A stretch of DNA of 64,000 bases, taken from positions 1 to 64,000 of the forward strand of contig JAIFMG010000026.1 of the NCBI GenBank assembly GCA_020048645.1, given 5' to 3'. Shown here piece by piece: positions 1 to 64,000 of the stretch (position 1 is its first letter; every line of letters begins with the position of its first letter). The position numbers were made by a program, and so were the translations under genes. The notes below the pieces were generated by a model. It was given only the letters and a program-made list of their open reading frames with translations. It had not been told where the DNA came from and searched no databases. The stretch comes from Bacteroidota bacterium (GTDB taxonomy: Bacteria > Bacteroidota > Bacteroidia > Bacteroidales > UBA6013).

Positions 1-2
1 TG

Positions 3-860
3 CCTCTGCTCAAGGATGGGAACCCGTTCTACACGCGGTTCGACTTCAAGGCGATCGTGGAGGCGGACGGGCGGACGGAGGAGGTGCTGATAGAGCTCCA
101 GAAGTACCGGAGCCCGGACCCGGTCGGCCGCTTCCGGACCTACCTGGGGGAGAGCTACATGAAGGAGGAGGCCTACACTGAGCCGGACGGCACGCGGAAG
201 CGGACGTCGCTCCCGCTGATAGCGGTCTATATCCTGGGCTACAGCCCGGCGGAGTTCCGGGTGCCGCACGTCGTCGCGCGGCCTGTGCTGTACGACGGGA
301 TCGACGGCTCCGTCCTGGAGATGGAGAGCAGGACGGTGGGCCTGCTGACGCACACGAGCCACTTCCTGCTGGCCGTTCCCCCGGCGGGCTACGTGTGGCG
401 GGGCTCTCGGCAGGAGGCGGTCCTTCGGCTGTTCCGGCAGAAGCTGGACTCGGAGGAGAGCAACACGATCTACGAGCTGGAGGAGGATCCCCAGGACGAG
501 GTGGCCCGAGAGCTGGCGGCCTACCTGAACCTGGGGACGCGGCAGGAGGACATCGTCCGTCGGCTGAAGGCCGAGGAGGAGTACTACGCGAGCGTGGTGG
601 AGCTCGAGGCGGCCCTCGAGGAGTCGAAGCGCCGGGAGGAGGAGGAGCGCCGCCAGCGAGAGGAGTCCGAGCGCCGCGAGGCCGAGGCTTCCAGGCGCGA
701 GGCTGAGGAGCGCCGCCAGCGCGAGGAGTCCGAGCGGCGCGAGGCGGACTCCCGGCGGAGGATGGTTGAGGTGGCCCGCATGCTCAAGGGCATGGGCGTC
801 TCGCCGGAGGAGATCTCCCGGACCACGGGCCTCGCGCCCGAGGAGCTGGCTGGGCTGTAG
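3..860 (+). CDS. Rpn-family / PD-(D/E)XK nuclease-type protein, 5' truncated by window edge
   Basis: Open frame runs from the window edge (PLLKDGNPFYTRFDFKAIVEADGRTEEVLIELQKY...); D...E-x-Q core and Glu/Arg-rich coiled C-terminus typical of Rpn/transposase_31-like proteins. Confidence 0.65.
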   Translation, partial: PLLKDGNPFYTRFDFKAIVEADGRTEEVLIELQKYRSPDPVGRFRTYLGESYMKEEAYTEPDGTRKRTSLPLIAVYILGYSPAEFRVPHVVARPVLYDGIDGSVLEMESRTVGLLTHTSHFLLAVPPAGYVWRGSRQEAVLRLFRQKLDSEESNTIYELEEDPQDEVARELAAYLNLGTRQEDIVRRLKAEEEYYASVVELEAALEESKRREEEERRQREESERREAEASRREAEERRQREESERREADSRRRMVEVARMLKGMGVSPEEISRTTGLAPEELAGL

Positions 861-893
861 CCCTTGGCGGGATTTAGTCCAGAAAGCCGCACC

Positions 894-980
894 TTGAAAC
901 GGGGAACATCCAACGGCCGCTTCTTCAAGCGGTTCGAACCCAAGGTGAGCGTGGAGGCGGACGTGAGGATAGAGGAGTAG
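894..980 (+). pseudogene. Decayed fragment of a second Rpn-like gene N-terminus
   Basis: Reads LKRGTSNGRFFKRFEPKVSVEADVRIEE*, aligning to LKDGNPFYTRFDFKAIVEADGRTEE of the upstream gene; 13-nt identity gtggaggcggacg. Confidence 0.55.
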
Positions 981-1124
981 GATCGAGCCACCAAGGGATG
1001 CTGTCCAGCAACCAACATGGCGATTCCCCACGAACCTGTTGGGGGGCTATGCGTCGCTTTCGGTGGGGCTGATGGATGGGCCGGTACGAATTTGCATCTT
1101 TTTTACAATAATTCCGATGGAATT

Positions 1125-1156
1125 TTTGGCAAATTGGTTAGGAATGACTAGTTTTG
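1125..1156 (+). promoter_or_regulatory. Bacteroidota-type promoter (TTTG-N20-TAGTTTTG) upstream of XRE-S24 regulator
   Basis: TTTG at 1125-1128 and TAGTTTTG at 1149-1156 match the -33/-7 consensus. Confidence 0.55.
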
Positions 1157-1226
1157 ATTATTATTCAATCCGAATGCGGATTTGGATTTCGACATCAATC
1201 CACCACCCCAAAACCCCACTCCTGAA

Positions 1227-2024
1227 ATGTATTTCCAAAGCAACATCAAGCTCCTGCGCAAGCGCCGGGGCAAGACGCAGAACGATCTGGCCGACCTGCT
1301 GGACATGCGTCGGCCGACCCTGAGCGGCTACGAGAATGGCGTCGGCACCCCGAACCTGGCCGGGCTGGTCAGCTTCTCGGACTACTTCGGCATCTCTATC
1401 GACACGCTGATCCGCGAGGACCTCTCGAAGCTGGGCGAGATGCAGCTCTCGGAGCTCGAGCGCGGCAACGACGTGTATGTCAAGGGCGCCAAGACGCGCA
1501 TCCTGGTGAGCACTGTTGACAGCCAGGACAACGAGAACATCGAGCTGGTCAACCAGCGCGCCAAGGCCGGCTACACGCGGGGCTTCGCCGACCCGAACTT
1601 CATCCGCGAGCTCCCCCGCTTCCAACTGCCCTTCCTTTCGCGGCAGCGCAAGTACCGGACTTTCCAGATCGAGGGCGACTCGATGCTGCCCATCCCCGAT
1701 GGCGCATGGGTGACGGGCGAGTTCGTGCTCGATTGGAACGACCTCTCGCCCCGGCAGGCGTGCATCGTGGTGACGCTGGAGGAGGGACTGGTCTTCAAGG
1801 TGCTCGAAAAGGACTTTGAGCATGGATGCTTCCATTTTCACTCGCTGAACCCGGCCTATCCCCCTTACACCATGAAGACCAACGAGATAAAGGAGGTCTG
1901 GAAGTTCGTCCACTACATCAGCAGCGAGTTTCCTTACGAGGGCATGACCAACACCGACGTGGTGAAGCTCCTGGCCCAGCTCAACCTGGAAGTCGGCCAG
2001 ATCAGGAGCCGGCTGAACCTCTGA
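1227..2024 (+). CDS. XRE-family transcriptional regulator with S24 (LexA/CI-like) C-terminal peptidase domain
   Basis: N-terminal HTH (NIKLLRKRRGKTQNDLADLLDMRRPTLSGYENG) and S24 motif (IEGDSMLPIPDGAWV ... GLVFKVLEKD); ATG at 1227 in frame with ORF 1182..2024. Confidence 0.85.
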   Translation: MYFQSNIKLLRKRRGKTQNDLADLLDMRRPTLSGYENGVGTPNLAGLVSFSDYFGISIDTLIREDLSKLGEMQLSELERGNDVYVKGAKTRILVSTVDSQDNENIELVNQRAKAGYTRGFADPNFIRELPRFQLPFLSRQRKYRTFQIEGDSMLPIPDGAWVTGEFVLDWNDLSPRQACIVVTLEEGLVFKVLEKDFEHGCFHFHSLNPAYPPYTMKTNEIKEVWKFVHYISSEFPYEGMTNTDVVKLLAQLNLEVGQIRSRLNL

Positions 2025-2066
2025 AACGTGGGCCACTCCTTGTTTCCGCGGAAAAAGTGTCCATTT

Positions 2067-2108
2067 TTTGCTACTCTGGCCCAGCTTTGCTAAATTGGCT
2101 AGCAAATT
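2067..2108 (+). promoter_or_regulatory. Promoter (TTTG-N20-TAAATTGG) with overlapping quasi-palindromic operator AAATTGGCTAGCAAATT
   Basis: TTTG 2067-2070, TAAATTGG 2091-2098; operator-like motif at 2092-2108 resembles 1131-1147 upstream of the regulator. Confidence 0.5.
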
Positions 2109-2118
2109 CTCTCGGAAA

Positions 2119-5100
2119 ATGGCAAAAGCACTATTGATAAAAAGCTCGGCTGGCAGCAAGGAAGCCATCCAAGGCCAGTGGCAACCCTTCGAGCAGTCAA
2201 CGCCTTACATCCAAGGCATCGAGACGGGCGACCTGCTGGACAACATCACGGCCGAGGTGCTCAACAGCACCATCTCTGGCCTGCCCAACGTGTGGTCCAG
2301 GGCCAGGGCCTTCGGCTATGCCTTCAAATACACGCAGAGCGACGCCAACATCCAGACCTCCGGCCTGATCGGGTTCTACAAGATCCTGCTGGCCGAGTGG
2401 AAGGGCCTGCTGGCGCTCATGGCCTTGTTCCCCGACCGGGTCAGCCTGAGCGAGCCGGTTTCGCTGAACCCCAAGGAAAGGGAGCCGCTCTTCAACATCC
2501 CCAACTCCTTCGGGCGCCTCCTGTTCGAGGACATCGACCTTTGGTGCGAGCCGGAGCTTCTGCGCGCCCAAAAGCAGGAGAAGCCCTTCTTGCAGCTCAT
2601 CTACTACAACAACGAGCTGGTGGGCGCGACCTCGCCTTACTCCCTGGTCTTCACCGGCATCGACTACAGCCGCCTGCCCGCCGGCAACGGCCTGACCTGG
2701 TTCCGCGACGGACGCCTGCAAGACCCGCTCGAAATCGGCAACCTGAGCAACGACCAGCTCCAGAAGCTCTACCTGCTGATCAAGAACCTGCTCGACAAGA
2801 TCCCCCCGTACGAGAAATCCATCAACGCCAACCGCTCCGGCAGGCCCGAGCACGACCTCAAGTCGCTGTTCAACTTCCTGCGCCAGTGGGCCTCCGAAAT
2901 CAAGGCCAAGGGACACAACATCACCGAGGAAGGAGCCCTCGACTCGGAGCTCAAGTTCGCCCAGCCCTACGAGCCGCTCTTCCGCGTCAAGCAGGAGCTC
3001 TTCCACCAGAACGGCGTCTTCAGCTACCAAGGCAACGGCGAGCCGGTTGACATCCAGCAGCTCATGCTCCAGGACAGCTTCATCTACGGCTTCCAGGAGC
3101 TCGACCCGCGCAGCCCGCTCGACAAGTCGGCCGTGCAGTACCTCAAGGCCCTCGACCCGCAGGACTCGAAAAAGCACTGGTACTTCCCGCTGCCCCTTAG
3201 CACCTACGCCCTGAAGATCTTCAAGAACCGCGTGGGCGAGCTCGTGGGCCACTCGGAGGAATACCACCAGCTCCAGGCCAGCTTCTCGAACTTCAAGCTG
3301 ACGGTCAGCCTCTACCTTAGGGTGGATGGCAAGCGGCAGACGCCCATCGTCAAGCAGTACGAGGTCAAGCTGCTGACGGGCGCCCAGCGCAACGTGGTCA
3401 TGTGGCCGAACTTCATCTCCCGCGACTGGAACTCCTATTACCTTTACTCGGAATATCCGTCGAACTCCACCGAGGTCAAGCTGGTGCCGTTCTACCGCGA
3501 CTACGTCGAGGGGACGGGCTACAACGGCGGCTACATCAGCAACGAGCAGGGCGAGATCGTCTATGGCGAGGAACGGGCCTACAACAGCGACCTGGAGGTG
3601 CAGCGCCTGGTGAAATACCCCGTCGAGATCGCCACGAGCGACGACCATCCCTACGAGATCTTCCGCGCCAACAAGCCCTTCGCCGGCATGGAGATCCGCT
3701 CGCGGATCAACGGCGTGGACCGCGTGTGCGGCTACCTCATGATGAAGAAGCCCAACGACGACAGCATGGGCGACAACAAGATGCCGGACCTCTCGCACGA
3801 GACCAACTTCGACCAGGCGGTGGTGGGCATCGACTTCGGCAGCAACAACAGTTGCGTGAGCTACTCGAAGGTTGGCGACAACGAGGCCATGCCCATCCGC
3901 TTCGAGAACCGGCGGGTGTTCCTGCTGGGCTCGGAGGTGTTCGACCCCGACAAGTCGCAACTGGCCGTGCGCAACGAGCTGCTGTTCTTCCAGAACGAGT
4001 CGAGCGCCAACGGGCAGGTGAAGTCGTGGGTACACGACCACGAGCCCCGATACGTGCCGCAGGGCATGGGCAGTGAGGCCCTGGCGGGGGGCGTGCCCAT
4101 CTTCGAGCCGAACCTGATCATCCACAAGATGGACGAGCGGACCATCACCACCAACGCGGGCACGCTGCACCACAGCATGAAGTGGCTGACCGACAACAAG
4201 GGCAAGGAGACCAAGACGGCCTACCTGAAGACCCTCTGGGTGATGGTCGCGGCCGACCTCTACGCCAAAAGGATGATGCCGGCGGAGCTGCGCTGGTCCT
4301 ACCCGGGCTCGTTCAGCCAGTTGGACGTGAACCAGTACCAGCTCATGTACGGCGAGCTGCGCGAGCTTCCCATCGCCGGGCGCGGAGTTGAGGTGAGCTA
4401 CCAGCCGAGCACCGAGGCCGAGGCCGTCTGCAACTACGCCATGACCAAGACCATGCCCGACGACAAGAGCATCCTGCTGGGCATCGACGTGGGCGGCAGC
4501 ACCAGCGACGTGCTGGTGGTGGGCAACCTGGCCAGCAAGATGGCCTACAGCATGACCAAGCAGAGCTCGCTCCGCATGGCCGCCGGCCTGTTCTCGCAAG
4601 TGGTGCGCCGCTTCGCCGAGAGCCGCCAGGCCATCCTGAGCTACCACGCCAGTCCGCGCTGCCGCATCAAGGTGGCCAACATCGACCAGATCACCAAGAA
4701 GCCCGAGACGGCGCCGTTCTACCTCAACGCCATCCTGGACCGCCTGGAGGACAAGGACTTCCACGACTTCTATGCCGCGATGGGCAAGAGCGTACCCGGC
4801 CTCTTCGCCATTCCGGCCTACCTGACGGGCGTGCTGCTCTTCTACTCGGGCCAACTGATCGCCAAGACGGCGCAGGAGCATCCGCAGGACCTGGGCAGCA
4901 TCCGCACGGTCACTTTCATGCCCTTCGGCAAGGGCGGGCGGGTGTTCGACTGGCTGGACGTGTTCCCCGGCAAGCACCTTTCAGAGAAGTACTACAATGA
5001 CTGCTTCCGCGCCGGCTTCGGCCAGGGCGGGCAGAACATCACCCTTCGGAAGAAGGACGACGTGCGCAAGGACAACAAGTCGGAGGTGGCCAAGGGCCTC

Positions 5101-5547
5101 TCGGCGCCGCAGCGGGTCATGCCTGACGCGGACCTGCGCGAGAACTCGGACATCTTCGGCGAGGAGGGCTTCACCTTCCGGCGCCAGGGGCAGGAGCCTC
5201 TCGCGCTCAAGCCGGACGACGTCATCCGGCCCGACCACCTGGCCGAGATGAACTTCGGCATCTCCTTCCCCGACCAGTTCGTGCGCTTCGAGGAGTTCCT
5301 GAAGATCTTCCTGGACTTCGTGGGGCCGGTCAAGTCGGGCATAGTGCGGAACACGGCCACGCTCCAGAAGCAGGTTCCCAGCCTTCGGGACCAGCTCAAG
5401 AGCTTCATCCTCAACGATCCGGAATGGCTCAAGGCCAACAAGGAGAGCCAGGAGGGCCAGCCGTTCTCCTTCAAGCACTCGATGTTCGTGCTGGAGGCCA
5501 TGTGCTTCCTGGAAAAGGCCATCATCCCCGAGCTGTACAAGGGCTGA
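2119..5547 (+). CDS. Large Hsp70/actin-fold (ASKHA) ATPase-like protein with ~560 aa N-terminal extension
   Basis: Phosphate-1-like VVGIDFGSNNSCVSYSK and phosphate-2-like LLGIDVGGSTSDVLVVG motifs; ATG at 2119 in frame. Confidence 0.75.
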   Translation: MAKALLIKSSAGSKEAIQGQWQPFEQSTPYIQGIETGDLLDNITAEVLNSTISGLPNVWSRARAFGYAFKYTQSDANIQTSGLIGFYKILLAEWKGLLALMALFPDRVSLSEPVSLNPKEREPLFNIPNSFGRLLFEDIDLWCEPELLRAQKQEKPFLQLIYYNNELVGATSPYSLVFTGIDYSRLPAGNGLTWFRDGRLQDPLEIGNLSNDQLQKLYLLIKNLLDKIPPYEKSINANRSGRPEHDLKSLFNFLRQWASEIKAKGHNITEEGALDSELKFAQPYEPLFRVKQELFHQNGVFSYQGNGEPVDIQQLMLQDSFIYGFQELDPRSPLDKSAVQYLKALDPQDSKKHWYFPLPLSTYALKIFKNRVGELVGHSEEYHQLQASFSNFKLTVSLYLRVDGKRQTPIVKQYEVKLLTGAQRNVVMWPNFISRDWNSYYLYSEYPSNSTEVKLVPFYRDYVEGTGYNGGYISNEQGEIVYGEERAYNSDLEVQRLVKYPVEIATSDDHPYEIFRANKPFAGMEIRSRINGVDRVCGYLMMKKPNDDSMGDNKMPDLSHETNFDQAVVGIDFGSNNSCVSYSKVGDNEAMPIRFENRRVFLLGSEVFDPDKSQLAVRNELLFFQNESSANGQVKSWVHDHEPRYVPQGMGSEALAGGVPIFEPNLIIHKMDERTITTNAGTLHHSMKWLTDNKGKETKTAYLKTLWVMVAADLYAKRMMPAELRWSYPGSFSQLDVNQYQLMYGELRELPIAGRGVEVSYQPSTEAEAVCNYAMTKTMPDDKSILLGIDVGGSTSDVLVVGNLASKMAYSMTKQSSLRMAAGLFSQVVRRFAESRQAILSYHASPRCRIKVANIDQITKKPETAPFYLNAILDRLEDKDFHDFYAAMGKSVPGLFAIPAYLTGVLLFYSGQLIAKTAQEHPQDLGSIRTVTFMPFGKGGRVFDWLDVFPGKHLSEKYYNDCFRAGFGQGGQNITLRKKDDVRKDNKSEVAKGLSAPQRVMPDADLRENSDIFGEEGFTFRRQGQEPLALKPDDVIRPDHLAEMNFGISFPDQFVRFEEFLKIFLDFVGPVKSGIVRNTATLQKQVPSLRDQLKSFILNDPEWLKANKESQEGQPFSFKHSMFVLEAMCFLEKAIIPELYKG

Positions 5548-5569
5548 CGGCGCGCCGCGCCACGAGCAG

Positions 5570-5606
5570 AAAGGGCCTCCCGCCGCGGCGGGAGGCCCTT
5601 TCGCTT
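5570..5606 (+). terminator. Rho-independent terminator
   Basis: aaagggcctcccgccgcggcgggaggcccttt perfect hairpin followed by T-rich tract. Confidence 0.8.
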
Positions 5607-5643
5607 TTCGAGGCCAACGTTCGTCTCTCCTGGCGGGCGGCTT

Positions 5644-6372
5644 TCAGAAGTTGTAGGTGGAGCCCACGCGCATCTCGTTGACCCTTGGGCCTTGGCCAGA
5701 CTCGAAGAGCGAGGTGAAGAGGTAGGTCAGGCCGATGCCGAAGTTGCCGAAGGCGATGCCGGCGGTCATGCCGAACTGGTCCTTGGTGAAGGGCAGGTCC
5801 TTCATCTGGCTGTTGCGGGTGATGTCGAGCACGCGCTCGTCGTTGACGCGGTAGCGGAGCTTGTGGTAGGCGAAGAGGTAGCGGTTGTAGAACATGGAGC
5901 CGTAGAAGTCGATGCCGAAGGCGTTGGTGCTGTGGAAGGCCAGGGGGACCTGCAGGAATCCCATGACGAGCTTGCTGCCGTCGTAGTTGAAGAAGGACGA
6001 GTTGTAGGCGTGGGTGGGATCCTCGTCGAGGGTGATAGCAACGGAGCCGTCGGGCATTCCGGTGAACTGGAGGTTGTCCTGGAAGCGGTACTTGGCCACG
6101 CGCAGGCCTACGGGAAAGCCGATGTTGAGGTTGTGGGTCAGCTCTTTCCAGAAGGGCAGCAGGGTGTAGGAAGCTGAGAAGTCGAGCAGGCCGGAGCCGA
6201 AGACCTTGACGGAAGGCTGGAACAGCTCGGCGTCGGGACCTACCAGGAAGTTGACGCCGATGCCGGCCGGATTCATGGCCTGGGTGGATTTCTTGATGTC
6301 GAGCTCAAATTGGGCGCGGCCGCTCAGCGAGGCGCCCATCAGCAGGGAAAGCAGGAGGATTTTCGTTCGCAT
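5644..6372 (-). CDS. Secreted/outer-membrane beta-barrel-like hypothetical protein
   Basis: Signal peptide MRTKILLLSLLMGASLSGRAQ; C-terminal aromatic residue (STYNF). Confidence 0.65.
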   Translation of the reverse strand: MRTKILLLSLLMGASLSGRAQFELDIKKSTQAMNPAGIGVNFLVGPDAELFQPSVKVFGSGLLDFSASYTLLPFWKELTHNLNIGFPVGLRVAKYRFQDNLQFTGMPDGSVAITLDEDPTHAYNSSFFNYDGSKLVMGFLQVPLAFHSTNAFGIDFYGSMFYNRYLFAYHKLRYRVNDERVLDITRNSQMKDLPFTKDQFGMTAGIAFGNFGIGLTYLFTSLFESGQGPRVNEMRVGSTYNF

Positions 6373-6719
6373 TTCAGAGAAGTTGTTTCGTTTGGTTTTC
6401 GGATGAAGCCGCCGGGCCTCGTTCGGCGGGGGTTTTCAAAAATAAGAAGATATTGGCCAAGTCCGACAGCGGAGGGCCAGAAAGGGCGCTTCGATTTGCT
6501 GGTGCGGCTTCTGCCCTGTTCGAGGGTGGAACCGCTTGGGTGGCGCGATGGAGTGTTGTCTTTTTTTGCTTGGGCATTTTGTCCCGATTCTGGGGGACGC
6601 GCCCCGGAAAGGTCGCGGCTTGTTCTTGTCGGAAAATATCACGCGAGCCGGGGGGGCTTTCGTTTCCAACGATAAATGCTTAGTTTTGCCTCAAGGACAA
6701 ACCCAAAGCTCATCAGAAC

Positions 6720-7100
6720 ATGGAAGCACTCCACATCGAAGGGACCAAAGTCAGCCCGCAGGTCACGCTGGACAAAAGCAGCGGCAAGTTTTCCATCGAA
6801 GGCATATCGACCCCGCACGACCCGGCGGGTTTTTTCTCACCTGTCCTTTCGTGGCTGGATCGCTACGCGGATTCGGCCAACGCGGAGACCTACTTCGACT
6901 TCCGCCTGAACTACTTCAACACGGCCACCTCGAAGTTTTTCCTGAACATCATGTTCAAGCTCGAGAAGGTCATAGAGGCAGGCAACGAGGTGCTGGTCCG
7001 CTGGTACTACGACAGCGACGACGACGACATGAAAGAGGCCGGTGAGAGCTACATGGACGTTGTGCAGGTGCCCATCGAGCTGATTCCCAACGAGGGTTGA
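6720..7100 (+). CDS. SiaC-family (DUF1987) regulatory phosphoprotein, copy 1
   Basis: DUF1987 hallmarks: MEALHIEGTKVSPQVTLD...FRLNYFNTATSKFFLNIMFKLE...VRWYYDSDDDDMKEAGE. Confidence 0.85.
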   Translation: MEALHIEGTKVSPQVTLDKSSGKFSIEGISTPHDPAGFFSPVLSWLDRYADSANAETYFDFRLNYFNTATSKFFLNIMFKLEKVIEAGNEVLVRWYYDSDDDDMKEAGESYMDVVQVPIELIPNEG

Positions 7101-7152
7101 TCGTCCCTGGAGCGGATTTTGGCGGCCAAGGGCGATTTTTTGAAGAGGCCGC

Positions 7153-7182
7153 TTTGGCTACGCTAGTTTTTTTTTACATTTG
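7153..7182 (+). promoter_or_regulatory. Promoter of second siaC-like gene (TTTG-N18-TACATTTG)
   Basis: TTTG 7153-7156; TACATTTG 7175-7182. Confidence 0.5.
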
Positions 7183-7235
7183 CGATGATCGCGTTCGTCC
7201 CAAAGTCGAAACCAGAACAAAAAAAAAGATCCTAC

Positions 7236-7616
7236 ATGGAAGCACTAACGATAAAAGGAAGCTATTCGACTCCTACTGTCAACTTGGACAAGGATGCCAA
7301 CTTCTTTGAAATATCAGGACGTTCGTTGCCGGATGACGTAACCGCGTTCTACCAGCCGGTCATAAGCTGGCTAGAGGAGTACGCGCAGGACCCCAACGAT
7401 TTGACGGTCTTCCATTTCAAGTTGGTCTATTTCAACACCGCGACCTCCAAGCTGCTTCTGACCATCATGCTCAAGATCCGCGAGATGGAGCAGGCCGGCA
7501 ACGAGGTGCTTGTCAAATGGTACTACGAAGAGGATGACGAGGACATGATCGAGGCCGGTGAGGAATACGCCGACGTGACCGAGCTGGACATCGAACTGGT
7601 GGAGTACACGCGCTGA
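7236..7616 (+). CDS. SiaC-family (DUF1987) regulatory phosphoprotein, copy 2
   Basis: Paralog of 6720..7100, shares YFNTATSK and WYYxxDDxDMxEAGE. Confidence 0.85.
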   Translation: MEALTIKGSYSTPTVNLDKDANFFEISGRSLPDDVTAFYQPVISWLEEYAQDPNDLTVFHFKLVYFNTATSKLLLTIMLKIREMEQAGNEVLVKWYYEEDDEDMIEAGEEYADVTELDIELVEYTR

Positions 7617-7644
7617 GAACGCCTGTTCCCACCCCAAACAGAGG

Positions 7645-7672
7645 CAAGCTTCCCAAGGCTTGCTTTTTTTTT
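7645..7672 (+). terminator. Rho-independent terminator
   Basis: gcaagcttcccaaggcttgcttttttttt. Confidence 0.65.
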
Positions 7673-7768
7673 GCGCCTTAGGCTTTTGGTTTCGTTAACG
7701 ATAGGCCCTGCCAAAGCCTAAGGACTGGTTAAATTCCTGAAAATTCCTCTCCAAGGGCGTCGCCTTCC

Positions 7769-7799
7769 TTTGTTGGACAAGCCAGTCCGCTTAAATTCG
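7769..7799 (+). promoter_or_regulatory. Promoter of the moxR/bat operon (TTTG-N19-TAAATTCG)
   Basis: -33 TTTG at 7769-7772 and -7-like TAAATTCG at 7792-7799, upstream of ATG 7849. Confidence 0.45.
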
Positions 7800-7848
7800 C
7801 AAGGTTTTTCGCACGAACTCCGCCCCAAACCAGCACAAAACAACCGCA

Positions 7849-8841
<993 letters not shown>

Positions 8842-8891
8842 GCCGGACGAACCGCTCTCCCTGTGCTTTTCACGGATAACCCGCATCGAAC

Positions 8892-9761
8892 ATGGACACT
8901 TCCGAGCTGCTCAAGAAAGTCCGAAAGATCGAAATCAAGACCAAGGGGCTCTCTTCCCAGATCTTCGCCGGGGAGTACCACAGCGCCTTCAAGGGTAGGG
9001 GCATGGCCTTCAGCGAGGTCCGCGAGTACCAGTTCGGCGACGACGTGCGCAACATCGACTGGAACGTCACGGCCCGCTTCAACCACCCCTATGTCAAGGT
9101 CTTCGAGGAAGAGCGCGAGCTCACCGTCATGCTGCTGGTCGATGTCAGCGGCTCGAAGCTCTTCGGAACCCGCAAGCAGCTCAAGCGCGACCTGGTGGCC
9201 GAGCTTTCCGCCGTGCTGGCCTTCTCGGCCATGCAGAACAACGACAAGATCGGCATCATCCTCTTCAGCGACAAGGTCCTGAAGTTCATCCCCCCGAAGA
9301 AGGGCCGCAAGCACATCCTGCGCATCATCCGCGAGATGCTCGACCTCGAGAGCCCTACGCCCAGCACCAACATCGCCGAGGCCCTGCGCTTTTTCACCGG
9401 GGCCATCAAGAAGCGGTGTACGGCCTTCCTCATCTCGGACTTCATCGACAAGGGCTACGAGACCGCCGCGCGGGTGGCCAGCTACAAGCACGACCTCATC
9501 GCCGTCAAGGTCTTCGACCAGCGAGAGGCCGAGCTGCCGCCCATCGGGCTGGTCAACATGCTCGACGCCGAGACCGGGCGGCAGCTTTGGGTGGACACCT
9601 CCAGCCGCGCCGTCCGCGAGGCCCATCGGGCTTGGTTCGTCAACCACGACCAGCAGATGCGGTCGATCTTCAGCAAGATCGGCGTGGACCTGGTCAGCAT
9701 CCGCACCGACCAGGACTACGTCCTGCCGCTGATGAACCTCTTCAAAAAACGAATGGTTTGA
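8892..9761 (+). CDS. DUF58 domain-containing protein
   Basis: AGEYHSAFKGRGMAFSEVREYQFGDDVRNIDWNVTAR signature; follows moxR. Confidence 0.95.
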   Translation: MDTSELLKKVRKIEIKTKGLSSQIFAGEYHSAFKGRGMAFSEVREYQFGDDVRNIDWNVTARFNHPYVKVFEEERELTVMLLVDVSGSKLFGTRKQLKRDLVAELSAVLAFSAMQNNDKIGIILFSDKVLKFIPPKKGRKHILRIIREMLDLESPTPSTNIAEALRFFTGAIKKRCTAFLISDFIDKGYETAARVASYKHDLIAVKVFDQREAELPPIGLVNMLDAETGRQLWVDTSSRAVREAHRAWFVNHDQQMRSIFSKIGVDLVSIRTDQDYVLPLMNLFKKRMV

Positions 9762-9772
9762 AAACGAGCTTT

Positions 9773-10774
9773 ATGCGACGGAATCTTTCCCTGGCCCTGC
9801 TGCTGGCCTTCTGCTGGGCGGCGCCGGCCTCTGCCCAGCGCCTCGACCAGGCGATGGCGCGGGCCCAGCTTTCGCAGCAAGAGGTCGTCACCATGCAAAG
9901 GGACACGCTCTGGCTCTGGGTGGAGGTTCCCGCCGGAACCGCGGTGGCCTTCCCCGAGCTGGGCGACACCCTGGCCGCCCACGTGGAGGTCCGCCAGCAG
10001 TTCGTGGTCGATACGACCGCGCTGGCCGACGGCCGCCTGCGCCTGCGGAGGGGCTACCTCCTGGCCAGCGACAGGGGCGGCCAGTACGCGCTGCCCCGCC
10101 TGCCCGTGGTGCTGCTCGCCCCGGCCGGGCCCGACACGCTGTTCGCCGACTCGCTGCGGCTGGTGGTGTCCGAGCCTGAAATCGACCCCAGCAACCCCTC
10201 GATGGGCGACCTCAAGGGGCCGGAGAACACCGGATTCGACTTCGACGAGTTCTGGGCCCTCTACGGCTGGTGGCTCTCCATCTTGCTGCTGGTCCTGGCC
10301 GCCGGGCTTTTCCTGTGGATGCGCTGGCTCGCCCGCAAGCGCAAGGCCGAGGCGGACGCGCTGCCGCGCTACCCGCCGCATGTCGAGGCCCGCATGAGCC
10401 TCGAGGCCCTGGCGGCCAAGCAGCTCTGGCAGAACAACCAGGTCAAGGAGTACTACAGCGAGCTGACCGACATCCTGCGCCATTACCTCGAGCGCCGCTT
10501 CGGCATCAACGCCATGGAGCTGACCAGCCACCAGATCGCCCTCAAGGCCAAGTACGACCAGCGCGTGCCCGAAAAGGCCTACATCGCCCTCAAGCGGGTG
10601 CTCGAGTCCTCGGACTTGGCCAAGTTCGCCAAGGCCACCCCGCAGCCGCAGGAAAACGAGGCGAACCTGGCCCACGCCCACGCCTTCGTGGACGAGACCG
10701 CGCCCCAGGAGACCGCCGAGGCGGATGCCGCCGAGAATGATTCGAAACCGACCCCGGAAAACCATCGACCATGA
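9773..10774 (+). CDS. Bat-operon membrane protein (DUF4381-like)
   Basis: Signal peptide, single central TM (WWLSILLLVLAAGLFLWMRWLARKRK) and cytoplasmic domain; position between DUF58 and BatA. Confidence 0.7.
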   Translation: MRRNLSLALLLAFCWAAPASAQRLDQAMARAQLSQQEVVTMQRDTLWLWVEVPAGTAVAFPELGDTLAAHVEVRQQFVVDTTALADGRLRLRRGYLLASDRGGQYALPRLPVVLLAPAGPDTLFADSLRLVVSEPEIDPSNPSMGDLKGPENTGFDFDEFWALYGWWLSILLLVLAAGLFLWMRWLARKRKAEADALPRYPPHVEARMSLEALAAKQLWQNNQVKEYYSELTDILRHYLERRFGINAMELTSHQIALKAKYDQRVPEKAYIALKRVLESSDLAKFAKATPQPQENEANLAHAHAFVDETAPQETAEADAAENDSKPTPENHRP

Positions 10775-11754
10775 TCTTCGCCTATCCCCAGATGTTCTGG
10801 CTGCTGCTGCTCTTGCCCCTGTTGGCCCTCTGGCAAGGCTACCGCAGGCGAGGTGGCGAGCCTACCTTGCAGGTATCCAGCACCTTGCCCTTCGTGGGAT
10901 TGTCCAGCGGGCTGCGCGCCTACCTGCGGCCGCTGCCGCTGGTCTTGCGCCTGCTGGCCATGGCCTTGCTGGTGGTGGCCCTGGCCCGACCCCAGACCCG
11001 CGACGACTGGACCGACATCACCACTGAGGGCATCGACATCGTCCTGGCCATGGACATCTCGAGCAGCATGCTGGCCCGCGACTTCCAGCCCAACCGGCTG
11101 GAGGTGGCCAAGGAAATGGCCGCCCGCTTCATCATCAACCGCCCGAACGACCGCGTCGGCCTGGTGGTCTTCAGCGGCGAGAGCTTCACGCAAAGCCCCC
11201 TGACCACTGACCATCCGGTGGTCATCAACCAGCTATCGGAGCTGCAAAGCGGGATGCTCGAGGACGGCACGGCCATCGGCATGGGCCTGGCCACCTCGGT
11301 CAGCCGGCTCAAGGACAGCCAGGCCATCAGCAAGGTGGTCGTGCTGCTGACCGATGGCGTCAACAACAAGGGCACCATCGCCCCGCTGACGGCCGCCGAG
11401 ATCGCCCAGACCCTTGGCGTGCGGGTTTACACCATCGGCGTGGGCTCCTACGGCAAGGCGCTCTTCCCGGTCCAGACGGCCTTCGGAACGCAATACCAGC
11501 AGATGGACGTTACGATCGACGAGGAGATGCTGGGCCAGATCTCGCAAATGACGGGGGGCAAGTACTTCCGGGCCGACAGCGAGGAGGCCCTGCGCTCGAT
11601 CTACGACCAGATCGACCAGTTGGAGAAGTCCAAGATCGAGGAGCAGCAGCAGAGCCGCCGCACCGAGGAGTTCTGGCCCTTCGTGGCATGGGCCTCGCTG
11701 CTGGTCCTGCTCGAGCTGGTCTTGCGCCACACCTTGCTCCGCACCATTCCATAA
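10771..11754 (+). CDS. batA: BatA-like von Willebrand factor A membrane protein
   Basis: VWA MIDAS DISSS; N- and C-terminal TM; operon context. Confidence 0.85.
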   Translation: MIFAYPQMFWLLLLLPLLALWQGYRRRGGEPTLQVSSTLPFVGLSSGLRAYLRPLPLVLRLLAMALLVVALARPQTRDDWTDITTEGIDIVLAMDISSSMLARDFQPNRLEVAKEMAARFIINRPNDRVGLVVFSGESFTQSPLTTDHPVVINQLSELQSGMLEDGTAIGMGLATSVSRLKDSQAISKVVVLLTDGVNNKGTIAPLTAAEIAQTLGVRVYTIGVGSYGKALFPVQTAFGTQYQQMDVTIDEEMLGQISQMTGGKYFRADSEEALRSIYDQIDQLEKSKIEEQQQSRRTEEFWPFVAWASLLVLLELVLRHTLLRTIP

Positions 11755-11778
11755 ACCTCCCTCCGAATCCCAACCGCC

Positions 11779-12819
11779 ATGTTCCAGTTCGCGCACCCCG
11801 AATACCTGCTCCTGCTCTTGGCCCTGCCGCTCCTGGCCGTGGGCTTCGGCTTGGCGCAGGCCCAGAAGAAGAAGGCCATCCGCACCTATGGCGACTGGGA
11901 AGTGGTCCGTCGGCTCATGCCGGGGCTCTCCCGCGGCCGTCCTGTCCTCAAGTTCGTGCTGGTGTCCCTGGCCCTGGGCTTCCTGATCCTGGCCGTCGCC
12001 CGCCCGCGCCTGCCCGGCAAGCTCGAGCAGGTGACCCGACAAGGCGCCGAGATCATCCTGGCCGTGGATGTCTCGCGCAGCATGTTGGCCGAGGACATCC
12101 GCCCCAACCGCCTGACCCGGGCCAAAATGGCCATCGAGCAGATGCTCAAGCGCCTGGTCAACGACCGCGTCGGCCTGATCGTCTTCGCCGGAAGGCCCTA
12201 CGTCCAGGTGCCGGTCACGGCCGACTACTCGGCCGCCCAGATGTTCCTGCGCAGCGTCAGCACCTCGATGGTGGAGCAGCAGGGCACCGACCTGGGCGCC
12301 GCCATCGAGCTGGCCACCAAGTCCTTCTCGGGCACTGAGCGGGTGCAGCGCGCCCTGGTCATCATCTCCGACGGCGAAGACCACGAGGCCGCGGCCATCG
12401 AGCAGGCCAGCTTGGCCGCCGAAAAGGGCATCATCATCCACACCATCGGCATGGGCCTGGCCGACTCCGTCCCCATCCCCGACGGCTCCGGCCAGGGGCG
12501 CTTCATCCAGAAGCCTGGGGGAGGCACCGCCTTGACCGCGCTCAACGAGCAGATCCTCATGGACGTGGCCCAGGCCGGCGGCGGGGTCTATGTGCAGGCC
12601 AACAACGCCCAGTCGGGCCTGGAGCTGGTCCACGCGCGCATCAACGACATGGAGAAGGCCGAGTTCGAGGCCAAGACCCTCGACTACGAGGAGCTCTTCG
12701 CCTATTTCGTCGGGGCCGCCCTGATCCTCTTGTCGCTCGATTTTTTTGTTCGGGAAAAGAAAAGCGAAAACTCGAATTTTTACAAACGTTGGGTGGAACG
12801 CAACACGGATACCTTATGA
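11779..12819 (+). CDS. batB: BatB-like von Willebrand factor A membrane protein
   Basis: VWA MIDAS DVSRS; N- and C-terminal TM; follows batA. Confidence 0.85.
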   Translation: MFQFAHPEYLLLLLALPLLAVGFGLAQAQKKKAIRTYGDWEVVRRLMPGLSRGRPVLKFVLVSLALGFLILAVARPRLPGKLEQVTRQGAEIILAVDVSRSMLAEDIRPNRLTRAKMAIEQMLKRLVNDRVGLIVFAGRPYVQVPVTADYSAAQMFLRSVSTSMVEQQGTDLGAAIELATKSFSGTERVQRALVIISDGEDHEAAAIEQASLAAEKGIIIHTIGMGLADSVPIPDGSGQGRFIQKPGGGTALTALNEQILMDVAQAGGGVYVQANNAQSGLELVHARINDMEKAEFEAKTLDYEELFAYFVGAALILLSLDFFVREKKSENSNFYKRWVERNTDTL

Positions 12820-13889
12820 GAGCACGTCATTTTTGGATATGGAACCTGCTCGCTGCCCTTGGCGCGATGTTGCTGCCCAGCGCGAGCCAGGCGCAGGCCG
12901 AGCGGCGCTTCATCCGCGAGGGGGTGGCGCAGTATGCCGATTCCAACTACAACAACGCCGAGGTCAGCTTCCGCGAGGCCCTGCGCCTGGCTCCGCGGTC
13001 CTACGAGGCCGCCTACAACCTGGCCGGAGCCTTGTACAACCAGCAGAAGTTCGACCAGGCCCTGAGCGTCTATGACTCCCTGGCCAAAGCCACCTCGGAT
13101 CCCGGGCGGATGGCCAACATCTTCCACAACATGGGAAACAGCTTCCTGATGAAGACCCTCCACGCCTCGCAAATGATGCGCTCGGGCCAACCCATCGACA
13201 TGCTCGCGGCCCTCCAGAAGTACCAGGCCGGCGAGCTGGAGGCCGACCCCAAGCAGCTCATCGCCAATGTCGAGGCGGCCATCGAAGCCTACAAGAACTC
13301 CCTGTGGATCCGCCCGCAAGACCAGGAGACCCGGTACAACCTGGCCTTCGCCTACAAGATCCTGGACCAGCTCAAGCAGAACCAACCTCCGCAAGACCCC
13401 GACGACCAGAACCAGGACCAAGACCAGAACCAGGACCAGGAGCAGGACCAGAACCAGGAGCAGAACGAAAACCAAGAGCAGAGCCAGGACGAAAACCAGA
13501 ACCAGGACAACCCGCAGAACCAGGACTCGGACGGCGACGGAATGCCCGATTCGACCGAGCAGAACAACGGCCAGCCCCAAGACACCGACCGTGACGGCAC
13601 ACCCGACCACCAAGACCAGGACTCCGACAACGACGGGCGCCCCGACCACCAGGAATCTGGCCGCAATCCCCAGCGGCCCCAGGATACCGATGGAGACGGA
13701 ACGCCTGATTTCCAAGACACGGACTCCGACAACGACGGAGTGCCCGACAGCCAGGAGCCCATCGCCGGGCAAATTTCCCAGGAGGACGCCCTGCGCATGT
13801 TGGAAGCCTTGGAGGACGACGAGCAGAACCTGCACGACCAGATCCGCCAAGCCGCCCCCGCCAAAAACGCCAGCGGCAAAACCTGGTGA
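12816..13889 (+). CDS. batC: BatC-like TPR protein with Q/N/D-rich tract and thrombospondin type-3 repeats
   Basis: TPRs, then (D/E/N)Q repeats and five DxDxDGxPD units; ATGA overlap with batB. Confidence 0.8.
   Translation: MRARHFWIWNLLAALGAMLLPSASQAQAERRFIREGVAQYADSNYNNAEVSFREALRLAPRSYEAAYNLAGALYNQQKFDQALSVYDSLAKATSDPGRMANIFHNMGNSFLMKTLHASQMMRSGQPIDMLAALQKYQAGELEADPKQLIANVEAAIEAYKNSLWIRPQDQETRYNLAFAYKILDQLKQNQPPQDPDDQNQDQDQNQDQEQDQNQEQNENQEQSQDENQNQDNPQNQDSDGDGMPDSTEQNNGQPQDTDRDGTPDHQDQDSDNDGRPDHQESGRNPQRPQDTDGDGTPDFQDTDSDNDGVPDSQEPIAGQISQEDALRMLEALEDDEQNLHDQIRQAAPAKNASGKTW
13524..13760 (+). repeat. Five thrombospondin type-3 (calcium-binding) repeat units within batC
   Basis: DSDGDGMPD, DTDRDGTPD, DSDNDGRPD, DTDGDGTPD, DSDNDGVPD. 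Confidence 0.8.
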
Positions 13890-14123
13890 TCTTCGAGGCA
13901 TTTGCTTTCCATGCGATTGAATTTCAGATACAAAACCTAATTTTGAACTGGAGATGGATGTCCGACAACCCTTCGTGAGCTGCAACGCTCGGCCCTCGGC
14001 GGCGGGCTTGTCCATCGCCCAGAAGGGCGCCTGGCCACGCACGGCAGGCGTCCTCGCGCTCGTTCTCACTTTGGCCGATGGCCCGCGCCCCAGCGCGGCC
14101 TCTGCCGAAAAACCCTATGACCC

Positions 14124-15878
14124 ATGAAAAAGAGACTACTAGCCATCGCGTTGCTCTTGCTGCCCCTGTGGGTGGCGGCGCAGGTCGAGTTCAAGGCATC
14201 GGCCCCCCAGTCGGTGCGCGTGGGCGAACAGTTCCAACTCACCTACACCATCAACGCCAACGGAAGCCGCCTGGTAGCCCCCAGCTTCGAGGGTTTCGAC
14301 TATCTGGGCCTCCAGCAAGGCACGACCATCGTCAACGGCGCCGTCACCCAGTCCTTTACCTACGTGCTGCGCGCCCGACAGCAGGGCGACTACGTCATAG
14401 CCCCCGCGAAAATCGAGTCCAGGGGGCGGACCTACGCCTCCAACCCCGTCACCATCAAGGTCTTGGCTGGTTCCGCACCCAACGCTGCCCCTGGCAGGGC
14501 CGATAGCAACAACGCAGGGTCTGGATCTCCAGACGTTTTCGCCGGAGTAACCCTCAACAAGCGGCAGGTCTATGTCGGCGAGCCGCTCGTGGCCACCATG
14601 GAAATCTACAGCGCCTTGAGCCTCACCGGTTTCCAGGATGTCAGCTTCCCCGACTTCACGGGCTTTTGGGCCGAGCAGATCGAGTCGCCCAGCCAAATTG
14701 ACCTCCGCCGCACGACCCTCAACGGCAAGGAGTACGGCGTGGGCATGTTGCAAAAGACCGCGCTCTTCCCCCAGCGCTCGGGCCAGGTGACCATCGACGC
14801 CTTCGAGGTCGTCGCCGAGGTGCGCGAACCCACCGGCCGCTACGACTGGTGGGGCCGCCCCCTGACCCAGTCGGCCACCAAGACCGTCCGTTCCGAGCCC
14901 CAGACCATCACGGTTCTGCCCTTGCCCGAGGAGGGCAAGCCCCAGGGCTTCAACGGAGCCGTCGGCAGCTTCCGCCTCAAAGTCGAAATCGACCAGACAA
15001 AGGTCCAGGCCAACAGCGCCATCACCTTGACGGTCACCCTCTCCGGCTCGGGCAACCTCAAGCTGGTCGAGCCGCCCAAGATCGAGTTCCCGCAGGGTTT
15101 CGAGGTCTATGACCCGGAAGTCAAGAACGAGTTCACCGTCTCCGCCGCCGGCCTTGAGGGCAGCCGCGTGCTCACTTACCTGGTCATACCCCGGCAAGCG
15201 GGTGTTTTCACCTTGCCGGCCATCCGGTTCAGCTATTTCGACCCGCAGCAGCGCAAGTACTTCACCGTCAGCTCCGAAGACTTCGTGCTCAACATCGACG
15301 CCGGGCAGGAGCAGGCCAGCACGTCCACCGTGGTCAACAAGCAGACCGTAGAGGGCCTGGCCGAGGACATTCGCTTCCTGAAGCCGGGCGATCTGGGCCT
15401 CCGCCCCTCTGGCCGTGGCTTCTTCCGCAGCCTGCCTTTCTACATGAGCTATGGGCTGAGCTCGCTGGCTTTCGTCGGCTTCATCCTCTTCCGCAAGAAG
15501 AAGGCCTCCGACCTCGAGAACGTCGCCGAGCTGCGCTACCGACGCGCCGCCAAGGTTACCCGCAAGCGCCTCAAGACCGCCGAAGAACACCTGCGGGCGC
15601 TGAACAGCGAGCTTTTTTACGCCGAGCTCCTCAGTGCTTCTTGGGGATACCTCAGCGACAAGTTCGGCGTGCCCGCCTCCGCCCTTTCGCGCGAGGTGGC
15701 CATCGAAAAATTCCAGGAAAAGGGAATACCGGAGAGCCTGAGCGGCGAGTTCCTCGAGGTCATCGACGCCTGCGAGTTCGCCCGCTACGCCCCCAGCACC
15801 GACAACTCGCAGATGGACATGCTTTTCCGCAAGGCCAGCGATGTCTTCAACCGAATTGAGCACCAATCCAAGTCATGA
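14124..15878 (+). CDS. batD: BatD (oxygen-tolerance) family protein
   Basis: Signal peptide; BatD-like VGEQFQLTYTINANG, VTLNKRQVYVGEPLVATMEIY, ITLTVTLSGSGNLKLVEPPKIEFPQGFEVYDPEV. Confidence 0.9.
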   Translation: MKKRLLAIALLLLPLWVAAQVEFKASAPQSVRVGEQFQLTYTINANGSRLVAPSFEGFDYLGLQQGTTIVNGAVTQSFTYVLRARQQGDYVIAPAKIESRGRTYASNPVTIKVLAGSAPNAAPGRADSNNAGSGSPDVFAGVTLNKRQVYVGEPLVATMEIYSALSLTGFQDVSFPDFTGFWAEQIESPSQIDLRRTTLNGKEYGVGMLQKTALFPQRSGQVTIDAFEVVAEVREPTGRYDWWGRPLTQSATKTVRSEPQTITVLPLPEEGKPQGFNGAVGSFRLKVEIDQTKVQANSAITLTVTLSGSGNLKLVEPPKIEFPQGFEVYDPEVKNEFTVSAAGLEGSRVLTYLVIPRQAGVFTLPAIRFSYFDPQQRKYFTVSSEDFVLNIDAGQEQASTSTVVNKQTVEGLAEDIRFLKPGDLGLRPSGRGFFRSLPFYMSYGLSSLAFVGFILFRKKKASDLENVAELRYRRAAKVTRKRLKTAEEHLRALNSELFYAELLSASWGYLSDKFGVPASALSREVAIEKFQEKGIPESLSGEFLEVIDACEFARYAPSTDNSQMDMLFRKASDVFNRIEHQSKS

Positions 15879-16654
15879 TGATGAGCAGAACGAAGCGTTT
15901 CTTGGCAATCGCGCTGGCCTGGCTCATGGTTGGGGCCTCGTGCGCGGCCCAGGCCCAGACGCCCGGCGAGCTGGCCCAGGAGGCCATGGCGCACTACACC
16001 CAAGGCGATTTCGCCCTGGCGGCCGAAGCCTACCACGGCATCCTGCGGCAGGGGCTGAGCTCCGCGCCCCTGCACTACAACCTGGCCAACTGCTATTTCC
16101 GCCTCGACAGCCTGAGCCTGGCCATTTTGCACTACGAAAAGGCCCTCCTGCTGGCCCCAGGCGACGAGGACATCCTGCACAACCTCGAACAGGCGCAGGC
16201 CATGACCATCGACCAGTTGGAGGTCATCGAGCCTTTTTTCCTGCGGCAGTGGTACGAGTGGCTGGCCAGTTGGGCCATGCCCGGTAGCTGGGCCTTCTGG
16301 AGCAGCTTGTTCTTCGTGCTCACTTTGGCCCTGTTTGTGGCCATTCTTCTTTCCGGACGTGCTATTTTCCGAAAAGCCGCTTTTTTTTCCGCCTTGACCT
16401 TGTTTCTTTTTTCCATGGCAAGTCTTGTTTTTGCCATCGAGCGACACGGGCAGATCAACGGGCAAGGAACGGCCATCGTTTTTGAAGGCAAAGTCCAAGT
16501 AAAAAGCTCGCCAGAGCCTTCCGGCAAAGTTCTTTTTGAAATTCACGAAGGAACCAAGGTCGAGCTGCTCGACAGTCTCGGCCAGTGGTGCGAGATTCGG
16601 CTCAGCGATGGCGAATTGGGCTGGCTTCCTCTTTCTTCCATCCGAAAAATCTAA
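15875..16654 (+). CDS. batE: BatE-like TPR + SH3 domain protein
   Basis: TPRs, two TM helices, SH3-like C-terminus (VQVKSSPEPSGKVLFEIHEGTKVELLDSLGQWCEIRLSDGELGWLP). Confidence 0.85.
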   Translation: MMMSRTKRFLAIALAWLMVGASCAAQAQTPGELAQEAMAHYTQGDFALAAEAYHGILRQGLSSAPLHYNLANCYFRLDSLSLAILHYEKALLLAPGDEDILHNLEQAQAMTIDQLEVIEPFFLRQWYEWLASWAMPGSWAFWSSLFFVLTLALFVAILLSGRAIFRKAAFFSALTLFLFSMASLVFAIERHGQINGQGTAIVFEGKVQVKSSPEPSGKVLFEIHEGTKVELLDSLGQWCEIRLSDGELGWLPLSSIRKI

Positions 16655-16659
16655 ACACC

Positions 16660-17238
16660 GTGCATCTAGTCATCCTTTCCGCGGCCTATGTCCGCAAACG
16701 GCTCATGGAGGAGCTCCCCAAGGGCTACCACTACCACGACATCAACCACACCGAGCTGGTGGTAGCGGCGGCAAGGATGCTCGCCGCCGAGCTGCGGCTG
16801 TCGGAAGAAGAGCAGGACATGCTGCTCTTCGCCGCCTGGTTCCACGACGTGGGCATGATCCACGGCCACGAGCGTCACGAAGCACAAAGCATCCTGATGG
16901 CCAAGGACTTCCTGCGCCTGCACCGCTTCCGCGAAAGTGAAATCGCTCAAGCCGTCGCGCTGATTGACGCCACCCGCGACCGCAAGCCTAAGAGCCTCCT
17001 GGCCGAAGCCCTTTGCGATGCCGACATGGTACACCTTTCGCGCGACGACTACTTCGAGCGGGCCGAACTGCTGCGCAAAGAGTGGAACGCTACCGGGCGA
17101 ATCATCCCGGAATCGGAATTTTGGCACCAAACCAAGCAACTTTTCGCACAACACCGCTATTTCACACCCTTCGCCCAACAGAACTGGCAGGCCGGAAAGG
17201 AGAAGAATTACCTGCAAATCATCCAAAAATGGGGATGA
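16660..17238 (+). CDS. HD-domain phosphohydrolase
   Basis: H...HD...D: YHDINHTELVVAAARML...FAAWFHDVGM...EALCDADMVHLS; GTG start proposed. Confidence 0.8.
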   Translation: MHLVILSAAYVRKRLMEELPKGYHYHDINHTELVVAAARMLAAELRLSEEEQDMLLFAAWFHDVGMIHGHERHEAQSILMAKDFLRLHRFRESEIAQAVALIDATRDRKPKSLLAEALCDADMVHLSRDDYFERAELLRKEWNATGRIIPESEFWHQTKQLFAQHRYFTPFAQQNWQAGKEKNYLQIIQKWG

Positions 17239-17996
17239 GGCGATACTTCGTCCGACTGGCTTACGATGGAACGGCCTACCACGGCTGGCAGGTACAGCCA
17301 GGGCTCGTCTCGGTACAAGGCAAATTGCAAGAGACGCTCGAGCACCTTGTCGGCGCGCCAGTATTGCTGCTCGGTTGCGGCAGAACTGACGCCGGAGTGC
17401 ATGCCCGAGACTTCTACGCCCACTTCGACCACAGCGGCGAGCTGGATTTGCCCGTGCTACTGTACCGCTGGAACCGATTTTTGCCCCAAGACATTGTCCT
17501 GCGCGAGATTTTCGAGGTTAAGCCCGAAGCCAGCGCTCGTTTCGATGCCCAGAGCCGAACCTATCACTACTTTGTTTCATTGGGAAAAAATCCGTTTTCC
17601 AGGGCTTATTCCCACTATGTTTTTCGCCCGCTCGACATCACGGCCATGCGCGAGGCTGCCGAGCTGCTTTTCCAATTCGAAGACTTCACCAGCTTCAGCA
17701 AACTGCATTCCGACGCCAAGCACAACCTTTGCACCTTCCATTCGGTTGGAATACGGGAACAGGACGGAATGCTGATTTTCGAGCTCTCTGCCAACCGATT
17801 CCTTCGCAACATGGTACGCGCAATCGTTGGGACTTTGCTCGAAGTAGGATTGGGACGCATGGACCCACAAGGCTTCCGCAAAGTCATCGAGGCGCGAGAC
17901 CGCTGCGACGCCGGACAGTCGATGCCCGCCCGTGCCTTGTTTCTCGAATCCGTAACCTACGACTGGGACAAGATCAGGCTCAAAGCGAGCGAGTAA
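17235..17996 (+). CDS. truA: tRNA pseudouridine(38-40) synthase TruA
   Basis: LAYDGTAYHGWQVQP, GCGRTDAGVHARDFYAHFD, ANRFLRNMVRAIVGTLLEVG. Confidence 0.95.
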   Translation: MRRYFVRLAYDGTAYHGWQVQPGLVSVQGKLQETLEHLVGAPVLLLGCGRTDAGVHARDFYAHFDHSGELDLPVLLYRWNRFLPQDIVLREIFEVKPEASARFDAQSRTYHYFVSLGKNPFSRAYSHYVFRPLDITAMREAAELLFQFEDFTSFSKLHSDAKHNLCTFHSVGIREQDGMLIFELSANRFLRNMVRAIVGTLLEVGLGRMDPQGFRKVIEARDRCDAGQSMPARALFLESVTYDWDKIRLKASE

Positions 17997-18006
17997 GCAA
18001 ACCTGC

Positions 18007-19557
18007 TCAGAGGTTTTCCAAGTCAGAAAGATAACTCTCGGCCTGTCGCAAAAGTTCAGTCTTTTTGTCCGCATCCATGTTGGCCCAAGTGTTGATTGGC
18101 ATGGCCATTCGTGGATTCCGTGAGAATTTATCGGTGTTTTTTGCGATAAAATTCCAGTAAAGGCTATTGAACGGACAGGCTTTGGTTCCGGTGCTTTTCT
18201 TGGGGTCGTAAAAGCACTGCCCGCAGTGGTCGCCCATCTTGTTGAGGTAGTTGGCCGAGGCCGCGTAGGGCTTGCTCGCCATGATTCCACCATCGGCGAA
18301 CAGGGCCATTCCCAGCGTGTTGGGCATTTCCACCCATTCCAGGGCGTCGATGTAGATGCCCAGGTACCACTGCTCGACTTGCGCCGGCTCGACTTCGGCC
18401 AACATGGCGAAATTTCCCGTTACCATCAGCCTTTGGATGTGGTGCGCGTAGGCCCAGCGCAACGATTGGCCGATGGCTCGGGCCATGCAGCGCATTTTTG
18501 TCTCGGCCGTCCAGTAAAAGCCGGGGAGCTTCCGGCTGGCCCCGAAGAAGTTATGCTGGGCATAGGCGGGCATGTGCGCCCAATAGACCCCGCGGACATA
18601 TTCGCGCCAGCCCAAGATCTGCCGGATGAAGCCCTCCGCCTGCGCGATGCTGACCTCGCCGGGCATGGCCACGTGCCGGCCTTCCACCATCCTGATGACT
18701 TCCAGCGGATTTAACATCTTGGTGTTCAACGCGAAGGATAGCCTCGAATGATACAGGCTCCAATGCGTATCCGACAAGGCATCCTGAAAAGTCCCGAAAA
18801 GCGGAAGCCTTTCCAAGACAAACTCGGCCAGCATGTCCTGGCTTTGGCGGCGGTTGCTGGGCCAGATGAAGCGCTCTGGGTCGATGAAGCCAAACGTCTT
18901 CGCGCCCGACTTGTGTATCATCTCGACCAAGCCTTCGACATTTCGAGGATAGATTTTGGGAACGTAGGGATTGTGGTTTTTGGGCAATCTTTTGCGGTTT
19001 TCAAAGTCCAAATTCCACTTCCCCCCCAAGGGCTCGCCATTTTGAAGCAAGATATTATGTTTTTTCCTCATCATGCGGTAGAAACTCTCCATCAGCCATT
19101 GCTTCTTGCCGGCGAAATGTTTGGCCACTTCGCCCCGCTCGCCCAGGAAATGTTCCGAGGAGACGCAAGCGCTTTCGATTCCGATGGATTGCGCGATGTT
19201 TTTGAGCTGCTGGTCCAGCCGCCACTCGTCAGGTTCCTGGTACTCGAAACGATCGATTTTCAGCCGAACAACTTGCTGGCGCAGGATCGCGCCCAGTTCC
19301 TGCGGATTATCAGGATCATCGAGTGCCCAATAGACGCAGTTGTGCCCCGCGGAGGCCAGCTCGTCCCGAAATCGGCGCATGGACAAGAGAAAGGCTACGA
19401 CCTTTTGGATGTGGTGGACGGTGTAATCCGTCTCTTGGCGCATTTCACAAAACAAGTAAAACACGTTCGGCTCAACCTTCTCGAACCAAGAGTGCAGCCG
19501 ATTGAGCTGGTCGCCGAGGACCAGCCTAAGAACACGGTGTTTTGGCGCTTGGGTCAT
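18007..19557 (-). CDS. Cryptochrome/photolyase, probable FeS-BCP (bacterial 6-4 photolyase) type
   Basis: VLRLVLGDQLNRLHSWF, ALDDPDNPQELGAILRQQV; C-terminal Cys cluster DHCGQCFYDPKKSTGTKACPFNSLYW. Confidence 0.9.
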   Translation of the reverse strand: MTQAPKHRVLRLVLGDQLNRLHSWFEKVEPNVFYLFCEMRQETDYTVHHIQKVVAFLLSMRRFRDELASAGHNCVYWALDDPDNPQELGAILRQQVVRLKIDRFEYQEPDEWRLDQQLKNIAQSIGIESACVSSEHFLGERGEVAKHFAGKKQWLMESFYRMMRKKHNILLQNGEPLGGKWNLDFENRKRLPKNHNPYVPKIYPRNVEGLVEMIHKSGAKTFGFIDPERFIWPSNRRQSQDMLAEFVLERLPLFGTFQDALSDTHWSLYHSRLSFALNTKMLNPLEVIRMVEGRHVAMPGEVSIAQAEGFIRQILGWREYVRGVYWAHMPAYAQHNFFGASRKLPGFYWTAETKMRCMARAIGQSLRWAYAHHIQRLMVTGNFAMLAEVEPAQVEQWYLGIYIDALEWVEMPNTLGMALFADGGIMASKPYAASANYLNKMGDHCGQCFYDPKKSTGTKACPFNSLYWNFIAKNTDKFSRNPRMAMPINTWANMDADKKTELLRQAESYLSDLENL

Positions 19558-19562
19558 GGAGT

Positions 19563-20993
19563 TCAAGGTTGTGGGAAGTTCTGGTACGTGCCTTCCAGAT
19601 CGAAATAGTGCTTGGGTAGCTGGTCCGTGCTGAATTGTGGCCACCAACTCGCGTATAAAAACAGCGTGGAATCACTGATGTTCAAATCTGCGGGCAGATG
19701 TTCGGCCACGAAAAACGTGGTGGAATTTTCGGGTCCCTCCAAGGCAGACAACATCAGCGTTTCAGTCGAGAGCGGCCAGTTGACAAAGACAGTCGGAGAG
19801 AGCATGGCTTTGGGAATCAAGTTCTTGTCATGCCCTTGCGCCTGGCTGATGATTTGCTGGTAAAAATCCAGTTTCTCGTAATATACCCTGGCGGTCTTGT
19901 TCATCAGAAAAAGATGGAAGAAGACCGCAACAACCAACGTTCCTGATGCACCTCTGTTGAAGAGATTGCGCTCATGATCGATCCAGTGCAGCACAAGAAT
20001 GCCCAGCATGAAGCTCAGGGGCATGAAGTCCTTTTCCATTTGCGCGTCGCAATCGCCTGCGTGGTAAATGACCGCCGTCAACACAAAGAAGCCGAAGATA
20101 TAAACTCCCAAGATGCTGAACTTGAAGAACGCATTTCTCTTGGCGTGCATCACCAAAGCCAAAATCGCGACAAGCAGAATCATGAGGTAGGTTTCTTGGA
20201 TTCGGTGCAGAACGAAGGTGAAAGGATAAAGGCCACGCCAATTCTTTAAAACTTCGCGCATTTCGTTGATATTGCCCAACAAATTCCCTTCATAGCTGCT
20301 CGATTCTACTGCCGCAGCCTTGAGAACAACCAGGACGCCGACCAGGGAAATCAAGATATAGCTTTTGGCATTCTTGTAGCCGTGGTCAAACACGATTTTG
20401 TGCAAAATGGCAAACAGCAGGGTGAAAGTAGCGACAGGATGCGCAAAAAAAGCAAGAGCAGCCACCAAGATAGCCCCCAAGTAGTCCCAAATGGGTTTCA
20501 TCGGTCGGTTCATGTTTATCCAGGCATAAAACAGCGTAGAATATACAAGCGCCTGATGGGTTTCTGTTACAATATAGAAGAAGTTGTGCGTCACTCCAAG
20601 GGTAAGCACAAGCACTGTCAATAGCGCTGCTTTGGTGTGTTTGAGCCAATAGGCATTGAGCAAAAACACAATGTAGTAAACGCCAGTGAATGAAACCGAA
20701 AAGATGAGCAGCACCCAACGAAGCGGAAGTTCGAGCCACAAGGCAAGCCTCGTGGGCAGTTGGGTCAAGAAGGTCGAGTAGCGGCTTGCCTCTATGTTGA
20801 TCTGGTCGAAGTAGATGATTTTGAAAAGTTGCGCGGAACTGTCGTAGCTCAGTACCCTGGGCAGGTAATGCCACGCGCTGAGCACGAGCATCACCGCAAA
20901 GAAAAAATGCCCCCAGATCAACATTCCCTTTTCAGAAAAAACGCGATGCAAATGTTTGCTCGCCCATTCGATATTTTCCCTGATGCTGATCAT
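19563..20993 (-). CDS. Polytopic membrane protein, hypothetical
   Basis: Multiple hydrophobic helices across ~470 aa. Confidence 0.7.
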   Translation of the reverse strand: MISIRENIEWASKHLHRVFSEKGMLIWGHFFFAVMLVLSAWHYLPRVLSYDSSAQLFKIIYFDQINIEASRYSTFLTQLPTRLALWLELPLRWVLLIFSVSFTGVYYIVFLLNAYWLKHTKAALLTVLVLTLGVTHNFFYIVTETHQALVYSTLFYAWINMNRPMKPIWDYLGAILVAALAFFAHPVATFTLLFAILHKIVFDHGYKNAKSYILISLVGVLVVLKAAAVESSSYEGNLLGNINEMREVLKNWRGLYPFTFVLHRIQETYLMILLVAILALVMHAKRNAFFKFSILGVYIFGFFVLTAVIYHAGDCDAQMEKDFMPLSFMLGILVLHWIDHERNLFNRGASGTLVVAVFFHLFLMNKTARVYYEKLDFYQQIISQAQGHDKNLIPKAMLSPTVFVNWPLSTETLMLSALEGPENSTTFFVAEHLPADLNISDSTLFLYASWWPQFSTDQLPKHYFDLEGTYQNFPQP

Positions 20994-21352
20994 TCGAGTA
21001 TGGGATTATAGACCTCGGTGTCGGGGCCGATGGTGATGACTAGGTTTTGGTCAGCATTGAGTTGGAAACTTTCGCGGGTGCGCAAGTAAACAACGTTCGA
21101 TCCTGCTGTCATCAAAAACTCTAGTTCTCCACCGATGGGAAATTCCTCCTTGAGCAGGGTGATGGAGGTCGGGTCGGTGCTTTGGCCGGGCAGGAGCGAA
21201 CCGTAAACTGAAACATCGCCCATGCGGAAGGACGAAATTCGCACCTCGCCCAACTGGTTTTCGATGGAAATGGTCGCGGTGGCATACTCTTCGCACGAGG
21301 TGGCTGCCAAAGATGCAACAAGCAGAAAGATAAGCAGGCGTTCAAAGCGCAT
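20990..21352 (-). CDS. Small putative lipoprotein
   Basis: Lipobox-like LAATSCEE; ATGA overlap with next gene. Confidence 0.65.
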   Translation of the reverse strand: MRFERLLIFLLVASLAATSCEEYATATISIENQLGEVRISSFRMGDVSVYGSLLPGQSTDPTSITLLKEEFPIGGELEFLMTAGSNVVYLRTRESFQLNADQNLVITIGPDTEVYNPILE

Positions 21353-21363
21353 GGCGATAGGAT

Positions 21364-21954
21364 TTAAGGAGTGATTTTGACCTCAAACTCACCCAGGAAA
21401 GCGCTGGTTTGTCCTTGCGTTACTTCCAGCAATTCGAGGATGTAGGGCTTGGCCGTGGCTACGCTTCCATTGTTTTGCGACAGCAGGAACGAATCGACCA
21501 TGCAGATGTGGAATCCAGGCTGGAGCACCTGCATGTTGACCAGCAATTCGGCAAAATCACCGGCGGTGAGCAGGGTGTCGTTGTCGGTCTGGTAACTGGC
21601 CGAGAAGGCGTATTTCACCTCCTCGGTGGTGGTCGCGAAGCCCAGGACCGGCTCCGAATGCCGACCGCTGGTATCGAGCAGGAATGAGTCGAAGCTGCCC
21701 CAAGGCTTTTCGTTGATGCTGATGCTCAAGGCTTTGATTTGAGGAACCAAGATGTAATGCCTTTGGTCCTCAATTTCGAGATAGGGCTTCACGATCAGGA
21801 TGATCTCCCGAAATTCCACCTCGGTGTTCTGCGAGTAAATCGCATCCGAGGGGCTGTAGCGGTCTTCGTCGGCGCAGCCTGCCGCGAGGCTTGCCCCAAG
21901 CCAGAGCAGCAGCAGCAACCGAGGAGGTAGGAATGCGGACCATGAATTTTTCAT
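21364..21954 (-). CDS. Putative lipoprotein
   Basis: LWLGASLAAGCADED lipobox. Confidence 0.65.
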   Translation of the reverse strand: MKNSWSAFLPPRLLLLLWLGASLAAGCADEDRYSPSDAIYSQNTEVEFREIILIVKPYLEIEDQRHYILVPQIKALSISINEKPWGSFDSFLLDTSGRHSEPVLGFATTTEEVKYAFSASYQTDNDTLLTAGDFAELLVNMQVLQPGFHICMVDSFLLSQNNGSVATAKPYILELLEVTQGQTSAFLGEFEVKITP

Positions 21955-22286
21955 TCTGTTTGTATGAAGTTGTTGAAAATGCCGATGAAGGTCATTTTCT
22001 TGTCATCGCCCAACATAGGCAATTCGTAGGTGTATTGGCTGAACAGGTAGTAGTTTTTTCGCTCGATGAACTGTTCGGTTTCGTTGACGCTCAGGCGTGC
22101 CAGCGCGTTGCTGGCCCGGTCGAGAAGGCTTCCTGCGCCGGTGTTGGCGCCGGTGTTGTCTGCCACGTAATCTTTCAAAAGCTGATCAATGTGGACGCGC
22201 AGGTGCTCTTTGAAGTCCGCCTCGTTCGGGTTGGTCGCGAGGAGCAAGGCCGAAAGGGCGAGCAGGGTGATGAAAAACCATTTCAT
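21951..22286 (-). CDS. DUF4359-like small secreted protein
   Basis: Short N-terminal TM followed by ATNPNEADFKEHL. Confidence 0.5.
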   Translation of the reverse strand: MKWFFITLLALSALLLATNPNEADFKEHLRVHIDQLLKDYVADNTGANTGAGSLLDRASNALARLSVNETEQFIERKNYYLFSQYTYELPMLGDDKKMTFIGIFNNFIQTE

Positions 22287-22457
22287 GTGTTGGAGGATTG
22301 AAGCGTTTCGGGGATTTATTTTGTGCCATGAAGATAGGAATTGTCGGGTTCAAATGCAAAAAAAAGCCATGCCTCGCTGATCTTGAGGGCGAGAGCGCCC
22401 TTGCGCGCTGATCGATTTGGATTATCTTTAGCCAAAAATTTAACAAAGCCGAGCCAC

Positions 22458-23267
22458 ATGGAAATGGATTCATTGACCTTAACGCTGATCTTCATCTTTG
22501 TTAGCGCCTTGTTCGGTGCGTTTCTCCGGCGCCGTAGCCGCGACAAATGCCTTCTCGATTTTGACGGAGACATGGCGGTTCTCCAGCATGTCGATGGTCG
22601 GGAGGTCGCGCGCGGATTGCTCGACGTGGAAAGCACGGGCTTGGAGTTCCGCTTTCCAGAACCTGTCAAGGACGACAAGGGGCTGTTCACTTCTTCTTAC
22701 ATGTTTTACAAGTATGAGTTCGAGCAAATATTGACAATCATCCGTTTCCACGATTTGCTCGACGAAGAGGCCAAGGCCCGGAGAGACAAGGAGTTGGCGG
22801 CTACCTATCGGCCAAAATTTTGGCGTCGCATGAAGCGTCGGCTGGGCAACTTTTTCAAGACCATCAGGGATTCGCTCGAAGAGGTTTTGCAGGTCATTGT
22901 CAGCCAGGTCCAGAAGGTCGGCAAGACGGGGGAGGTGCTGGCAAGCCAGAACAAGTACGTTTCTAAAATGCAGGGACAACTTCTCCAGTCTGTGGGTACT
23001 GCTTACGAGCCTTTGTTGGAGCAGTACATCGGGCGGAGGGTTGTTTTTGAGCTTATCAAAGGGGGCGTGATTACAAAATACGACGGAGTGCTCAAGGATT
23101 ATACCCAAGATTACGTCGAGATAATGGACGTTCATTATGCTATCGACGACAAGGGCCCTTGGCGTGTCGCGGATATGATTTTTCCGCAGCGGTTCTGCAT
23201 CGTCCGGCATTTTGGCGAGCGCTTGCCCGAGCATGAACTCAAAGACAAGAAGAATGGCAAGGCCTGA
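22458..23267 (+). CDS. Membrane-anchored hypothetical protein
   Basis: Single N-terminal TM (LTLTLIFIFVSALFGAF), long soluble domain; ATG at 22458 in frame. Confidence 0.6.
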   Translation: MEMDSLTLTLIFIFVSALFGAFLRRRSRDKCLLDFDGDMAVLQHVDGREVARGLLDVESTGLEFRFPEPVKDDKGLFTSSYMFYKYEFEQILTIIRFHDLLDEEAKARRDKELAATYRPKFWRRMKRRLGNFFKTIRDSLEEVLQVIVSQVQKVGKTGEVLASQNKYVSKMQGQLLQSVGTAYEPLLEQYIGRRVVFELIKGGVITKYDGVLKDYTQDYVEIMDVHYAIDDKGPWRVADMIFPQRFCIVRHFGERLPEHELKDKKNGKA

Positions 23268-23499
23268 CGAATTGGTGCTGCTTTTCCGCGGCAGCATTGT
23301 CGAGGCGCTGGGGGCCAAGGCTTTTGTCGAGGAAAGTGGCATCCCTTTGCTTTTCAGGGATTTGCACCAGTCCAGCATCGTGGCCGGATGGATTCAGCCG
23401 GGCTCCCTGGACGGGGCCGAGCTCTGGGTAGCGGCTCGCCACGAGCAGGCGGCCTTGGATTTGCTCGACAAGTTTTTCAACGCACCTTTCACACTCTGA
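23254..23499 (+). CDS. DUF2007-like (putative signal transducing) protein
   Basis: 81 aa, ELVLLFRGSIVEALGAKAFVEESGIPLLFRD...ELWVAARHEQAALDLL; overlaps upstream ORF. Confidence 0.65.
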   Translation: MARPDELVLLFRGSIVEALGAKAFVEESGIPLLFRDLHQSSIVAGWIQPGSLDGAELWVAARHEQAALDLLDKFFNAPFTL

Positions 23500-23518
23500 A
23501 ATCTTAACCAAAGGGCTT

Positions 23519-24520
23519 ATGGACAGGACGGCATTTTTCGTGTTTTTCTGGTTCGTCTTGGGGACAGCCGCATCTGCCCAAACCGATACCTTTTACATTG
23601 AAACCAACCAGCACACCTTTTCGCTTCGGTTGAACTACGTCCATCCTTGGCAGCAGATCCAGGTCATGCACCCTGTCGATGGTTCGGTGGCTTCGTTGGT
23701 GAACAACCGCGACTACACGACCATCGAGCCGGTGGTGAGCAACAGCGTCGGCATCGGTGGAACCTGGCGGAACGTGGCCGTCAACTTCATCGTCCCTTTG
23801 GAGCCTCGCCGCGACGACCCGCCTTCCACTTTCATGGATGTTCGCCTGAACCTTAGTGGGAGAAGGTATTTTTTGCAGGGCTATTATGGCAAGTTCGAGG
23901 GGCTATACAACTACACGCTGCCGCCCTGCGATCTTTGCGGCTATCTTCCCTTCGAGCCGGAGTCAAGCTTCAAGCGCATGGGGGGGCAGATGTTCTGGGT
24001 CTTCAATTCCAACGAATACACGCTCAACGCGACACGGAAGTATTCGGAGCGACAGAAGCATTCGGCAGGTTCGCCCCTGGTGATGGCCGAAGTGATGCGC
24101 TGGAACTTGAACGCCAATGTGTTCAGTGCCGATACCGCTGGTCTTTTCCCTTACTTCGGCAGCCTTGCCAGCACGGGGGCGAGCGTTTTTTCGGGTTATG
24201 CCTACACCTTGGTTTACCGTCGTTTCTTCCTCGACCCGATCCTGTTTGTGGGCACGGGCTTGCGGCATATGGCGGAAGAAGGTGAAGCGACCACGACGCG
24301 TTATTGGGATATTCCCGTCAACGCTGTTTTTCGACTTCACGGTGGGTACAACGGCAAACGCTATTATACCGGATTCCACTGGATCAATCGGTTCGACCTG
24401 CTTCATGCCAAGGCGGCCAAGTTGAACTTCGCGGACAGTTACCTGATGTTTTTTGTGGGCTACAAGTTCTCGCTGAAGGATTCGCGTTCGCCTTGGCTGA
24501 CTCCCGAGCCATTTCAATAG
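23519..24520 (+). CDS. Secreted/outer membrane hypothetical protein
   Basis: Signal peptide FVFFWFVLGTAASAQ; aromatic-rich beta-barrel-like sequence. Confidence 0.6.
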   Translation: MDRTAFFVFFWFVLGTAASAQTDTFYIETNQHTFSLRLNYVHPWQQIQVMHPVDGSVASLVNNRDYTTIEPVVSNSVGIGGTWRNVAVNFIVPLEPRRDDPPSTFMDVRLNLSGRRYFLQGYYGKFEGLYNYTLPPCDLCGYLPFEPESSFKRMGGQMFWVFNSNEYTLNATRKYSERQKHSAGSPLVMAEVMRWNLNANVFSADTAGLFPYFGSLASTGASVFSGYAYTLVYRRFFLDPILFVGTGLRHMAEEGEATTTRYWDIPVNAVFRLHGGYNGKRYYTGFHWINRFDLLHAKAAKLNFADSYLMFFVGYKFSLKDSRSPWLTPEPFQ

Positions 24521-27027
24521 TGGACAACTTCGCAGTTGGGGTTGTCTTGTTTGAATTTGTTGATGAGCATTTCCGGCACGCGGGTATTGAAGCATTTCAG
24601 GCTGCGGAGCTTGGGCAGTCCTGAGATGGGGCCGAGCATCATGACGCCGGTGTTCGTGATTTCGAGCACTTCCAAGGCGCGTAGGTTCTCGAGCGGTTTC
24701 AGGTTGCTGATTTCGGTTCCGGAGCAGTTGAGGATGCGCATCTTGGCCAGCGCTTGTATGGGGTCGAGCCTTCTGACGGATGTGTTTTGAATGTGAAGTT
24801 GTTCCAAATCTGTGAGTTGGGCGATAGGGCCCAAGTCGGCGATGGGGGAGGCCGAGCACTGGAGGTAGTTTAGTTTTTTGAGGTGTTGGATGGTGCCAAG
24901 GTCTGCCACTTGGGTGTCGGAGACTTTCAGGTAGCGCAGCAGATGGAATTGGCGCAGCGGTTCGAGGTTGGTTATCTGGCTCCGTTCGTCGGGGATGATG
25001 GTGAGCTCGGTGATGCTGACCAGGCGGTGGAGTTGCTCGGCGTTGGGAGTCAGGTCGATGCTGCTGTGCGCTTGGAAGATTTTCTTCCAGGCCAGGGAGA
25101 GCTGCGTCCACCAGGCGGCCAGGTTTTCGGTCTGGAAAATGACCAGCGCCGCGGGTGTTCTCTCCCAGATGGGCATGATTTGCTGGGGCGTGAACTGGTT
25201 TCCGTCGAGGTCCAGCAGTTGCAACATGCTCAATTTTGCGAGAGGACTAGGGTCGGTGATGCGTGTTTTGTCGAGCGCTACGCGGGTGAGGCTGGTGCAT
25301 TCGGCCAGCGGGCTGGCGTCGGCGATGGGGCATCCGCTTGCGGTGAAGCTTTCCAGGCGTTGAAGCCTGCCGATGCCGTCGAGCTTTGTCACGGGGCTTC
25401 GCGAGCAGTCGAGCAGGCGGAGACTGCCCAGCGAAAAGATGGGCGAGAGGTCGGCCAAGTCGGTGTCAGTAAGGCTAAGCTCTTCCAAGAGAGGCAGTTG
25501 TGCCAGCGGGGCCAGGCTTCCTAGGCCCGTCTTTCCATCGAGCTTGAGGCTGCGGAGCTTGGCCAGGGCGTGCAGTTCTTCTTTTTTGGGGGTGCGGGAA
25601 ATGTCGATGTGCTCGCCGAAGGCCTGTTTCCATGGGGAGCTGAGCAGCATCCACCATTGGCTGAGCTGCTCGGATTGGAAGACGACGAGCGTCGCGCTTC
25701 TCTTTTGGAGGAAGGCCTGCACCTCGGCGGCCGTTAGTGGGGTGTTGTCGGCATAGACATTGGTGATTTGCGTGTTGTTTTCGAGGGCCATGAGGCTGGT
25801 GATTTTGCTGCCATCGCATATCAAGATGCTAAGCATCGTGCAGTTGGCCAGAGGCGAGAGGTCGGCGATGGTTGTTCCGCTGATGTCGAGCTGCTTGAGT
25901 TGGGTCCATTGCTTGGCGGCCTCGAGGCTGCTGACGCGTGTTCCGGCGCAGCTCAGGCTGGCGAGTTGCGCGAGGCCTTCCAGGGGCTGGAGGTTTTCGA
26001 CCTGGCTTTGGTCGAGCACGAGATTTTCGAGCAGGCGGAGGCTGGCCAGGGGTTGGAGGTCTTTGACAGCCGTTTTCGCGATGTTGAGCGTGCGCAGGCT
26101 GGCGAACTGCCCGAATCCGTCGAGGCGTTTGAGTGGGCTGTTGCTGGCGTCGAGCTCGGTGAGGTTGACGGCGAAGCGCATGGGGCCGTAGTCCTCGATC
26201 AGGGTGCCGCGGGTGTCGAGTCGGCCCAGGCGCGAGAGGTTGCGCAGGGCGTAGGTGCTGTTGACGCGCAGCCCGGCCAGGCTAAGTTCGCGCAACTGGG
26301 TCATTTTTTCGAGCGGGGCCATGTTGCTCAGGCCGGTGCCGCTCAGGTCGAGGGTCTCGGTTTGCAGGATGTTGTTGAGGAAGGCCATCGTGTCGGCGTT
26401 GGCGATGCTGGCGCGGCTGAGCCAGAAGGCTTTCCAGTCGGCGCCCATGCTGTGCCACCAGGCCAGGGTCTGTTGGCGGAGGTTCAGCGGCGTGGTGTAG
26501 ATGCTGGCAATCTTGAGGACTTCCTCGACGGGGTCGAGGTTGACCTCCATGTGGCGGGTCTGGAGGTTGCGGACCGGGCGTCCGTCGAGGTCGGTGGCCA
26601 CCAGTTCGCGCTGCATGTCCACCATGAAGTAGGGCTGGCCATCTTCCTTGACTTTCAGCTCGACGGATTCCACTTCGAGCTGGAAGCGGGCGCTCCGGAA
26701 AAAGAAGTCCACGTCCTTGAGGTAGGATTGCACGTCCTTGAAGAGGGTCTGGTCGCGGTTGGCCACCAGGTCGTCCTCGATTTGCACCTTGTCATCGACG
26801 AAGACGCGGGCATAGCTTTGCGTGATGACAATGTCCTTTTCGCGGTTGGACGAAAGGCTGTCGCCCAGGAAGTTGAGCGTGCCTTCGACGTACTTGACCA
26901 GGCGGGTGATCTGCTCCTTGTAGTCGTTCAGCTTTTCGGGTGTTATTCCGGCTTGTGCGTTCCCGAAGGTGGGAAATATCAGCAAGATCGCCGCGAGGGC
27001 AATGACTTTAATAGGGGATGCTTCCAT
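24514..27027 (-). CDS. Secreted leucine-rich repeat protein with repeated W-rich linker modules
   Basis: Many LxxLxxLxLxxTxIxDLxPL repeats; signal peptide; three WW...WK...F linkers. Confidence 0.85.
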   Translation of the reverse strand: MEASPIKVIALAAILLIFPTFGNAQAGITPEKLNDYKEQITRLVKYVEGTLNFLGDSLSSNREKDIVITQSYARVFVDDKVQIEDDLVANRDQTLFKDVQSYLKDVDFFFRSARFQLEVESVELKVKEDGQPYFMVDMQRELVATDLDGRPVRNLQTRHMEVNLDPVEEVLKIASIYTTPLNLRQQTLAWWHSMGADWKAFWLSRASIANADTMAFLNNILQTETLDLSGTGLSNMAPLEKMTQLRELSLAGLRVNSTYALRNLSRLGRLDTRGTLIEDYGPMRFAVNLTELDASNSPLKRLDGFGQFASLRTLNIAKTAVKDLQPLASLRLLENLVLDQSQVENLQPLEGLAQLASLSCAGTRVSSLEAAKQWTQLKQLDISGTTIADLSPLANCTMLSILICDGSKITSLMALENNTQITNVYADNTPLTAAEVQAFLQKRSATLVVFQSEQLSQWWMLLSSPWKQAFGEHIDISRTPKKEELHALAKLRSLKLDGKTGLGSLAPLAQLPLLEELSLTDTDLADLSPIFSLGSLRLLDCSRSPVTKLDGIGRLQRLESFTASGCPIADASPLAECTSLTRVALDKTRITDPSPLAKLSMLQLLDLDGNQFTPQQIMPIWERTPAALVIFQTENLAAWWTQLSLAWKKIFQAHSSIDLTPNAEQLHRLVSITELTIIPDERSQITNLEPLRQFHLLRYLKVSDTQVADLGTIQHLKKLNYLQCSASPIADLGPIAQLTDLEQLHIQNTSVRRLDPIQALAKMRILNCSGTEISNLKPLENLRALEVLEITNTGVMMLGPISGLPKLRSLKCFNTRVPEMLINKFKQDNPNCEVVHY

Positions 27028-27892
27028 GTGAGATGAATTTGATGAGTTCTTTTTTTTGCTCTTCGTCCAGTTGCATGAGGTTCGAGATGAGCCAGCCGGT
27101 GTTGTGCCCGGCGCGGTTGAAGAAGCTCAGGCGGAAGTACCAGCCTGGGATTTGGAAGAAGTGGAACTCGGTGCCTTCGACGGACTGGAACCGCATCTGC
27201 CCGTTCTTGAGCTCGAGGAGCAGGAGCGTCAAGTGGTCTGGCAGGAAGTCGCGGCTGGCGTACAGTTCGGTCTTCGAGGGGTCCTCGAAGACCTTGTCGA
27301 GGTTCATGAAGTCGAGCTCGTGGCTCAGCGGGTGGAGGAATAGGCCGTAGGGTGGGAGCGCCTCTTGGTTTTGGAAGAACAGCTCGTCGTACCGGGGCAG
27401 GAAGGCACCGGCGAGCACCCATTTTGAGCCGATGCTCTCTTCTTGGAGCTGCAAGAACAGCGTGGCGGTCTCGGCGCGTCCGCTGGCGGTGGTGAAGCGG
27501 GCCTGCACTTGCGCGAACCATTGTCCGCCGTGGAAGTCGAGGTAGATCGGGGCTTCGGGCTGGCTTACCCATTGGGTGAAGGCCTCTCGGGTTTCGGGGC
27601 TGATGAGCTGGTAGTCAAGCTCGAAGAGGGCCGGGAAGTAGCTCCGCCGGTAGGCGCGGTCGTGGTAGAGCGAGTCGCCGAGGTAGAGGCGTTTGCCCAT
27701 CTTGTCCTCCTCGGCGTTGAAACGGCGGAAAAACTGGTTGACCTGCTTGGTGCGGGCGTAGAGGTCGCCGATGTCCTGGTTGATCTGCGCGCTGGTGGTG
27801 AGGGTGTTGGCCAAGAGGAGCAGCAGGAGCGCCACGAAGTTTGGCCAGGCGGCAGGGCGTATCGGAGGGCTTTCAGCGCGCGGCTTGGTCAT
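27008..27892 (-). CDS. Secreted hypothetical protein
   Basis: Signal peptide NFVALLLLLLANTLTTSAQ; adjacent to the LRR gene. Confidence 0.6.
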   Translation of the reverse strand: MTKPRAESPPIRPAAWPNFVALLLLLLANTLTTSAQINQDIGDLYARTKQVNQFFRRFNAEEDKMGKRLYLGDSLYHDRAYRRSYFPALFELDYQLISPETREAFTQWVSQPEAPIYLDFHGGQWFAQVQARFTTASGRAETATLFLQLQEESIGSKWVLAGAFLPRYDELFFQNQEALPPYGLFLHPLSHELDFMNLDKVFEDPSKTELYASRDFLPDHLTLLLLELKNGQMRFQSVEGTEFHFFQIPGWYFRLSFFNRAGHNTGWLISNLMQLDEEQKKELIKFISHGSIPY

Positions 27893-28185
27893 GTCGTCGG
27901 GGGCTTGGATTTGGCCACCAAAATACCATTTCTCTTCAAGCCGCGAGCAGGCCCGGGCTTTTCTGCCATTGCCAAGGTCCACGCGGTCGAGGGCTTGTCG
28001 TTTCAAGCGTCCTGGCAGGGCGGCATGGGCTGGGTTGGAGACCCTTGCCCCGACGCTGGGCCAGCCTAGTCCAGATACTTGTGTTCGCGCCTGGGCCCCG
28101 AATCAAGCCGGGCCATTTTTCCTTGGGGGGCGAAAGGCCGCTTGCCGATATTTTTGTTAATTTGCGCACAAAACCCCCAAAGAGC

Positions 28186-29406
28186 ATGAGTGAATCCCGA
28201 AAATCGCGGCAGCAGCCCGAGCGGCGCAGCCCAAGCCCCGCCGAAATTGCACAAAACAGCTTCATCGCCGAGTCCGACTTCGATCCCGAATACTCCCGAC
28301 AGATGTGCGAGAACATCATGGAGCCGCTCGACGACACCTACTTCCGCTCCAAGTTCGTGGGCTTCGACCACATGCCCGAGCGCAACAACCCCGAGGTGCC
28401 GCTCATCTACGCCAGCAACCACTCGGGCATGTCGTTCCCCTGGGATGCCATCGTGTTCCTCTCGGGCCTGCTCCGGATCCATGATTACGACTTCTCGAAG
28501 GTGCCGCGCCCGCTGACTTCGCCCATGCTCTCGGCCTCCGCCTTCATGTGCCCCTTCCTGCTCCGCAACTTCTGGAAGCGCGCCGGCGGCATCGACGCCA
28601 GCTTCCTGAACTTCGAGACCATGATGAACCAGAAGGACATGGAGGTGATGATCTTCCCCGAGGGGGTGCCCGGCATCGGCAAAGGCTGGAACCGGCGCTA
28701 CCAGCTCCAGCGCTTCTCGACCTCCTTCATCCGCCAGAGCATCAAGTACAAGACCGACATCATCCCCTTCTCGACCGTCAACGGCGAGATGACCAACCCC
28801 TTTTCCTGGAAGTCCGACTGGCTGAACAAGGTCGTCCAGAAGGTCGGCATCCCCTACATGCCCGTGGCCGTCCAGTCGCTGCTCCTGCCCTTGCAGCCCT
28901 GGGCGTTCTACTACGCCCTGCCCGCCAAGTTCACCTACGTCATGGGCAAGCGCATCAGCCCCTACCAGTGGATCGACAAGCCCTACGACGAGATCACCGA
29001 GGACGAGTTCGCCAAGATCGCCAAGCGCGTCCGCGAGCTGATGCAGGCCGAGCTCGAAGAGAGCGTCCGCCAGCACGGCAAGAGGCCCTTCGACATGAAG
29101 GAGTTCTGGCCCGCGTTCTTCCGCGGATGGCGCTTCTTCCCCTACAACACCCCGCTGGGCTGGCCCATGATCTTCCGCGAGTTCGAACGCCAGTACGAAA
29201 AGAACGGAAAAGTCGAGAAGATCTACACCCGCCTCTTCTCCTACCTCTGGATGATGATACGCAACCCCCTCACCATCTGGTTCTTCGTGCCCATCATCGG
29301 CTGGATTCCCATCTTGCTCAAGGCCATGGTACAACAAAAGAAAATCCTTAGGGAGATGAAACGGCAGAAGGACGAGCGCGAGAAAGCGCGACAGAACAAC
29401 GCCTGA
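28186..29406 (+). CDS. 1-acyl-sn-glycerol-3-phosphate acyltransferase-like protein
   Basis: NHSGMSFPWD (NHxxxxxxD motif) and MIFPEGVPG motif. Confidence 0.8.
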   Translation: MSESRKSRQQPERRSPSPAEIAQNSFIAESDFDPEYSRQMCENIMEPLDDTYFRSKFVGFDHMPERNNPEVPLIYASNHSGMSFPWDAIVFLSGLLRIHDYDFSKVPRPLTSPMLSASAFMCPFLLRNFWKRAGGIDASFLNFETMMNQKDMEVMIFPEGVPGIGKGWNRRYQLQRFSTSFIRQSIKYKTDIIPFSTVNGEMTNPFSWKSDWLNKVVQKVGIPYMPVAVQSLLLPLQPWAFYYALPAKFTYVMGKRISPYQWIDKPYDEITEDEFAKIAKRVRELMQAELEESVRQHGKRPFDMKEFWPAFFRGWRFFPYNTPLGWPMIFREFERQYEKNGKVEKIYTRLFSYLWMMIRNPLTIWFFVPIIGWIPILLKAMVQQKKILREMKRQKDEREKARQNNA

Positions 29407-29431
29407 CCTCCCCCCAAATCCCCACAAGCCG

Positions 29432-30670
29432 ATGCCCACACTTCCGCGCCTGACCCTACTGCTGGCTTTTTCCATGGCCGCGCTGGCCGCCAACGCCCAG
29501 CGCTTCGAGTGGATCGCCACCATCACACCCCCGCAGACCACTGGCTTCCAGAACATCTACCTGCCCCCGGAGGTCACTTCCCGGCTCAACCACAACTACG
29601 CCGACATTCGCCTGTTCGACCAGGACGGCAAGGAGGTTCCCTACCTCCAGCGCATCGACCGCCGCGCCGAAATGGGCGATGAAAGCCTCGAAATGGCCAT
29701 TGACGAGAACAAGCACCAGCGCCGCAAGGGCCACACCCGACTGCGGCTGGCCAATCCCCAGAAAAAGGAGCTCGACAACATCTTCCTGCTCATCGAGCCC
29801 ACCGACCACGAGGTCTGGATCAAGATGAGCGGGAGCCAGGATGGCAAGAACTGGTTCATCCTCAAGGAGTCGAGCCCCTACTTCCCCGAGCTCGACGACG
29901 ACGGCCTCATGCGGCTGTCCCTGCTCGACTTTCCCAAAAACGACTATCCCTTCGTCGAACTGCTCCTCTACGACTACAACAACAAGCCCGTTGTCGTCGA
30001 AAAGGCCCTCAACTACGAACTGGGCCCGACCCGCTACAACTACTCCGAAATCAAGCCCTTGGACTTCACGCAGAACGACACGATCGAGGAAGGCTACTCG
30101 CTCATCACCATCAAGTTCGACCAAGAGCACTACATCGACCGCATTTCCTTCCAGTTCGAAGGGCCCGTCTTCTACATGCGCCGAGCCGAGCTCAGCAAGC
30201 TCGACACCCTGAGCGAGAAGAAGATGAAAGTCGAGTTCTTCGACCAGGCCAAGCGCCAGTTCTACGTCTCTTCCAACGGCGGCAACATCCTCTACCTTTC
30301 CGACTACAAGGCCCAGACCTTCTACCTGCGCGTCAAAAACGACGACAGCCCGCCCCTGCGCATGGTCTCTGCCAACGCCTACCAGCTCAACAAGTACCTG
30401 ACGGCCTACCTAGAGGCGGGCAAGCGCTACGAGCTGCGTTTCGGAAACGAGCGCCTCTCGCCCCCGCTCTACGACCTCAAGTACTTCCGCGACAGCATCC
30501 CCGACACCATCCCCACCGTCCACATCCATGGACTGCCCAGCCCCGCGCAGGCCGAACAGGAGGCCAAGATGCTCGAGGTGCCGACAGCCCTGCTCTGGTC
30601 GATGGTCGGGCTCGTAACCCTGCTCCTGGCCTTCCTCTCCGTGCGCATGTTCCGCGAGATAATCCCTTGA
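29432..30670 (+). CDS. DUF3999-like secreted/membrane protein
   Basis: Signal peptide, beta-rich ectodomain, C-terminal TM LLWSMVGLVTLLLAFLSVRMF. Confidence 0.55.
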   Translation: MPTLPRLTLLLAFSMAALAANAQRFEWIATITPPQTTGFQNIYLPPEVTSRLNHNYADIRLFDQDGKEVPYLQRIDRRAEMGDESLEMAIDENKHQRRKGHTRLRLANPQKKELDNIFLLIEPTDHEVWIKMSGSQDGKNWFILKESSPYFPELDDDGLMRLSLLDFPKNDYPFVELLLYDYNNKPVVVEKALNYELGPTRYNYSEIKPLDFTQNDTIEEGYSLITIKFDQEHYIDRISFQFEGPVFYMRRAELSKLDTLSEKKMKVEFFDQAKRQFYVSSNGGNILYLSDYKAQTFYLRVKNDDSPPLRMVSANAYQLNKYLTAYLEAGKRYELRFGNERLSPPLYDLKYFRDSIPDTIPTVHIHGLPSPAQAEQEAKMLEVPTALLWSMVGLVTLLLAFLSVRMFREIIP

Positions 30671-30708
30671 AGACCAATCCGAACCGCATAACCAACAACG
30701 CCCAAGCG

Positions 30709-31386
<678 letters not shown>

Positions 31387-31455
31387 GCGGAGTCCCGCCC
31401 TGTCCGTCAGCCAGAAACAGCCCCACCAGCGCCCCACCCAAAAATTCCCCAGAAG

Positions 31456-33168
31456 ATGACGCCCCGAAAGAAACTCGACCTGGGAAACTCGGACTTCAAA
31501 AACACCATCCAAGCGAAGGCCTACTACATCGACAAGAGCCTTTTCATCCAAGAGGTCGTCGAAGCGGAGAGCAGCGTCCTGCTTTTTCCGAGGCCCCGCC
31601 GCTTCGGCAAGACCTTGAACTTGTCCATGCTCAAATATTTCTTCGACAAGACCGAGACCGATGCCCAGAATCTCTTCGAGGACTTGCTCATCTGGAAGGC
31701 CGACAATGCCTCCAAGGACCATTACCGAAGGTACCCGGTCATCAGCCTGAGCTTCAAAGATGCCAAGGCAAACCATTGGGAAGATTGTCAAGAATTGATT
31801 GTCGCCGAACTGGTCAAGGCCTACCGGCAGCATCGCTACCTGCTCGAAGGGGATACCCTCTTCGACGACGAGAAGCAAGAGTTCTTGTCCATCATCAACA
31901 AAACGGCCAAGACCACCGACTATCAGAACAGCCTGAAAATGCTGAGCGGCTACCTGCGCCGCTTCCATCGCCAGCACGTCTTGATCCTCATGGACGAATA
32001 CGACACTCCCATCCAGGCCGGTTTCGGGAAGTACTACGAAGAAGTCGTCTCCTTCATGCGCAATTTGCTAAGCGGTGCTTTTAAGGACAACCTGAACCTC
32101 TACAAAGGCATCATTTCAGGCATTCTCCGCATCTCGAAGGAGAGCATCTTCTCGGGCCTGAACAACTTGAGCGCCTATTCCCTCCTCGACCACCGCTTCT
32201 CCGACCACTTTGGGTTCACAGAGAAGGAAGTGGAAAAAATTCTTCGAGATTTTGAACTGGAAGAGCAATACCAACAGGTGAAAAAGTGGTACAACGGATA
32301 CAAATTCGGCAATACCGAATCCATCTACAATCCGTGGTCAATCCTGAATTTTGCCCTCAACCCGAAAGACGGTTTCAAGCCATATTGGACCAACACCAGC
32401 TCCAACGAACTGATCAAAAATCAAATCAAGAAGAAAAATGCCAATGCCACCCGTCAGGAACTGATCAAGCTGATCAACGGCCAGAGCATTGTCAAGGAAA
32501 TCGAGGAGAATTTTGTTTTTTCGGATTGGGATAGCCCCAAAGAGATGCTTTGGACTTTGTTGGTATATGCAGGGTATCTGACCGTTCGGAACAATGTTTC
32601 GCGCAAGGAATACGAGCTGCGCATCCCCAATTACGAGGTCAAGACTGTTTTTCAGGATACCATCATCGAATGGTTGCAGACGGAGGTCAAAATCAACAAA
32701 TCCTCTCTTGCCGAAATGGCCAACGCGCTGGTAGCCAATCGACCAACTGAGTTTGAAAAAGCCTTCCGGCAGGTGATGGGCGATACGTTCAGCTATTTCG
32801 ATACCCAGAAAGGGAATGAATACGTCTTCCACGCTTACGTTTTGGGACTGTTGGCCTTGCTGGGCGACGAGTACATCGTCCGATCCAACCGCGAAAGCGG
32901 TGAAGGCCGTTATGACATCCTCATGATACCGCACGACAAGAGCCGATACGGTGTCGTGATAGAAATCAAGACAATCGACAAACAAAAACCCCACGAAAGC
33001 GGGACCAGCTTCCACCAGAGGGTCCAGGCCGAACTAGCGGAAGCGTTGGAGCAAATCGAGCGGAACCGATACCATGCCGAGCTGCTGTCGCACAAGATAG
33101 CGCCGGAGCGCATCCTCAAGCTGCCCATCGTTTTCGCGGGCAAGCAGCCGTTCGTGGCCAAGGCCTAG
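31456..33168 (+). CDS. AAA-ATPase-like / DUF1703 PD-(D/E)XK nuclease superfamily protein
   Basis: PRRFGKTLNLSML P-loop variant, LILMDEYDTPI Walker B, C-terminal GRYDILMIP...VVIEIKT nuclease core. Confidence 0.9.
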   Translation: MTPRKKLDLGNSDFKNTIQAKAYYIDKSLFIQEVVEAESSVLLFPRPRRFGKTLNLSMLKYFFDKTETDAQNLFEDLLIWKADNASKDHYRRYPVISLSFKDAKANHWEDCQELIVAELVKAYRQHRYLLEGDTLFDDEKQEFLSIINKTAKTTDYQNSLKMLSGYLRRFHRQHVLILMDEYDTPIQAGFGKYYEEVVSFMRNLLSGAFKDNLNLYKGIISGILRISKESIFSGLNNLSAYSLLDHRFSDHFGFTEKEVEKILRDFELEEQYQQVKKWYNGYKFGNTESIYNPWSILNFALNPKDGFKPYWTNTSSNELIKNQIKKKNANATRQELIKLINGQSIVKEIEENFVFSDWDSPKEMLWTLLVYAGYLTVRNNVSRKEYELRIPNYEVKTVFQDTIIEWLQTEVKINKSSLAEMANALVANRPTEFEKAFRQVMGDTFSYFDTQKGNEYVFHAYVLGLLALLGDEYIVRSNRESGEGRYDILMIPHDKSRYGVVIEIKTIDKQKPHESGTSFHQRVQAELAEALEQIERNRYHAELLSHKIAPERILKLPIVFAGKQPFVAKA

Positions 33169-33184
33169 GGCTTGGTCGGCAGGC

Positions 33185-34132
33185 TCAGCCCAGCTCGTAG
33201 CGCTCGGGCTGGAATCCTTTCAGGAACTCGCTGATGGCCAGGCGCTTTTTGGTGGGCCATTGCACCTCCAGCAGCTCCAGGCACCCGTCGGGCGTGGCCA
33301 TGCGCAGGAAGGTCTTGCCGTCGGTGGCCCAAGGCTCGTCCAGGCGCTCGGCGCTGGGGCGGCTCAAGAAGACCTTCATGGCGAACTCCTGGCCACTGCC
33401 TTTCTCGCGCCAGCGCGTCCAGGCGGCGGGGTAGGGACTGAGGCCGCGGACCAGGTTGTGCAGCTCGGCCGCGGGCCGTGCGAAATCGAGCAGGCAGTGC
33501 TCTTTGAAGATCTTGGGGGCCGAGAGGGCGTGCTCGGGCGGCGCGGGCAGTCGGTCCTGCTCCACCAGCGGGAAGTCGCCCCGCTCGATGGCCTCGACCG
33601 TGCGGAGCAGCAGCGGCGCACCCAGGCGCATCAGCGCGTCGTGTACGGTTCCGGCGTTGTCGTCAGGGCCGATGGGCAGGCTTTCCTGGAAGATGAGCTT
33701 GCCCGTGTCGATTTCGTGCTTGAGGCGAAAGGTGCTGACCCCAGTGCGGGTCTCGCCGCGGATGACGGCCCAGTTGATGGGCGCCGCGCCGCGGTAGCTG
33801 GGCAGCAGCGAGCCGTGCAGGTTGATGGTCCCCAGCGGGGGCATCTCCCAGACGGCGCGGGGCAGCATCCGGAAGGCCACGACCACTTGCAAGTCGGCCC
33901 GCAGCGCGGCAAGGCTGTCCAGGAAATCCGGGGCCTTGAGCTTTTCCGGCTGAAGCAGCGGCAGGCCCCGCTCCAGCGCGAACTGCTTGACCTCCGACAT
34001 GCGGGGCTTCTGGCCGCGGCCTGCCGGCTTGTCGGGCGTGGTAACGACGGCCACGATGTTTTTGCCCGCTTCGACCAATGTTTTGAGGCTTTCGACCGCG
34101 AAGGCCGGCGTGCCCATGAAGACGATTCTCAT
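33185..34132 (-). CDS. fmt: Methionyl-tRNA formyltransferase
   Basis: MRIVFMGTPAFAVESL, TINLHGSLLPSYRGAAPINWAVIRGETRTGVS. Confidence 0.95.
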   Translation of the reverse strand: MRIVFMGTPAFAVESLKTLVEAGKNIVAVVTTPDKPAGRGQKPRMSEVKQFALERGLPLLQPEKLKAPDFLDSLAALRADLQVVVAFRMLPRAVWEMPPLGTINLHGSLLPSYRGAAPINWAVIRGETRTGVSTFRLKHEIDTGKLIFQESLPIGPDDNAGTVHDALMRLGAPLLLRTVEAIERGDFPLVEQDRLPAPPEHALSAPKIFKEHCLLDFARPAAELHNLVRGLSPYPAAWTRWREKGSGQEFAMKVFLSRPSAERLDEPWATDGKTFLRMATPDGCLELLEVQWPTKKRLAISEFLKGFQPERYELG

Positions 34133-34157
34133 GGCAGTGGGTTCGTTTTCGGGAGGT

Positions 34158-35759
34158 TCAGATTTTCACCTTCGCGGCGATGCGCTCGGCGCACTTTTCG
34201 CCGTCCATGGCCGCCGACATGATGCCGCCGGCGTATCCTGCTCCTTCGCCACAAGGGTAAAGGTTCTGGATTTGAGGATGTTCGAGGCTGTCCTTGTCGC
34301 GTGGGATCTGCACGGGCGAGGAAGTCCGAGACTCCATGGCCACGACCACGGCCTCGTCGGTGAGGTAGCCCTTCATCTGCCGGCCGAAGTTCAGAAAGGC
34401 CTTGCGCAGGCGGCTGCTGATGCTTTCGGGCATCCAGAAGTGGATGGGCGAAGAGATGATGCCTGGGCGATACGATGTTTCTGGAAGATGTTGGCTGATG
34501 CGCTTCTGCACGAAGTCCGTCATGAGCTGGGCCGGGGCCGTCTGTCCCTTGCCGCCGTTGGTGAAGGCCCAGCGTTCGAGCTGCTGCTGGTAGCGCAGGC
34601 CCGCGAGCACGCCGTGCTCGGCCAGGTGGGCGTAGTCCTCGGGCCGGATTTCGACGACCATGCCCGAGTTGGCGAAGGGCGAGTTGCGCGTCGAGGGCGA
34701 CATTCCGTTGACGACCACTTCGTCGGGCGAGGTGGACGAGGAGACGATGTAGCCGCCAGGGCACATGCAGAAGGAATACACGCCGCGGCCATCGATCTGG
34801 TTGGCCAGGTTGTAGGAAGCCGCGGGCAAATAGTCGTCGCGCACCTCGCAACTGTACTGGATCGAGTCGATGAGGTCTTGTGGATGCTCGATGCGCACGC
34901 CCATCGCGAAGGCTTTTTCTTGCAGTTGGATGCCCTTCTGGTGCAGCAGCTCGTAGATGTCGCGGGCCGAGTGCCCCGTGGCCAGGATGACGCCCTCGCC
35001 CATGACCTGCTGCCGCGTCTCGGGCTCGGCTTCTTGTCCATCTTCTTTGACGCCAACCACTTCCACGCCAACGGCCTTCCCGTCTTTGAGCAGTATGTCC
35101 GTCACCTTGGTGTTGAAGTGCATCTGGCCGCCGCTGGCGCTGATGGTCTGCCGGATGGCCGTTACGATCTTGGGCAGGCGGTCGGTGCCGATGTGCGGAT
35201 GCGCCTCGTAGAGGATGTCCTCCTGGGCGCCGTGCTGGTAGAAGATCTCGAGGATCTTCTGCAAGTCGCCCCGCTTTTTGGAACGGGTGTAAATCTTCCC
35301 ATCCGAGAAAGTTCCGGCTCCGCCTTCGCCGAAGCTGTAGTTGGAGTTGGGGTTGACGATGTGCTTGGTGTTGAGCCGCCCGATGTCTTTGCGCCGCCCA
35401 ATGACCTCCTTGCCCCGGTCGAGCACGATGGGCTTGATTCCCAGCTCGATAAGCCTAAGCGCCGCGAACATTCCGGCGGGCCCGGCCCCGACGATGACCA
35501 CGGCCGGCCGGTGCCCCACCTGCCCGTAGTTGAACTCGGTGTGCCGGCGGGCGTACTTTTCGGCCGGCTCGCCCACGACCAGTTGCAGGGCCAGGTTGAC
35601 GCGCACCTTGTGCCCGCGGGCGTCGATGGAGCGGCGGAGGATGCGGTGGAAGGTGATTTCCTTCTCGGAAACCTTGGCCTCTTCGGCGGCCAGCGGCAGG
35701 TAGTTCTCCTCCGCCGAGGCTTGCTCGGGGCTGAGCGTCAGTTCGACTTGGTGTAGCAT
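34158..35759 (-). CDS. NAD(P)/FAD-dependent oxidoreductase
   Basis: VVIVGAGPAGMFAALRLIELG dinucleotide-binding motif; FGEGGAGTFSDGKIYTR; C-terminal YPCGEGAGYAGGIMSAAMDG. Confidence 0.9.
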   Translation of the reverse strand: MLHQVELTLSPEQASAEENYLPLAAEEAKVSEKEITFHRILRRSIDARGHKVRVNLALQLVVGEPAEKYARRHTEFNYGQVGHRPAVVIVGAGPAGMFAALRLIELGIKPIVLDRGKEVIGRRKDIGRLNTKHIVNPNSNYSFGEGGAGTFSDGKIYTRSKKRGDLQKILEIFYQHGAQEDILYEAHPHIGTDRLPKIVTAIRQTISASGGQMHFNTKVTDILLKDGKAVGVEVVGVKEDGQEAEPETRQQVMGEGVILATGHSARDIYELLHQKGIQLQEKAFAMGVRIEHPQDLIDSIQYSCEVRDDYLPAASYNLANQIDGRGVYSFCMCPGGYIVSSSTSPDEVVVNGMSPSTRNSPFANSGMVVEIRPEDYAHLAEHGVLAGLRYQQQLERWAFTNGGKGQTAPAQLMTDFVQKRISQHLPETSYRPGIISSPIHFWMPESISSRLRKAFLNFGRQMKGYLTDEAVVVAMESRTSSPVQIPRDKDSLEHPQIQNLYPCGEGAGYAGGIMSAAMDGEKCAERIAAKVKI

Positions 35760-36278
35760 GGGGGCTTGTGTCTTTTCTTCTTTGGACCGCGAAAGTACAC
35801 ATACCCGCCATGCTGGCAACTTTTTTGGACGGATAAAATCTCGTGGGAGCATCGCAGGAGGATTTCTTTGGAGATTTTCCTGATGGCTCGCGAAGGTTGT
35901 TGCTGTGTTTTCCGTTGGGTTGTCGCATGGCCAGAGATTCGGAATACGATTGGGATGAGGTTCAGGCGGGGGCTCTGGGCGGGCGGTTCGTCCGAAACCT
36001 CGGACCTCTGGGCGGGTGCGACTTTTTGTCGCTCTTTCATGCGAGGCTCACATTTGAAAACCTTATTTATTGGGAGGATTTGATAACTTTGCCCTGCGAA
36101 AAATGAACAGCGGGCGGAGGCTTGTCGTTGCGAATGGGGCTTTGGTCATTCGATAAGTCGTGTTTTCGCAGGGCAGATTCCTGCGTTTTCCGTATCACCT
36201 GCTGCGATTCTCGTATCAAATTGATTTCAAATTCCCCTTTTGATTTTCATTCCCATCACCCCCAACCATCATTCATCC

Positions 36279-37319
36279 ATGAAGAAAAAGCAATTCTTGA
36301 GCATGGGCTTGGCGGCCTTGTTGTTGGCCGGCTCATGCACCTACAGCCCCACCTACGTCACCCCGGGCGCCGAGGGCGGCTCGAACTCTTCGAGCGCCTC
36401 GGGCGCGGGCCAGGAGACGGCCGCGACCGTCGCCCCAGACGAGTCGAAAGACCAGGCGACGGACTCGAAGACCGAATCGGCCGGGGCCAACTTCAGCGGC
36501 GCTGGCCTGCGCGAGTACGTGGGCAAGATCGATGGCCGGTACCCGATCCGCGCCGTGTTCCAGGTGCGCGGCGGCCAGGTCCAGTCGGGCAAGTACTTCT
36601 ACGAATCGTCGGGCGAAGACCTGATCTGGATGGCCCAGGAGAACGGCCTGGCGGAGTACAACGTCAAGGGCGCGCTGATCGGCTCTTTGTCGCTCTCGGG
36701 CGACGACAACATCACGGGCACCTGGACCAACAAGGACGGCAGCAAGCGCCTCCGCGTGGAGCTGCGGGCCGAGCAGGGCGCCTACACCCACGCGAAGGTC
36801 GATGCCTTCGCGGCCAAGGTCAGCAACGGCGACTTCCTGGGCTACCTGCACAACTTCGCCTGGGTACACACCTTCCCCATCACGAACACCGCGGCCGTCG
36901 GCATGAGCCTGCTCGACCTGCCCAACAGCCGCTACCGCAAGCTGAACCGCGCGGACGCTGAGGAGGCCCTGGCCGGGCTCTGCTACCTGGTGGGCGACAA
37001 GATCGTCACGGTCCACTACGAGAGCTTCATGGGAAGTATCGGCATGGACACCGAAATGGTCATCAACACCTACTCGGGCGACGGCAGCCACATCGACCAG
37101 GAGGTCATCTCCATGGAGATGAGCATGGATGGCTCGGGAGGCTTGATTACCTACAAAAACAGCATCAAGCTCAACTCCAACGGCAGTTTCACCATTGAGG
37201 AGTTCGAGAATTTCACGGACTTTAGCAACACGGAGCAGGGTAAAACCGAGTCGGCTGCCACTCGGCTCGGGACCACGACCTACCGCGTGGGCAGCGACGG
37301 CAAGATCAGCCGTTCGTAA
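36279..37319 (+). CDS. Putative lipoprotein, hypothetical
   Basis: Lipobox LLAGSCTY; Ser/Gly-rich linker then globular domain. Confidence 0.65.
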   Translation: MKKKQFLSMGLAALLLAGSCTYSPTYVTPGAEGGSNSSSASGAGQETAATVAPDESKDQATDSKTESAGANFSGAGLREYVGKIDGRYPIRAVFQVRGGQVQSGKYFYESSGEDLIWMAQENGLAEYNVKGALIGSLSLSGDDNITGTWTNKDGSKRLRVELRAEQGAYTHAKVDAFAAKVSNGDFLGYLHNFAWVHTFPITNTAAVGMSLLDLPNSRYRKLNRADAEEALAGLCYLVGDKIVTVHYESFMGSIGMDTEMVINTYSGDGSHIDQEVISMEMSMDGSGGLITYKNSIKLNSNGSFTIEEFENFTDFSNTEQGKTESAATRLGTTTYRVGSDGKISRS

Positions 37320-37342
37320 GGCCGCGCTTTCGGCGCATGGCA

Positions 37343-37377
37343 ACCCCGCCCGACGGGTTCGGGCGGGGATTTTTTAT
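37343..37377 (+). terminator. Rho-independent terminator
   Basis: ccccgcccgacgggttcgggcgggg followed by attttttatt. Confidence 0.8.
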
Positions 37378-37477
37378 TCCCAAAGGGAGGCTGCGATCAT
37401 TCTCAAAAAAAACCTATCTTGTGGAAAATGTTCCTTGAATCCTTTTTCGCGCAAGCCCCCACCCCAGACATCATGAG

Positions 37478-38974
37478 ATGAAAATCGGCAACCTCCGGAT
37501 CTTCGCAAAACTTGCCCTGGCCTTTCTCCTGGCCTCGATAATGTTCATCGTGGGGATGCTGCAGGCGGCGTACCGGATGAACAAGATGATGGACATGGCC
37601 GAGGACAGCCAGCAGGGGGAGGTGCTGCGGGCCAGCATGATGCAGCTCCGGTCGGACCACTTGGCCTGGGCCAACCAGTTGACGGAGAGCCTGATGAAAG
37701 CCCAGGTGGAAGTGGCCCAGGTCGAGACCGACCCCGCGCGCTGCGGCATGGGGCAATGGCTCCGGGGCGAAGAGCGGCGGAGCGTGGCCGAGGAGTTCCC
37801 GGAGCTGTCGGCACCCATCGCGGCGCTGGAGGAGCCGCACGAGCGGCTGCACCAGACGGTGGAGGCCCTGAACGAGGGCATCGCGGCGGGCCTGGGCCGC
37901 GAGGAGGCCATAGCGTTTTACTTCCGCGAGACCAAGCCGCTGCTCGACCAGGTGGGCCAGGGGCTGCAAAGGGTCGCTGCGGCCTCGCAAGGCCACATCA
38001 CGGACTTCGCGGAGGTGCGGGCGCGCCAGGCCGAGATCGTGCGGAACCTGCTGGCAGCGGCCTTCCTGGCCTCGCTGTTCTCGGGGGCGGTGGCGTGGTG
38101 GGTGGCGCGCAACCTGACAGTGCGCCTCAACCTGGGCCTGCAATACGCGCAAAGCCTGGCGCAGGGCGACTTGAGCGCCAGCCTGCCCGAGCAGGAGATG
38201 GACGAGCTGGGCGAGCTTTCGCAGAGCCTGAACCAGAGCGCGAAGGTCCTGCGCGAGACGGTCGCCGAGGTGCTGCGGATGGGCATCAGCCTCGACCAGG
38301 CCAGCCAGGAGCTGAACACGGCCATCCAGCAGGTGGCCAGCCAGAGCGCGGCGCAGGCGGCCTCGGTGGAGGAGCTCAGCTCGGCGGTGGAGAACCTGGC
38401 CGAGAACCTGGCGCGCAACCAGGAAAAGGCCAGCCAGAGCCACCGCCTGGCCGCGCAGTCGCGGGAGCTCTCGTCGGTGGGCGCGGCGGTGGTGGAGCGC
38501 AACCACGGCGAGCTGGAGCGGGTGGGCCGCGAGATACTGGTGGTGGGCGACATCGCGGCCCGGACCAACCTGCTGGCCCTGAACGCGGCCATCGAGGCGG
38601 CACGGGCGGGCGAGCACGGGCGCGGATTCGGCGTGGTGGCCGAGCAGGTGCGGGCCTTGGCCCAGCAGAGCCGCGAGAGCGCCGACAAGATCCGCGGGGC
38701 GGCCCAGCGCAGCCTTGCGAGCTCGCAGGAGGGCCTGGAGTCGATCCGCCAGCTCCTGCCGACCATCGACAAGAGCGCGGCCTACGCGCAGGACATCGAC
38801 CTGAACGGACGGCAGATGGAGCAGTCCATCGGCCAGGTCTCGGCGGCCTTGGACAGCATCAACCAGAACACCCAGCGCAGCGCGGCCGCCGCCGAGCAGA
38901 TCGCCGCCACGGCCCAGGGCCTGGCCCAACTGGCCGAGGAGATGCGCCTGCGGATGGACTTCTTCAAGGTGTGA
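37478..38974 (+). CDS. Methyl-accepting chemotaxis protein with extracytoplasmic CZB-like domain
   Basis: TM1, DHLAW...RCGMGQW...PHERLH zinc motif, TM2, HAMP, MCP signalling hairpin ([39 protein letters not shown]). Confidence 0.9.
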
Positions 38975-39154
38975 ACCGGGCGCCGAATACCCACGCAGCC
39001 CGAGCCGAAGCAAGGAACCAAGATCACGCGGCCCTGGCCCATCCCGCTTATTGGCAAAGCGTTATGGGCATTCGTGGTGCGAAATAGGCTGTTGGGCACG
39101 AAAAAGTATGGGGCCATTTGAAAAAAAAGTGTTATTTTGCATCAAAGCGCACCC

Positions 39155-39604
39155 ATGAAGAAACTCTCCCTTATCGTTTTCTTGGGCCTTTCGGTGGCCC
39201 TTTTGTCCAACAAATGCCAAAACCAGGACGGCCAGACGGTCGCCACCGAGCGTCCAATCCTGGACCGCCCGCTCAGCACGGGGCGGCAGCCGCAGATCGG
39301 CCGCGAGGCGGGCAAGATGATCCAAAGCGGCGCGGTCGTGGAGGGCAAGCTGGTCCTGGAGCTGGAGCACCCCGGCGGCTGCGGGGAGCACGACTACCAC
39401 CTGTACTTTTCGGGCGCCTACGTCAAGACACTGCCCCCAGGCGCCCCGATGATGCTGACCCACGAACAAACGACCGACGACACCTGTAGCCAGACCATCC
39501 GGCAAGTGGTCCGCTTCGACCTCTCGCCTCTGGGCAACAGCGGCTACGACAGCATCTGGATTTCGATTCAAAACCATGAAGGCGAATACGTCTTCAGGCC
39601 TTAA
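39155..39604 (+). CDS. Small putative lipoprotein
   Basis: MKKLSLIVFLGLSVALLSNKCQNQ lipobox-like. Confidence 0.6.
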   Translation: MKKLSLIVFLGLSVALLSNKCQNQDGQTVATERPILDRPLSTGRQPQIGREAGKMIQSGAVVEGKLVLELEHPGGCGEHDYHLYFSGAYVKTLPPGAPMMLTHEQTTDDTCSQTIRQVVRFDLSPLGNSGYDSIWISIQNHEGEYVFRP

Positions 39605-39636
39605 TCACTCTTTTTTTTCACCCAATTTTTTCAAGC

Positions 39637-42600
39637 ATGAAAAGACTACTCATGACAGCGGCTCTGCTGTCGCTTTTCGGCTGGCAAGCCCAAGCGCAGT
39701 TGAGCCAGGGAGGGAGCCCGTACTCCTTCCAGAAGAACTTGTCGGTCGAGACCCCCGTGGTCAAGATGGGCACGGTTGACGTGGCCGCGCTGGTCCTCGA
39801 AGACCTGGAGCGCGACCTGCGCAAGGACCTGCCCTGGCGCTTCGGCCACAACTTCGAGGTCAGCCTCGACAACCAGAAGGACGGCCTCTGGACGAAGCTC
39901 GAAGACGGCTCGCGCCTGTGGACCCTGGCCATCGAATCGCCGGGCGCCTACCACATCAACCTGAACTTCGGCCGGTACAACCTGCCCAAGGGAGGGCAGT
40001 TGTTCATCTACAACGCCGACCGCAGCATGGTCATCGGGGCCTTCACCGAGGCCAACAACAACCCGGCGCAGGTGCTGGCCACCACGCTGGTGCAGGGCGA
40101 AAAGGTGATCGTCGAGTACTTCGAGCCCCGGGGCGCGGCCTTCGCCGGCGAACTGGCCATCGACATCGTGACGCACGGCTACCGCGACGCCTTCGCCTTC
40201 GCCAACAGCGACAAGGGCTTCGGCACCTCTGGCGCGTGCAACAACAACGTGGCCTGCGACATCTCCGAGGGCTGGGAAGACCCGATCCGCTCGGCGGTGA
40301 TGCTGGTGACGGGCAGCTCGGGCTTCTGCTCGGGCGCCATGATCAACAACACGGCCGAGGATGGCAAGCCCTACGTGCTCTCTGCCAACCACTGCTACAC
40401 CAACCCCGCGTCGGTCATCCTCTGGTTCAACTGGCAGAGCGAGACCTGCTCCAACCCGTCCAGCTCGCCGGCCCACCAGTCGCTCTCGGGCGGCGTGGAC
40501 CGCGCCAAGGCCGCCGCGTCCGACTTCTGGCTCTTCGAGATGAACGACGAGGTTCCCGAGTCCTACGAGGTCTTCTTCGCGGGCTGGAACAACGAGAACA
40601 TCAACTCCACCAGCAGCGTGGGCATCCACCACCCCGCCGGCGACATCAAGAAGTTCTCCGTGGACGAGGACCCCACCATCAGCTCCGAGTACATGGGCAC
40701 GACCCCGAACGCCAACGGGACCCACCTGACGATCCTCGACTGGGATTCCGGCACCACCGAGCCCGGCTCGTCCGGCTCGCCCCTGTTCGACCAGAACCAG
40801 CGCATCATCGGCCAGCTCCACGGCGGCTACGCGGCCTGCGGCAACGACGACCTGGATTCCTACGGCAAGTTCGCCTACTCTTGGAACACCGGCTCGACGG
40901 CCGCCACCCGCCTGTCGGACTGGCTCGACCCGCAAGGAACGGGCGTTACGGTCTTCGACGGCTACGACCCCAACCGCCCGCTGGTGGACAACGACGCCCA
41001 GCTCTTCAACATCAGCATCCCCGAAGACGAGTACCCCGGCCAGACCGACGTGACGCCCACCGTCACCATCCGCAACCGCGGCACCCTGAACCTCACCTCG
41101 CTGACCGTCAGCTACAACATCGACGGCGGAACCCAAGTCAACACTTCCTGGAGCGGCAACCTGGCCCCGAACGCCACCGCAGAGGTGAGCTTCCCCGAAA
41201 TCACCCTCGAAAAAGGCGACCACACCTTCAACGCCTCCACCTCCCTGCCCAACGGCGCGCAAGACCAGAACACGGCCAACGACACCAAGAGCAAGGCCTA
41301 CTTCGTCCGCGCCGACTACGACCTGGGCATCGCCCGCATCATCTCGCCCAAGCCCGCCGAGTGCTCGCCCATCGTAACGCCCTCCTTCGAGGTCATCAAC
41401 CGCGGCGGACAGACCATCACGGCCTTCGAGATCAGCTACACCATCGACGGCGGCGAAGCCGTGGTCATCAACTGGACCGGCTCGCTGGCCATGGACCAGA
41501 CCACCGTCGTCGAGTTCGACGGCGTAGAGCTGGAGCCTTCCGAGTACAGCCTCACCGCCTCGGTCAAGAACCCCAACGGCATGACCGACGAGAACGAGGC
41601 CAACAACCAGGCCAGCGTCGAGTTCGCCAACCTGCTGGGACAGAACGTCGTGATGAACATGACCACCGACAACTACGGCGACGAGACCTCGTGGGGCCTC
41701 TTCCAAGGAGATGAGCAGATCTTCTCCGGCGGCCCCCTGAGCGACGCGACCAACTACATCGAGGAGTTCTGCCTGACCGACGGATGCTACAGCTTCATCG
41801 TCCTCGACTCTTTCGGCGACGGCATCTTCGCACCCGGCGGATACAGCCTCTACAACGAGAGCCTTGATGTTACCTACATCACCGGCGGTGGCGACTTCGA
41901 CGACCAGGAGCAGACGGACTTCTGCATCATCGCCAACCCCGAGCCCAACGACGCCATCGTGAGCGCCCTCGGCTACGAAGGCGGATGCAACAGCACCGAG
42001 ATCACCCCCCTGGTCGAAATCACCAGCTTCGGCGGCGAGACCCTCACCAGCCTGGATTTCACCTACTCGCTGGGTGACAACGAGATGACCTACACCTGGA
42101 TTGGCGAAATCGGCCTCCAGCAATCCGAGGTCATCAGCCTGCCCGCCATTTCGGGTATCCTGGGCATGTCCGAACTGACCGTGACGGCCAGCGCGCCCAA
42201 CAGCCAGGACGACGCCGACCCCTCCGACAACAGCATGAGCATGGACGTCGAGCTCGCCCTGGGGCAGGCCGTGACCCTGCGCATCACCACCGACAACTTC
42301 TCCGAAGAAACCACTTGGGCCGTCCTCGATGAAGATGACCAGGTCATGGCCTCCGGCGGCGACGACTACGTGGACGCCACCACCTACGACGAGTCCTTCT
42401 GCCTGTCCATGGGCCAGTGCTACACCTTCGTGGTCTATGACTCTTATGGCGACGGCCTCATCACCGGCGGCGTAGTCATCATCAACGACGCCACCGGAGA
42501 AGTGCTCTTCACGGCCCCCGACTTCGACGACGAGGTCTCCTACGAGCTTTGCCTGACCGAGGACGAGCTGCTGGCCACCATGATCATGCCCGAGTCGGCC

Positions 42601-43281
42601 TGCGAAGGCTCGACCCTGAGCTTCGTGGCAACCTCCTCGCTGGCCACGAGCTGGAACTGGACCTTCGAGAGTGGATCGCCCGCGACGGCCAGCACGCAAT
42701 CCGCCCTGGTGACCTACGCCGAGGCCGGAACCTTCGACGTCAGCCTGACCGTCGGCGACGGAACCAGCACCGCCACCGAAACCGGCGAGATCACCATCGG
42801 CCCCATGTTCGAAGCCGACTACACCATGACCGAACCTAGCGCAGGAAGCACCGCCGACGGCGCCATCCAACTGACCGTGACCGGCGGAACCGAGCCCTAC
42901 AGCTACCTCTGGAACGACGGCAGCACCGGCGCCACCATGGAAGGAGCGGCCGTGGGCACCTACGTCGTGGTCATCACCGATGCCAGCGACTGCACCATGA
43001 GCATGACCATCGAGATGATCGTCACCAGCGTGGCAGGCCCCAACGGAACCACCAGCTACCTGGTCTTCCCCAACCCGTCCAACGGCCTGTTCAACGTCCA
43101 GATCCTCGACGGCATGAGCACCAACATCTTCCTCTACGACATGACCGGACGCCTGGTCATGGCCCGCCGCGAGGCCAGCAACCAAGTGGAGGTCGATCTT
43201 TCGCAACATGCCTCCGGCATCTACAACCTGGTCCTGCAAAACGCCATTGGCGTGAGCACCACCAGGCTGGTCAAGGAATAA
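39637..43281 (+). CDS. Lysyl-endopeptidase-like trypsin-fold serine protease with CARDB/PKD repeats and T9SS type A sorting domain
   Basis: SAVMLVTGSSGFCSGAMINN...LSANHCY; EPGSSGSPLFDQNQRIIGQLHGG; C-terminal FPNPSNGLFNVQI...YNLVLQNAIGVSTTRLVKE. Confidence 0.9.
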   Translation: MKRLLMTAALLSLFGWQAQAQLSQGGSPYSFQKNLSVETPVVKMGTVDVAALVLEDLERDLRKDLPWRFGHNFEVSLDNQKDGLWTKLEDGSRLWTLAIESPGAYHINLNFGRYNLPKGGQLFIYNADRSMVIGAFTEANNNPAQVLATTLVQGEKVIVEYFEPRGAAFAGELAIDIVTHGYRDAFAFANSDKGFGTSGACNNNVACDISEGWEDPIRSAVMLVTGSSGFCSGAMINNTAEDGKPYVLSANHCYTNPASVILWFNWQSETCSNPSSSPAHQSLSGGVDRAKAAASDFWLFEMNDEVPESYEVFFAGWNNENINSTSSVGIHHPAGDIKKFSVDEDPTISSEYMGTTPNANGTHLTILDWDSGTTEPGSSGSPLFDQNQRIIGQLHGGYAACGNDDLDSYGKFAYSWNTGSTAATRLSDWLDPQGTGVTVFDGYDPNRPLVDNDAQLFNISIPEDEYPGQTDVTPTVTIRNRGTLNLTSLTVSYNIDGGTQVNTSWSGNLAPNATAEVSFPEITLEKGDHTFNASTSLPNGAQDQNTANDTKSKAYFVRADYDLGIARIISPKPAECSPIVTPSFEVINRGGQTITAFEISYTIDGGEAVVINWTGSLAMDQTTVVEFDGVELEPSEYSLTASVKNPNGMTDENEANNQASVEFANLLGQNVVMNMTTDNYGDETSWGLFQGDEQIFSGGPLSDATNYIEEFCLTDGCYSFIVLDSFGDGIFAPGGYSLYNESLDVTYITGGGDFDDQEQTDFCIIANPEPNDAIVSALGYEGGCNSTEITPLVEITSFGGETLTSLDFTYSLGDNEMTYTWIGEIGLQQSEVISLPAISGILGMSELTVTASAPNSQDDADPSDNSMSMDVELALGQAVTLRITTDNFSEETTWAVLDEDDQVMASGGDDYVDATTYDESFCLSMGQCYTFVVYDSYGDGLITGGVVIINDATGEVLFTAPDFDDEVSYELCLTEDELLATMIMPESACEGSTLSFVATSSLATSWNWTFESGSPATASTQSALVTYAEAGTFDVSLTVGDGTSTATETGEITIGPMFEADYTMTEPSAGSTADGAIQLTVTGGTEPYSYLWNDGSTGATMEGAAVGTYVVVITDASDCTMSMTIEMIVTSVAGPNGTTSYLVFPNPSNGLFNVQILDGMSTNIFLYDMTGRLVMARREASNQVEVDLSQHASGIYNLVLQNAIGVSTTRLVKE

Positions 43282-43300
43282 GCCTCCTGTCATCCGCCCA

Positions 43301-43336
43301 AAAAAAGCCTCCCCTTCGCCGGGGAGGCTTTTTTTT
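43301..43336 (+). terminator. Rho-independent terminator
   Basis: aaaaaagcctccccttcgccggggaggcttttttttt. Confidence 0.85.
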
Positions 43337-43532
43337 GTCCATCGGCAAAGGACAAGAGCAGAAGGAAACCGCGGGCGGATGCCGCCCATACCCAATTGCG
43401 TTCGTTGGGTGACGAACACAAATCGCCATCATGCTGCGAAATTCGGATGAAAAGGCAGGCTTATGACACGGATCGGGCGAATCGCGAAGGGAAGGAATCG
43501 TTGCAGCCTTCCGCGTGCGGATTGGAGGGCAG

Positions 43533-43645
43533 CCCCCAAGGGGTGTCATCGTCTGGCCCTTCCTCCCGATGAGGACGATTTCACCCCTCGGGGTTCTGTT
43601 CTTTGGCCTGGATCAGCTTTCTACCATCATGGCACCCCTTGGGGG
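43533..43645. repeat. Intergenic inverted repeat element with GC-rich arms
   Basis: CCCCCAAGGGGTGTCAT (43533-43549) and ATGGCACCCCTTGGGGG (43629-43645) are inverse complements at 16/17 positions; related TCACCCCTCGGGGTTC lies between. Confidence 0.6.
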
Positions 43646-43701
43646 TTGGACTAGCCTTCGAGGCAATCCATCACGTTTGAAAGCAACCTGGTATGAGAAT
43701 A

Positions 43702-43804
43702 GCCACGAGTCCGCGAATTGAAAAACCGAAATACGTGCGTTCGTGGCAACAAATGACATAAAAAAACCACGAACCCCCGAATTGAAAACCAAGGGATTCG
43801 TGGC
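43702..43804. repeat. Two tandem degenerate palindromic repeat units (CCACGA...CGAATTGAAAA...TTCGTGGC)
   Basis: Unit 1 43702-43747 and unit 2 43767-43804 share both ends and the internal cgaattgaaaa(a)cc. Confidence 0.65.
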
Positions 43805-43823
43805 GATTATTCCTCCTAAGGAT

Positions 43824-44477
43824 TTAGGAGATGGATTTGCGGGCCAGGTAGAAATCGACTTTCTCGCAGGAGGTGTCGGCGATGCGGGCGTCCATCTCGG
43901 CCAAGGTTTTGGGCGGGGGCACGATGACTTTCTCGCCGGGTTTCCAGTTCAGGGGCAGGGCCACCTTGTGCTGGTCGGCGAACTGGAGGGCCTGGAGCGA
44001 GCGGACGATTTCGTCCATGTTGCGGCCCACGTTGAGGGGGTAGTACATCACCAGGCGGATCTTCTTGCTGGGGTCGATGAAGAACACGGCGCGGACGGCG
44101 GCCGTCTCGCTCTCGTTGGGTTGCAACATGCCGTAGAGCTTGGCCACCTTCATGTCGATGTCGGCGATGATGGGGAACTGGAAGTAAACCCCGGTCTTTT
44201 CGCGGACGTTGTTGACCCATGCCAGGTGCGAGTGGATGCTGTCGATGCTCAGGCCCACCAGTTCGGTGTTCATGGCGGCGAACTCGGCCTGGCGCTCGGC
44301 GAAGCCGCTCATCTCGGTGGTGCAGACGGGCGTGAAGTCGGCGGGGTGCGAGAAGAGGATGATCCATTTGCCTTTGGCGTAGTCCGAGAATTTCATGGGG
44401 CCGATGGTCGTCACGGCCTGAAAGTCGGGAGCCATGTCACCAATTCGGGGCATGTAGCCAAAATTTTCTTGTTCCAT
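43824..44477 (-). CDS. Peroxiredoxin, 1-Cys/Prx6-like
   Basis: HPADFTPVCTTEMSGFA (PVCTTE active site); IGLSIDSIHSHLAW; long C-terminal domain. Confidence 0.92.
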   Translation of the reverse strand: MEQENFGYMPRIGDMAPDFQAVTTIGPMKFSDYAKGKWIILFSHPADFTPVCTTEMSGFAERQAEFAAMNTELVGLSIDSIHSHLAWVNNVREKTGVYFQFPIIADIDMKVAKLYGMLQPNESETAAVRAVFFIDPSKKIRLVMYYPLNVGRNMDEIVRSLQALQFADQHKVALPLNWKPGEKVIVPPPKTLAEMDARIADTSCEKVDFYLARKSIS

Positions 44478-44831
44478 TTTTATGGGTGGTTTTGATGATT
44501 TGGATTTTGTTTGCTGACGGTGCAAAACTAGTCTATTGGTGGGGCTTTCCCAAATAGCAAAGGATTATCTTGCATCAATAAAATCTATGTAGATTCGTTC
44601 GGGTTCATTTTTCCTTATCGACCAGGCGCGTGTCGCATGGAGCGAGTGTTTCGCCTCGGGCCCTAGGCTAGGCCTTGGCCAGATGCTAGGCGTGCATTGT
44701 ATTTGCCTGAAAGACAGGATGCAGGGATTTGCAACCAGTCGCCACGCTCCGCAAACGATTGAAATGTGCTTGCAATGTCGTATCTTCACCCCGTTTCAAC
44801 CCAAGCCTGCCACCCTCAAAAACCGATTTCC

Positions 44832-45713
44832 ATGTTGAGGCTCAACCAACTCATCCGGAAGTATTCCAACGACAAGTCGTTGTTCCGTCCCATCGACGGC
44901 TTGCTGGTCCATTACCGCGACGAAGGCCGCGCCGACGGCCCCGTGCTGCTGCTGCTGCACGGGGCGTTTTCCTCGCTGCACACCTTCGACGGGTGGGTGC
45001 GCGAGCTGCGCGGGCACTACCGCCTGATCCGGTTCGACCTGCCCGGATTTGGCCTGACCGGGCCCACCGAGAACAACGAGTACAGCGTTGACATGTACAC
45101 CGAGTTCCTGCGCGACTTCCTCAACACCCTGGGCGTGGAGAAGTGCCACCTCGCGGGCAACTCGCTGGGTGGCTGGATGTGCTGGGAGTTCGCGCTCCGT
45201 TTCCCCGAGCGCGTGCGCCGCATGATCCTGATCGACGCGGCCGGCTACCTCAGCAGCAAGGCCATTCCACTGCCTTTCAAGATGGCAAGGCTGCCTTTCG
45301 GCGGAGCCCTGATGAGCATCACCACGCCCCGCAACATCTTCGACCGCCTGGTCCATGAGGTCTATGGAGACAAGAGCAAGGTCACCGAGGCCCTGATCGA
45401 CCGCTACTACGACCACTTCCTGCGCATCGGCAACCGCGAGGCCTTCATCTCCATCGCCAAGTCGCCCTACGAGGACCACACCTACCAGCTCAAGAACATC
45501 CAAGTCGAGACCCTGATCCTCTGGGGGTCGGAAGACGCCTGGATTCCTGTCGAATACGCCCATCGTTTCGTCAACGAGCTGCCCAACGCGCGCCTGATCA
45601 TCTACGAGGGCGTCGGCCATGTGCCCATGGAGGAGAACCCCATCGTCACGGCCGAGGACGTGCTCGAGTTCCTGACCGAGGACGAGCACGTGCCCGAGAA
45701 AGTCCGAAACTGA
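44832..45713 (+). CDS. Alpha/beta hydrolase
   Basis: LLLLHGAFSS, HLAGNSLGGWMCWEFAL nucleophile elbow, GVGHVPMEENP. Confidence 0.93.
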   Translation: MLRLNQLIRKYSNDKSLFRPIDGLLVHYRDEGRADGPVLLLLHGAFSSLHTFDGWVRELRGHYRLIRFDLPGFGLTGPTENNEYSVDMYTEFLRDFLNTLGVEKCHLAGNSLGGWMCWEFALRFPERVRRMILIDAAGYLSSKAIPLPFKMARLPFGGALMSITTPRNIFDRLVHEVYGDKSKVTEALIDRYYDHFLRIGNREAFISIAKSPYEDHTYQLKNIQVETLILWGSEDAWIPVEYAHRFVNELPNARLIIYEGVGHVPMEENPIVTAEDVLEFLTEDEHVPEKVRN

Positions 45714-45812
45714 TGCCCCGGCCAATGCCCGCCCTGGCGCGCCAAGGACTTGCCGCGCAACATGTTCGGCCTGGGGGGCGTTTCCGCGAGACCGCTTAAA
45801 TTCGCGGCAAAA

Positions 45813-46631
45813 ATGATGACTCCGCCCCTGCCCATGCTCACCCAAGAACGATTCCGGGTATCCATCGTCGGCTACCAAAACACGCTACCTTTCCAGTTTG
45901 GCCTCGAACAGTCCGACTGGGCACGCCAATACCTGGAAATTTCCAAGGACATCCCTTCGGTCTGCGCCCGGAAGCTCCTCGCGGGCCAGGTGGACCTGGG
46001 GCTGGTGCCGGTGGCCATCCTGCCCGACCTGGACGAGTTCCACCTCAACACGTCCTACTGCATCGGCGCCAACGGGCGGGTCAACACCGTGTCGCTGCTC
46101 AGCCAAGTGCCCCTGGACCAGATCACCAGGGTACTGCTCGACTACCAGTCGCGCAGCTCGGTGGCCTTGGTCCGCGTCCTGGCCCGCGAGCTTTGGGGCA
46201 TCGAGCCCGAGTGGGTGCAGGCCGAGCCGGGCTACGAACGGCTGATCGCGGGCACCACGGCCGGAGTGGTCATTGGCGACCGCGTCTTCGCCCTGGCCGA
46301 GCGCTTCCAGCACAACTTCGACCTGGCCCACGAGTGGCAGAAATTGACGGGCCTGCCTTTCGTCTTCGCCGCTTGGGTCAGCCGCCGGCCCCTGCCCCAG
46401 GCCTTCGTCGAGCGCTTCGACCAGGTCATCGGCCTGGGGCTCCAGCAGCTCGACCGCGTGGCCGAGCGCGCCGCCAACGGGCCCGCACACCAGCGGCTCC
46501 TGGCCAACTATTTCAAACACGACATTGATTACCTGCTCGACGAGCCCAAGCGGCTGGCCATGAAGCTCTTCTTGGAAAAGCTCCGCCAGCTCCATCTGCC
46601 CAGCCCCGAAAAGGCCTGCTGCCCCGCCTGA
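45813..46631 (+). CDS. mqnA: Futalosine-pathway menaquinone biosynthesis protein (MqnA-like chorismate dehydratase)
   Basis: VGYQNTLPFQFGL, CARKLLAGQVDLGLVPVAIL, YCIGANGRVNTVSLLS. Confidence 0.85.
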   Translation: MMTPPLPMLTQERFRVSIVGYQNTLPFQFGLEQSDWARQYLEISKDIPSVCARKLLAGQVDLGLVPVAILPDLDEFHLNTSYCIGANGRVNTVSLLSQVPLDQITRVLLDYQSRSSVALVRVLARELWGIEPEWVQAEPGYERLIAGTTAGVVIGDRVFALAERFQHNFDLAHEWQKLTGLPFVFAAWVSRRPLPQAFVERFDQVIGLGLQQLDRVAERAANGPAHQRLLANYFKHDIDYLLDEPKRLAMKLFLEKLRQLHLPSPEKACCPA

Positions 46632-46748
46632 ACCTGCGTCGCCAATCGCTTTTTTTGCTTTTTGGCAGGACCAAGTTTGCCCATCAGGGCCGATATTCCT
46701 ATTTTAGACCCGTCCAAACGACCCTAACAAACCTTACGCATCAGCACG

Positions 46749-49847
<3,099 letters not shown>

Positions 49848-49870
49848 ACGGGCCCGCCCAATTGGCAAGA

Positions 49871-49915
49871 AGCCGCCCCTGCGAAAACGTTTCGCGTCGG
49901 GCGGCTTTTTTTTTT
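49871..49915 (+). terminator. Rho-independent terminator after leuS
   Basis: agccgcccctgcgaaaacgtttcgcgtcgggcggcttttttttt. Confidence 0.75.
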
Positions 49916-49940
49916 GGGGTGATACAGGCCTATCCAGACT

Positions 49941-50540
49941 CTATGCCTTGATGTCCAAGAAGTTGCGCAGGATTCGCTCGCCCGCGTCGCCGCTTTTTTC
50001 GGGGTGGAATTGGGTGGCGTGGAAATTTCCCTTGCTGATGGCCGCGCTGAAGTCCAGGCCGTGGGTCGCCCGTGCGGCGGTGTGCTCGCCCAGCTCCACG
50101 AAGTAGCTGTGTACGAAGTAAACGTGCTGGCCCTCAAGGCCTTCAAGAAGCGGGCCGCGGGTATTGTGCAGTACGCTCCAGCCCATGTGCGGCACCTTGA
50201 GGCCCTGGCCCTGCCACGAGCTGGGAAACTTGCGCACCTGGGCGTCAAAAATCCCCAGGCAGGGGGTATCCCATTCTTCGGAATGCGAGCACATGAGCTG
50301 CATCCCCAGGCAGATGCCCAGCACCGGCTGCCCCAGCGAGAGCAGCAGCTTGTCGAGGCCCTTTTCGCGCAGGTGGGCCATGGTGGTGCTGGCCTCGCCC
50401 ACACCGGGGAATATGACCCGGTCCGCCGAGCGAAGCTCCTCGAAATCAGCGGTGATGACGTGCGGCGCCCCGATGCGGTCCAGGGCGAAGGAAACCGACA
50501 TGATGTTTCCGGCGTTGTACTTGACGATGGCGATTTTCAT
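49941..50540 (-). CDS. hisH: Imidazole glycerol phosphate synthase subunit HisH
   Basis: KYNAGNIMSV, FPGVGEAS, GICLGMQLM nucleophile, THGLDFSAAISKGNFHATQFHPEKSG. Confidence 0.93.
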   Translation of the reverse strand: MKIAIVKYNAGNIMSVSFALDRIGAPHVITADFEELRSADRVIFPGVGEASTTMAHLREKGLDKLLLSLGQPVLGICLGMQLMCSHSEEWDTPCLGIFDAQVRKFPSSWQGQGLKVPHMGWSVLHNTRGPLLEGLEGQHVYFVHSYFVELGEHTAARATHGLDFSAAISKGNFHATQFHPEKSGDAGERILRNFLDIKA

Positions 50541-50799
50541 GGTTGTTTGAGGGTTTGGATCAGGCCGCGGCGCGGCTTTGGGCCACCAAAGCTAACATTT
50601 CGCTCAAAAAGTATGACCTTGCGCGAAAGCGAAGGCGTGAAATGAGGGAATCACGGATGCCAAGCTGCTCTCGGTGGCGAGAATACCCAATCGCCAGCGA
50701 ACTGCCGCTCGTGCCCACGCGATCCCGACGAGCAGGGCCGTGGGGTGGGGTGGGGGGCAAATCGGCCATGAGCCCGCGCCTCGGCTTGGCGGGCCGTCC

Positions 50800-50842
50800 C
50801 AAAAAGGCCAAGCCTCCTTGCCGGAAGGCAGGAGGCTTGGTA
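50800..50842 (-). terminator. Rho-independent terminator for TonB receptor gene
   Basis: Minus-strand CCAAGCCTCCTGCCTTCCGGCAAGGAGGCTTGGCCTTTTT. Confidence 0.7.
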
Positions 50843-50864
50843 GAAAAGGGCTTGGAGGCGGTTT

Positions 50865-53342
50865 TCAGAAGTCCCAGCGCAGGCGGAACATGAAGTTGCG
50901 GGCGTTCTGCAAGAGCAGCGAGCTGTCGAACTGGGTGGCCGTGAAGAGGCCGGGGGCGAAGTACTCGTTGTCGAGCAGGTTGTTGACCACCAGTTGGGCG
51001 GTGACTCCCCAGGGCAGGTCGTAGGTGAGCGCGGCGTTCAGGACCAGGTTCGGATCGACGGCCTCGAGCGGGCTGGTGCTGACCGAGGTGCCTTGTCCGG
51101 TCTGGCGCTGGCCGACGTACTTGGCGCGCAGGTTGATGTTGAAAGGCTCGAAGGGGTTGTAATTGGCCCCGAGGTTGAACTGGTGCTCGGCGATGTCGCC
51201 CACGCGCAGCTCGTCGATGGGCTGGCCGTCCTCGTCGGTCAGGGCCTGGCCGTTCTCATCGACAGGCGAGAGGTTCCTGGGGTCGGTGAAGGTGTAGTTG
51301 GCGAATAGGTTCCACTGGCCGAGCTTGTAGTCGGCCCAGGCGTTGATGCCCCAGACGGCCATTTCGCCCATGGCCTGGTTCTGGTTGGTGTTGGCCGCCG
51401 GCACGAAGACCTCCTGGACGATGTCGCTGTAGCTGGCCCGGTAGGCGGACAGGTTGACCTGGAGCACCTGCACGAAGTTGCGGCCGATGTTCAGCTCGAA
51501 ATTGCGGGCGCGCTCGGGTTCGAGGTAGGGGTTGGTCAGCTCGCGCTTGCCGGCGGCCGTGGAGTACTTCTCGCGGTTGGTGGCGTCCTTGAAGGCCTCG
51601 GCGTAGATGAGCTTGACCACCAGGTCGCCCGGATGGAAGAGCAGGGCCACGCGGGGCGTCAGCACGGTTCCGTAGCCTTGTTCGAGCCGGATCTGGTTGT
51701 GGTCGAGGCGCAGGCCGCCCACCAGCGAAAAGTGCTCGGAAAGCGAGTAGCGGGCCTGCGAGTAGAAGCCAAAGTCGTTGGAAAACAAGACGTTGCCACC
51801 TTGCACCTGCGAGAGGGCCGCTCCGGTCTCCTCGGCGTCGGCGGTCGCGGAGACGAGGTAGTCGCCCTGGATGGCGCTGGATCGGAACTCGAAGCCGTTG
51901 ACCCAGTTGAAGCGCTGGCCGGGGGCCCAGATGAGCATGGTCTCGTTGCGCATTTGCGAGGATTTCTGGAACAGGTAGGCGCTGTCCCAGCGGGTGGGCG
52001 TCTCCAGGAGGAGGTCCTGGAGGTCAAGCCGGCGGCCTTCGGAGTAGCGGTAGTCGCGGAAGCGGACGATGCGGTTGTCGGTGTCGAAGGTATGGACCTT
52101 GAAGCGGGTGAAGTTGACCACGCGGAGCTCGTCGCTGAGCTGGTTGTCGTAGCGGGCGTAGAAGAGGCTGTGCTTGGGCGACCAGTTGGCGCCTTGCGCG
52201 GCGCTGCCGTAGGACGAGTTGGCGTACTGGCTACCAGGGCCTTCGTCCTTTTCCCAGTAGTAGGCGCCTACGGTGAGCTTGCCGAAGACGAGCTTCCCGT
52301 GGAGGCTCAGGGTCCGGGTCAGGTCGGTGTTGGGGGCGTCGGCCAGGGTGGCGGCGTCGAGGGCGTAGGCGTGCTCGATGCCGGCCTGGGTGGGCACCAC
52401 GATCCCGTCGAGCTGCTCGAAGTACGGGTGCTGGTCGTTGCGGCCCAGGAAGTCGGCCACCAGCACGGGGTCGTTGATGCGCAGGGCGTCGCGGTAAGTC
52501 TGGCGCAGGGCGTCGTCGAGGGTGGGCATGGCGAAGCCGTAGGGGGCCTTGTCGGTGAGGTCCATCTCGTCGGACTCGAAGCGGCGGACGGTCAGGGAGG
52601 CCGAGACGGGCAGCTCCTGGCTTCGTCCGGCCACGGTGGCGTCGATGTAGCGGCTGTTCCACGAGCCATATCCGGCCTCGACCAAGCCACCGACCGTGCT
52701 TCCGGGCTGGATGTAGTCGATGGGGCGCTTGGTCTGCCAGTTGATGGTCCCCAGGAAGGCGTTGTTGCCGTACATGGTGGAAGCTGGCCCGTAGATGACC
52801 TCAACGCTCTTGATGTCGGTCATGGAATACTGCCGCGAGAGATAGACGTTGCCCGACCAGAGGTCGTTCTGCTCGGAGCCGTCGATCAGCAGCAGGGTGC
52901 GGTTGGTGTTGTTGCTGCGGTAGCCGCGCTGGTAGAGGTGCGTGTAAAGGTTCCCGTTGGAGCGGGAGATGTCGAATCCGGGAAGGTCGTGCATGGGGCT
53001 TTCCCAGTCGTAGTGGCCCCGCAGGAACAGCGTCCGCTCATCGAGCAGCACCATGGTGACAGGGGCCCGGGTCAGGGTCTCGTTGCTTTTGGAGGCCGAG
53101 CTGACCATGTCCTCCATCGAGATGTCGTGCTCCTCGCAATAGCGGTTCAGCAGCTCGATGTCCAGTTCGAGGAACTGCTCCGAGCCGAAGCTGAGCAGCT
53201 CTTCGGGGCTCATGGCCAGCACCTCGGCCTGCGAGTACTCGGAGAGCGACAGGTCGGAGCGCCAGATCTGGGCGTTGGAATATTGGGGGTATGCCAAGGC
53301 AGTTGCCAAGGCAAGCAGGAAGATTTTGCCGTGTGTTTTCAT
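50865..53342 (-). CDS. TonB-dependent receptor
   Basis: Plug domain (IKSVEVIYGPASTMYGNNAFLGTINWQTK) and C-terminal barrel ending RNFMFRLRWDF. Confidence 0.93.
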   Translation of the reverse strand: MKTHGKIFLLALATALAYPQYSNAQIWRSDLSLSEYSQAEVLAMSPEELLSFGSEQFLELDIELLNRYCEEHDISMEDMVSSASKSNETLTRAPVTMVLLDERTLFLRGHYDWESPMHDLPGFDISRSNGNLYTHLYQRGYRSNNTNRTLLLIDGSEQNDLWSGNVYLSRQYSMTDIKSVEVIYGPASTMYGNNAFLGTINWQTKRPIDYIQPGSTVGGLVEAGYGSWNSRYIDATVAGRSQELPVSASLTVRRFESDEMDLTDKAPYGFAMPTLDDALRQTYRDALRINDPVLVADFLGRNDQHPYFEQLDGIVVPTQAGIEHAYALDAATLADAPNTDLTRTLSLHGKLVFGKLTVGAYYWEKDEGPGSQYANSSYGSAAQGANWSPKHSLFYARYDNQLSDELRVVNFTRFKVHTFDTDNRIVRFRDYRYSEGRRLDLQDLLLETPTRWDSAYLFQKSSQMRNETMLIWAPGQRFNWVNGFEFRSSAIQGDYLVSATADAEETGAALSQVQGGNVLFSNDFGFYSQARYSLSEHFSLVGGLRLDHNQIRLEQGYGTVLTPRVALLFHPGDLVVKLIYAEAFKDATNREKYSTAAGKRELTNPYLEPERARNFELNIGRNFVQVLQVNLSAYRASYSDIVQEVFVPAANTNQNQAMGEMAVWGINAWADYKLGQWNLFANYTFTDPRNLSPVDENGQALTDEDGQPIDELRVGDIAEHQFNLGANYNPFEPFNINLRAKYVGQRQTGQGTSVSTSPLEAVDPNLVLNAALTYDLPWGVTAQLVVNNLLDNEYFAPGLFTATQFDSSLLLQNARNFMFRLRWDF

Positions 53343-53498
53343 TTTTCGATGGGTAAGGGAGGGGGGAGGAAATAGACCAGGACGACCAGGGCGGCGACGC
53401 TTCATCGGGACACGCCAGGGCGGGGAAGCCTCCCTGCGGAAGGATCCGTAGCCAGGCGTCGCCCTCGGCGAACCAGGAGGAAAGGGAAGGGAAAAGCG

Positions 53499-54035
53499 TC
53501 AGCGCGTCACCACGCTGCCCAAGGCCAGCAGCGAGTTCTGGACCTGGAGGCCCTTCGCGATCACGCAGGTGTTGCAGATCTCGAAGGCCATCTTGCCATT
53601 GTCGAGGTAGAGGCTGATGTCGGCGCCCCCGCCCTGGCCGGCGTGGCCCTTGCCCTCGGCCACCAGGAGGATGGAGCGGCTGCCCACGGCGCTGGCCACC
53701 GCCGGCATTTCGCGCAGCTTGGCCTCCGTGACGAAAACAAGGTCGAAGTTCAGCGCGTCCTGCGGGTTGTTGACCCGGCCCACCTGTATCGGCTTGTTGC
53801 CCACGGTCTTGGTCCGCGCCATTTCCTCGAGGGCCGTCTGCAACGGACTGACCCCCAGAACTCCTATGCGGAAGGCGCTAGGGCTGTTCGTCGAGGACCA
53901 GTTGATGTACTTGGTGAAATTGTAGATGAACATGGATTGGAAAGTCGCGTACTGCGTCCCGCTCTGTCCAAATCCTTGAAAAACGAATCCGACCAGGAGG
54001 GCCAGAATCAACACCGCTTGCTTTCGTCTTCTCAT
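53499..54035 (-). CDS. YfiR-family (DUF4154) protein
   Basis: KSMFIYNFTKYI-like FQSMFIYNFTKYINW; ILLVAEGKGHAGQGGGADISLYLDNGKMAFEIC. Confidence 0.85.
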   Translation of the reverse strand: MRRRKQAVLILALLVGFVFQGFGQSGTQYATFQSMFIYNFTKYINWSSTNSPSAFRIGVLGVSPLQTALEEMARTKTVGNKPIQVGRVNNPQDALNFDLVFVTEAKLREMPAVASAVGSRSILLVAEGKGHAGQGGGADISLYLDNGKMAFEICNTCVIAKGLQVQNSLLALGSVVTR

Positions 54036-54134
54036 GGCTCTGTTGCTTTGATGGGTTATGAAATGTGGGGAATAATGAAAAGGTGGCGGTTCTTGTCGAG
54101 TTGGGTGAGGGCGAAAGCCGAATTACTTTGAGTA

Positions 54135-54171
54135 CAAAGGTACGAACACCGAATGTTAATCCATGTTAATC
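54135..54171 (-). promoter_or_regulatory. Regulatory region: minus-strand TACCTTTG -7-like element with two GATTAACAT boxes upstream
   Basis: Plus strand CAAAGGTA 54135-54142; ATGTTAATC at 54153-54161 and 54163-54171 (10-bp period). Confidence 0.4.
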
Positions 54172-54613
54172 GATTCATAAAACGACAAAAAACAATATCA
54201 ATCATGTCAACACTTGTTCATTAACTCAAAATATTTTGAAAAGTAAATTGATTGACAATGAATTATAAAATGACTATTTTTAGAATTGAAAAGGCGAAGC
54301 AGGTCCGAAAAACGATCTAAAAAAAGGATGTTCGAAATTTTCCCATAAAATAAAAAGACATTTGTAAAAAATACAAAAAAGCAAAGGGATTCTCCCGACG
54401 CGCCCAAGCGCGACGGCCGCCCGAGTCGTTGGCGAGCGGACCCGCCAGGCGCTCCCGAAGTCCGGTCGAAGGATCCCTGCCGGGGCACGAGGCCGTCGTC
54501 CCAGCCGCCCACGGAGCCGGTTCCGCTCGGCCGGCAAGGCGCTTTCCGATTATTGTTGGCCCATGCGAGACCAAGCAAGGCATTTATCCTTACTTTCGCG
54601 GAAAACAAGCGAT

Positions 54614-55156
54614 ATGGCAACGCAAAACCTTTCCCAATTCAGTCTGGAGCATTTCCCGGACGCCCAGTACCTGAAGATCGGCGTGGTGGTTTCGCAATGG
54701 AACCCCGAGGTGACTGAGCGCCTCTACGAAGGCGCCTTCCAGGTGCTACGGAGCTTCGACATCGAGGCCGCGAACATCGTCCGCCGCGACGTGCCGGGCA
54801 CCTTCGAGCTGGCCATGGCGGCGCAGTTCTTCGGCGAGTACTCCGACGTGGACGCGGTCATCCTGCTGGGATGCGTGGTGCAGGGCGAGACCCGGCATTT
54901 CGACTACGTTTGCGATGCCGTGACCAAGGGCGCGGTGGAGGTTTCGATCAAGTACAACATGCCCGTCATCTTCGGGGTGCTGACCACCCAGGACCAGGAG
55001 CAGGCCCTGGCCCGCGCCGGGGGCAAGCTGGGCAACAAGGGCCACGAGGCGGCCATCGCCGCCCTGAAGATGTGCAAGCTGCAGCTCGAGATGGAAGAGG
55101 AGCGCGTGGACGACAAGTCGCAAGGCTACTTCGACGGCGGCTTCTTCAACAACTGA
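54614..55156 (+). CDS. ribH: 6,7-dimethyl-8-ribityllumazine synthase
   Basis: VVVSQWNPEVTERLYEGA, VPGTFELAMAAQFF, GCVVQGETRHFDYVCDAVTKG, PVIFGVLTTQDQEQALARAGG. Confidence 0.96.
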   Translation: MATQNLSQFSLEHFPDAQYLKIGVVVSQWNPEVTERLYEGAFQVLRSFDIEAANIVRRDVPGTFELAMAAQFFGEYSDVDAVILLGCVVQGETRHFDYVCDAVTKGAVEVSIKYNMPVIFGVLTTQDQEQALARAGGKLGNKGHEAAIAALKMCKLQLEMEEERVDDKSQGYFDGGFFNN

Positions 55157-55180
55157 GCGCGCCGCCGAGGCGACAGGCGC

Positions 55181-55216
55181 GAAAAGCCCCGCCAGCGGAT
55201 GCTGGCGGGGCTTTTC
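55181..55216. terminator. Bidirectional terminator between ribH and convergent sensor gene
   Basis: gaaaagccccgccagcggatgctggcggggcttttc. Confidence 0.8.
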
Positions 55217-55233
55217 GTCGCGGGGCGGAGCCC

Positions 55234-58200
55234 TCAGGCCTGGGGCGGCGGCGGGGCGAGCAAGTCGAAAACGGCCGTAAGGTCGCGGGCGATGCCGATG
55301 ATGCCCAGGAAGTTGCCCTTGTCGTCGAAGATGGGCGACTTCTTGGTGTCGGTCAGGCGCCGCGTGCCGTCCTTGGCCGTCTTCCACTCCGTGACGCGGT
55401 CGGGAACGCCCATGCTGGCCACCTTCTGGTCGTGCTCGCGGTAGCGCTGGGCGTTCTCGGGGTCGATGAAGTCGAAGTCGGTCTTGCCGGCGACCTCGTC
55501 GAGCTCGAGCTGCCAGTGGTCGGCGAAGGCCTGGTTGCAGCCTCGATAGACGAAATGGCTGTCCTTGTAGAAGATGATGTCGTTGGTGGCCGAGAGCATG
55601 CTCTCGACGAAGACCTCCTTGCGGGCCAGGCGGTCCAGCTCGTCCTGGCGCTGTTTTTCCTGGGTGATGTCGGACATGATGCCGCTGAACAGGGCCGAGC
55701 CGTCGGGCAGGCTTTCGGGGCGGGCCTTGCACGAGATCCACTTCTGCTTGCCGTTGGGCAGGCTGACCCGGCCTTGCCAAGACCATATCTGCCGGTGGTC
55801 GAGGGCCTTGAGCAGGCTGGCCCAGTGGCGGGTGCGCTCCTTCTCCTCGATCAGCGCCAGGTAGTTCTGGAAGTCGGCGAAGAAGTCGGCGGACTGCCCG
55901 AACAGCTCGAGGCTGCCCTGGCTGGTGTAGGTGAACCGCGAGTTCCCCTCCCGGTCCATGGCCAGTTGGAAGACCATCCCGGGCACGGCGGCGGTCATCT
56001 GGACGAACTCCTCCTTGGCGCGCTGCACCTGGTCGATCCGGGCCTGGTTCTCGGCCAGGAGGCGGGCGATTACGACGCCTTGCTCCTGCTCGCGGGCCAT
56101 GAGGTCGTTCTGGGCCTTCTCCATCATCTCGAAGTGGACCTTGAGCTCCTCCTCCTGGGCCTGCATCTGCTCGGCCTGCTCCATCAGGGCCTCCTCCTGC
56201 AGCTTGGACTGGGTGATGTCGGTGGCGATGTCGATGACCTTCTCGATCTTGCCGTCGGAATCGAACACGGGCGAGTAGGTCTCGGAGAGCCAGACCTTCC
56301 GGCCGTTGATGTCCATCTGGTTGACCAGGGTGCGGGTGCGCCCGCCCAGCAGGTCGCCCCAGAAGCGCTCGTACTCGATCTTGTCCTGGGCCAGCAGGTT
56401 GTACTGGGCCTGGTTGGTGCCGACGATCTGCGCGCGCGCGCGCCCGAGGAGCTGGAGGTAGCGGTCGTTGATGGACAGGATGTTGCCCTTGGTGTCGAAC
56501 TCGGCGAAGAGCGCGGCGGCGTTGATGGCCTCGAAGATGCCGTTGAACTGGGCCTCGCGGGCCTGGCTGTTCTCCTGGGCCTCCTGCAACTGCTCGAAGT
56601 TGACGCGCATCTCCTCCTCCTGGGCCTGCATCTGCTCGGCCTGCATCTCCAGGGCCTCCTGCTGCGAGCGGCTCTTGGTGATGTCGTTGGCGATGTTGAT
56701 GACCTTGACGATGCGGCCCTGCTGGTCGAACACGGGCGAGTAGGTCTCGGAGAGCCAGACGTCGCCCTGGGGGAAGTGGTAGAGGGTCATGGCCTTCTGG
56801 GCCTGCCCCCGGAGGACCTTCTCCCAGAGGGCCTCCATGGCCGAGCCGTCGTCGATCAGGGCCGAGAGGTCGCGGAAGGTCTTGCCCAGGAAATGCTCGT
56901 CGGGCAGGCCCGAGAGGCGCTCCATCTCGCGGTTGGCCGTGAGCACCCGGCCCTGCCGGTCGAACTCGACCACCACCGAAGAGGCGCTGATGGCGTTCAG
57001 GACGCTGGTTATCTCGGCCTCGCGGCGCGAGGATTCCTCCTGGGTGGCCTGGAGCTCCTCCAGGTTCTGGCGCATCTCCTCCTCCTGCGCGGCCATTTGC
57101 TCGGATTGCATGCGCGACTGCTGCAGCAGCAGCTTGGTCTGCTCGTTGACGCGCACGGACGAGAGGGTGGAGGCGATGTTCTCGCCGACCTTCTCGACGA
57201 ACTGGATGTGGTGCTCGGGGAAAGGGTTGAAGGAGGCCAGCTCGATGACGCCGAAGGTCTCCTCGTTGACCTTCAGGGGGACCAGCAGCAAGTAGTTCGG
57301 CACGCGCTGGCCGAGGCCGGAGGTGATGAAGATGTAGTCGTTCGGGATTTCGGAGAGGTAGATCGTCAGCCCCTCGTCCACGCATCGGCCGATCAGGCCT
57401 TCCTCCATCTCGATGCGGCGGATGACGGACCGTCGCCTGTCGTAGGCGATGGTGGCCATTTGCTCGATGTGCTTGTCGCTCTGGTCCCGGTCGTTGATCA
57501 CGAAGAGGCCTCCCTGGTTGACGCCCAGGTACTCGACCATGTTCTGGGTGATGTCGTGGGAGAGGACCTGGATTTCGTCGTTGTTGCGGCGGAGGATGTC
57601 GCTGAAGCGGGCGATGCCCTGGGTGGCCCAGTTCTGCTTGTCGTCCTCCTGCTTGCGCAGGGCCTCCTCGTGGCGGGCCTCCTGGAGGCTCTTGCGCATC
57701 TCGAGCAGCGAGTTGCCCAGGATGTCGCCCTGGCTCAGGGGGCTGAACTCGGCGTCGAGCCTGCCCCGGCCGATCTCCTTGGCGAACTCGGAGGTCTTGG
57801 CCAGGCCGGCCACCAGCGAGTTGAGCACGCTGGTCATCTCGCCCAGCTCGTCCTGGCCCATGACCTCGAGGGTCTCGGGGTGCTCGCCCTTGCCCAGCAC
57901 CAGCAGGGTCTTGCGGATGCGCAGCAGCGGGCTGACGAAGCCGCGGGCGTAGGCCACGCCGGCGGCCACGCAGAGCAGCAGCACCACCAGGCTGGTGGCC
58001 AGCAGGTAGGTGCCAAAGTCGCCGACCCGGCCCATCAGCCGGTTCTCCTTGGCCTGGACAACCACTTTCCAGTAGCTCCCGTTGCCCATCGGCACCGTCA
58101 CGAAGGCGCTGACCCAGCCCCAGGGGTCGGCGGGAAGGAAGCCCTTGTCCTGGTTGAGGATCTTGGTCAGCGGCAGCTCCTTGTCGGTCTCGCCGCTGCG

Positions 58201-58950
58201 GAAACGGACCACCCCCTGCTGGTCGAGCACGAAGAGCTGGGATTCCTGCTGGCGGATCTCGTCCAGGGCCTCGATCACGTCTTCCATCGAGACCTCCACG
58301 ACCAGGGCCCCCTCGCGCAGGCGGGTGTTGGGGTGGAAGACCGGCGTGGAGCAGAAGATGACGGTCTCGCCCGCAAGGTTCTGGTTCGGCGGCAGCACGC
58401 TGACGTGGCCCTCGCGCAGCAGCAGCGTGTTGGTGAAGAACTCCTCGGAGGAGACCATCGGGATGCCCGTGCTCCAGAGCTTCTCGGCCTCCCCGCCCTT
58501 GTAGTTGACCTGGGCCAGCCCGACTCCCGCGTTGTCCACCAGGCGGATGCTACGGTAGATGCCTTTCTGGGTGCATAGCGAGATCAAGGTCTCGTCGAGG
58601 CGGTTCTTCCAGAGCTGCACGCTGGACAGGCCCTCCTCGTCGTAGCCCCCGTCCTCGATGGCACGCATCATGCCGTCCACCGCGGGCAGGCCCGAAAGGA
58701 ACAAGGCCTCCTTCTGGCCGGCCTCGACCAGCTTCTGGAGGTTCAGGGCAATGGCGAAGGCCTGCTGCGACATGGCCTCCTGCGCGGCTTTCAGGTTCGA
58801 CTGGCGCGTGGCCCGGAAGCTGTACGTGCCCACGAAAAGCAGCGGCAGCAGCGCCACCGAGGCGAAGGCGATGATGAGCTTGGGCCTCATGCGCATGTTC
58901 CGGAGGCTCCAGAAGCGCCGGCCAGGGATGGGGTTTTGCGGTTCTTGCAT
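55234..58950 (-). CDS. Multi-domain membrane sensor: extracytoplasmic sensor, HAMP, GAF and four PAS modules, no recognisable output domain
   Basis: Two TM segments flanking ~270 aa; GAF (EYLGVNQGGLFVINDRD...); PAS units separated by EQMQAQEEEMR-type coiled coils; ends shortly after last PAS/PAC. Confidence 0.85.
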   Translation of the reverse strand: MQEPQNPIPGRRFWSLRNMRMRPKLIIAFASVALLPLLFVGTYSFRATRQSNLKAAQEAMSQQAFAIALNLQKLVEAGQKEALFLSGLPAVDGMMRAIEDGGYDEEGLSSVQLWKNRLDETLISLCTQKGIYRSIRLVDNAGVGLAQVNYKGGEAEKLWSTGIPMVSSEEFFTNTLLLREGHVSVLPPNQNLAGETVIFCSTPVFHPNTRLREGALVVEVSMEDVIEALDEIRQQESQLFVLDQQGVVRFRSGETDKELPLTKILNQDKGFLPADPWGWVSAFVTVPMGNGSYWKVVVQAKENRLMGRVGDFGTYLLATSLVVLLLCVAAGVAYARGFVSPLLRIRKTLLVLGKGEHPETLEVMGQDELGEMTSVLNSLVAGLAKTSEFAKEIGRGRLDAEFSPLSQGDILGNSLLEMRKSLQEARHEEALRKQEDDKQNWATQGIARFSDILRRNNDEIQVLSHDITQNMVEYLGVNQGGLFVINDRDQSDKHIEQMATIAYDRRRSVIRRIEMEEGLIGRCVDEGLTIYLSEIPNDYIFITSGLGQRVPNYLLLVPLKVNEETFGVIELASFNPFPEHHIQFVEKVGENIASTLSSVRVNEQTKLLLQQSRMQSEQMAAQEEEMRQNLEELQATQEESSRREAEITSVLNAISASSVVVEFDRQGRVLTANREMERLSGLPDEHFLGKTFRDLSALIDDGSAMEALWEKVLRGQAQKAMTLYHFPQGDVWLSETYSPVFDQQGRIVKVINIANDITKSRSQQEALEMQAEQMQAQEEEMRVNFEQLQEAQENSQAREAQFNGIFEAINAAALFAEFDTKGNILSINDRYLQLLGRARAQIVGTNQAQYNLLAQDKIEYERFWGDLLGGRTRTLVNQMDINGRKVWLSETYSPVFDSDGKIEKVIDIATDITQSKLQEEALMEQAEQMQAQEEELKVHFEMMEKAQNDLMAREQEQGVVIARLLAENQARIDQVQRAKEEFVQMTAAVPGMVFQLAMDREGNSRFTYTSQGSLELFGQSADFFADFQNYLALIEEKERTRHWASLLKALDHRQIWSWQGRVSLPNGKQKWISCKARPESLPDGSALFSGIMSDITQEKQRQDELDRLARKEVFVESMLSATNDIIFYKDSHFVYRGCNQAFADHWQLELDEVAGKTDFDFIDPENAQRYREHDQKVASMGVPDRVTEWKTAKDGTRRLTDTKKSPIFDDKGNFLGIIGIARDLTAVFDLLAPPPPQA

Positions 58951-59197
58951 CTTGGAGGAGAGATAGGGGGACGTCGGCCTTGGCCGTTGGGTAAAGATAG
59001 CAGTTCCGCGGCAATTGCTCGAAAACGGCGGGCAAGTTTTTTCCGAACGGATGTTTTCCTGCCGCGCAACAGGCTTGCCCTTGACGTAATCCGCTTGGCC
59101 GGATGCCCGTCTTTGCGTATCTTGGACAGAAGCACTCTTGGCATTCGCCCGAGCTTGGAAAACCTAACTACCCAACCCTCAGAAAAACCTCAATCCC

Positions 59198-59719
59198 ATG
59201 AAAAACAGAATCGCGCTGGTCAAGGGAGACCTTGCCAAAATGAACGTGGACGCCGTGGTCAACGCCGCGGACGAGACCCTGGTCGTCGGCGGTGGTGTCG
59301 ATGCCGCCATCCACAAGGCCGCCGGGCCGCGGCTGCTCGAGCTGACCCGGAGCCTGGGAGGATGCCCCGTCGGCAAGGTCAAGCTGACCCCCGGCTTCGA
59401 CCTGCCCGCCAAGCACGTCATCCACGCCGTGGGGCCCATGTGGCAAGGAGGTGGCCACCACGAGGCCAAGTTCCTGGCCAACGCCTACAAGAGCAGCCTG
59501 CTCATCGCCCAGAACGAAGGCTTCAAGACCATCGCCTTCCCCTGCCTGAGCACCGGCATCTACAAGTACCCCAAGGAGGAGGCCGCCGAAATCGCCATCG
59601 GCGAGGTCGTCAAGTTCCTGGCCAACGACAAGTCCCTGCAAAAGGTCCACTTCGTGGTCTTCACCGACGAGGACCACGCCATCTACGCCCGAAAGCTCGG
59701 CGAACGCGGCCTGGCCTGA
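59198..59719 (+). CDS. Macrodomain protein (O-acetyl-ADP-ribose deacetylase-like)
   Basis: VVNAADETLVVGGGVDAAIHKAAGPRLLE; VIHAVGPMW; AFPCLSTGIYKYPKEEAAEIA. Confidence 0.93.
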   Translation: MKNRIALVKGDLAKMNVDAVVNAADETLVVGGGVDAAIHKAAGPRLLELTRSLGGCPVGKVKLTPGFDLPAKHVIHAVGPMWQGGGHHEAKFLANAYKSSLLIAQNEGFKTIAFPCLSTGIYKYPKEEAAEIAIGEVVKFLANDKSLQKVHFVVFTDEDHAIYARKLGERGLA

Positions 59720-59935
59720 GCCGCCTGCCCAGAACGAAACAGCATGCCCTCGGGGATGCCCCTGGCGCCCCCGAGGGGGCGTCGTCTTGGGGCGAACCTT
59801 CGCTCGGCCCAGGCTTCTGGCCAGGCTCGCCCGCCCGGGGCGGAAAAGTGGACTCGCGACCGCTCCCCGGTGGGGCGCTGTCGGCATTTGGCTACCTTGC
59901 GCTTCATCAATCCGACCAGCATGATTCCAAAACCA

Positions 59936-60328
59936 ATGGACAAACCCTTCAAGATGAAAAACTTGGCAGCGCTGATGCTCCTGCCGCTCGCGGCCAGCAC
60001 GGGCCTGCGCGCGCAATCCCGCGCAGACTTTTGCCACAAATGGGACCTGCACGGCTACGTCTATTGGGGCTTCACCTTCGACCCCGACGAAATCGAGCAG
60101 GGCGACTACCTGCGGTTCAACGCCGACGGGACCTACTCGGGCCTCGACCAGGGAAAGCCCGACGCGGGCACCTGGACCTGGACCCCCGCCCGCAAGGAGC
60201 TGCTCCTGGCGGATGACGCCAAGCAGAACCTCCGCCTGGAGGTGGAGAGCCTCAGCCCGGGCGAGCTGGTGGTCATCGCCAAAGGGCAAGGGGACGACAT
60301 CGAGATCATCTTCACCCGCCAACCATGA
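59936..60328 (+). CDS. Small secreted lipocalin-like hypothetical protein
   Basis: Signal peptide, LRFNADGTYSGLDQGKPDAGTWTWTPARKELLL. Confidence 0.6.
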   Translation: MDKPFKMKNLAALMLLPLAASTGLRAQSRADFCHKWDLHGYVYWGFTFDPDEIEQGDYLRFNADGTYSGLDQGKPDAGTWTWTPARKELLLADDAKQNLRLEVESLSPGELVVIAKGQGDDIEIIFTRQP

Positions 60329-61401
60329 AACAACGTGTGGAAGGACTGGATGCCGCCAGGGCACTGGCCATCATCGGGATGATCGTGGTCAACTTCAAGA
60401 TCGTCTTCGGGAGCGAAGGCGGCGGCTGGGTCAAGATTTTCGCGCAAGCCTTCGAGGGCAAGGCCTCGGCGACCTTCGTGTTCCTGGCCGGGGTGGGCCT
60501 GGCCCTGATGACCCAGGGAGCCCTGGCGAGCACGGACGGCGCGAAGCTCCGGCAGGCGATGGTGAGCATCGCCAAGCGCGCCGCCTTCCTGTTCGTGGTC
60601 GGCCTGGCCTACACGCCCCTATGGGTCGCCGACATCCTGCATTTCTACGGCGTTTACATGGCCATCACGCTGCTGTTCATCCCCCTCGACAAGAAATGGG
60701 CCTTGCGCGCGGCCCTCGGCCTGGTCTTGGCCTATCCTGCCCTGCTGCTCTGGATCGACTACGAGACCGCGTGGAACTTCGAGACCTTCGTTTACGCCGA
60801 TTTCTGGACGGCCAGAGGATTCGCCCGGAACCTGTTCTACAACGGCTTCCACCCTGTGGTCCCTTGGGTCTCGTTCATGCTGCTGGGCCTGTGGTTCGGC
60901 CGGCACGACCTGGGCGACCAGGGCTTCCTCCGGCGTTCGGCCAAGTGGGGCCTGGGGATCTTCGTCGGCAGCCTCGCGCTGTCCGGGCTGCTGGTGTCCG
61001 TCCTCTCGGCAGGCGACCCGTCCGCGGCTGAAGACATCGCCTCGATCCTGGGCACCAGCCCGATGCCGCCCATGCCGTTCTACATGCTCGTCGGCGGGTC
61101 TTTCGCCATTTTCCTGGTCTCGGCGTCCGTGCTGGTGGTGGGCAGGCACAAGGACAACCCCATCCTGGTGGCCCTGGGCAAGACCGGAAAGCTGGCCCTG
61201 ACCTTCTACGTGGCGCACGTCGTGGTGGGGATGGGCGTGCCGCTGCTCTTGGCCCCCGAGGCCCAAGGGCAATTCTCGATAGGGTTCTCGGTGGCCTATT
61301 CGCTGGCCTTTTCCCTGCTTTGCGTGCTGTTCGCCAACGGGTGGCTGCGGCGGTACAGCATCGGCCCCCTCGAATCGGTGATCCGGCGGTTCACCCGGTA
61401 A
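60325..61401 (+). CDS. DUF418/DUF1624-like polytopic membrane acyltransferase-like protein
   Basis: RVEGLDAARALAIIGMIVVNF N-terminus, ~8-10 hydrophobic helices; ATGA overlap with upstream gene. Confidence 0.7.
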   Translation: MKQRVEGLDAARALAIIGMIVVNFKIVFGSEGGGWVKIFAQAFEGKASATFVFLAGVGLALMTQGALASTDGAKLRQAMVSIAKRAAFLFVVGLAYTPLWVADILHFYGVYMAITLLFIPLDKKWALRAALGLVLAYPALLLWIDYETAWNFETFVYADFWTARGFARNLFYNGFHPVVPWVSFMLLGLWFGRHDLGDQGFLRRSAKWGLGIFVGSLALSGLLVSVLSAGDPSAAEDIASILGTSPMPPMPFYMLVGGSFAIFLVSASVLVVGRHKDNPILVALGKTGKLALTFYVAHVVVGMGVPLLLAPEAQGQFSIGFSVAYSLAFSLLCVLFANGWLRRYSIGPLESVIRRFTR

Positions 61402-61520
61402 GGGAGGCGCGGCCGGCGCCGAAAACGGCAGGGTTGGGACTTTGGCCCCGCGGCCGTGGGGAACATTTTCCCCGAAGGGACTGGCCGTTGGCAAAGGGCC
61501 GGAAGCGGCATTCCCCCCAA

Positions 61521-61558
61521 AAAAAGAACGCCCCTTCGCGAACGAAGGGGCGTCTTTT
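61521..61558. terminator. Bidirectional terminator
   Basis: aaaagaacgccccttcgcgaacgaaggggcgtctttt. Confidence 0.75.
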
Positions 61559-61584
61559 GTGTTTGGGCGAATCAGGCCGGGTTC

Positions 61585-61956
61585 TCAGCGGGTTCCGCCG
61601 CAGCGAGAAGCGCAGTTGGAGGTGCGGGCGGCGCCGGCGTCGGGGGTGGCGCCGGGAGCGGGCTGGCTGGCGCTGGTTGAGCCAGAGCAGGGAGCGGTGG
61701 CGCTGGCGGTGCCAGTGCAGGGCTTGCTCTCCTCGGTAGAGGCGTTGGCCGAACCGGTGCAAGGAGCGGCCTCAGCGGCGCTGGCGGTGCCAGTGCAAGG
61801 CGTGTTGCATTTGCTGGCTTCTTCGGCGGACTTCTCAACCGCGGGAGTCACCGCGGCGGCGCTGGTGCGGGCGCTGGTAGAGCCAGAGCATTGCGCTGAT
61901 ACGGAGCCGGTGGCCACGAAAAGGGCGAAGGCGAGGAACAAAAACACTTTCTTCAT
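61585..61956 (-). CDS. Small secreted Cys-repeat protein
   Basis: Signal peptide MKKVFLFLAFALFVATGSVSAQ then five C-[ST]-G-[ST]-x-x-A repeats; 8 Cys in mature part. Confidence 0.6.
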   Translation of the reverse strand: MKKVFLFLAFALFVATGSVSAQCSGSTSARTSAAAVTPAVEKSAEEASKCNTPCTGTASAAEAAPCTGSANASTEESKPCTGTASATAPCSGSTSASQPAPGATPDAGAARTSNCASRCGGTR

Positions 61957-62428
61957 GGTCAAGGGGGATTTTTGGTTTGTGAAATTTGAACGGTAGGGCA
62001 AATATAGTCATCCAATTCCAAATTAAGGACAAAAAGGCGTCTTTTTCCAAAATTTAACTTTTTGTTAAATTCTTGTCATTCTGTATTTTGCGAGAAAAGG
62101 GAATTCAGGCCCCTTGAACCGATGCGTCCTTCGAACTTTTGAAAATCTTGAAGAATTTTAGCCATCAGTTTGATTTTCAATTGTTTGGACCATCGGGTCT
62201 TCCGCATCGGCCAGCCCGGGGGGGCTGTTTTAGGCAAAAATGTGCCTTCAGCCCAAAAAACATGGGGCGGCGCCAGGCGCGAATTGCCAGGCCATTCGTT
62301 CTTCAGGAAGCCCGCGCGCTCGCATCGCCAGGCCCTGACTTGTTGGATGCACCCCAATCCGCTTGTGCTAAATGCTGTTTTTTTGAAATTTCATTACTTT
62401 CGTCATCGCAAACCAGCCTCTTTTTCCC

Positions 62429-63220
62429 ATGAAACGACTGCTGCTCACCCTGGCCCTCGGCCCGATGCTCTGGGCACAAGCCCACAGCCAGACCTTCAAC
62501 GCCACGGGCGCCTGCCTGGGCGACACCGTCCAATTCGTCCCGGTGGGCACCACGGGGGCGCTCAACTTCTACTGGCAGTTTGGCGACGGTAGCGACACCT
62601 GGGAAATCGAGTCGCCCCGCTACTTCTACGCCCAGGCGGGGACCTACACCGTCAGCATGACGGTCTATTTCCCCGAAGGCAGCCAGACCGTCAGCAAGGA
62701 CATCACCATCGAGCCAGCCCCGGCCATCGCCATCGCCTACGACGGGCCCACCAGCTTCCTGCAAGGCGGCAGCGTCGGCCTCGAGGCCACGGCGGGCTTC
62801 GCGGGCTACCTCTGGAGCACGGGCGAGGGCACGGCGGCCATCGTGGTCAGCCAAGGAGGCTTCTACAGCGTGGTGGGAACGACCGCCAGCGGATGCCAGG
62901 CCACGGCCACCAGCCAGGAAATCAGGGTCTTGCAGGCCCAAGTAGCGCCCATCGAGATCGTGGCCAACATCCTGACGCCCAACGGCGACGGCATCAACGA
63001 CCGGTTCGAGATCCAAGACCTGGACGCCTTCGGCTTCCCCTGCCAGGTGCTGATCTTCAACCAGTGGGGCCGCGAGGTCTATTCCAGCGCCGACTACCAG
63101 GCCGACACCCCCTGGGACGGATACCTCGAAGGAAAGCTGCTCGACGCCGGCGCCTACTTCTTCATCCTGCGCACCGAAGACCGCCCGCAGGCCACCGGAA
63201 CCATCAACCTGCTGCGCTGA
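62429..63220 (+). CDS. PKD-domain protein with T9SS type B (CHU_C/gliding-motility) sorting domain
   Basis: PKD FYWQFGDGSDTWEIESPRYFYAQAGTYTVSMTV; ANILTPNGDGINDRFEIQDL...VLIFNQWGREVYSS...PWDGYL. Confidence 0.92.
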   Translation: MKRLLLTLALGPMLWAQAHSQTFNATGACLGDTVQFVPVGTTGALNFYWQFGDGSDTWEIESPRYFYAQAGTYTVSMTVYFPEGSQTVSKDITIEPAPAIAIAYDGPTSFLQGGSVGLEATAGFAGYLWSTGEGTAAIVVSQGGFYSVVGTTASGCQATATSQEIRVLQAQVAPIEIVANILTPNGDGINDRFEIQDLDAFGFPCQVLIFNQWGREVYSSADYQADTPWDGYLEGKLLDAGAYFFILRTEDRPQATGTINLLR

Positions 63221-63267
63221 GCGCCGCCCTGGCCATGTCCCCATTCCTCCAATCCAAGCCCACGAGC

Positions 63268-64000
63268 ATGAAAAAGACCTTCCTCCTCCTGGCCATGCTG
63301 TCCGGCCCGCTGTCCGGCTTCGCCCAGCAGATACCCATCAACAGCCAGCAGTTCATCAACAAGCACTCCCTCTCGCCGGCCTTCGCGGGCTTCAACCGCA
63401 ACTTCGAGGTCTTCGCCGGGATGCGGCAAGACTGGGTGGGGATCCCCGGGGCGCCCGAGACCAAGTGGTTCACGGCCAACGCTGCCATGACCGACGCGAC
63501 CGGCTTCGGCCTGACCTTCCTCCAGCAGAACGTCAGCCTGTTCGAGCAGCTCACGGCCCGCTTCGACTACGCCTACCACACCTACCTCGACCGGAAAACC
63601 ACCATGAGCTTCGCCCTCTCGGCCGGGCTGTTCAACCAGCGGGTGGACTGGGCCCAGATCCGCTCGCCCCTGGCCGACCCCTACCTGCCCCAACTGCAAG
63701 ACCTGCACGGCACGGCCATCGACATGGGCTTCGGGCTCATGCTTGCCCGAAACGGTCTGACCGTGGGCCTGGGCATGCCCCGCGCCGTGGCCACGCCCGT
63801 CTCCCATTCGGTGGTCAGCTCCAGCGACTTCACCCTGGCCAGGCAGTACATGGCCCACGTTTCCTACCTCCTGCCCCTGGACCGCGAACTGGCCATCGAG
63901 CCCATCGTGGTGCTGCGCTCCACCGAGCGCTCGGGCATGTTCTTCGACCTGGGGATGAACGCCAACTTCCGCAAGAAGGTCTGGGGCGGGGCCAACTTCC
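63268..64000 (+). CDS. PorP/SprF-family type IX secretion outer membrane protein, 3' truncated by window end
   Basis: QQIPINSQQFINKHSLSPAFAGFNRNFEVFAGMRQDWVGIPGAPETKWFTANA; open to window end, not in the supplied ORF track. Confidence 0.9.
   Translation, partial: MKKTFLLLAMLSGPLSGFAQQIPINSQQFINKHSLSPAFAGFNRNFEVFAGMRQDWVGIPGAPETKWFTANAAMTDATGFGLTFLQQNVSLFEQLTARFDYAYHTYLDRKTTMSFALSAGLFNQRVDWAQIRSPLADPYLPQLQDLHGTAIDMGFGLMLARNGLTVGLGMPRAVATPVSHSVVSSSDFTLARQYMAHVSYLLPLDRELAIEPIVVLRSTERSGMFFDLGMNANFRKKVWGGANF

Follow-up and report, generated by a model that had tools for sequence, protein, structure and literature searches.

The one survey of SOS regulators in Bacteroidetes that we found is based on complete RefSeq genomes (Sanchez-Osuna et al. 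2021, PMC8565304). The main text of that survey distinguishes two LexA groups, with operators of the classes CTAA-N5-TTAG and GGA-N5-TCC, and reports neither from the order Bacteroidales. In its non-canonical family an N-terminal HTH_3 domain of the CI type is joined to an S24 peptidase; the gene is autoregulated through palindromic half-sites separated by five nucleotides, often at two sites per promoter, and adjoins dinB-dnaE or imuA-imuB-dnaE2. Whereas the survey was based on complete genomes, nearly all of the records analysed here are metagenome-assembled. We describe a regulator that very probably belongs to this family, found in the first 64,000 nucleotides of a contig from a Bacteroidales-type bacterium (hereafter the window), together with the large Hsp70-like gene that follows it (Table 1).

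Table 1. Features at the regulator and Hsp70-like genes (positions in the window)
Feature	Position	Strand	Basis and remarks
TTTG element (-33), regulator promoter	1125..1128	+	Sequence; spacing same in ortholog promoters
Shared motif, copy 1: AAATTGGTTAGGAATGA	1131-1147	+	In the spacer of the regulator promoter; not conserved
-7 element TAGTTTTG (TAnnTTTG), regulator promoter	1149..1156	+	Sequence; TA offset in orthologs
Putative LexA-type operator TTTGATTATTATTCAATCCGA	1153..1173	+	Footprinting; best PWM site; consensus TTTGATTA-N5-TAATCA
Possible second operator at +23, degenerate, with a GATT half-site alone	1179..1193	+	Position in orthologs; 4 mismatches; weak
Non-canonical LexA-type SOS repressor (very probable)	1227..2024	+	HTH_3 and Peptidase_S24; residues; homolog neighbourhoods; family of PMC8565304
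21-bp dyad TTTGCTA-N7-TAGCAAA, Hsp70-like promoter	2086..2106	+	TTTGCTA-AATTGGC-TAGCAAA; predicted only
Shared motif, copy 2: AAATTGGCTAGCAAATT	2092-2108	+	Overlies the -7 region upstream of the Hsp70-like gene
Large ATPase-like protein of predicted Hsp70/actin fold, 1142 aa	2119..5547	+	Motifs; Foldseek; partner unlinked

Results

The regulator and its gene contexts

The regulator is a protein of 265 amino acids, present in single copy in its own genome, that matches PF01381 (HTH_3) in its N-terminal part (1.7e-12) and PF00717 (S24) in its C-terminal part (3.7e-07), both above the cut-off. Its Ala114-Gly115 cleavage site and its Ser152/Lys191 dyad are invariant in 17 orthologs. These are the residues of self-cleavage in LexA and CI, as described for the non-canonical LexA family (PMC8565304). 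In a sample of 393 genomes from the order (taken to be Bacteroidales as GTDB defines it; the window's own genome included), strong orthologs occur in about 140 among the matches listed above 200 bits. Named relatives include Candidatus Limimorpha caballi and Draconibacterium orientale, placed by NCBI in Bacteroidales and Marinilabiliales, respectively.

A dinB gene is divergent from the regulator ortholog in 53 of the 70 named Bacteroidota loci with enough sequence, and dinB is followed by a DNA polymerase III alpha-type gene in the three loci with a full listing. Plasmids carry more distant homologs, one of which is annotated as LexA family. That of Dyadobacter adjoins imuA together with genes for a Y-family and an error-prone polymerase, and those of Chryseobacterium and Emticicia adjoin dinB-dnaE. 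We also observed that the protein directly behind the LexA-type gene begins like a DnaQ-type exonuclease at nine loci, matching the COG0847 exonuclease of published regulons.

The window's own locus has no dinB, and none was found in the genome assembly (4.8 Mb in 242 contigs). Completeness of the genome is about 92%, and the assembly could therefore lack a dinB that the organism has. The DNA upstream of the regulator appears to have been rearranged, and this may account for the want of a divergent dinB there. At the contig end, the start of ORF 57-860 is repeated at 921-977 with 81% identity (27-83 versus 921-977), as a decayed copy directly before the regulator promoter. Taken together, these data very probably identify the regulator as the repressor of the DNA-damage (SOS) response in a bacterium of the Bacteroidales type.

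A conserved palindrome on the -7 element

Phylogenetic footprinting covered 105 ortholog promoters, 29 from order genomes and 76 from named organisms. GATTA-N5-TAATC occurs with at most one mismatch in 16 of the 29 order-genome upstream regions, where 0.6 would be expected, and the same half-sites with a spacer of four or six show no such enrichment in these regions. The palindrome is also found in 46 of the 76 named promoters, 37 of which hold more than one copy, the second usually starting 23 bp downstream; about 40% of ortholog promoters lack it at one mismatch or better. Its consensus is TAnnTTTGATTA-N5-TAATCA, the TTTG being common to operator and -7 element, and a TA stands at the -7 offset in 70 of the 80 promoters bearing the operator. 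Furthermore, the operator accompanies a divergent dinB (39 of 53 loci versus 4 of 17, Fisher p = 4e-4), although p-values of this kind are optimistic since related genomes are counted as independent. CTAA-N5-TTAG was found in none of the 76 named ortholog promoters. GATTA-N5-TAATC does not appear in the main text of PMC8565304, whose supplementary tables may list it.

The window promoter, TTTG-N20-TAGTTTTG-ATTATTATTCAATC, is arranged as in the orthologs, with operator half-sites GATTA-N5-CAATC and a GATT half-site at +23. Scored with a matrix (PWM) built without the window, this operator is the top site in 64 kb (13.4, the next reaching 8.5; p = 0.007 in its own promoter). Because the operator is conserved and the window copy is the best in 64 kb, autoregulation is likely. 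An earlier note on this DNA had proposed that the regulator represses itself through a motif shared with the Hsp70-like promoter; self-repression is well supported by the promoter comparison, and would act through 1153-1173 instead of that motif.

The motif shared by the two promoters

The two motif copies do lie at the claimed positions with the claimed sequences, identical at 12 of their first 14 positions, and both promoters have the TTTG-N20-TA form (1125-1128 to 1149 and 2067-2070 to 2091). Their placement differs, however: in the regulator promoter the motif falls within the spacer that separates the two elements, whereas in the Hsp70-like promoter it makes up the -7 region. The similarity is above chance only marginally. 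Between the two upstream regions, a best 14-mer match of 12/14 is reached in 4% of Markov shuffles and a best 21-mer match of 16/21 in 1.7%, and these values (p about 0.02-0.04) take no account of how this pair of promoters came to be chosen. Two matches to the motif at ≤2 mismatches arose within 64 kb in 9 of 100 shuffles.

The motif is absent upstream of all regulator orthologs examined (0 of 29 order-genome and 0 of 76 named promoters, 0/105), and even AAATTGG was not found in the 29 order-genome upstream regions. A search of the 4.8-Mb genome with the motif revealed no regulon; the one further exact copy lies on another contig, close to where a small reading frame begins. It is highly improbable that AAATTGGYTAGSAA is the operator of another repressor acting on both promoters. 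The 12/14 match does nominally exceed shuffles, and at ≤2 mismatches the genome contains 109 matches versus 35 for the reversed pattern, but part of the 109 are repeats at contig ends, one-mismatch copies elsewhere are mostly within ORFs, and no ortholog promoter conserves the motif. The shared AAATTGGYTAG most likely reflects a chance similarity between AT-rich promoters of Bacteroidota type, real as text and unsupported as an operator. Resemblance of promoters judged by eye can thus miss a conserved operator a few bases away.

Targets elsewhere in the genome

Genome-wide tests were confined to pattern searches. The genome contains recA, and its only Y-family polymerase is the product of a umuC-like gene that follows a umuD-like one. 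No convincing GATTA site was found in the promoters of umuDC, recA, the tubulin-like gene described below or the neighbouring upstream gene, the site at recA (GATTCGTCCTAAATC) having p 0.2 with the operator PWM. The 15-bp GATTA pattern shows no genome-wide excess. The longer pattern gives 40 sites elsewhere in the genome versus 16 for its reversed form; most of those inspected fall within ORFs, and not one precedes a recognised SOS gene. As no regulon site is recognisable beyond the regulator's own promoter, autoregulation is the only target supported here. A CTAA-N5-TTAG regulon was also considered for this genome and rejected, as this pattern is not in excess. The DNA upstream of the umuD-like gene (G000:C95, locus L173) holds two sequences of some 20 bp that are nearly identical, CCATCGAAGGCACCTTGGTA and CCAACGAACGCACCTTGGTA, and these may be operators of another regulator.

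The Hsp70-like gene and its tubulin-like partner

The protein encoded behind the regulator belongs to no Pfam, NCBIfam or PADLOC family, and no match to it was found in plasmids, PDB sequences or a single-protein scan of genome contigs. Its C-terminal half contains GIDFGSNNSC and GIDVGGSTSD, the Hsp70-like motifs falling at residues 570-800; as VGIDFGSNNSC and LGIDVGGSTSD, they would fit an actin/Hsp70 fold. Foldseek matched DnaK/BiP (E ~1e-7) with a low-confidence model of mean pLDDT 56, the C-terminal half being better modelled. Profiles detected no C-terminal substrate-binding domain, and the long N-terminal region is of no known family.

Full-length orthologs occur in 10 of the 393 order genomes, the window's included, with one distant relative in genome G192. 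A Tubulin_2-like gene is directly upstream in 7 of these 10 genomes and in G192, the exceptions being G035 (a 5-kb contig), G325 and the window's own genome, where the tubulin-like gene is unlinked on another contig (G000:C48:45020-46612). Its product matches PF13809 at E 3e-5, below the curated cut-off. The conserved pair is rare and patchy in the order, being seen at eight loci (L071-L074, L076 and L077 besides L016:3995-9139 and L017:3998-9185); in G076, genes for PP2C phosphatase and protein kinase come next. We found no description of a tubulin/Hsp70-like/PP2C system in the papers searched. At L074, the tubulin-like gene has a promoter containing TTGCTA-N11-TAGCAA and, on the other strand, the shared motif with one mismatch; confined to a single genome, these sites could point to an operator common to the pair.

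Control of the Hsp70-like gene

The regulator and the ATPase had been proposed to form a self-contained two-gene stress module with no other gene nearby in the same orientation. ORF 57-860 and the genes from 6720 on lie on the same strand, however. The latter comprise a tandem pair of SiaC-family regulatory phosphoprotein genes (PF09345; 6720-7100 and 7185-7616), followed by MoxR-like, DUF58-like and vWA-type genes. The regulator is found in 4 of 10 genomes with the ATPase and in 138 of 383 others (Fisher p = 0.75), no Hsp70-like gene occurs in the 109 regulator loci examined, and none of the first three Hsp70-like orthologs was seen to have a regulator ortholog as its neighbour. With the motif unconserved and no co-conservation, two outcomes that the earlier note had itself named as refuting its proposal, with no adjacency elsewhere, and given that the usual companion of the Hsp70-like gene is a tubulin-like gene, the module is unsupported.

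Two routes to SOS control of the Hsp70-like gene were weighed against its independence. In the first, the regulator would repress both genes, reaching the second through the dyad 2086-2106 as a LexA box and making it an SOS gene of this lineage. The dyad has perfect 7-bp arms on the -7 element, shares 16/21 positions with the regulator promoter and is the best match in the genome to TTTGCTAA-N5-TTAGCAAA, with one mismatch. Read as CTAA-ATTGG-CTAG, it is also one mismatch from CTAA-N5-TTAG, a published box of the non-canonical LexA family as given in the main text of PMC8565304, and for this reason SOS control is possible. Such a dyad arises in 7.4% of shuffles, however, the TTTGCTAA-N5-TTAGCAAA pattern shows no genome-wide excess (18 versus 36 for the control), and the clade operator PWM scores it poorly (-0.8, p 0.12). 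Moreover, Hsp70-like orthologs lack the dyad and occur without the regulator, which leaves this first route unlikely. Indeed, the promoters of Hsp70-like orthologs are without operators except for weak matches; one exact CTAA-N5-TTAG upstream of the tubulin-like gene of G076 is probably inside the preceding ORF.

In the second route, the Hsp70-like gene would have no operator of its own and be SOS-induced by readthrough from the regulator promoter. Both genes are on the same strand, separated by a 94-bp gap in which a search for a terminator found none, and co-oriented close downstream genes are frequent in regulator orthologs, several with the DnaQ-type exonuclease start. The gap, however, holds a Bacteroidota-type promoter, TTTG-N20-TAAATTGG, and the arrangement was seen in a single genome, so we regard readthrough as an unlikely explanation too. 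RNA structure in the intergenic region is not above shuffles.

Discussion

The explanation that we hold to be probable is that the regulator is an SOS repressor acting through its own GATTA operator, that the Hsp70-like gene is an unrelated neighbour and that the shared motif is due to chance. The domains, catalytic residues, conserved operator and gene contexts behind it were computed, and from there we infer DNA binding, RecA-triggered cleavage and the independence of the Hsp70-like gene. The regulator would be a non-canonical LexA of Bacteroidota and its organism's SOS repressor. In its own promoter it would bind the GATTA-N5-TAATC palindrome lying across the -7 box, and in this way block transcription. 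Upon DNA damage, RecA filaments would provoke self-cleavage at Ala114-Gly115 by Ser152/Lys191, and the regulator gene would be derepressed. The Hsp70-like gene would use its own promoter, its product being presumably part of a two-protein system with the tubulin-like protein.

A bolder reading takes GATTA-N5-TAATC as the Bacteroidales SOS operator and holds that the large Hsp70-like ATPase came under LexA control in this lineage, since its gene follows lexA, is separated from that of the tubulin-like partner and has CTAA-N5-CTAG on its -7 element. We give this reading a small chance; if true, SOS control in Bacteroidales has an operator of its own and an effector of an unusual kind.

The regulator is present in about one third of the order genomes sampled, and GATTA-N5-TAATC stands in the promoter region that the regulator gene and dinB have in common. 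The worthwhile result is that an order from which the main text of the published survey reports no such protein has a LexA-type regulator and, with it, a distinct class of operator. Finding the two together makes SOS regulation in these mostly uncultured Bacteroidales directly testable.

The Hsp70-like protein resembles the Hsp70/DnaK nucleotide-binding domain in its two candidate phosphate-binding motifs and, by a low-confidence model, in the Foldseek match, and departs from it in its size, long N-terminal region, identity of about 12%, lack of a Pfam match and Tubulin_2-like genomic partner, itself a weak match to its family. The regulator agrees with the non-canonical LexA proteins, as the main text of PMC8565304 describes them, in its two domains, its Ala-Gly/Ser/Lys residues, its predicted autoregulation, its N5-spaced half-sites, often doubled, and the polymerase genes beside its homologs. 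Unlike them, it stands in a genome assembly without dinB where only its own operator is recognisable; its half-sites form GATTA-N5-TAATC and not CTAA-N5-TTAG or GGA-N5-TCC, and it is found in Bacteroidales, where that survey reported neither group.
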